35,861 bases of DNA from Bacteroides sp. (GTDB lineage: Bacteria > Bacteroidota > Bacteroidia > Bacteroidales > Muribaculaceae). Below the pieces are notes generated by a model, which ran no database searches, was not told the DNA's origin, and saw only the letters and a program-made list of their open reading frames with translations. The position numbers and the translations under genes were made by a program. The stretch spans positions 1-35,861 of the forward strand of contig JAAVDM010000020.1 in NCBI GenBank assembly GCA_014801815.1, read 5' to 3'. Within the stretch, counting starts at the first letter, position 1, and the number at the start of each line of letters is the position of its first letter. Shown in pieces: positions 1-35,861 of the stretch.

Positions 1-73
1 ACTCTAATGGTTCGCCTGATAATAGGCGACTGACTATATTCAGCCGCTCTTCAAAATTATGGTGTCTATACAT
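1..73 (-). CDS. IS3-family transposase OrfA, N-terminal fragment (cut by window edge)
   Basis: An ATG at 73-71 on the minus strand opens a frame of 24 codons that starts MYRHHNFEERLNIVSRLL and is open to the window start. The beginning resembles the N-terminus of IS150-group OrfA proteins, which start with a short basic segment and then the first helix of a helix-turn-helix. Its position just inside the element terminus fits OrfA. Only the N-terminus is visible, so the family call rests on context and the terminus as much as on the protein. Confidence 0.6.
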   Translation of the reverse strand, partial: MYRHHNFEERLNIVSRLLSGEPLE

Positions 74-76
74 AAA

Positions 77-112
77 GCACCCCAAAAGTTTTGTGTCTAA
101 CTTTTGGGGTGC
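77..112. repeat. Terminal inverted repeat/hairpin of the IS3-family element
   Basis: Perfect 14-bp arms gcaccccaaaagtt (77-90) and aacttttggggtgc (99-112) flank an 8-nt spacer. The hairpin lies at the element end upstream of OrfA. Hairpins at this place in IS elements are often explained as preventing read-through expression from outside. Confidence 0.8.
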
Positions 113-113
113 A

Positions 114-833
114 GTTCAAGGCGGCCCGGGGGAACTTTTGTCCGACCACCGAGTCAAGTCCCCTGATACCGTCCGCGACAAGCAGGCCTATTTTTTCAAC
201 ACCTCTGTCCTTGAGAGTATCAAAAATATCACCCCAGCCTGTGGCGCTCTCTGTCGGCATGTTGAAGATACCCGATACCTCCCTGCGTCCCTCTGCCGTC
301 ACGGCAAGTACCACGTAAAATGCTTCGGAAGATACCGAGCGCTTACGGTGGATCCTGATGTGCACGCAGTCAACGAACAGAACCGGATAATAGCTCTCCA
401 GCCCACGTTCAAGCCACTCGTTGACCTGAGTCCTGACACACTCCACCATGCGGCTGATGCTGGATTTCGAGTAGTGCTGTCCATACAGCTGCGCGAATAC
501 ATCGCTGACCTGCTCCTGTGTCAGTCCCTTGGTATAGAGCACCCCTGCCAGTCGGTCACACTCCTCTTCCTGATCACGCAGGATCGCCGGGATCTGAGGA
601 TGGAAATTGCCGTACCGGTCACGGGGAATACGGAACTCCAGCTTCCCGCCTTGACCGTAGGTGGAGCCGGGGCCATAGCCATTCCCTTTATTGCCCGGGC
701 TACTTCGCAGGGACTCACCACGTTCCGCAACCATCATGCTCTCAAGCATGATTTCCATAAGGTCGTGTAGATCATTTTCTTTCTCCGCATGCTTTCGCAT
801 GAGCTCAGAAATTTGTATCTTTGTAAACTGCAT
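114..833 (-). pseudogene. IS256-family (Mutator-type) transposase, truncated by IS insertion
   Basis: The protein starts MQFTKIQISELMRKHAEKEN and carries the family landmarks: the IPRDRYGNFHPQ block (about residues 69-80), the first catalytic Asp in LFVDCV, and the second Asp in LVADGIRG. Full-length relatives are about 400 residues with a C-terminal Glu. Here homology stops after FPRAALN at position 114, where the IS3-family terminus begins. The frame then reads about 15 residues of IS sequence to a stop at 66-68. The conserved C-x2-H...RN segment and the catalytic Glu are gone, so the copy is dead. Confidence 0.85.
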
Positions 834-905
834 ATCTGATAATTTAGTTGTTTCGTCACTCCTAAATTACAGAGTTTGGGGCTGACATGCAAATGTTGGC
901 CTTTT
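114..905 (-). mobile_element. IS256-family insertion sequence remnant
   Basis: This comprises the truncated transposase plus about 70 nt upstream. The upstream stretch (about 850-905) should contain one terminal repeat of the element. The second terminus is missing, so I cannot fix the exact boundary; 905 is an estimate just before the end of the adjacent polysaccharide gene. The remnant marks the left limit of the polysaccharide operon in this window. Confidence 0.55.
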
Positions 906-947
906 TTTGCATTACTCAGACACACTTTTGGGAACAGTATCGTATAA

Positions 948-1700
948 TTATTGTGTATCCATGTCAATTCCTGATTTACGATTAAATTCATGTAACAGCA
1001 TTTTAGGTAAAGTACGTAAAATCAGGCTACATCTACCCCACTGTTTTTCAGGATCTTGTAATAATCTATACAAAAACTCAAGTTTAAATGTTATTATAGG
1101 TCTCGGGGCACGACGTAGTTTCTGATTACCTGACTGATAACCAAAGACAGCTCCAACTGCAATTACCACACCTCGCGTCAGATACTTAGCTAAATTAGCG
1201 ATAAAACGCTCCTGTTTGGGAGCTCCTAAAGAGACCCATATAATATCTGCATTAAACCTATTAAGCATCTGTGCAATAGAGCTATAGTCAAATTCTTCAA
1301 CTTTACAGAAAGGTAATTCAGCAAACAAAGTATTACATATATCTGATTGAGATATAAGACGTTGCTTTAATGAGGTTAATATCGAATTTGTAGAACCAAT
1401 AAAAGCCATTTTCATACTTTCCCAACCTAAAAGTTCTAAAAACAACCATTCCCCGGAAGTGCTTATATATTTATGACCATAAATACATCTTATATAAATA
1501 GGCACATAGCTACTATCACAGACATTCAACATACTACCGGAAAGTATATTTCTATACTCACTATCCACCTGACAAGTAGCTAATACTACCCCATCAGCCA
1601 CACAGACATAAGCGGCTTTATCTGCCACAACTCCTTCTCTTATAATTTGCAATATTTTACTACGGTCAAATTCATAAGGGATTCCGAAATAATATTTCAT
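948..1700 (-). CDS. WecG/TagA/CpsF-family glycosyltransferase (GT26)
   Basis: This 250-residue protein is close to the usual family length. The hallmark is ADIIWVSLGAPKQERF in the C-terminal half, followed by GVVIAVGAVFGYQSG and a RAP motif. The N-terminal half has the ADGVVLA and NILSGSMLNVCDSS segments that correspond to the family's acceptor-binding part. Family members transfer N-acetylmannosamine or its acid to lipid-linked sugars at the cytoplasmic face of the inner membrane; the sugar used here cannot be read. It is the last gene of the polysaccharide operon, 48 nt after the acyltransferase gene, and the IS256 remnant lies directly beyond its stop. Confidence 0.85.
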   Translation of the reverse strand: MKYYFGIPYEFDRSKILQIIREGVVADKAAYVCVADGVVLATCQVDSEYRNILSGSMLNVCDSSYVPIYIRCIYGHKYISTSGEWLFLELLGWESMKMAFIGSTNSILTSLKQRLISQSDICNTLFAELPFCKVEEFDYSSIAQMLNRFNADIIWVSLGAPKQERFIANLAKYLTRGVVIAVGAVFGYQSGNQKLRRAPRPIITFKLEFLYRLLQDPEKQWGRCSLILRTLPKMLLHEFNRKSGIDMDTQ

Positions 1701-1748
1701 AATATAGATTTGTATTGAAAATTTAAATAACTGATTTCTATCTATTTT

Positions 1749-2852
1749 CTAAAAAAAGTCTAATATCGACTCTTTCTTCAGAATACAACCAAGTAAATAT
1801 CTATATCCATAATAGATAATTTTGATAATCATATCCTTTGTTAAAGCTAATACCAATGATAAGATATAGATTACAATTACTATCACAGGAAGTAACCATC
1901 CTAATTCTTCTTGAGTAAGAGAAAAAGATTTTAACCATGGATAAATAATTGAGTCAACCATCGCACTTGCAAGAAAAATGTCAAATGAGTATCTTGATAA
2001 ATAAGCCAAGATGTTTTTTACTTTAATACTTATATTAAATGGTATATTTAAAAGAAACATAAATACCATAACAGATAATGGTAAATAGAATATACCACCC
2101 CGATCGCCGAGAAAATGTTTATAAGTATCAGTTGACAAAACAAGATTTAATGTAGGACATAATATAAGAATTAAGAGTATTCCGATAGTTAACAATAGAA
2201 TATGAAAATATGTAAGATTATTACCGTATTTCCGAATATAACAGCCAATCATATATAAACACACCGGATAAAAGTCACACCAGTACTCAGGTAATATATA
2301 AAGACCATATCTATTCGTAAACTCTGCCGGACAACATATAAGAAAAAGAATCAGAATCATGAGTTTCTTTTTTCTCCTTTCGCCACAAGCATGGAAAAGA
2401 ATATTAAGTAAAGGTGAAAGAAGAAATAATCCTATCCACATCTCTATATACCATGCATACGGAATAGTAGTAAATGAAAGAATTCCTTTTAATCCTTTTA
2501 TAATTGTAACTGATGTAGGTAAAGAATACCAATGTATAAAAATCATTAGTAATGACATGATTAAATATGAGAATACAACTTTACGCCAACCTTGGTAACC
2601 ATTTGATGAAAACGAACGATAGCAACATAAAAAGCCTGTAAGTATCATATAAAGATCACTACCTACCAAAAAAGAAGCTCCTACTCCTTGACTCCACATA
2701 GCAAAACCATCGAACGCTGTACTATGAAAGTCTGTCAGAATAAAAAAGTGTGACATTATAACAGCCAGACAAGCTACCAATCTGATTAAATCAGCTTGAT
2801 AACTTCTCATGGATTCTCTAACGGATAAAATAGGTAAATTTAAGTATGTCAT
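1749..2852 (-). CDS. Acyltransferase-3 family membrane protein (sugar O-acetylation)
   Basis: This 367-residue polytopic protein has about ten hydrophobic segments. The N-terminus RSYQADLIRLVACLAVIMSH has the R-x10-H spacing of acyltransferase-3 proteins, in which Arg and His near the first helix are essential. Family members O-acetylate surface sugars, taking acyl groups from the cytoplasm. Its place between a GT4 gene (13 nt upstream) and the WecG-type gene supports a role in modifying the polysaccharide. A second possible start is MRSYQAD, 14 codons downstream, nearer the usual family N-terminus. Confidence 0.85.
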   Translation of the reverse strand: MTYLNLPILSVRESMRSYQADLIRLVACLAVIMSHFFILTDFHSTAFDGFAMWSQGVGASFLVGSDLYMILTGFLCCYRSFSSNGYQGWRKVVFSYLIMSLLMIFIHWYSLPTSVTIIKGLKGILSFTTIPYAWYIEMWIGLFLLSPLLNILFHACGERRKKKLMILILFLICCPAEFTNRYGLYILPEYWCDFYPVCLYMIGCYIRKYGNNLTYFHILLLTIGILLILILCPTLNLVLSTDTYKHFLGDRGGIFYLPLSVMVFMFLLNIPFNISIKVKNILAYLSRYSFDIFLASAMVDSIIYPWLKSFSLTQEELGWLLPVIVIVIYILSLVLALTKDMIIKIIYYGYRYLLGCILKKESILDFF

Positions 2853-2865
2853 CTGATATGTTATT

Positions 2866-4047
2866 TCATGTATTCTGACAGTAATTATGGTCTATATTAA
2901 CAACCTCATCCAATACCCTCTTCCATTTTTTACTTACACCACTTAAGGAATATTCTTTCTCTGCCACATTTCTTACTGAGTTTCCTAATTTAATACATTT
3001 CTCGGGATTATTCCATAAATACCTTATCCTATTGACCAAAGAATACAAATCACCGCTTCTATAGCCTGCTATTCTTTGAATATCTGAAGAAGATAGAATT
3101 TCAAGAAAGCTCCCATGTAAAGGTATAATCGATATTTTTGAATGTAAAGCAGCTTCAATTACAGACATAGGCTGTCCTTCGTAGCATCTGCTACCGGAAA
3201 CCATAAACCGAGCTTCAAGGAAAAATTCCTCTAAACTGTCTCCTTTCAAAAAACCACAAAATTCGACATTAGCCGGAACATTAGAAAAATAAAAATTATA
3301 AGTCTCTCCTGCAATTTTGAAATGTATATCAGGACATAATACAGCTGCTTGTAGAATCAGATCTATACCCTTTTCCTCGCTTAATCTTCCGCAAACACCT
3401 ACATAATTACCTATCCGCACATTACCCTTCGGAAAATCACATACATGGTTGGCTATTACCTCAATCCTTTCTTCAGAGATACCGCCCTCAATAAGTTTAT
3501 ATTTCTGAAAATCTGTAAGGCATACATATTTATTTACATTGTTGATATATAATTTCCTATATCTTGCAAGGGCATTACGCAACGCATAAATAACTGATTT
3601 TAATAGTTCTCCTGTGCAGTTGCGGATTATGCATGGCCATTCATACCCCTGTGTAAGACAGCATTCACATATATTTCCATTGCTATAAAAGAGTCCGTTA
3701 GGGCATAACAATCTATAATTGTGTACACGCATAACTACAGGGATACCTGCTTTATGGCACTCCAACAAAGACCATGGACTTATAAAAGGATATAAATTGT
3801 TAATTATAACCACAGACGGATTAATTATTTTAAGACTTTTACGCATTAATCGCCTTCCGGAAAATGAGTAAATAGAATTTAAAAATACTCGTATCCTTCC
3901 TGAAACAGTGTTTCTCACTCCAGATGTTGAAGTTCGTAACTGTAAGGCTGATAACCCCATATTCTCCAACATTAAGGCCATCATATCCACAGCTTTTTCC
4001 TCACCGGAATAAGCCCCATAATCATTATGTACAAGTAGAATTTTCAT
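2866..4047 (-). CDS. GT4-family glycosyltransferase
   Basis: I place the start at the ATG at 4047 (MKILLVHNDYGAYSGEEK), which begins the first Rossmann strand. An in-frame ATG 13 codons upstream lies further inside the preceding gene and adds residues foreign to the family. The protein has 393 residues. A Cys-rich segment (CPNGLF, then CECC and NC, around residues 115-155) is shared by a subgroup of GT4 enzymes. GRLSEEKG and the EX7E motif EGQPMSVIE (near residue 290) mark the nucleotide-sugar binding half. The gene overlaps the GT2 gene by 23 nt, indicating translational coupling. Donor and acceptor are unknown. Confidence 0.9.
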   Translation of the reverse strand: MKILLVHNDYGAYSGEEKAVDMMALMLENMGLSALQLRTSTSGVRNTVSGRIRVFLNSIYSFSGRRLMRKSLKIINPSVVIINNLYPFISPWSLLECHKAGIPVVMRVHNYRLLCPNGLFYSNGNICECCLTQGYEWPCIIRNCTGELLKSVIYALRNALARYRKLYINNVNKYVCLTDFQKYKLIEGGISEERIEVIANHVCDFPKGNVRIGNYVGVCGRLSEEKGIDLILQAAVLCPDIHFKIAGETYNFYFSNVPANVEFCGFLKGDSLEEFFLEARFMVSGSRCYEGQPMSVIEAALHSKISIIPLHGSFLEILSSSDIQRIAGYRSGDLYSLVNRIRYLWNNPEKCIKLGNSVRNVAEKEYSLSGVSKKWKRVLDEVVNIDHNYCQNT

Positions 4048-4999
4048 GTAAAATCTGCTTTTTATTATCTCTGAATCTAAAAACACGCATACATAGTGGA
4101 GTTGGTAAAAAAGATAATGCTACAATAATAAAGCCATACGGATTCATTATATTGTATCTTAAAACTTTAAGCCCTTCTGAACGAGCTATACTATGCAGTC
4201 CGCAATGTAATGCTATTACTCCGCGCATTCGATGCCAATGGGCTAAATACCGCCATCTCCAACTACCATAATTAGTACCAAACGCTAATTTTTTAAGAGT
4301 TTTGGAAACTTCATCCGGATAATCCAATTTACGGCGTTTACTCTGATTCCAATCATCAGATCGCACATTATATATCGAAGTAACCTGTCGTGTCAAAGCA
4401 ATTTCTCCACACAATGCTATACGTGCCCATAGGAGAATATCTTCACCACTTTTTATGCCTACTGTAAATCCACCTAATCGTTGAATAATATTTTTTCTTA
4501 CTATAGTCGCTGAAGTCCAAACTGGAGGTGCTGATAAAGTGGCACTCTTAAAATAATTAGTCAGTATACCATCAGTACTTACGAGACCATATATTTCATT
4601 GTGTAATATTACTCCGTTGGACTTTCTTAGCTCATATCCGGAAGCCCATGCAAGACAAGAAGGGTATTTATTAATAAGACTTTCCAAAACAGTAAGATGA
4701 TTATCTTTCCATTCATCATCTGCATCTAAAAACGCTATCATAGCGTAAGAAGCCATTAGTATACCATGATTACGTGCATGTGAAACACCCCTATTTACCT
4801 GATGTATCATTTTCAACTTATGAGTAATAGCCACAATCTTTCCTACCACTTCCGGACCTGAATCAGTTGAGCCATCATCAATTACAATAATTTCAATTGT
4901 ATGATTACCCTTTTGCCTCAATACAGATCGTAAAGCGCATTCAATAGTAGAAGCAGAATTATACATCGGTATGACTACTGATACTTCCATAATATTCAT
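4025..4999 (-). CDS. GT2-family glycosyltransferase
   Basis: This 324-residue GT-A fold enzyme has VSVVIPMYNSASTIECALRS at the N-terminus, IIVIDDGSTD, NRGVSHARNHG, and the metal-binding FLDADDEW (about residue 92). The start could also be three codons later (MEVSVVIP). Family members add single sugars to lipid-linked intermediates at the inner membrane. The C-terminal third, from about residue 240, is basic and hydrophobic and may touch the membrane. It overlaps the polymerase/ligase gene upstream by 41 nt and the GT4 gene downstream by 23 nt, so these three are surely one transcript. Confidence 0.9.
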   Translation of the reverse strand: MNIMEVSVVIPMYNSASTIECALRSVLRQKGNHTIEIIVIDDGSTDSGPEVVGKIVAITHKLKMIHQVNRGVSHARNHGILMASYAMIAFLDADDEWKDNHLTVLESLINKYPSCLAWASGYELRKSNGVILHNEIYGLVSTDGILTNYFKSATLSAPPVWTSATIVRKNIIQRLGGFTVGIKSGEDILLWARIALCGEIALTRQVTSIYNVRSDDWNQSKRRKLDYPDEVSKTLKKLAFGTNYGSWRWRYLAHWHRMRGVIALHCGLHSIARSEGLKVLRYNIMNPYGFIIVALSFLPTPLCMRVFRFRDNKKQILHENSTCT

Positions 5000-6278
5000 A
5001 TTTTCGTTTTATTCCTATCATCATTCCGTATAAAGCCCATGGATAAGCTAAAGTACATACCGAATACGCCACAGTATTCTCTGTAAGTAGTGTCACCCCT
5101 ACTCCAGCCAGAGCTGCACCAGTAGTAGATGCTACCATATCCATACCGAGATAGCAAGCATAATATTTTTTAATCCGGAAACATTCACGAATAGCACTAC
5201 CAAAAATAGTCAGATATAATAGTAAACCCATAAATCCATTATCACACAAAATCTGTAGATAATCATTATGAGGCATCTTCAAGCCTCCAAAAACATGATT
5301 CTCATACATATATGTCTGAATAGCACCGGTTCCTGAACCAACAATAGGATGTTTAGTTACATATTCTTCCCAAAAGAAACCCCACATATTTGAACGAGCA
5401 TTAGTATTAATCTGGTTAAAAGTTAATCGACCAAGCAAAATATCTTGTAGCTCAATTTTCTCCTGACCGAAGGTTTTCTCTTTGATAGATGGTATATACA
5501 CAATACTGATAATCCCGAAAAAGACAATTCCTAAAATAAAAGGAAGACTACTCCAACGTAACTTAATAATAAGAAAAGTTACAACAGCAACAATACTACC
5601 CAACATTGAACTTCTAAGCCCCCATAATACACAAGGCAACAACCATACTATACACCATATTAAATTAGACCATTTACGTTCAGTACCGGTCATCAACCCC
5701 ATAGAGATACTAAGCATACTTATATAATTTACAGCTACTGCAGTAAAATACCATATAAATCCCGGAATGTATTTATCTATGAAAGGTACAAAATAATAAA
5801 TAAGACTTATAACCGCCCCATATCTGGCCCATAATACACTCTTAAGCCACATTCTTATATCGTCAATCAGCACCATACCGAGCATACCTAATATAGGAGG
5901 ATAAAGGAATTTTAACCACGTCCGAATCCCATAAGTAAAACTCGGTGCATATAATATGCCTAAGGCAAACCATCCTAACATTATAAAATAAAGTAAGAAT
6001 ACTTTATTTAGAATAATTGCTCTTCTGTATCTAAATAATAACCCAACCACTACAACTTCCAAAGCTAATAATCTTAATGCCATAAGATCCAAAACTCCCG
6101 GAGCAGCTAAAGCTACTACACCTGTAGCAAACATAATAAGCCATAGAACTTCTACTCCATTGATCTGAAGTACATATTCTTCTTCCAATGGACTACATAA
6201 TATATGAGATTTAATCCGAGGTATTTGCCAGACAAAAAGAACAAATAACAAGAATAAAATATAGTTTAGATATAGCAT
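4959..6278 (-). CDS. O-antigen ligase/polymerase family membrane protein (Wzy- or WaaL-like)
   Basis: This 439-residue integral membrane protein has roughly eleven hydrophobic segments. A large periplasmic loop near residues 280-350 contains GSGTGAIQTYMYENHV and MPHNDYLQILCDNGFMG, the H-N-x-x-L...G-x-x-G signature of the O-antigen ligase superfamily. Members polymerise repeat units or ligate glycan to lipid A or proteins; sequence alone does not separate these activities. The glycosyltransferases on both sides favour a role in making one polysaccharide. No flippase gene is present in the window. Confidence 0.85.
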   Translation of the reverse strand: MLYLNYILFLLFVLFVWQIPRIKSHILCSPLEEEYVLQINGVEVLWLIMFATGVVALAAPGVLDLMALRLLALEVVVVGLLFRYRRAIILNKVFLLYFIMLGWFALGILYAPSFTYGIRTWLKFLYPPILGMLGMVLIDDIRMWLKSVLWARYGAVISLIYYFVPFIDKYIPGFIWYFTAVAVNYISMLSISMGLMTGTERKWSNLIWCIVWLLPCVLWGLRSSMLGSIVAVVTFLIIKLRWSSLPFILGIVFFGIISIVYIPSIKEKTFGQEKIELQDILLGRLTFNQINTNARSNMWGFFWEEYVTKHPIVGSGTGAIQTYMYENHVFGGLKMPHNDYLQILCDNGFMGLLLYLTIFGSAIRECFRIKKYYACYLGMDMVASTTGAALAGVGVTLLTENTVAYSVCTLAYPWALYGMMIGIKRKYEYYGSISSHTDV

Positions 6279-6291
6279 AATCGGTGTAAAA

Positions 6292-7518
6292 TTAAGAATG
6301 AGCTGCTATAATAGCAGACTGATATCCGGATTGAGTAAATCTTGAAGCATATTCAGTGGCATACTTACTCATCAGACGTAACCTGTCACGATTCCTACAT
6401 AAAAATATAATTGCTTCTACAGCTTTATCCGGATGCTGTATATCAAACTGTATGGCAGCCTTACTGCCATCAAGAAGTTCATTAAGTCCAGGAGCCTTAC
6501 TGGCTACCAGGACACAACCCCGTGCCATACCCTCAAGGGCACTCAATCCAAATGCCTCCTCACGACTTGGCACAAATAAAATATCAATCTTATCATATAC
6601 AGATGCAATACAGTGACGTGATACATTACCACAAATATCTACTCTATCATTCAGACCATAAGAAGACAATAGATTACGAATGGCTGGAAGTTCACTACCC
6701 TCACCTGCAATTATCCAATCAACAGGCATTTTAAGTATTTCTTTTCTATTGATTATCCACCTTAACACATCACTGCCTTTAATCGGTTCCAATCTACCTA
6801 CCCATCCGATACATATTCGTTTACATATTAAATCATCTGATTTAAAACATAATCCAATATCTCTTGGAAGTGCATTATATACTATTGTATAATGAGAAGA
6901 TATTTTTACCCGTTTACATTTACAAAATGAATCAGCAGCAGATTTACTGACGAATATCACTTTACGGACTATTCCATGTGTTAGAAGCCTCAATAAGGAG
7001 GCCGAATATTTAGAGCTGGAACAAGCATGTACTGATACATATACCCTCTTACTTAAGAAACATCTTGCAAAAAAAGCACTCATAGCACCAGGAGCCATAT
7101 ATCCCACATGAACTTTACGAACTATCAGTCTATGAGATAATTTCCATAAGAGAACACTTACCTTAAAGGCTGTACGTATAATTCCTTTCGGACGATTATT
7201 CGTCTTACTTAAACAATAAACCGGTAATCCTGAATTTCTAAAAGCGGTTAACATCGGTGGACTAAATTCAAAAAGACAAGCGACAGCCACTTTCTTACCT
7301 ATATTCTGGAAAGCCTGACATAGTGACAATAATTGAACTTCAGTACCACCATTAAGAAGGCACGGAGTTAAGATAAGAATATCAAAATATAATTTATTAT
7401 ATCCATAAGAACACCCAAAAACTGGATCCGGAGCCCGGGAATCCGGATCCAGACCTCGCCCTGTCTCTATATCTGAGGACAAACGGTCACTTTGATGATG
7501 TAATTTTTCTTGCCTCAT
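6292..7518 (-). CDS. GT4-family glycosyltransferase with atypical N-terminal extension
   Basis: This is the first gene of the polysaccharide operon, 408 residues. The catalytic fold starts at about residue 44 (FDILILTPCLLNGGTEVQ) and has the GWVGRLEPIKG motif and the EX7E motif EEAFGLSALEG (near residue 320). The first 40 or so residues are hydrophilic, Pro/Asp/Arg-rich and unlike the family. Much of this extension is encoded by a GC-rich inverted repeat (7422-7452). No in-frame ATG lies nearer the fold, so the extension is either translated or created by a recent insertion. Next gene downstream is 13 nt away. Confidence 0.85.
   Translation of the reverse strand: MRQEKLHHQSDRLSSDIETGRGLDPDSRAPDPVFGCSYGYNKLYFDILILTPCLLNGGTEVQLLSLCQAFQNIGKKVAVACLFEFSPPMLTAFRNSGLPVYCLSKTNNRPKGIIRTAFKVSVLLWKLSHRLIVRKVHVGYMAPGAMSAFFARCFLSKRVYVSVHACSSSKYSASLLRLLTHGIVRKVIFVSKSAADSFCKCKRVKISSHYTIVYNALPRDIGLCFKSDDLICKRICIGWVGRLEPIKGSDVLRWIINRKEILKMPVDWIIAGEGSELPAIRNLLSSYGLNDRVDICGNVSRHCIASVYDKIDILFVPSREEAFGLSALEGMARGCVLVASKAPGLNELLDGSKAAIQFDIQHPDKAVEAIIFLCRNRDRLRLMSKYATEYASRFTQSGYQSAIIAAHS
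7422..7452. repeat. GC-rich inverted repeat in the start region of the GT4 gene
   Basis: Perfect 10-bp arms ctggatccgg (7422-7431) and ccggatccag (7443-7452) surround an 11-nt spacer that itself holds the palindrome cccggg. It stands out in the AT-rich surroundings and lies about 70 nt inside the coding sequence. It would fold into a stable hairpin in the mRNA. Confidence 0.8.
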
Positions 7519-7595
7519 GTGAAGTACAGTTGGGAATTGCGAGGTTCGCGGGTTATATACTAATTTTTTATATCGGAAGTATGTATCCTTGTTTG

Positions 7596-7626
7596 CAAAA
7601 GTAGAAATATTTTAATTTATCACAAA
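7596..7626 (-). promoter_or_regulatory. Bacteroidetes-type promoter for the polysaccharide operon
   Basis: On the minus strand TTTG (7626-7623), a 19-nt spacer and TACTTTTG (7603-7596) match the Bacteroidetes primary sigma consensus (TTTG, 19-21 nt, TAnnTTTG). The start of transcription should be near 7590, giving a leader of about 70 nt before the GT4 start at 7518. Confidence 0.8.
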
Positions 7627-7699
7627 ATATTTCTATAGGTTTTTTAATAAAAAAATTAATTTTTTATATAACCATTTCATATTTCACCTACTATATTAC

Positions 7700-7757
7700 T
7701 AATAAACAGACAGAAGGCTATTAGTAGTACTACTAATAGCCTTCTGTCTGTTTATTA
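7700..7757. terminator. Perfect 58-bp palindrome at the histidine kinase stop codon, probable terminator
   Basis: Two 29-bp arms (7700-7728 and 7729-7757) are exact reverse complements with no spacer. The TAA stop of the histidine kinase gene (7757-7755) is the outer end of one arm. It would end the kinase transcript and insulate the polysaccharide operon. There is no clear U-tract after it on the minus strand, so termination is inferred from position and symmetry. Confidence 0.65.
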
Positions 7758-8813
7758 CATTTTACGGAAAGAAAAAATGAATTTAAGTCCACCATTTTTA
7801 TTATTCTCAGCTTTTATAGTACCACCGTGAAATAATATAGCGTTCTTTACAATTGAAAGTCCTAATCCGGTTCCACCTCTTTTTCGTGAGAGTCCCCTAT
7901 CAACTCTATAAAAACGTTCAAACAGATGTTTAAGATGCTCAGGCTGAACGCCTACTCCATTATCAGAGAATGAAAACGTTACTAAATCAATCTCATCTTT
8001 AACTAATGCAATTTCTATTTTTGTAGCTTTCGAGTATGCAATGACATTATCAAACATATTATGAAATATAGACATAATAAGAAAAGCATTACCCATAATA
8101 CTTAACTCTTTAGGTATTGCTGTCTTTACTTCAATATTATTCTCTGTTAATTGAACGGAAAATTCTTTTATGACTTTACGTACTATTTCAGATATATCAA
8201 CCCTTTCTATTTTAATAGAGTCACTATTCTCTTCAATTTTTGAAATAGTATCAACGTCATTGAGAAGACGACGAAGACGCATACTACTGTCATAAGCACG
8301 ATTCAGGAAAGCCAGACGTTTATCTTCGGACAATTCTTTGTGTGACAATACAGCTTCCAGACATACCTGCACAGCAGCTACCGGGTTCTTAAATTCATTA
8401 TTAATATTTGTGGTAAGTTGTTTCTTTATACGTATTTTCTCTTTTTCTTCAAAAACAGCTAATTGATGCTCTCTATCCCTTTCTACCTCTGTCTTATATA
8501 GACGAGCTGTCAATCGCTCAATTATAGAACCCAAATGTTTGAAATATACTAAATGAGGAACCGACAGATTTATGTTTCTTTTACCTTCGACAGTCTGCTC
8601 CAAAGTCTCATTTAACTGTTTAAAATCACGTCCTATATTATACACAAATACAAAATCAAGGCATAGCATTATTAATGTCATTCCTACAGATAAATAAATG
8701 CCTAAAGACGAATGGAATTTTTCAGTAATACAAGCTGTAAGAGCAACACCGCCTAAAGCTATACAGTTGAGCACAAACAGCATTACAAGACGTTTGAGAA
8801 AAAAATGAGACAT
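7755..8813 (-). CDS. Sensor histidine kinase-like protein lacking the phospho-acceptor His
   Basis: I choose ATG 8813 (MSHFFLKRL); a longer frame starts with TTG at 8861 but runs through an 18-bp palindrome. Two membrane helices (about residues 8-28 and 37-60) are followed by a coiled-coil linker, a DHp domain and a complete HATPase domain: N box FHNMFDNVIAYSKA, G1 DNGVGV, F box LFERFYRVDRG, G2 GGTGLGLSIV. The H-box, normally N-x-x-H-E-x-K/R-T-P, reads NINNEFKNPV; the His is Asn (residue 139, codon 8399-8397, AAT). The overall layout resembles RprX-type kinases of Bacteroides. No response regulator gene is adjacent. It may be a pseudokinase, a phosphatase or a dimer partner. Confidence 0.85.
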   Translation of the reverse strand: MSHFFLKRLVMLFVLNCIALGGVALTACITEKFHSSLGIYLSVGMTLIMLCLDFVFVYNIGRDFKQLNETLEQTVEGKRNINLSVPHLVYFKHLGSIIERLTARLYKTEVERDREHQLAVFEEKEKIRIKKQLTTNINNEFKNPVAAVQVCLEAVLSHKELSEDKRLAFLNRAYDSSMRLRRLLNDVDTISKIEENSDSIKIERVDISEIVRKVIKEFSVQLTENNIEVKTAIPKELSIMGNAFLIMSIFHNMFDNVIAYSKATKIEIALVKDEIDLVTFSFSDNGVGVQPEHLKHLFERFYRVDRGLSRKRGGTGLGLSIVKNAILFHGGTIKAENNKNGGLKFIFSFRKM

Positions 8814-8832
8814 TGAAGTAAAATTTATAATA

Positions 8833-8850
8833 AAATGAATATATTCATTT
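8833..8850. repeat. 18-bp perfect palindrome upstream of the kinase gene
   Basis: The sequence aaatgaatatattcattt is its own reverse complement. It lies 20 nt upstream of the chosen start at 8813. It could be an operator; AT-rich palindromes of this size also arise by chance, so the role is uncertain. Confidence 0.45.
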
Positions 8851-8860
8851 ATATTCAGCA

Positions 8861-8893
8861 AAGTCCGGGTCTAACAATGTAGACCCAGACCTT
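8861..8893 (-). terminator. Hairpin after mutB, probable terminator
   Basis: Arms 8863-8872 and 8881-8890 pair around an 8-nt loop. As minus-strand RNA the single non-Watson-Crick position is a U-G wobble, so the stem is fully paired in the direction of mutB transcription, while the plus strand would have a C-A mismatch. A short U stretch follows. It lies about 50 nt after the mutB stop. Confidence 0.6.
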
Positions 8894-8941
8894 ACACTAA
8901 TTATATAAAGTTATACTGACTTTCAGTATTTATGCACTTTC

Positions 8942-11095
8942 TCAGGCATTCTCCTCAGCACGCTGCTCATTAAGCAGACGTATCATTTCGATTGCACTCT
9001 TAGGAATACGTGTACCGGGGCCAAATATGGCATCAACACCGGCTTTATAAAGGAAGTCATAATCCTGAGCTGGAATAACACCACCGGCAGTGACCATAAT
9101 ATCAGGACGGCCAAGCTTCTTCAACTCCTCAATAACCTGAGGAATAAGAGTCTTGTGTCCGGCAGCCAATGATGATACACCAAGAATATGGACGTCATTT
9201 TCAACAGCCTGACGGGCAGCCTCAGCGGGAGTCTGGAACAAGGGACCCATATCCACATCAAAGCCACAGTCAGCATAACCGGTTGCAACTACTTTAGCAC
9301 CACGGTCATGGCCATCTTGTCCCATCTTAGCTATCATGATACGCGGCTGACGGCCTTCACGCTTTGCAAAGTCAGCTACCGCTTTTCTTGCCTCCTCAAA
9401 TTCAGGATCACCCTTTTCTTCACTGCTATACACGCCGGATATTGTTTTAATTACTGCCTTATAACGTCCTACTACAGCCTCACAAGCATCAGATATCTCA
9501 CCAAGAGTAGCTCTCAGGCCGGCTGCCTTAACAGCCAGGTCAAGAAGATTACCTTTACTCGGATCTTTGACACACTCGGTAATAGCTTCAAGAGCTTTCT
9601 TAACAGCAGCTTCGTCACGATGAGCACGTAAATCCTCCAATCTTGCACACTGTTCTTTACGTACCTCAGTATTGTCTACTTCCAGAATATCAATGGGGTC
9701 TTCATGGTCAAGACGATACTTGTTGATACCCACGATAGTCTGTGTACCCGAGTCAATATGAGCCTGTGTACGAGCAGCAGCTTCCTCAATCTTAAGTTTT
9801 GGAAGACCGGTCTCAATAGCTTTTGCCATTCCTCCGAGTTTCTCAATCTCCTGAATATGCTCCCAAGCACGATGAGCTATCTCATTGGTAAGTGCTTCTA
9901 CATAATAAGAACCGCCCCAAGGATCAACTTGTTTTGTAACATAAGTTTCCTCCTGTATATAAATCTGAGTATTACGGGCAATTCGTGCAGAGAAGTCAGT
10001 AGGTAAAGCAATAGCCTCGTCAAGAGCGTTCGTGTGAAGAGACTGAGTATGACCGAGCACAGCACCCATAGCCTCAACGCAGGTACGGCCTACGTTATTA
10101 AATGGATCCTGTTCAGTCAGAGACCAACCCGAGGTCTGACAGTGAGTACGTAAAGCCAAAGATTTAGGATTCTTAGGATTAAACTGCTTTACGATTCTTG
10201 CCCACAGCATACGTGCAGCACGCATCTTGGCAATCTCCATGAAATAATTCATAGAAATACCCCAGAAGAATGAAAGACGGGGAGCAAACGAGTCAATATC
10301 CATACCAGCATTAACACCGGCACGAAGATATTCAAGACCGTCAGCTAATGTATATGCTAACTCGATGTCAGCTGTAGCACCGGCTTCCTGCATGTGGTAT
10401 CCTGAGATAGAAATCGAATTGAATTTAGGCATATTCTTCGATGTATACTCAAAGATATCAGCGATTATCTTCATAGAGAATGCTGGCGGATATATATAGG
10501 TGTTGCGCACCATGAACTCCTTCAGAATATCATTCTGAATGGTACCTGCCATTTCATCAAGTTTAGCACCCTGTTCAAGACCTGCATTTATATAGAATGC
10601 CAGTACCGGAAGCACAGCGCCATTCATAGTCATTGATACTGACATCTTATTGAGGGGAATACCGTCAAATAAGACTTTCATATCCTCAAGCGAGCAGATT
10701 GATACTCCCGCTTTACCTACATCACCTACAACACGCTCATGATCGGCATCATAACCACGGTGAGTAGGAAGGTCAAAAGCTACTGACAGACCTTTCTGAC
10801 CGGAAGCAAGGTTGCGACGATAGAAAGCATTTGACTCAGCAGCAGTTGAAAAACCGGCATACTGACGGATAGTCCACGGACGCATGGGGTACATGGCACT
10901 GTAGGGACCTCTCAAGAAAGGAGGAAGACCTGATACATAATCAAGATGTTCCAGACCCTCAAGATCAGCTTCAGTATATACCGGTTTTACCGGTATAAGC
11001 TCGGCGGTGAGCCATTCCTCTCCCTTTTCCACAGGAGCGTGAGTTGCGGGAGATACAACCTTGGTTATATCTATTTCTTTAAAATTCGGTCTCAT
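8942..11095 (-). CDS. mutB: Methylmalonyl-CoA mutase, large (alpha) subunit
   Basis: This catalytic subunit interconverts succinyl-CoA and (R)-methylmalonyl-CoA with adenosylcobalamin, in the cytoplasm; in Bacteroidales this leads to propionate. The 717-residue length is typical. The N-terminal barrel carries [14 protein letters not shown], and the C-terminal cobalamin-binding domain has [14 protein letters not shown] (near residue 595), the DxHxxG motif whose His ligates cobalt. The gene starts 2 nt after mutA ends, so the two are co-transcribed and translationally linked. A 9-bp hairpin (10977-10997) sits in the 5' part of the coding sequence. Confidence 0.97.
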
Positions 11096-11097
11096 GA

Positions 11098-12951
11098 TTA
11101 GTTGAGCAGTTTTGCGTTAAACCCAATTAATGTGTCAAGCACATTGACACGAACGTGGATAAAATCTTCAATACCCTGTGCCTTGAGCTCTTCCATACAA
11201 GCAGGAGCACCGGCTACTACAAACAGTGCACGTCCGTCAAGAGCTTTGAATGCCTCAGGAGCATACTGTGCGTACTCATCATCACTTGAACACAGTACTA
11301 CTACATCAGCACCTTTCTCCATAGCAGCGTCTATACCTTCCTGTACAGTATTAAAGCCGATATTATCAATAATTTCATATCCGGCACAACCAAAGAAGTT
11401 TGCTGAGAACTGAGCGCGTGCGAGACGCATTGCAAGATTACCGATAGTAAGCATAAACACTTTGGGACGCTTACCACTCTTCTCAGTGTCAAGACGGAGA
11501 TTTTCAAATTGGCTTGCAGCACGGTCAAAGTTAAGCCATTCAACAGCACCCTCAGCAGGAGCAGCCTCTGAACAACCACAACCGCATTTTGTAAGTTTTA
11601 TTTTGCCCAAAGCAGTTTCATTGAAGTTGGGATACTGATTTGTGCCTAACAGGATCTCCTTACGTCGTGCTACATCAACATGACGTTTTACTCCACTTTC
11701 ATTAACTTTAGCTTGTATTTTACCACTCTTAAGCAACGTATCAAAGCCACCTTCATCTTCCACTTCATTGAAAATTTCCCATGCACGTTTAGCAATAGAA
11801 GCGGTCAACGTCTCGATATAATACGAACCTCCGGCAGGGTCTACCACCTTATTAAGATGAGATTCATCACGCAACATGTGCTGCTGGTTACGGGCGATAC
11901 GCTCAGAGAACTCATCAGGCTTTTCATAAGTGAGGTCAAAAGGAAGTGTCTCGATTGAATTAACACCTGCTAATGCAGCACTCATTGTTTCAGTCATTGA
12001 GCGCAGCATATTAACATGAGCGTCATAAATTGTCATGTTGAACTTGCTGGTTACAGCATGAACCCACATTTTACAGCACTCCTCAGCTGCACCGTATGAT
12101 TTTACAATTTCTGCCCAAAGCATACGTGCTGCACGGAATTTGGCAATCTCCATGAAGTAGTTGGAAGAAATACCCATATTGAACTTTATACGTTCAGCAA
12201 CTTCACAGGCATTCAGACCAGCTTCAGTCAAAAGTGTAAGCCATTCAACACCCCATGCTAAAGCATAGCCAAGTTCTTGAGTAATATAGGCTCCGGCATT
12301 ATTAAGAAGATAGCTGTCAACAGCAAAGCAACGCAACCCCTTTATAGGTTTAACTACTTCATATACCTCTATAGCAGTAGCGGTAATATCCTTGGGGAAA
12401 GGAAGACCTCTACGCAGCAGACGCTTGAACGGATCAAAGTCTATAGCACCACGGAAGTTATCCTTAGCGCCGGCTTCTTCAATAATATTGACTAAGGCTT
12501 TTGCAACCTCTACAGCTTTTCCAGGACAACACTTAATGTTAATCTCTACCTTATTAAGATCAATATCCTTAAGAATGAGCTTCAGATCGTCACTTGTAAC
12601 ATTGTGTCCAAGTTTTATTCCAAGAGACTCAACACCTCTGTCAAGAATATGACGCGCATGGTCATTCATTGCTTCTGCATTCTCGCCCAGTACTTCCTGA
12701 CGTATCAGCCAGTCATTATTGTCGCGAGTACCGCGTACATAAGGAAATTCGCCGGGCAGTGAACCGATAGTAGCTAAATCCTTTATGTCTTCACGGCGAT
12801 AAAAAGGCTGCACATTGAAGCCTTCATTAGTGCGCCATACCAATTTCTTATCGAAATCGGCGCCCTTTAAATCGGCAATGATTTTCGCCTTCCACTCTTC
12901 GGTAGTGACGGGCGAAAACATGTCAAATAGTTTTTCTTTGTTTTCTGCCAT
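11098..12951 (-). CDS. mutA: Methylmalonyl-CoA mutase, small (beta) subunit
   Basis: This is the non-catalytic partner of MutB in the heterodimeric mutase, 617 residues, typical length. It has the mutase barrel (for example [20 protein letters not shown], the same block as in MutB) and a degenerate C-terminal flavodoxin-like domain with no DxHxxG motif, as expected for the beta subunit. A Cys-rich linker (KCGCGCSE, near residue 457) joins barrel and C-terminal domain and could bind a metal or be a simple loop. It is first of the two-gene operon, with a good promoter at 13065-13095. Confidence 0.96.
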
Positions 12952-13064
12952 AATAGTATAGCTCTTATATAGATGTTATGGTTGTCTCTATAATCTGCTG
13001 ACAAGTGAGGCATTAGAGATGAGGTTATCTTCGACTGCCCTTCCTCGGCAGACTGTTTCATCTG

Positions 13065-13095
13065 CAAAGATAGACATATATTCAGATATTGAAAA
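13065..13095 (-). promoter_or_regulatory. Promoter of mutA-mutB
   Basis: TATCTTTG (13072-13065 on the minus strand) is a full -7 match. The -33 position 19 nt upstream reads TTTT instead of TTTG. The leader to the mutA ATG is about 110 nt and contains a small hairpin (ctgcc/ggcag, 13051-13035). I see no cobalamin riboswitch in it. Confidence 0.65.
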
Positions 13096-13167
13096 ATTTT
13101 AGCATATTTTTTTCCAATTCTTTAAGTGTATTATCCTACCTAAATATATCTGTAATATATGTCACTA

Positions 13168-13842
13168 TTAAAATTTCTCTGTCAGACACTTTTCTCCACA
13201 GCTTAATACTCTCGCCGGATAATCTTCAACCAACTGTAGATTATGTGTAGCCATCAGCACACAATGCCCTTTGGCTGCAAGATCGTGGAGTAATCTGACA
13301 ATTACTATTCCTGTCATAGGATCTAAATTTCCCGTAGGTTCATCTGCAATGATAAGCGAAGGTTTATTTAGTAACGCACGGGCTATAACAATACGCTGTT
13401 GTTCTCCACCAGAAAGCTCATGTGGCATTTTATAATGTTTGTTTGTCATGCCTACGGCTTCAAGAACTTCCTCTATTCTCGCGGCCATTTCGTCTTTGCG
13501 TTTCCATCCGGTAGCTTGAAGAACAAATCTGAGATTAGCTTCTACCGAACGATCCTGCAATAATTGAAAATCCTGAAATACTATACCAATCTTACGTCTG
13601 AGATATGGTACATGATGTTTCCTGATATTAAGTAGATCATAATTCTGTACCTGTGCTTTCTCACCAGTAGCAATCGGAACATCGGCATACATAGTTTTCA
13701 TAAGAGAACTCTTGCCTGAACCGACACGACCTACCAAATAACAAAACTCACCCTCTTCTATTTTGAAAGAAATATTCTTCAGAACGGTTTTTTCTGCCCG
13801 TTCTATATTTACATTCTTATATTCTACAACTACTTTGCTCAT
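13168..13842 (-). CDS. ftsE: Cell-division ABC transporter ATP-binding protein FtsE
   Basis: This 224-residue ABC ATPase works with FtsX at the division septum to control peptidoglycan hydrolases. Visible motifs are Walker A GRVGSGKSS (residues 38-46), Q-loop FQDFQLL, signature LSGGEQQR, Walker B LIIADEPTGNLDP and the H-loop ATHN. The layout and length match FtsE rather than a larger importer subunit. No ftsX gene is next to it in this window, which is common in Bacteroidetes. LolD-like proteins are the main alternative. Confidence 0.85.
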   Translation of the reverse strand: MSKVVVEYKNVNIERAEKTVLKNISFKIEEGEFCYLVGRVGSGKSSLMKTMYADVPIATGEKAQVQNYDLLNIRKHHVPYLRRKIGIVFQDFQLLQDRSVEANLRFVLQATGWKRKDEMAARIEEVLEAVGMTNKHYKMPHELSGGEQQRIVIARALLNKPSLIIADEPTGNLDPMTGIVIVRLLHDLAAKGHCVLMATHNLQLVEDYPARVLSCGEKCLTEKF

Positions 13843-13864
13843 ATTTACCGTTTAAATTACGGTA

Positions 13865-13895
13865 CAAAGTTAATACTTTTTATTTAGTACTATAA
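13865..13895 (-). promoter_or_regulatory. Possible ftsE promoter
   Basis: TAACTTTG (13872-13865, minus strand) is a full -7 match; the -33 position has only TTTA or TTAT. The predicted leader is about 20 nt and contains a 6-bp inverted repeat taccgt/acggta just before the start codon. Confidence 0.5.
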
Positions 13896-13923
13896 ATCAT
13901 AATACTATAATACATTACAGTTA

Positions 13924-15270
13924 TTAAAACATAAACTGAAATAAAGCATCTGCCCTATTAGCATTACCATGCATTCCGCCTATATCCATACGTTTACCGG
14001 CAAGATATTCAGCTCCAATCTGGAATCGTGGAGTAATGTCCCAAAATAAATTTATAGCCCCGTACATACCGTATTTATAAGAAGTACTCTCTATTCCTGA
14101 TTTTGGATAATAACGCAGATGGCCTAATGCTAAAGTAGAGTATACTGCAGAAGTAAAATTATACTTTAATCCAAGAGTTATACCAAGTGAACCCGGAGCG
14201 TAAAGATAGCCTTGAGCAGATGGATCTGGTATTAGATCTGTATTATCACAGGACAGATCAACAAGATAAGAGCCTATACCCTTTCCATATCCTATACCTC
14301 CGTAAACAGTGACAGGATAACCGATCTTAGAATATCCGGTCAACTGTAATCCCCAGCCCATAACATCTCTATTACACTCTTTGATAATATCTCTATATGA
14401 CAGTACTCGTACAAGCCCTGATAATCTGATATGACTTAAGCCACTGTTCCAGTCATACTGCATGAACCCGGAAACGTCAGGAACCCAGTCTGCACATTTT
14501 TTAGTAAATTCCCCACTATCATCAATCTGTGATGACGGTATCTCTATAGAACCGGCAATTGTCCAATTCTTTTTGAAACTATGCATATATCTTACCAATA
14601 TATTAGTACGTGACACATGGCCGTTCGGACCGGCACCATCTATAGTTGGCGGCTGAGCCGCAGGATCACTAAAAGTAGATGTAGCATATCCCAAGGTCCA
14701 GTCTCCAGCCATAAAATAAGCTTTCTTAAGCTGGAAACCCACACCTTTATAACCATTAAAATTAGCCTCAATATAACCTATATATTCTCCAAGAATACTT
14801 TTTCTTCCTAAGATAGTAAGAAATACAGCACATCCGGAAGGAGTTGCTCCCAAATGTTTCATATTAGTAGGATCTTTCTCCACAGGTATCAGATAAGGTG
14901 CAAATCCATTAGCAGGTATTGAACCATTCCAATCAGCCCAACCGCGCATTCTTATAACACCTCCTACTCCCATAGCGATATTAGCATCTTTGCTCATAAA
15001 CATAAAATATGGAGCTTTAGGATCCTGAAAATGTCGAAACTGATTAATATAAAACTGATCAATCAGACTTCTTATAGAGTCGACAGGTGCTGTTGTAGAG
15101 CCGATTCCTGTATAGATGATCTTAGTGTCATCAAGAAGTTTTTGATGAGCCTCCACCTCCGGATATATCTTACTCTCCGGATTCTGTGATTCAGCAGATT
15201 TAATCTGAGCTTTACCACAATTAGTAATATTGGATATTACTAACAGTAACAATACAATAATTACTCTCAT
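13924..15270 (-). CDS. DcaP-like outer-membrane porin
   Basis: This 448-residue protein has an N-terminal hydrophobic signal segment (residues 1-19) and ends in Phe, as outer-membrane barrels do. Residues 85-110 (YFMFMSKDANIAMGVGGVIR, then WADWNG) resemble the start of DcaP-family trimeric porins, and alternating-hydrophobicity strands fill the rest. Before the barrel is a short segment (about 35-75) that may be the N-terminal coiled coil of this family. It lies 18 nt after radA and is likely co-transcribed, though no functional link is evident. Substrate unknown. Confidence 0.7.
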   Translation of the reverse strand: MRVIIVLLLLVISNITNCGKAQIKSAESQNPESKIYPEVEAHQKLLDDTKIIYTGIGSTTAPVDSIRSLIDQFYINQFRHFQDPKAPYFMFMSKDANIAMGVGGVIRMRGWADWNGSIPANGFAPYLIPVEKDPTNMKHLGATPSGCAVFLTILGRKSILGEYIGYIEANFNGYKGVGFQLKKAYFMAGDWTLGYATSTFSDPAAQPPTIDGAGPNGHVSRTNILVRYMHSFKKNWTIAGSIEIPSSQIDDSGEFTKKCADWVPDVSGFMQYDWNSGLSHIRLSGLVRVLSYRDIIKECNRDVMGWGLQLTGYSKIGYPVTVYGGIGYGKGIGSYLVDLSCDNTDLIPDPSAQGYLYAPGSLGITLGLKYNFTSAVYSTLALGHLRYYPKSGIESTSYKYGMYGAINLFWDITPRFQIGAEYLAGKRMDIGGMHGNANRADALFQFMF

Positions 15271-15288
15271 TTTTAAATATTAATAGAT

Positions 15289-16659
15289 TTATGTAAATAA
15301 CTTTCTGAAAACTTCCTCTATCTTCCCTACCTCTATAATTTTAGTCGTAGATGCAGATTTTAAATTTATACCTTCTTTTATATTATCACGTGGTACAAAA
15401 ATTGTATCAAAACCTAATTTTGCAGCTTCAGCAACACGCTGTTCTATTCTTACGACAGGTCTTATTTCACCGGAAAGTCCTACTTCTCCAACAAAAGCTG
15501 TACGTAAGGGAATTGCAACATCAAAATTAGATGACATTATAGCAGCTGTAACAGACATATCTAAGGCAGGGTCCGAAACTTTCAATCCTCCCGCTATGTT
15601 CAGAAAAACATCTTTCTGTCCTAACTTAAAACGAGCCCGTTTTTCAAGTACTGCAAGCAACATATTAAGTCGTCTCTGATCAAAACCTGTCACCGATCGT
15701 TGAGGAGTACCGTAAGCCGCAGAAGAAACCAAAGCCTGTACCTCAACCATTATTGGTCTTATACCTTCAACAGTCACACCTATACTAACACCGCTCATTT
15801 CCTGATCACGGTTCTGAGACATGAGCATTTCAGAAGGATTCTTTACTTCCTTAAGTCCTCTCTGTACCATTTCATATATACCTATTTCCGAAGTAGAACC
15901 AAATCTATTCTTAACCGAACGTAATATTCTATACAGAAACTGACGGTCACCTTCAAATTGTAACACAGTATCAACAATGTGTTCCAATACTTTAGGACCG
16001 GCGATAGCACCTTCCTTATTTATATGTCCTACCAATATTACAGGAACTCCTGACTCTTTGGCATATCTTAATAAAGCTGCCGCACACTCTCGCACTTGTG
16101 CCACACTACCGGAAGCACTTTCAATATTATCAGTAGCTATAGTCTGAATGGAGTCTACAACAAGAATTTCCGGCTCTACCTTTTCTATCTGAGAGAAAAT
16201 ATTTTCGAGTCGTGTCTCACACAATATAAACGTATTATCAGCAACTTTTCCAAGTCTGTCAGCCCTCAGCTTTAACTGTGTCGCACTCTCCTCTCCGGAT
16301 ACATATAATATCCGCCGGCCTCTTATGGATAATATATTTTGTAATAGAAGAGTAGATTTACCGATACCGGGCTCGCCTCCGATTAAGGTGAGTGAACCTT
16401 CAACAAGACCACCACCTAACACACGATTCAGTTCTTCACTCGGCATTTTGATACGCACCTCATCTCTGACCTCTATTTCAGATAGGCGTACCGGTTTTAT
16501 AGTTCTAAGAGAAGTACCTTTATTAGTTGATTTAGTCACAACAATCTTCTCTTCTACCATAGTATTCCATTCTCCACATCCGGGACATTTACCAAGCCAT
16601 TTAGGTGCGTCATATCCACATGACGAACATACGTAAACAGTCTTTGTTTTTCCAGCCAT
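15289..16659 (-). CDS. radA: DNA repair protein RadA (Sms)
   Basis: RadA is a RecA-like helicase that promotes branch migration in recombination. At 456 residues it is full length. It starts with a C4 zinc finger (C11, C14, C25, C28), followed by Walker A GGEPGIGKST, the RadA-specific KNRFG motif (VKNRFGSTSEIG) and a C-terminal Lon-like domain (FVGEVGLSGEIRPV, then AKLGFDTIFVPRDN). The gene is 11 nt downstream of the SDR gene and 18 nt upstream of the porin gene, forming a probable three-gene operon. Confidence 0.96.
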   Translation of the reverse strand: MAGKTKTVYVCSSCGYDAPKWLGKCPGCGEWNTMVEEKIVVTKSTNKGTSLRTIKPVRLSEIEVRDEVRIKMPSEELNRVLGGGLVEGSLTLIGGEPGIGKSTLLLQNILSIRGRRILYVSGEESATQLKLRADRLGKVADNTFILCETRLENIFSQIEKVEPEILVVDSIQTIATDNIESASGSVAQVRECAAALLRYAKESGVPVILVGHINKEGAIAGPKVLEHIVDTVLQFEGDRQFLYRILRSVKNRFGSTSEIGIYEMVQRGLKEVKNPSEMLMSQNRDQEMSGVSIGVTVEGIRPIMVEVQALVSSAAYGTPQRSVTGFDQRRLNMLLAVLEKRARFKLGQKDVFLNIAGGLKVSDPALDMSVTAAIMSSNFDVAIPLRTAFVGEVGLSGEIRPVVRIEQRVAEAAKLGFDTIFVPRDNIKEGINLKSASTTKIIEVGKIEEVFRKLFT

Positions 16660-16670
16660 CTTAATTTTGC

Positions 16671-18161
16671 TTAATCATTTAATTCTTCTTTATTATGTGT
16701 AGACATATATATATCATGTATCAGAGGATCTTTTTTAGCCATATCTGATGTAGGCCATGGGGAGCATTCAGGACACCAATGTCCTCCTAATGCCACAACT
16801 GTAGGTGAGGTATTAAATACATGACCTACACTACATTTCCATGTAAGCGGAGTTTTTATATCACCATCCTTCATAGATTCTGACAGACACTCCCCACCAC
16901 GTCTTATGGCAAGCGATTGCATATCTTTAAGAGATAACTCCCGGAAAGGTTTCCACCTGTCATATCCTAAATCCAATATTTTATAATTTTTATCCTTAGT
17001 ATCAGGTTTAGGTACTATTAAAGCCTGTGACCAATTATTATTGGTCATACCTGGAATAAAAAAAGCTTTCAACAGTGTTTCATTATTCTCTTTTCTCCAA
17101 CCTAAGGTGCCAAAATGACGATCAGAAGCCACATATTTCATAAACATTTTTATAATACCTGATGGTATAATTCCGGCTAATTTGAAATATGTAGGTAGGC
17201 TTTTAGCCATATTAATAAAATATTCTTCAGCAGTTATACCTTTCCTGAAAGGTACAAGTTGATTGAGATGGTCTGAACTCCAATACCAGATTCCATGAAA
17301 ATTACGATGTGCGAACCATGAGGCCTCAAATACTTTCTCCGGAGGCGGACAGTAAAGGGCTCTTAATAACATTGATTCAAATTCGTAATTAGTCAGACGA
17401 AAAGAGCTACCACTACCTATATCAAAGAAGTGTCCCCATATTTCCTCTGAAACATCTATTTTACATACCGCAACCATAAGAGACACTGTATCTTCGATTG
17501 TAGACCATTCTAATACACCGTTGAGTGGCACATGGAAAGTAATCGGGCTATTACCTTTATATAATAATTCCTTTGATAAGATAGCTGATTGCCGTAGTGA
17601 AACCCATCTTTTAAGTTTTGACTCGGCTACAATTCTCTCCGCAAGAATCTTTGATAAAGCATAATAATCATATAAGGCAGGTAACATAGGATCACCTGGC
17701 CCACCCCAATGTAACGGTATAGCACGAGAACCATACTGAGCAACTGAACCAATATATACAAACCTTGTAGTATCAATTTGATTAAGGTCTGTTATAGCAC
17801 ATATAAGATTCTTGACTGATTCAACATTCACTTTCAACGTAAGCTCCGGTACATAATCAGCTTTAGGAGAAACCAAGCCTCCGATATGCAATACAATATC
17901 GGCACGAAATACTAATTGTTTTATTTTAGGTATATCAAATAGATCTCCCCAGATCACTTCAACATTAGTATATGTAAGCCATTTTTTTACTAACTTACGA
18001 TTTTTCTTTGAAGGACGTATAAGAAGTTTAAGATGAGTAACTTTATCTTTTTTACGTAACAATTCTTCTACTGTAGCTTTACCCATTGTCCCGGTTGCTC
18101 CTGTGATAGCTATCACAGAATGCAATTTAGATTTAGAAGTTGATGATACTGACGAAGCCAT
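16671..18161 (-). CDS. NAD(P)-dependent SDR/epimerase with C-terminal Zn-finger-like domain
   Basis: The N-terminal half is an extended SDR: the nucleotide motif ITGATGTMG (about residues 18-26), a GDLFD acidic patch and a YALSK pair that fits the YxxxK catalytic motif. Substrate is unknown. From about residue 420 there is a separate small domain with C (in GGECLSE), W-K-C-S-x-G-H and HWCPEC, a Cys/His set like treble-clef zinc ribbons found in homing-endonuclease-associated or DNA-binding proteins. The combination in one 496-residue chain is unusual. It heads the operon with radA, behind a clear promoter at 18203-18234. Confidence 0.75.
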   Translation of the reverse strand: MASSVSSTSKSKLHSVIAITGATGTMGKATVEELLRKKDKVTHLKLLIRPSKKNRKLVKKWLTYTNVEVIWGDLFDIPKIKQLVFRADIVLHIGGLVSPKADYVPELTLKVNVESVKNLICAITDLNQIDTTRFVYIGSVAQYGSRAIPLHWGGPGDPMLPALYDYYALSKILAERIVAESKLKRWVSLRQSAILSKELLYKGNSPITFHVPLNGVLEWSTIEDTVSLMVAVCKIDVSEEIWGHFFDIGSGSSFRLTNYEFESMLLRALYCPPPEKVFEASWFAHRNFHGIWYWSSDHLNQLVPFRKGITAEEYFINMAKSLPTYFKLAGIIPSGIIKMFMKYVASDRHFGTLGWRKENNETLLKAFFIPGMTNNNWSQALIVPKPDTKDKNYKILDLGYDRWKPFRELSLKDMQSLAIRRGGECLSESMKDGDIKTPLTWKCSVGHVFNTSPTVVALGGHWCPECSPWPTSDMAKKDPLIHDIYMSTHNKEELND

Positions 18162-18202
18162 TAAAGTAGCTTATTATTAAAGAATAGAGTAAAATTTGAA
18201 TG

Positions 18203-18234
18203 CAAAAGTAGGAAAATACCCACCCTATTCCAAA
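18203..18234 (-). promoter_or_regulatory. Promoter of the SDR-radA-porin operon
   Basis: Minus-strand TTTG (18234-18231), a 20-nt spacer and TACTTTTG (18210-18203) match both consensus boxes. The predicted leader to the ATG at 18161 is about 35 nt. Confidence 0.8.
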
Positions 18235-18397
18235 TAAATATTGTATTATATTTTAAAAATATATTTAACATAATATTTATTAAATAACAACATATCATAA
18301 TTTCTTTTTAAATTAAGATTTTATTTCTCAACTATTTTATAAAAATATCAGACATCATTCTGTAACACAGCAATATACCTAAATCGTTAATCAATAA

Positions 18398-18429
18398 TTT
18401 GTATGTTTAAACTTTTATTTATAATTTTG
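18398..18429 (+). promoter_or_regulatory. Probable promoter of the ABC-F operon
   Basis: TTTG (18398-18401), a 20-nt spacer and TAATTTTG (18422-18429) match the Bacteroidetes consensus. The leader to 18531 would be about 95 nt. Confidence 0.6.
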
Positions 18430-18530
18430 AAATTTACAAAGAGATTCAAATTTACAGCTGCTTGGACAAAAACTTTTGTTTTATAGTCTTTGTCTCTACC
18501 TGCTGAGTACTACAAAACTAAAATATTGAT

Positions 18531-20504
18531 ATGATTGCTATAAATAACTTAAGTATGGATTTCTCTGCCCACCCCATTTTCAATGAAGTGAGCTTTGTTG
18601 TAAATACAAATGATAAGATCGCACTTGTTGGAAAGAATGGCGCAGGTAAATCAACTCTACTTAAAATTATTGCAGGACTACAGTCCCCTACTTCCGGAGC
18701 TGTAAATATACCGTCAGGAATATCCATAGGTTATCTTCCTCAACAGATGAACCTTGCTGACGATACTACATTAATAGAAGAAACTAAAAAAGCTTTTAGT
18801 AGTCAGACAGCATTAAAAGAAGAACTTGAAAAAGCAAATGCAGAATTAGCTGTGCGTACAGACTATGAGTCATCCGGCTACGCTGCTCTTCTTGACCATA
18901 TAGATATTCTTACACAGCGTATTGCAATAGGAGGTATAAATACAATAGAAGCTGAAATAGAAAGAACTCTTTGTGGACTTGGTTTTGTACGTGATGATTT
19001 TAATCGTCCTACTAAAGAATTTTCAGGTGGTTGGAGAATGAGAATAGAGTTAGCAAAAATTCTACTCCAACGACCTGATATTTTATTACTTGATGAGCCT
19101 ACTAACCATTTGGATATTGAATCGATACAGTGGCTTGAACAATTCTTGCAGACCAAAGCAAATGCAGTTATTCTCGTAAGCCATGACAGAGCTTTCCTTG
19201 ATAATGTCACAAAACGTACTATTGAACTGTCCTGTGGTAAAGCCTATGACTACAAAGTAAGTTATACAGATTTTGTACAACTAAGACGCGAGCGAATTGA
19301 ACAACAAACACGTGCCTATGAGAACCAACAGAAACAGATTGCTGACTTAAAAGATTTTATAGAAAGGTTCAGATATAAACCTACTAAAGCAATTCAAGTT
19401 CAAAGTCGTATTAAACAATTAGAAAAGATTGTACCTATCGAAATTGATGAGGTTGACAATTCAAGACTACGTCTTAAATTTCCTCCTGCCAGCCGTACAG
19501 GCGACTTCCCCCTTATCATAGAGAACGTAAGTAAAAGGTATGGTGAGCATTTAGTTTTTGAAAATGCAAATCTGACATTACGTCGAGGAGATAAAGTAGC
19601 TTTTGTTGGAAAAAATGGTGAGGGTAAATCGACATTGATAAAATGTATAATGCAGCAAATTCCTTTCAATGGTAATCTAACTGTAGGACACAATGTCGCA
19701 ATAGGTTATTTTGCTCAGAATCAAGCCCAGCTGCTTGATAACAATCTCACAGTATTTGACACAATAGACCATGTAGCAACTGGAGATATAAGATTACGTA
19801 TACGAGATCTGCTGGGAGCTTTTATGTTCGGAGGTGAAGCTATCGAAAAACCTGTAAAGGTTCTAAGTGGCGGAGAAAAGACTCGTCTGGCAATGCTTAA
19901 GCTTTTACTTGAACCAGTTAATTTTCTTATTTTAGACGAACCTACCAATCATCTGGATATGCGCACTAAAGATATTCTTAAAGAGGCTATAAAAGACTTT
20001 GATGGCACACTAATTGTAGTAAGTCATGATAGAGAATTTTTAGATGGATTGGTAGATAAAGTCTACGAATTTGCAGACGGTAAAGTAACTGAACATCTTG
20101 GTGGTATTTACGATTACCTGCATAAACGCAATCTTTCCTCTCTTGCGGAGTTGTCAATCTCAAAAACAACGGCTACAAAAAAAGATAATAGTACGGCAGA
20201 TGTCACTAACAGTGCTGAAGGACAAACCAGTTCAAATAATTTGTCTTATTTCCAACAGAAAGAACGGGACAAAATGATTAAACGCGCAACAAAAGAAGTG
20301 AGTACCGCAGAAGCAGAAGTTGCAAATCTGGAAAACATGCAATCAGAGTTAGAAAATAAACTGGCTGCAGGTGAAGCATCTGATGAGATTCTGAAACAAT
20401 ATCAGAAAGTTTCTGAGCAGCTGGAAAAAGCAATGATTGAATGGGAAGAAAAAATGACAGTTCTCGACAATCTTAACAAAGACCTCCCCTCTTCTAAAAA
20501 TTAA
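18531..20504 (+). CDS. ABC-F family ATPase (Uup/YheS-like)
   Basis: This soluble protein of 657 residues has two ABC domains and no membrane segments. Domain 1 has GKNGAGKST, FSGGWRMR and LLLDEPTNHLD; domain 2 has GKNGEGKST, LSGGEKTR and LILDEPTNHLD. Between them is the basic helical linker (around residues 255-300, RFRYKPTKAIQVQSR) that contacts the peptidyl-tRNA in ABC-F proteins. A Lys/Glu-rich coiled coil fills the last 60-80 residues. ABC-F proteins act on the ribosome to relieve stalled translation; some give antibiotic resistance. This looks like a housekeeping type. The M13 peptidase gene follows 44 nt downstream. Confidence 0.93.
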   Translation: MIAINNLSMDFSAHPIFNEVSFVVNTNDKIALVGKNGAGKSTLLKIIAGLQSPTSGAVNIPSGISIGYLPQQMNLADDTTLIEETKKAFSSQTALKEELEKANAELAVRTDYESSGYAALLDHIDILTQRIAIGGINTIEAEIERTLCGLGFVRDDFNRPTKEFSGGWRMRIELAKILLQRPDILLLDEPTNHLDIESIQWLEQFLQTKANAVILVSHDRAFLDNVTKRTIELSCGKAYDYKVSYTDFVQLRRERIEQQTRAYENQQKQIADLKDFIERFRYKPTKAIQVQSRIKQLEKIVPIEIDEVDNSRLRLKFPPASRTGDFPLIIENVSKRYGEHLVFENANLTLRRGDKVAFVGKNGEGKSTLIKCIMQQIPFNGNLTVGHNVAIGYFAQNQAQLLDNNLTVFDTIDHVATGDIRLRIRDLLGAFMFGGEAIEKPVKVLSGGEKTRLAMLKLLLEPVNFLILDEPTNHLDMRTKDILKEAIKDFDGTLIVVSHDREFLDGLVDKVYEFADGKVTEHLGGIYDYLHKRNLSSLAELSISKTTATKKDNSTADVTNSAEGQTSSNNLSYFQQKERDKMIKRATKEVSTAEAEVANLENMQSELENKLAAGEASDEILKQYQKVSEQLEKAMIEWEEKMTVLDNLNKDLPSSKN

Positions 20505-20548
20505 TCATATTTCTACCCGGTTCTGTAGTAACTTAATACCTCAACACG

Positions 20549-22534
20549 ATGAATATATTAAATAATAATCACCACAAACGTGGTATAAATCGTGAAAATC
20601 TTGATGAATCCGTAAAACCTACGGAAGATTTTTATCATTATGCATGTGGAGGATGGATGAAATTACATCCCCTAAAGCCGGACTTTTCTCGCTTCGGTAC
20701 TTTTGATGCAGTCAATGACAAAGCACGTGAACAGCTTCGGGATCTCATTACCGGTCTGGAGAATACTCCAAGTGCACAGATCAAAGGTTCTAACGCTCAG
20801 AAAGTTTCTGATCTATATAAATTGGGTATGGATAGCACACGCTTAAACCAAGAAGGAGCTACTCCATTAAAACCTTTATTAAAACAGGTTGATTCCACAT
20901 CTATAGATAACCTATGGAGACTCGTAGCATGGATACATGATGGAATAGGTTCTCCGTTTTTCAGTACTGGCGTAAGTGCAGATTCCAAAAATTCATGTCT
21001 AAACATAATGCACGTCGGTGAAACCGGATTAAGTCTCGGAGATAGAGATTACTATCTGGAAGATAGTGAATCCAATAAAAAGATAATGAATGCTTTCCGT
21101 ATCTATGTCACTACTATAATGACTCTTTGCGGTTACAATAAGGACAAAGCTGACAGGGTTTGGAATAATGTACTTAAAATTGAAACGGAAATAGCCCGTC
21201 ATAAAATGACACGTGAACAACGACGTGATCCATTAGCTCGCTATAATATGTATACTTATAATGAACTAAAGGAAATGTATCCGAATATTGACTGGCAGAC
21301 TTATTTCACATATCTAAATGTCAATGTATCGGAGTTAATAAATATCAACGTTATATCACCGGGATATCTGAAATTTATAAATAATTATATTCCTAATTTA
21401 TCGGAACAGGAACTGAAAGACTATTTGTCTTATGATATTATCAGTGAATCTTCACAACTTCTTAGTGATGATTTCAGTAAGGCAGCATTTGAATTATTCG
21501 GACGTGTTATGTGCGGTACGGAAGAGCAGAAGCCACGTTGGAAAAGAGCAATGGCTATTCCTAATTCAATGCTTGGTGAAGCTGTAGGTGAACTTTATGT
21601 AGAGAAATATTTTCCGCCGGAGAATAAAGAATACATGAAATTAATGGTAGAACACCTGAGGAGGGCACTCGCTTTACATATAGACGGACTTTCATGGATG
21701 AGTGACACGACTAAAAATAAGGCAAAAGAGAAATTAGAAAGCCTGACGGTGAAAATAGGGTTTCCTGATAAATGGAAAGATTATTCAGGTATAACTATTG
21801 ATCCGACAAAATCTTATATGGAAAATGTTCTTGAGGCATCAAGATGGTACAGTCGCGACAACTATAAGAAATTGAATAAACAGGTAGATAAGACAGAATG
21901 GCACATGACACCACAGACAGTCAACGCTTATTATAGTCCTATATCCAATGAGATCTGCTTTCCAGCCGGTATCCTACAACCACCCTATTTCGATATAACA
22001 GCTGATGACGCACAGAACTATGGATCTATCGGAGTGGTTATCGGTCATGAAATGACACACGGATTTGACGATTCTGGTAGAAAATATGATAAAGAGGGAA
22101 ATCTCAATGATTGGTGGACACCTGAAGATAGTAATAACTTCAATAAGCTTGCTGACTGTCTGGTAGCACAGTTTGATGCTATTGAAGTCGCTCCTGGTGT
22201 ACATGCTAACGGAAGATTTACATTAGGTGAAAATATAGCAGATCAAGGTGGTATCAGAATTGCTCTTACCGCTTACCTCAATTCTATAGCTGATCGGTCG
22301 GATATTGATGGATTCAGCCCACTCAGACGTTTCTTTATCTCTTACGCTAATACATGGGCTAATAATATCAGATCTGAAGAAGTATTAGTCCGTACAAAAA
22401 TAGACCCTCATTCTCTGGGTATAAACCGTGTCAATGCTACATTACGTAATATTGATTCTTTTTTTGAAACTTTCGATATCAAAGAAGGTGATGGAATGTT
22501 CCGACCTCAGAACGAAAGAATAGTAATCTGGTAA
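20549..22534 (+). CDS. M13-family zinc metallopeptidase (neprilysin/PepO type), no signal peptide
   Basis: This 661-residue protein has the zinc motif VIGHEMTHGFDD (HExxH), the substrate-binding VNAYYSP (NAxY type) upstream of it, and the downstream ENIADQGG that supplies the third zinc ligand. The N-terminus (MNILNNNHHKRGINREN) is polar, with no signal peptide or lipobox, so the enzyme should be cytoplasmic, whereas many Bacteroidales relatives are exported lipoproteins. It presumably cleaves short peptides. aroE follows 12 nt downstream. Confidence 0.92.
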   Translation: MNILNNNHHKRGINRENLDESVKPTEDFYHYACGGWMKLHPLKPDFSRFGTFDAVNDKAREQLRDLITGLENTPSAQIKGSNAQKVSDLYKLGMDSTRLNQEGATPLKPLLKQVDSTSIDNLWRLVAWIHDGIGSPFFSTGVSADSKNSCLNIMHVGETGLSLGDRDYYLEDSESNKKIMNAFRIYVTTIMTLCGYNKDKADRVWNNVLKIETEIARHKMTREQRRDPLARYNMYTYNELKEMYPNIDWQTYFTYLNVNVSELININVISPGYLKFINNYIPNLSEQELKDYLSYDIISESSQLLSDDFSKAAFELFGRVMCGTEEQKPRWKRAMAIPNSMLGEAVGELYVEKYFPPENKEYMKLMVEHLRRALALHIDGLSWMSDTTKNKAKEKLESLTVKIGFPDKWKDYSGITIDPTKSYMENVLEASRWYSRDNYKKLNKQVDKTEWHMTPQTVNAYYSPISNEICFPAGILQPPYFDITADDAQNYGSIGVVIGHEMTHGFDDSGRKYDKEGNLNDWWTPEDSNNFNKLADCLVAQFDAIEVAPGVHANGRFTLGENIADQGGIRIALTAYLNSIADRSDIDGFSPLRRFFISYANTWANNIRSEEVLVRTKIDPHSLGINRVNATLRNIDSFFETFDIKEGDGMFRPQNERIVIW

Positions 22535-22546
22535 TTATTTTCTTTA

Positions 22547-23305
22547 ATGAAACTGTACGGACTTACAGGTTGGCCTTTAGGACACTCCTTTTCTGCTACC
22601 TATTTTAATACACGTTTCAGTCGGGATAAAACAGAAGCTGAATATAAGCTCTATCCGATTGAAGACATTAGTAAGATATTGGATATTGTCGACATTGAAA
22701 CCAACTTAGTTGGTTTCAATGTCACAGCTCCATATAAACAAAAAGTTATTCCTTTCCTGAGTAGTATTACTGACGAAGCAAAACGTGTAAATGCTGTAAA
22801 TACTGTAAAGATTGAAAGGCTATCCCATAAGGATAAACATCCTTTCCTACTCTACGGACATAATACAGATATAGCAGGTTTTAGAGAATCTGTCAGACCG
22901 CTGCTGAGAGCAGATATTAACCGTGCCCTTATTCTTGGGACAGGCGGTGCAGCAAATGCTGTAGCTGATGCACTAAGACAACTGAATATTTGGTTTACAT
23001 TTGTAAGTCGTTCCGCCAGTGGACATAATATTATAAACTATAATGAACTAACGGAAGACTTGATTAATTCACATCTACTCATCATAAATGCTACACCTGT
23101 CGGTACCTGGCCACATTGTGAATCATCACCTGCAATACCATATCATTTCCTGACTTCACGACATATCTGTCATGATTTGGTATATAATCCGTCAGATACC
23201 ATGTTCATGCAATATGCACGAGCAGCAGGCGCAACAGTAAAGAATGGGTACGACATGCTGATTCATCAAGCAGAATTGGCATATACTTTTTGGAATACAC
23301 CTTAA
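22547..23305 (+). CDS. aroE: Shikimate dehydrogenase
   Basis: The enzyme reduces 3-dehydroshikimate to shikimate with NADPH in aromatic amino-acid synthesis. At 252 residues it is somewhat short. It has the substrate motif GWPLGHSFSATYFN (residues 7-20), GFNVTAPYKQKV with the catalytic Lys, NAVNTVK, the dinucleotide loop LGTGGAANAV and NATPVGTWP. A 15-bp perfect inverted repeat (22691-22723) lies within the codons for the GFNVT block. It sits between the M13 peptidase gene (12 nt) and comEC (57 nt). Confidence 0.95.
   Translation: MKLYGLTGWPLGHSFSATYFNTRFSRDKTEAEYKLYPIEDISKILDIVDIETNLVGFNVTAPYKQKVIPFLSSITDEAKRVNAVNTVKIERLSHKDKHPFLLYGHNTDIAGFRESVRPLLRADINRALILGTGGAANAVADALRQLNIWFTFVSRSASGHNIINYNELTEDLINSHLLIINATPVGTWPHCESSPAIPYHFLTSRHICHDLVYNPSDTMFMQYARAAGATVKNGYDMLIHQAELAYTFWNTP
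22691..22723. repeat. Intragenic perfect hairpin in aroE
   Basis: Arms gacattgaaaccaac (22691-22705) and gttggtttcaatgtc (22709-22723) are exact reverse complements with a 3-nt loop. The segment codes for DIETNLVGFNV, so the symmetry overlaps a conserved enzyme motif. Confidence 0.85.
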
Positions 23306-23362
23306 ATAAGGTATATTTGGTATAACACTCAACCATTTATTTATTTCATAATTATAATTTAT

Positions 23363-25354
23363 ATGAAATTACGCCAGCTACCTCTTCTCTTCCCCATCAT
23401 ATTCTTGATTGGTGGTATCTTAGCCGGATTTTATATAAATTATAAATACTGGCATTTACTGTTACCGGCAATTGTCGGTAGCAGTAGTCTTTTGTGTCTC
23501 ACTCTCTATTCAAAATGCATTCCTATCAGAACTTTAAAGACTACAAAATGGAAAGCTCTTTCTGTAGCAACCATTTTTATGACTGTAGGCATGTTAAGTT
23601 ATGAGCTTTCCAAATCCGATAAACCGGAAATAATTAATTATGGAAATGCTATAACAACTACCATACATGTGGAAGAAGTATATTCAACTACAGCAGGAGA
23701 AAAACTTATAGGAAGAATAATCGCAACATACGACAGCATCGGTAATATAATATGTACACCATACGGTATTCGGAGTATCATATATACTCCCCCGATGTCA
23801 TTTAGGGCAGGAGATATTTTAATGATACCTGCTGTCAACTTTCAACCTTTAAAGCCCAACCCACAGATACGTCATAATGAATATATAGAATCTTTGAAAA
23901 ATGATGGTATCGTTATCAAACAATTCTGTAACACTGAAGACATAAATTTCATTTCGCATACACCGGATATTAAAGATCGTCTCAGTCATATTCGGGATAA
24001 ATTAACTATTTATATAGAGAATAGCCGTATCTCACATAAAACCTCATCATTTCTTATCACAATTCTTTTGGGAGATAATTCTTTTATCTCTTCAGATACA
24101 CGTACATCATTCACACAAGCCGGTATAGCTCATATATTAGCCTTAAGTGGATTACATATAGCTATAATAGCCGTGATCGTAATGACTGTTCTATTACCTC
24201 TTAATCTTATATGTAACTATAAAGCAAGAATTATAATAACTTTGATATTGATATGGATATATACTCTTATTACCGGAGCTAATTATTCTACCGTACGTGC
24301 TGCCATTATGATAACGGCTGCTTTTATAGCACGTATAATTGAACGTAAAAACTCTGCCTTAAATGCATTACTATTATCTGCAATGATTATATTGGTACTG
24401 CAACCTACAGCTTTATGGAATATCGGAATGCAACTAAGTTTTGTAGCCGTTGCCTCTATTCTGATGTTTACCGAGCAACTTAACCCTTTCGATAGATCAA
24501 CACATCCATACTGGCATAGAACAATAGCTTCATTATTAGTATGCCTGATAGCTACTACTGCCACAGTCCCTATCTGTGCATTTCATTTTAAATCTATACC
24601 TATTCAGTTTCTTGTTACCAATTCAATTGTTTTACCACTTCTACCCTCTTACATCATAATAGCCTTGACTCATTTTTCATTAGTAAGTATCGGAGCAGGA
24701 ACACTAACATCATACTTACTTGATAAAGGTTATGATTCTTTATTCGGAATAAGTAACCTTATTGCTGCCGACGGAGCAGGGACTATAAAATTAAGTATTT
24801 CGGAATTGGGAGCAATAGGTTCCCTAATTCTTATTCTCGTAATAGCTATAATATTGAATAGCAACCTCAACAGAAAAACCAAAGCAATCTTGGGAAGTTG
24901 TAGTCTGCTATTTACCATTATAATATGTTGTTATACACACATTCCACCTCCTGCAGATGGAATAATAATACAGAGCAGAGCACACGAAATTACCATTGCG
25001 CATTATATAAATGACAATGAACATCTAATCTCATGTCCAAGAGGACAATGTACTATGCTGGACTTTCCGAATTATAATATTATAATAGCAGATGGTAATC
25101 CACATATCACAGATACATCTTTTACTCATTGTGATATACTTGTCATAGGACGGAACTGTCAGTGGTCATTTAATTCTTTGTCAGAAATTTATAATCCTGA
25201 TTTAGTAGTTATACATTCATCACTTCTACCACACCTCCGTGAAAATATTTCTCAAGAATGTGAAGCAAGGCAGATTCCTGTACATTCATTGGCAGAGCAG
25301 GGACCGTTGGCTATTGAATTCAAGAAAACATTTACTCCCGGGTACACGTTATAA
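23363..25354 (+). CDS. comEC: ComEC/Rec2-family DNA uptake channel protein
   Basis: This 663-residue inner-membrane protein has a short N-terminal helix pair, a periplasmic DUF4131-like domain (about residues 70-200) and a competence domain with many helices, marked by FTQAGIAHILALSGLHIAII (around residues 250-270) and GANYSTVRAAIM. ComEC conducts single-stranded DNA into the cytoplasm in natural transformation. The last 170 residues follow the final helix, but I see no HxHxDH metallo-beta-lactamase motif, so the nuclease-like domain is missing or degenerate. It is last in the ABC-F operon, with a terminator at 25358-25400. Confidence 0.88.
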   Translation: MKLRQLPLLFPIIFLIGGILAGFYINYKYWHLLLPAIVGSSSLLCLTLYSKCIPIRTLKTTKWKALSVATIFMTVGMLSYELSKSDKPEIINYGNAITTTIHVEEVYSTTAGEKLIGRIIATYDSIGNIICTPYGIRSIIYTPPMSFRAGDILMIPAVNFQPLKPNPQIRHNEYIESLKNDGIVIKQFCNTEDINFISHTPDIKDRLSHIRDKLTIYIENSRISHKTSSFLITILLGDNSFISSDTRTSFTQAGIAHILALSGLHIAIIAVIVMTVLLPLNLICNYKARIIITLILIWIYTLITGANYSTVRAAIMITAAFIARIIERKNSALNALLLSAMIILVLQPTALWNIGMQLSFVAVASILMFTEQLNPFDRSTHPYWHRTIASLLVCLIATTATVPICAFHFKSIPIQFLVTNSIVLPLLPSYIIIALTHFSLVSIGAGTLTSYLLDKGYDSLFGISNLIAADGAGTIKLSISELGAIGSLILILVIAIILNSNLNRKTKAILGSCSLLFTIIICCYTHIPPPADGIIIQSRAHEITIAHYINDNEHLISCPRGQCTMLDFPNYNIIIADGNPHITDTSFTHCDILVIGRNCQWSFNSLSEIYNPDLVVIHSSLLPHLRENISQECEARQIPVHSLAEQGPLAIEFKKTFTPGYTL

Positions 25355-25357
25355 TAA

Positions 25358-25400
25358 CAGAGAATTTTAGATTCTTTACTCTAAAATTTAAAATTCTCTG
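25358..25400 (+). terminator. Hairpin after comEC
   Basis: Perfect 12-bp arms cagagaatttta (25358-25369) and taaaattctctg (25389-25400) start 3 nt after the comEC stop. The hairpin separates the ABC-F operon from groESL. There is no clear U-tract on the plus strand. Confidence 0.6.
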
Positions 25401-25411
25401 AAGAGTATTAA

Positions 25412-25433
25412 TAGACTGTCTTTAGACTGTCTT
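25412..25433 (+). repeat. Tandem 11-bp repeat upstream of groES
   Basis: tagactgtctt occurs twice head to tail (25412-25422, 25423-25433), ending six bases before the sigma-54-like element. It might bind a regulator or be a simple duplication. Confidence 0.75.
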
Positions 25434-25439
25434 TCAAAT

Positions 25440-25456
25440 TTGGCACGATATTTGTA
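25440..25456 (+). promoter_or_regulatory. Sigma-54-like -24/-12 promoter for groESL
   Basis: ttggcacgatatttgta fits the RpoN consensus YTGGCACGRNNNTTGCW at every fixed position except the C of TTGC, which is T. Spacing is exact. No TAnnTTTG box lies at the proper distance from the TTTG here, so this is the best promoter candidate for groES-groEL. Transcription would start near 25466. Confidence 0.6.
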
Positions 25457-25478
25457 TATCGTTCCTTATAGAACGATA
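25457..25478. promoter_or_regulatory. Inverted repeat at the groESL start site, possible operator
   Basis: Arms tatcgttc (25457-25464) and gaacgata (25471-25478) with a 6-nt spacer straddle the predicted start of transcription. It is not the CIRCE element (TTAGCACTC-N9-GAGTGCTAA). It could be an operator or a 5' mRNA hairpin. Confidence 0.5.
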
Positions 25479-25515
25479 AAACGTAAAATACATAAACCAT
25501 TAATTATAATATTTC

Positions 25516-25791
25516 ATGACACTCAAACCATTAGCCGACCGAGTTCTTATCCAGCCCACTGCAGCTGAGGAAGTTACTCTCGGAGGCATCTATATTCCTG
25601 ATTCAGCTAAAGAAAAACCTCTTAAAGGCACAGTATTAGCTGTCGGAAACGGTACTAAAGACGAACCTATGGTTCTTAAAGAAGGTGATCAGGTACTCTA
25701 TGGCAAATATGCAGGTACAGAAGTAGAATTTGAGGGTACCACTTATCTCATGATGCGTCAGAGCGATGTTCTGGCTAAGATTGAGGCTTAA
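25516..25791 (+). CDS. groES: Co-chaperonin GroES
   Basis: This 91-residue, heptameric lid of the GroEL folding chamber is of normal length. Family landmarks are [12 protein letters not shown] at the N-terminus, the mobile loop around residues 16-33 ([18 protein letters not shown]), and [18 protein letters not shown] near the C-terminus. groEL follows after 51 nt in the same transcript. Confidence 0.98.
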
Positions 25792-25827
25792 TTTAATTGT
25801 ATGGTTATAGTGAGCATTCACAAATAA

Positions 25828-27483
<1,656 letters not shown>

Positions 27484-27512
27484 TAAAGCCCGACTTATAA
27501 TAAAAGATAGTG

Positions 27513-27554
27513 AACGGCTTTGGAAATTAATTAACAATTTCCAAAGCCGTTTTT
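27513..27554 (+). terminator. Rho-independent terminator after groEL
   Basis: Perfect 16-bp arms (27513-27528 and 27536-27551) with a 7-nt loop are followed by a T run. It lies 30 nt after the groEL stop. Confidence 0.92.
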
Positions 27555-27567
27555 CATTACATATTAT

Positions 27568-27598
27568 TTTGTTCATTGACTCTTTTGAGTTAACTTTG
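27568..27598 (+). promoter_or_regulatory. Promoter of the hut operon
   Basis: TTTG (27568-27571), a 19-nt spacer and TAACTTTG (27591-27598) match both consensus boxes. Transcription should start near 27604, leaving a leader of under 20 nt before hutU. I see no separate operator in this short leader. Confidence 0.8.
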
Positions 27599-27621
27599 CG
27601 AACAACATCTATACCTCAACC

Positions 27622-29613
27622 ATGAAACATAATAATATACTCCTATCTGCCGAATGGCCTGAAATGCCTGAATTCGTTGAAGGTATCCGGCGTGCTCCTG
27701 ACCGCGGTTATACTTTAACTCCCGAAAAGACTATAACAGCCTTAAAAAATGCACTACGCTATCTTCCCGAGGAACTTCACGAGAAAGCGGCTCCGGAATT
27801 CCTTGAGGAGCTTCGTACTCGCGGACGTATATATGCATATCGTTGGCGTCCTGAAGGAGATCTCAAAGCCAAACCAGTAGAAGAATATAAAGGACGCTGT
27901 CTGGCCGGTAAAGCCTTTCAGGTAATGATTGATAATAACCTCTGTTTTGACATTGCCCTCTATCCTTATGAACTGGTAACGTATGGAGAAACCGGACAAG
28001 TATGTCAGAACTGGCTTCAGTACCGTCTCATCAAAAAATATCTTGAAGAAATGACCGATGAACAGACATTGGTTGTAGAATCAGGTCACCCGCTTGGCTT
28101 ATTCCCGTCTAAGAAAGATGCTCCGAGAGTCATCATAACTAATGCTATGATGGTAGGTATGTTTGACAACCTGCATGATTGGCATGAAGCCATGCAGCTT
28201 GGTGTGGCAAACTACGGACAGATGACAGCAGGTGGGTGGATGTACATAGGACCACAAGGAATCGTACATGGAACATTCAATACCCTTCTCAATGCAGGAC
28301 GTATGAAATTGGGAGTTCCTCAGGATGGAGATCTATCCGGTTATCTGTTTGTATCTTCCGGTTTAGGCGGTATGAGTGGGGCACAGCCTAAGGCAGCTCT
28401 AATAGCAGGAGCAGCCGCTATTATAGCTGAAGTAGATGCCTCCCGTATTGAAACACGTCGTAGTCAGGGTTGGGTACAGGAAGTAACCAATGACGTTGCC
28501 GAAGCATTCAGAATGGCTGAAGAGGCTATGGCACAGAAAAAGCCTATTTCAATTGCCTATCATGGTAATGTTGTTGACTTACTTGATTATGCCGTAAAAA
28601 ATGACCGACATATCCACTTACTTAGTGATCAGACTTCATGCCATGCTGTTTACGAAGGAGGCTATTGCCCCGTCGGTTTGACTTTCGAAGAACGTACAGA
28701 ATTACTTCATGAGAATCCTGAAGAATTCCGTCGTAAAGTAGACGAATCACTTCATAAGCATTTCAAGGCTATAAGTCAGTTAGTAGATAGAGGTACATAT
28801 TTCTTTGATTACGGTAACTCGTTCATGAAAGCAATTTATGACGCCGGTGTCAAAGAAATATCAAAGAACGGTATCGATGAGAAAGACGGATTTATCTGGC
28901 CTTCTTATGTAGAGGATATAATGGGTCCGATGCTCTTCGATTTCGGCTACGGTCCATTCCGTTGGGTTTGTCTGAGCGGAAAACATGAAGACCTTGTAAA
29001 GACTGACAAAGCAGCTATGGAATGTATCGATGTCGAACGACGCGGACAAGACAGAGACAACTATAATTGGATACGTGATGCAGAAAAGAATGCTCTTGTG
29101 GTAGGAACACAGGCACGTATTCTTTATCAGGACGCAATAGGTCGTCTGAAAATAGCATTACGCTTTAACGAAATGGTACGCAATGGAGAGGTAGGTCCTA
29201 TCATGCTGGGACGCGACCACCATGATGTAAGTGGTACAGATTCTCCTTTCCGTGAAACTTCAAACATCAAAGATGGCTCTAACGTAATGGCTGATATGGC
29301 TGTTCAATGCTTTGCAGGTAACTGTGCTCGTGGCATGAGTCTTGTGGCTCTTCATAATGGAGGTGGCGTAGGTATAGGCAAGTCTATCAATGGAGGATTC
29401 GGTATGATTTGTGACGGTTCTGAACGCGTCGATACTATCCTGCGACAGGCAATGCTATGGGACGTAATGGGCGGAGTAGCACGTAGAGCTTGGGCCCGTA
29501 ATGAAAATGCAGTAGCCACTGTAAGAGAATGGAACCAGCAGCATGGTCAAGATGGCTTTGTCATAACAGAGCCGTTTATAGCTGACGAGGAAATGTTAAA
29601 AAAACTTCTTTGA
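27622..29613 (+). CDS. hutU: Urocanate hydratase
   Basis: The enzyme adds water to urocanate to give imidazolonepropionate, second step of histidine degradation, using tightly bound NAD+. At 663 residues it is the long form, about 100 residues longer than proteobacterial urocanases. Motifs are GLGGMSGAQPKAA, SDQTSCHAVYEGGYCPVG, GRDHHDVSGTDSPFRET and GNCARGMSLVALHNGGGVG with the active-site Cys region. First gene of the hut operon; hutI follows 48 nt later. Confidence 0.97.
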   Translation: MKHNNILLSAEWPEMPEFVEGIRRAPDRGYTLTPEKTITALKNALRYLPEELHEKAAPEFLEELRTRGRIYAYRWRPEGDLKAKPVEEYKGRCLAGKAFQVMIDNNLCFDIALYPYELVTYGETGQVCQNWLQYRLIKKYLEEMTDEQTLVVESGHPLGLFPSKKDAPRVIITNAMMVGMFDNLHDWHEAMQLGVANYGQMTAGGWMYIGPQGIVHGTFNTLLNAGRMKLGVPQDGDLSGYLFVSSGLGGMSGAQPKAALIAGAAAIIAEVDASRIETRRSQGWVQEVTNDVAEAFRMAEEAMAQKKPISIAYHGNVVDLLDYAVKNDRHIHLLSDQTSCHAVYEGGYCPVGLTFEERTELLHENPEEFRRKVDESLHKHFKAISQLVDRGTYFFDYGNSFMKAIYDAGVKEISKNGIDEKDGFIWPSYVEDIMGPMLFDFGYGPFRWVCLSGKHEDLVKTDKAAMECIDVERRGQDRDNYNWIRDAEKNALVVGTQARILYQDAIGRLKIALRFNEMVRNGEVGPIMLGRDHHDVSGTDSPFRETSNIKDGSNVMADMAVQCFAGNCARGMSLVALHNGGGVGIGKSINGGFGMICDGSERVDTILRQAMLWDVMGGVARRAWARNENAVATVREWNQQHGQDGFVITEPFIADEEMLKKLL

Positions 29614-29661
29614 TAAGAAATAGAAAAATTTTCTAATACTTATCGATTACAGATATTTGAA

Positions 29662-30921
29662 ATGACAAATCAGGGAGATCTAATTATATCAAATACACGT
29701 ATCGTCACACCGACAGGCACAAAAGCTGCCTGCGGTGGAAAGATGAACGATCTCACCATCATTGATAATGCTGTCATAGTTATCACTGCCGGCCGGATAA
29801 TATATGCCGGTCCGGCAGATGATATTGATTTGCAACAACCTCCTCTAAGTTCGCACTCCCGTTTTAATGCCGGTGGAGGTGTATCTCTACCTGGATTTGT
29901 TGACTCTCATACTCATCTTGTTTTCGGAGGTTTCCGTCCTGATGAATTTGAATGGCGTCTCAAGGGAGAAAGCTATATGTCAATAATGGAACGCGGTGGA
30001 GGTATACAGTCAACTGTTAATGCTACCAGAAACGAGCAATCTGAGTCACTGCTGAAAAAAGCAGAATGGTTTCTTGACAGAATGATTGAGATGGGAGTGA
30101 CTACGGTTGAGGCTAAGAGTGGTTATGGTCTGGATTTCGAAAGCGAACAGAAGATGTTGCAGGTCATAAAACAGCTACAGAACGACGAAAATAGAAAACT
30201 TGATATCGTATCTACTTTTCTTGGCGCACACGCTGTAAGTGACAAATTTAAAGGTCGCACTTCCGATTATGTAGACTACATAATCAACACAATGTTGCCT
30301 GCTTTTAAAGATTTAGCAGAGAATTGTGATATTTTCTGTGAGAAAAACGTCTTTGAAATAGAAGACTCACGCCGACTACTTTTAGCTGCACGTAAATTAG
30401 GATATAAAATTAAGCTTCATGCCGATGAGATAGTTACTCTCGGAGGTGCTGAACTGGCAGCTGAACTCGGTGCTCTTTCAGCTGATCATCTCCTACATGT
30501 TAGTACAGAAGGTATCAAAAAGATGGCTGAGGCCGGTGTCGTAGCTACTCTACTCCCTCTGACAGCCTTTGCTCTCAGAGAACCGTACGCACCGGCACGA
30601 AAATTCATTAAAGCCGGTTGTGCCGTTGCCTTAGCTACTGACCTAAATCCCGGTTCCTGTTTTTCAGGCTCAATTCCGCTTACTATTGCTTTAGCCTGCA
30701 TTTATATGGGCATGAGTATTGAAGAGACAATAACGGCTCTTACTCTTAACGGAGCAGCAGCTATAGGGCAGGCAGAATCAAAAGGTAGTCTGGAAACAGG
30801 AAAATTCGGAGATGTCGTAATACTTGCTTCGGATAACTATCATGTACTCCCCTACTACGTCGGAATGAACTGTGTAAAAACTACAATTCATCATGGACGT
30901 ATCGTAGCACAGAATCCTTGA
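29662..30921 (+). CDS. hutI: Imidazolonepropionase
   Basis: The enzyme hydrolyses imidazolonepropionate to formiminoglutamate, third step of histidine degradation. This 419-residue amidohydrolase has metal ligands in DSHTHLVFGG (near residue 83), KLHADEI and ADHLLH, and the catalytic Asp in ATDLNPGS. The EFEWRLKGESY stretch binds substrate in this family. It ends 200 nt before hutH; that gap holds the large inverted-repeat element. Confidence 0.97.
   Translation: MTNQGDLIISNTRIVTPTGTKAACGGKMNDLTIIDNAVIVITAGRIIYAGPADDIDLQQPPLSSHSRFNAGGGVSLPGFVDSHTHLVFGGFRPDEFEWRLKGESYMSIMERGGGIQSTVNATRNEQSESLLKKAEWFLDRMIEMGVTTVEAKSGYGLDFESEQKMLQVIKQLQNDENRKLDIVSTFLGAHAVSDKFKGRTSDYVDYIINTMLPAFKDLAENCDIFCEKNVFEIEDSRRLLLAARKLGYKIKLHADEIVTLGGAELAAELGALSADHLLHVSTEGIKKMAEAGVVATLLPLTAFALREPYAPARKFIKAGCAVALATDLNPGSCFSGSIPLTIALACIYMGMSIEETITALTLNGAAAIGQAESKGSLETGKFGDVVILASDNYHVLPYYVGMNCVKTTIHHGRIVAQNP
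29786..29818. repeat. Quasi-palindrome inside hutI
   Basis: ctgccggccgg (29786-29796) pairs with ccggtccggcag (29807-29818) except for one bulged T, around a 10-nt spacer. It encodes AGRIIYAGPA near the N-terminus of HutI. Confidence 0.7.
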
Positions 30922-30939
30922 TTAAAAATTTTAATACCA

Positions 30940-31088
30940 TAAGTATCTCTTAAAAATTAATAAACATATAAAACGCAATTATTTTTAAGTCGCTCCACTT
31001 CCGAATCGGCTAAAAATAACGAGTATTATAGTTCAAGATTCAAACTTTTACTTGAAAACATCATTGTTTAATTTTTAAGAGATACTTA
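30940..31088. repeat. 149-bp element with 21-bp terminal inverted repeats and two internal hairpins (hutI-hutH gap)
   Basis: Perfect 21-bp arms at 30940-30960 and 31068-31088 enclose 107 nt. Inside, 30979-30992 pairs with 31007-31019 (about 13 bp with one bulged A, including one G-U), and ttcaag (31032-31037) pairs with cttgaa (31051-31056). As RNA this is an outer stem with two hairpins, the outline of a structured cis-regulatory RNA in the hutH leader. As DNA it fits a MITE: the arms start and end with TA on both sides, matching a TA target duplication. I see no known riboswitch consensus. Confidence 0.75.
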
Positions 31089-31121
31089 AATCTAAAACTT
31101 AACATAAAAACTCTTTGATAA

Positions 31122-32648
31122 ATGTCAAGACTGGAAACCTACGCTATAGGCTCAAGTGATCTCACCTATGATCTTATTGAAAAGATCCTTAAAGATAAGA
31201 CTCGTCTAGTATTATCAGAACAGGCAATAGAAAAAATCTCTCATTGTCGTGAATATCTTGATTATAAGACTGACAACAACACCGCTCCTATCTACGGAGT
31301 AACAACCGGTTTCGGCTCACTCTGTAATAAACATATCTCACGTGAAGAACTCTCTACACTGCAGGAAAATCTTGTAAAAAGCCATTCCTGCAGTGTCGGT
31401 ACACCTGTAGATGACACTGTTATAAAGCTCATGTTGCTCCTTAAAGCACATGCGTTGTCAATGGGCTTCAGCGGAGTTCAGGTACAGACCGTACAGCGTA
31501 TTCTCGACTTCTACAATAATGATATTCTTCCCTGCGTCTATGATCGCGGTTCGCTCGGAGCATCAGGTGACCTTGCTCCTCTCGCTAATCTTTTCCTCCC
31601 GCTAATCGGTGAAGGTGAAGTATGGTATAAGGGAAATAAAATCAAAGGTAGCGAGGTTCTCAACATATTCGGATGGAATCCGATAAAGCTCCAGTCAAAA
31701 GAAGGCTTAGCTCTACTCAACGGGACACAGTTCATGAGTGCTAACGGTATCAAGGCACTCATCGACGGATGGCATTTGGTTAACTGTTTCGATCTTTTCG
31801 GTGCTATGTCACTTGAAGGATTCGACGGTCGCATCGAGCCTTTCTACGAGTGTATACAGGCAGTACGTCCCCACCCCGGTCAGATAGAGACAGGCCGTGT
31901 ATTCCGTGCCCTTCTGAAAGGAAGCGAAATCATCAGACGTGAGAAAGAACATGTACAGGATCCCTACTCTTTCCGCTGCATTCCTCAGGTACACGGTGCT
32001 GTGAAAGATGCTATGAATCATGTAACAGATGTTCTGCATATCGAAATTAATTCTGTTACGGACAATCCTACTGTTTTCCCTGATGAGGATATGGTATTAT
32101 CAGGAGGTAACTTTCACGGTGAGCCTATTGCTCTTGTATTCGATTATATGGGGGTTGCTCTGCATGAACTCGGCAACATCTCTGAGCGTCGTGTGGCACA
32201 GCTGATTTTCGGTCTTAGAGGTCTTCCGGAATTTTTGGTAGCCAAACCGGGACTCAATTCCGGCTTCATGATACCGCAGTATGCAGCCGCCTCTATGGTA
32301 AGTCAGAATAAGATGTATGCATGGCCGGCTTCCTGTGATTCTATTGTAAGCTCCAATAATCAGGAAGATTTGGTATCAATGGGTGCTAATTCCGCTACCA
32401 AACTCCATAAGATTATTGCTAATCTCAAATATATTGCAGCTATCGAGCTGATGAATGCCGCACAAGCCATTGACTTCAGACGTCCACTAAAATCTTCTCC
32501 TTATATTGAGGAGGTTATGAAGGAATTCCGTCAGCATGTGCCATTCGTTGAAGATGATGTAGTAATGCAGGAATACATTGCAAAAACAATGGACTTCCTT
32601 GATAAATTTGATATAGTAATTGAGAAAGAGGAACAAGTCGAAGCATGA
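31122..32648 (+). CDS. hutH: Histidine ammonia-lyase
   Basis: The enzyme deaminates L-histidine to urocanate, first step of the pathway. At 508 residues it is normal length. The autocatalytic MIO cofactor forms from A147-S148-G149 in GSLGASGDLAPLAN; YGVTTGFGSL near the N-terminus carries the catalytic Tyr, and NSVTDNPTVF and SQNKMYAWPASCDSI line the active site. The formiminoglutamate step (HutF/HutG or FtcD) is not in the window. The next gene overlaps its stop by 4 nt. Confidence 0.97.
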   Translation: MSRLETYAIGSSDLTYDLIEKILKDKTRLVLSEQAIEKISHCREYLDYKTDNNTAPIYGVTTGFGSLCNKHISREELSTLQENLVKSHSCSVGTPVDDTVIKLMLLLKAHALSMGFSGVQVQTVQRILDFYNNDILPCVYDRGSLGASGDLAPLANLFLPLIGEGEVWYKGNKIKGSEVLNIFGWNPIKLQSKEGLALLNGTQFMSANGIKALIDGWHLVNCFDLFGAMSLEGFDGRIEPFYECIQAVRPHPGQIETGRVFRALLKGSEIIRREKEHVQDPYSFRCIPQVHGAVKDAMNHVTDVLHIEINSVTDNPTVFPDEDMVLSGGNFHGEPIALVFDYMGVALHELGNISERRVAQLIFGLRGLPEFLVAKPGLNSGFMIPQYAAASMVSQNKMYAWPASCDSIVSSNNQEDLVSMGANSATKLHKIIANLKYIAAIELMNAAQAIDFRRPLKSSPYIEEVMKEFRQHVPFVEDDVVMQEYIAKTMDFLDKFDIVIEKEEQVEA

Positions 32649-33211
32649 CTTTAAAGGCACTTCTGACTTCTGTAACCTCTACGGAACCTGGTATATGGCT
32701 GACATTACACGATAATGTAAAAGAAGTATTTCATACCTTTAACGGAGGTAAGGTCTACGCTTCATACATTACATGTGTAATTGACACTTCATATCCGAGA
32801 ATATGGGAAAGAGCCGGATTCTTTTCAGCGCTTATTCTACAACATCTCAGTAATGATTCTCTGAAAGGAGATATAACTTTTGATAGTTTCAGACGTGAAG
32901 GAATTGAGGTATTCTTACGTGGAGGACAAAAAATAGGTTTCCTTATCGGTATCCGGCCGGATACCGATAAGGTTAATCTACTATGGAAAAAACTGTTTGA
33001 TAGACACTTTCCACAGCCCGAGGTTAGTATACAGGCTACGTCTACCCACGAAAACAGTAATCAGGAAGATTACCTCATCATTTCAATACCCTTTTCATCC
33101 AATACCAGACAGGCATTCTCAAATGGTATGGAATGTTTTCGTCTCACCCAAAATATATCAGAGGAATCTAAAGAAATAGACTGGGGAGAAGAGATACGTT
33201 TCTATATCTGA
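32645..33211 (+). CDS. Unknown protein coupled to hutH
   Basis: I do not recognise this 188-residue protein. Its ATG overlaps the hutH stop (ATGA, 32645-32648), so it is translated with hutH and probably serves histidine or urocanate metabolism. It has no signal peptide or membrane helix; the sequence is mixed alpha/beta with conserved-looking blocks PRIWERAGFFSALIL and GQKIGFLIGIRPDTDK. It does not look like HutD, HutG or FtcD. A perfect 32-bp palindrome (32941-32972) lies inside the coding sequence. Confidence 0.85.
   Translation: MTLKALLTSVTSTEPGIWLTLHDNVKEVFHTFNGGKVYASYITCVIDTSYPRIWERAGFFSALILQHLSNDSLKGDITFDSFRREGIEVFLRGGQKIGFLIGIRPDTDKVNLLWKKLFDRHFPQPEVSIQATSTHENSNQEDYLIISIPFSSNTRQAFSNGMECFRLTQNISEESKEIDWGEEIRFYI
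32941..32972. repeat. Perfect 32-bp palindrome inside the gene after hutH
   Basis: Arms 32941-32956 (ccttatcggtatccgg) and 32957-32972 are exact reverse complements without spacer. It codes for LIGIRPDTDK in the open frame. Confidence 0.9.
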
Positions 33212-33239
33212 CGAGTTTTTACCCATTACAGCCATTATA

Positions 33240-33273
33240 GCGGCCGGACTATTAAAAACCATAGTCCGACCGC
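33240..33273 (+). terminator. Hairpin after the hut operon
   Basis: Arms 33240-33252 (gcggccggactat) and 33261-33273 (atagtccgaccgc) pair at 12 of 13 positions around an 8-nt loop, 28 nt after the last hut gene. There is no U-tract, so a terminator role is inferred from position. Confidence 0.5.
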
Positions 33274-33310
33274 CATGATAGTTACAATACATGACAATAT
33301 CTGATATTTT

Positions 33311-33361
33311 AGCCTTTTGTCTCAACTCACACCACTTCCTTTTTTGTGTCAGCCTTTTGTC
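33311..33361 (+). repeat. Direct repeat agccttttgtc, two copies
   Basis: Exact 11-bp copies at 33311-33321 and 33351-33361, 40 nt apart, in the gap between the hut operon and the small-membrane-protein array. They may be regulatory or chance; I see no good promoter here. Confidence 0.5.
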
Positions 33362-33469
33362 CGGGCCAAGTTAAAGCTATTTCCTAATAAATGTAAGTGT
33401 GTCTATAATCAAAGGCATCAATCTGCCCCTTTCTCAAATTTAAAACTGATACTGATAGTTCTGACTGCC

Positions 33470-33730
33470 ATGAATATCCTTCTTTTATTTTTTTATCTCA
33501 TATTTTTAGCAATCATATTGATAGGCATAATATACGCTTTCAAACTCTTTATCATGGTAATCGGCTACGGTACGGCATGGATAATCTTTCAGATTGCAAA
33601 GCTCTTTGGCTTTAAGGCCAATAACCGTGTGCACAATAAAAATCGTAACACCGTTTCTGAATCTCCGCACTGTACAGGCTGGTGTGATAAGTGCCTGTCT
33701 TGGCCCTGCCGTCCTATGAAAAAGGTATAA
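33470..33730 (+). CDS. Small membrane protein with Cys-rich tail, array copy 1
   Basis: I place the start at ATG 33470. A longer frame opens at 33317, but 33470 is preceded by AGTTCT-N7, the same leader found before the other two copies, and the protein then starts with a membrane helix. The 86-residue product has two hydrophobic helices (about residues 2-22 and 26-46), a basic linker and a tail SPHCTGWCDKCLSWPCRP with four Cys. The tail should be cytoplasmic or periplasmic depending on topology and could bind metal or form disulfides. Family unknown to me. Confidence 0.7.
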   Translation: MNILLLFFYLIFLAIILIGIIYAFKLFIMVIGYGTAWIIFQIAKLFGFKANNRVHNKNRNTVSESPHCTGWCDKCLSWPCRPMKKV

Positions 33731-33910
33731 ACCTCTGCGGGTCGAGCTAGGTGCTCACCCACAGCTACAACAGCGCACATACCTGTAATCTCATCACCTC
33801 CCAGCGCTGGTGCATCTAACCGGCCACCTCATCACCCCATCCTCTGTACAGTATAATCAGCTCCGACACCGTCCTCAAATCTGAAACCCATACTAATAGT
33901 CCTGCAACCC
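33731..33910. repeat. Duplicated block, copy A (between array copies 1 and 2)
   Basis: It aligns with 34436-34588 over most of its length. The block shares GCGGGTCGA, ACCCAC, an identical 19-nt core (33792-33810) and CATAATCAGCTCC-like sequence near its end. The last 40 nt also resemble the leader of copy 1 (33432-33469). The 19-nt core includes ATCACCTCC, the anti-Shine-Dalgarno sequence of 16S rRNA; on the minus strand it reads GGAGGTGAT. Confidence 0.75.
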
Positions 33911-34157
33911 ATGGATAAATTTCAATTATCGATTTATGTATTGTGCGTAATCATCGAGCTTATCGGCTGCCTGATGATTGTGCTTATTGCCATAAAAGCC
34001 GTTCTCTATGACACAGTACAAGTTTTCTCATTTACCTCTAAGAGTATGAGCTGGATCCGCTCTGTTTTTTCAGGAAGCTAAATATTTACCTTCTGCTTCC
34101 CGCTGTCCAAAGCGTTACTGTAACGACTACACAAAGTGTCCTTATTGCAAAGAATAG
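33911..34157 (+). pseudogene. Small membrane protein, array copy 2, frameshifted at a T6 run
   Basis: ATG 33911 follows AGTCCT-N7, as in copies 1 and 3. The frame encodes one or two hydrophobic helices and stops at 34079-34081 after 56 residues. The +1 frame after the T6 run (34065-34070) continues QEAKYLPSASRCPKRYCNDY then TKCPYCKE to a TAG at 34155-34157, which is the Cys tail expected from the other copies (C-x4-C-x5-C-P-Y as in copy 3). One T fewer would restore a full protein of about 81 residues. It is a decayed, phase-variable or programmed-frameshift gene. Confidence 0.7.
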
Positions 34158-34168
34158 TTCTATCCAGC

Positions 34169-34435
34169 ATGAAAGCTTTGTACGTTCTTTATATTATACT
34201 ATGGGTAGCGGGCGCAGGCTCAATACTCCTACTTTTCTTTACTGTGATTTTGTCAGGTATTCTATGGGTGTTTGAGGGAATTATATGGATATTATGTCTC
34301 ATCTATCCTGACAAATCTCCGGCCAGACACCGTGCTCACGGTAAAAATCAAACCTCGCCTTCTGGTCCTCACTGCTCGGAGCGCTGCTGCGGTGACTGCC
34401 GGACGTGCCCGTACCGTCCCACAGAAAAGGAATAA
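34169..34435 (+). CDS. Small membrane protein with Cys-rich tail, array copy 3
   Basis: ATG 34169 follows AGTTCT-N7, the leader shared with copies 1 and 2; a longer frame from 34136 would overlap the copy 2 tail. The 88-residue product has two hydrophobic helices (about residues 2-22 and 24-46), a basic linker and the tail GPHCSERCCGDCRTCPYRP with five Cys. PHC and the C-terminal RP plus Lys pattern match copy 1; C-x4-C-x5-C-P-Y matches copy 2. The three form a tandem family. No function can be assigned. Confidence 0.72.
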   Translation: MKALYVLYIILWVAGAGSILLLFFTVILSGILWVFEGIIWILCLIYPDKSPARHRAHGKNQTSPSGPHCSERCCGDCRTCPYRPTEKE

Positions 34436-34588
34436 TCCTCAGCGGGTCGAACTCTCTATTTACCCACGACTGCAGCATGGCATATACGTAAGCGCATCAC
34501 CTCCCAGCGCTGGCGTATCTCACCTGTAACCTCGTCACCCCATGACCTGTAAAGCATAATCAGCTCCAGTACAGTCCTCAGTAAATGG
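34436..34588. repeat. Duplicated block, copy B (after array copy 3)
   Basis: This is the second copy of the block at 33731-33910, with the same 19-nt core at 34495-34513. Differences between the copies fall mostly on third positions of one minus-strand frame (reading ELIMLYRSWGDEVTG in this copy), which suggests former coding sequence on that strand. In copy A that frame has a stop. Homology ends near 34588, where the integrase remnant starts. Confidence 0.7.
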
Positions 34589-34589
34589 C

Positions 34590-34883
34590 CAATCCTTGGT
34601 CTTTATGCGAATATTATCTATCGTAGTCGTTGTATTCCAGCAACGCTGCCTTAAATACCTGTCTGTAGGCATATAGGATATATTTTTTGGCTCTTTTTGC
34701 GCTTGCCATATAATTTTATACACCGCTCGATTACATAGGTTGTAAGGACGCTAAAATTGATTCTATTGCTCCAGATATATTTCTCAAAATGGGTTATCGC
34801 CATTTCATAGTTCCGGGCATTGCGTACCTGTCCTGCGTCCTGAATGGAGTGTATGTATTTGCGGTAAGTAGATGTTGAAAATT
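34590..34883 (-). pseudogene. Tyrosine recombinase (integrase) N-terminal remnant, frameshifted
   Basis: Minus-strand translation gives STYRKYIHSIQDAGQVRNAR, then NYEMAITHFEKYIW and KKSQKIYPICLQTG; after a frameshift RQVFKAALLEYNDYD; and after another NIRIKTKDWP. Together these match the SAM-like N-terminal core-binding domain of Bacteroidales phage-type integrases, in three frames. The catalytic domain is absent. The left limit is where the duplicated block begins; the right limit is near the start of the IS630 element. It shows that this patch once belonged to, or received, an integrative element. Confidence 0.72.
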
Positions 34884-34884
34884 A

Positions 34885-35861
34885 GTTTATATCAAAATTT
34901 TTGTGGTTGTTGGTGCGTTATAGAGATGAACCATAACAAATACGACTATCGCAAAAATCAAAGTTATACAACTGACAGACAAGCAACGTCTGCAACTTGA
35001 AGAGGGCTTTCGCCAAGGCAAGAGGCACGCATTTCGTATGCGCTGCCGCGCAATACTGCTAAAAGCCAGTGGTCTGACCTCCAAAGAAGTTGGGATACAG
35101 ACAGAAATGACACATATATCCGTCAACTCCTGGGTGAAACGGTTCGAAAACGAAGGCATCAAAGGTCTGGAGACACGCCTCGGACGGGGACGCAAACCAA
35201 TCATGGACTGTTCAGACGAGGAAGCCGTACGCCTTTCTATCGAGAACGACAGACAGAGCGTGATGAAAGCCAAATAGGCGTGGCAGCAGGCATCCGGAAA
35301 GGAGGCGAGCGAGAGTACCTTCAGGGCTTTTTTATCCGCATTGGCGCGAGATATAGACGTATAAGGAAACGTCCTGAGGGTAAGCCCTCGCCGCAGCTCT
35401 ATGCGTATAAGACCGAGAAGCTGCAAGAACTCGAAAGACAGGCAGTTGCCGGCACCATTGATCTCTATTACGGAGATGAAAGTCACATATGTACAGAAGG
35501 TTATGTGCCTTATGGCTGGCAGTTCCGAGGAGAGGAGGTATATATTCCATCTGAAAGAGGCCTCCGGCTCAATATCTTCGGCATGATTGACCGCAATAAC
35601 CGTTATGAGGGCTTCTCCACAACTGTGAATATGACGGCTGAAAGAATCGCTGACTTTCCTGACAGAGTGTCGATGTGTATCGGTAAGAACACATTTGTGG
35701 TGCTGGACAATGCCAGCGTACACAGGTGTAAGCTCATCAAGAAACTTCGCCCGATATGGGAAAAGCGAGGCCTGTTCATCTTCTTTCTTCCGCCATACAG
35801 TCCTCATCTGAATATCGCTGAGACTCTGTGGCGAATCCTTAAGGGCAAATGGCTCAAACCT
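34885..35861 (+). mobile_element. IS630-family insertion sequence, 5' part (cut by window end)
   Basis: This holds a degraded transposase and about 45 nt of upstream sequence. The left terminus should be near 34880-34895, where the integrase homology stops; I could not identify the repeat exactly because the right end is outside the window. Confidence 0.65.
34930..35861 (+). pseudogene. IS630-family transposase, broken by a stop codon and a frameshift
   Basis: The reading frame opens after an in-frame TGA at 34927 and has no ATG before 35038, so the native start is lost. It encodes the helix-turn-helix domain (VIQLTDKQRLQLEEGFRQGK, RAILLKASGLTSKEVG, VNSWVKRFENEGIKGLETR). A TAG at 35275-35277 interrupts KAK-AWQQASGK, and near 35355 the frame shifts. 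The second frame carries the DDE domain: YYGDESHI, VVLDNASVH and PHLNIAETLWR, running off the window. A long minus-strand frame opposite it is a shadow. Confidence 0.85.

Follow-up and report, generated by a model that had tools for sequence, protein, structure and literature searches.

Three small open reading frames (ORFs) start at positions 33470, 33911 and 34169 of the window, i.e., the whole stretch of 35,861 nucleotides analysed here and corresponding to contig C20 in a draft genome assembly (63 contigs, completeness 79%). These ORFs are real, but they do not form a free-standing array. They lie among, and on the strand opposite to, broken pieces of two phage tail genes, the tape-measure gene (TMP) and the gene preceding it, and in related phages the place between these two genes is recurrently occupied by a single small membrane gene on the opposite strand. 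The gene preceding TMP is designated below as TAC (tail assembly chaperone); this name is given by position only, and its PHROG is listed under 'unknown function'. We propose, with the balance of probabilities about even, that the small genes are superinfection-exclusion morons, which would block injection by phages with a matching TMP. The features of the region are as follows:

33421..33471, minus strand: remnant of the TMP start, unit 1, reading MAVRTISISFKFEKGAD (33421-33463, 84% DNA identity to the TMP remnant of genome G268; profile rebuilt without G268, frame 33492-33421, E 6e-4, best of 1900 window frames)
33470..33730, plus strand: copy 1, small membrane protein of 86 aa, intact ORF, 4 Cys in the tail
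33596..33878, minus strand: TAC-like remnant, unit 1, interrupted by several stops and opposite to the 3' part of copy 1 (profile match of E 0.48 only, frame 33815-33768, third-best of 1900)
33868..33912, minus strand: remnant of the TMP start, unit 2, reading MGCRTISMGFRFEDG (profile without G268, frame 33921-33835, E 0.034, second of 1900)
33911..34081, plus strand: membrane part of copy 2, 56 aa, ORF stops before the Cys tail
34077..34160, plus strand: Cys tail of copy 2, shifted to the +1 frame with respect to the membrane part
34153..34170, minus strand: remnant of the TMP start, unit 3, very short, reading MLDRTI (recognized by reading the sequence only; without a profile match of its own)
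34169..34435, plus strand: copy 3, small membrane protein of 88 aa, intact ORF, 5 Cys in the tail
34302..34581, minus strand: TAC-like remnant, unit 3, split over two frames and opposite to the 3' part of copy 3 (profile matches ranking first and second of 1900 in frames 34602-34459, E 0.0033, and 34496-34302, E 0.022)
34596..34864, minus strand: truncated N-terminal piece of a tyrosine integrase (82, 81, and 68% DNA match to the integrase genes of genomes G225, G288, and G279, respectively)

The N-terminal halves of all three ORFs are hydrophobic, as determined by hydropathy analysis, and the motif AGTYCT-N7-ATG is present at all three starts. The initial annotation, which had reported three small membrane proteins at these positions and this common motif, was thus confirmed in both respects. 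Its description of the tails as Cys-rich holds for copies 1 and 3 but not for copy 2 as read, which is frameshifted and lacks the tail. The two-helix architecture that had been assumed was not recovered: the AlphaFold2 model of copy 3 (mean pLDDT 69) displays one long helix (residues 2-45), not two clear ones, and a low-confidence tail. This model was based on a three-row alignment; the three-row alignment referred to below as A2 comprises copies 1 and 3 and P0001, the only relative found. Dinucleotide shuffles of 33432-34588 were scored for forward-frame ORFs of at least 50 aa with a membrane-like stretch. One or more such ORFs occurred in 46 of 2000 shuffles and two or more in none of the 2000; a single shuffle in 2000 contained at least one membrane-like ORF bearing a Cys tail. 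The family had not been recognized in the initial annotation, which agrees with our searches of the array proteins: no match was obtained above the Pfam cut-off or at E 0.01 in PHROGs, and PADLOC-DB defence profiles gave 0 matches at E 0.1 for nine proteins (three from the window and six from phages). A stretch of 25 bases in the membrane part of copy 3 (window 34241-34265) has an exact match, in the same reading frame (TVILSGIL), in G167, a genome of the same genus (L004, 1501-1525). This match may be due to chance or represent a captured fragment.

The leader shared by the three copies is, judged by its sequence, the reverse strand of the first TMP codons. A DNA search of 111 genus genomes with region 33212-34100 returned one other genome, G268, in which only the leader of copy 1 was matched (33421-33463; 43 bases; 84% identical). 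On the strand opposite to this leader, G268 contains an ORF starting with MSNRTISIGFKFENGADGFRNL..., while on the forward strand a membrane ORF begins at the same CATG. The downstream 196-aa frame in G268 matches tape-measure families (PHROG 991, E 1e-9; PHROG 28, E 7e-9). AGTYCT-N7-ATG is the reverse complement of ATG-NNN-NNN-AGR-ACT (Met-x-x-Arg-Thr), which overlaps the forward ATG, and the reverse strand of the window reads accordingly at all three copies. The profile of the TMP start reached 16.8 bits in the window versus 9.2 bits in the best of 40 shuffled windows. Relatives of the G268 TMP start were present in 14 of the 111 genus genomes, G268 included, and 11 of 16 matches were located in frames of at least 431 aa; the window's own genome fell below the threshold of this search (no match at E 1e-3). 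The initial annotation had assigned the conserved leader to the small genes; the G268 match and the profiles attribute it to the antisense start of TMP instead. G268 also contains a second decayed copy of the slot (L077, 1-957; contig C225) with a truncated TMP piece carrying a frame change and an open, divergent membrane ORF that runs off the contig end.

A second conserved element, as informative as the leader but unmentioned in the initial annotation, is a region of 100 nt located 3' of copies 1 and 3 (33778-33877 versus 34481-34580; 79% identical). In many of the 14 genus genomes with a relative of the G268 TMP start, inspection by eye shows, upstream of that start, a gene resembling a tail tube gene and then two short ones, of which the second encodes about 100 aa; the annotation of phage F4 lists a tail tube gene and two short hypothetical genes at this place. 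The second short gene, TAC, resembles the reverse strand of the 3' regions in the window. A profile of seven genus TAC genes reached 14.6 bits in the window versus 13.9 bits in the best of 40 shuffled windows. All five TAC and TMP profile matches were found at the predicted place and on the predicted strand, each being modest when taken singly. The codon-position bias of the 3' region is weak (6, 4, and 11 of 21 differences) and also fits wobble sites of the forward frame, which has stops in both copies. The pattern of the 3' core was detected only in the window's own genome among 297 family genomes. A match of the 19-base core in two viral contigs, where similarity ends at about 21 bases, was considered fortuitous, and there was no indication of a structured RNA (z -1.2 to 0.5; no Rfam match). 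Integron-like cassettes were also considered and dropped once the 3' region proved to be the TAC remnant.

The interval between TAC and TMP was examined in 96 loci, which comprised the best 80 of 135 loci, L096, and 15 loci from the genus, with some contigs occurring twice. Loci L094, L095, L098, and L099 were left out, as their contigs were already among the 80, and L078 (G268) was not counted. Both genes were located on one strand in 80 of the 96 loci, while the remaining 16 had no profile match to one or both of them. The gap between the genes in these 80 loci was at most 20 nt in 30, 21-99 nt in 6, 100-700 nt in 43, and 3540 nt in one locus (L169, excluded from clustering). Thus, the slot is empty in some relatives, including the isolated Bacteroides phage F4, with a gap of 7 nt. 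The 43 inserts of 100-700 nt formed 26 sequence clusters, not all of which are independent (L128 and L133 are related). ORFs were required to start with ATG, to span 35 aa or more, and to encode a membrane segment. Such an ORF was present on the opposite strand in 24 of 26 clusters and on the same strand in one of 26; dinucleotide shuffles of the gaps gave one in 58 of 1300 cases (4.5%). The two failing clusters (L083/L087 and L096) hold an opposite-strand membrane ORF under the threshold. The slot membrane proteins are 35-143 aa long; eight of those from phages remained unmatched in PHROGs at E 0.01 and gave just three weak Pfam matches, all below the cut-off. Coding constraint was clear in two of nine phage pairs (L128-L131, dN/dS 0.11, p 5e-5; L128-L133, dN/dS 0.15, p 4e-4) and milder, on few changes, in two others (L083-L087 and L130-L148); one pair was identical and four were saturated. 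In one phage group (L096, 1343-1792; also L143), the slot additionally carries a same-strand ORF of 149 aa, presumably lysozyme-like, which means that the slot accepts other cargo as well.

The slot genes bear the marks of morons: they separate two genes that adjoin each other in relatives, and they frequently have a promoter motif of their own. The consensus of sigma-ABfr promoters consists of TAnnTTTG at -7 and TTTG at about -33 (PMC7366714); our scan used TAnnTTTG within 70 nt upstream and TTG at about -33. The -7 motif was present in 18 of 26 slot genes (shuffles, 9.8%) and both elements in 12 of 26 (shuffles, 0.9%), compared with one of 26 for the motif on the other strand of the same windows. 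The -7 motif was found in 16 of 17 genes from viral contigs versus two of nine genes from the window's genus; the slot gene of G268 has no exact motif. Within 150 nt upstream of the three window copies, no exact TAnnTTTG was detected, and within 70 nt, copy 1 has one single-mismatch site, at -14, and copies 2 and 3 none. Among the matches listed in a search of open-licence literature, no description of an opposite-strand membrane gene between the chaperone and TMP genes of Bacteroidota phages was found.

The Cys-tailed variant of the slot protein is rare. A word-based search of limited sensitivity among 5.8 billion proteins, with copy 3, P0001, and a three-row profile as queries, revealed a sole relative, P0001, a 62-aa protein encoded on a 1057-bp contig of a Muribaculaceae metagenome-assembled genome. 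P0001 carries the Cys cluster, and no such cluster was noticed in other genes of the TAC-TMP slot. Homologs of the array proteins were restricted to the window's own genome among 198 family genomes and were absent from the genome contigs and viral contigs searched. Matches from tblastn to plasmids and phages (19 and 7 records, respectively; E 0.06-0.9) and DNA matches (none and one, respectively, at E 0.01) were judged to be chance. An order-wide profile search of 393 genomes gave matches in 87 genomes at E 0.1, the own genome included; those outside it had E values of 9e-5 or worse, many contained stops, and, taken together, they were judged to be noise. A second array was not found, so the homologous arrays for which the initial annotation had suggested searching did not materialize. 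What recurs between TAC and TMP is one membrane gene on the opposite strand, so a search for arrays sought the wrong unit.

The initial annotation had further suggested selection on the tail, for which there is some support. In the tails of copies 2 and 3, 9 of 18 aligned residues agree, 7 of them via different codons, and the tail of copy 2 retains C, R, D, and CPY with changed codons. The test for selection on the Cys tail gave p 1e-5 for copies 2 and 3, with saturated synonymous sites capped, and p 0.046 for the Cys part in copies 1 and 3; for the whole 36-residue tail of the latter pair, p was 0.26. Protein-guided alignments, which tend to favour synonymous differences, were used for all of these tests. 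In copies 1 and 3, the Cys tail runs antisense to TAC, and the other strand may account for some of its conservation, while the tail of copy 2 has no visible TAC counterpart. On these codon comparisons, the Cys tail is probably, though not surely, under selection. Its four or five Cys residues, together with His in copies 1 and 3, could bind a metal.

The closest known parallel is gp15 of phage HK97, a known superinfection-exclusion moron. Its gene (NC_002167, 8203-8391; annotated as 'moron product') occupies the same slot, flanked by the chaperone frameshift product on one side and by the TMP gene on the other. The 62-aa gp15 has a hydrophobic N-terminal part and a charged tail, and the slot genes likewise encode short proteins with an N-terminal membrane segment. 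In the window, this build was evident from hydropathy and the structural model, and the slot position is retained with both remnants in copies 1 and 3 and with the TMP remnant only in copy 2. Unlike the slot genes described here, gp15 is encoded on the strand of the tail genes; its sequence contains no Cys, and no meaningful match to it was obtained with copy 3, alignment A2, or the L128 protein. From the shared slot and build, we infer that the opposite-strand genes may encode exclusion proteins meeting the TMP at the membrane. Because similarity is lacking and the strand differs, they would 'work like' gp15 and are not assumed to 'be' gp15. The small membrane protein is predicted to reside in the inner membrane of the lysogen, where its hydrophobic N-terminal half would act as an anchor and the basic stretch that follows suggests a cytoplasmic C-terminal tail. 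It would then block DNA injection by a phage with a matching TMP. Judging from the promoter motif on the opposite strand, the slot gene could be read, and the guard expressed, while the late tail genes are silent. To our knowledge, phages of gut Bacteroidales have few described exclusion genes. A fixed slot filled with diverse small membrane genes provides a rule for finding candidates, namely, to inspect the opposite strand immediately upstream of the TMP gene, and makes the matching between guard and TMP testable. Exclusion by membrane proteins that block injection can be overcome by changes in the tape measure, as is the case for Ltp of phage TP-J34, which, together with Sie2009 of Tuc2009, belongs to the exclusion proteins (PMC10883804). 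Compared by description, Ltp differs in being a surface-exposed lipoprotein of Streptococcus thermophilus phages (PMC3952083). SNIPE is also membrane-located and associates with tape-measure proteins during injection, but it is a DUF4041-domain nuclease that has been described as a defence system of bacteria (PMC13190303). Tab of phage JBD26 resembles the proposed guards in being prophage-encoded and acting through the TMP; unlike these, it acts on assembly, not on injection, and a membrane anchor is not mentioned in the excerpt of that source (PMC10884400).

Several other explanations of the slot genes were weighed. That the small ORFs are chance antisense frames over TAC might be suspected because copies 1 and 3 have Cys tails antisense to this gene. 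The membrane part, however, is not covered by TAC, and copy 2 conserves its tail residues with changed codons although no TAC counterpart is visible there; with the occurrence of membrane ORFs in 24 of 26 clusters against 4.5% of shuffles and the constraint in two phage pairs, this explanation is already disfavoured and has a very low probability. Small membrane proteins are typical of lysis, toxin-like, and lysogenic-conversion roles. Such a role, unrelated to superinfection, has to be considered, and we regard it as unlikely: the slot is that of HK97 gp15, and in 12 to 18 of 26 cases a promoter motif of the housekeeping type is directed away from the late genes, which argues against late lysis. 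The membrane protein might also act after injection, on tail assembly of the incoming phage. The slot adjoins both TAC and TMP, and Tab, which is constitutively expressed and recognizes the TMP, offers a precedent (PMC10884400). The membrane segment in 24 of 26 clusters fits injection better than assembly in the cytoplasm, which makes this mode of action improbable.

As regards the array itself, units 1 and 3 each combine a TMP start and a small ORF with a remnant of TAC, truncated near the same codon in both. No TAC remnant is present in unit 2, and the tail of this unit abuts unit 3, whose TMP piece is only 18 nt long. Differences between the 5' halves of TAC in unit 1 and unit 3 are more frequent at synonymous sites (dN 0.20, dS 0.92, p 5e-4), so the two halves probably diverged while still functional; an origin from different phages is thereby favoured over the duplication of an already dead unit. 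Judged from these substitutions, the stacked units likely come from at least two phages. The array may therefore be a kind of scrapbook, in which the bacterium kept the injection-blocking genes of at least two, perhaps three phages, head to tail, as a gene-based immune memory, while the rest was lost; their source would be a dedicated antisense exclusion slot, widespread in Bacteroidota-type phages, with the guard encoded beside the protein that it recognizes. We offer this idea tentatively and consider it doubtful as a whole; the stacking suggests that guards may be retained by hosts that have lost the phage itself. A dead relic, composed of decayed prophage pieces with two frames open by chance or owing to recent decay, is a weightier explanation for the array in this genome, and we rate it at somewhat under an even chance. 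The TMP and TAC pieces are broken, the integrase is truncated, copy 2 is frameshifted, no exact promoter motif precedes the copies, and a short frame may persist for some time even when unselected. Yet two of the three small ORFs are still open, while stops or a frame change are found in both TAC remnants and everything else of the phages has been disrupted or lost in the window. The synonymous excess in the Cys tail also argues against a relic, though part of it may predate the decay.

The array is flanked by the truncated integrase and by a DDE_3 transposase (identified by Pfam), which bears out the earlier placement of this region in accessory DNA beside a decayed integrase and an IS element. 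A 188-aa gene flanking the array is kept in a relative, G286 (71% identical), where it is followed by a different gene, without the array; the array is therefore likely an insertion in the lineage of the window. The right end of the contig (window 34900-35861) lies inside the DDE_3 transposase gene and the left end (window 1-833) inside another transposase gene, of the mutator type as judged by eye. With both ends in transposase genes, the assembly appears to break at repeats, and the accessory DNA may continue elsewhere. Membership of the truncated integrase in the tail phages was considered and is doubtful: in 15 stretches from eight genomes, which do not span every prophage in full, no close relative was found, and a single match had 25% identity. 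Further ORFs adjoin the full-length integrase in G225 (L047; contig C3, 793-2926). The products of these ORFs resemble minor and pilot proteins of Microviridae, and the neighbouring gene resembles ppdK; the G225 locus is possibly an integrase-bearing microvirus prophage.
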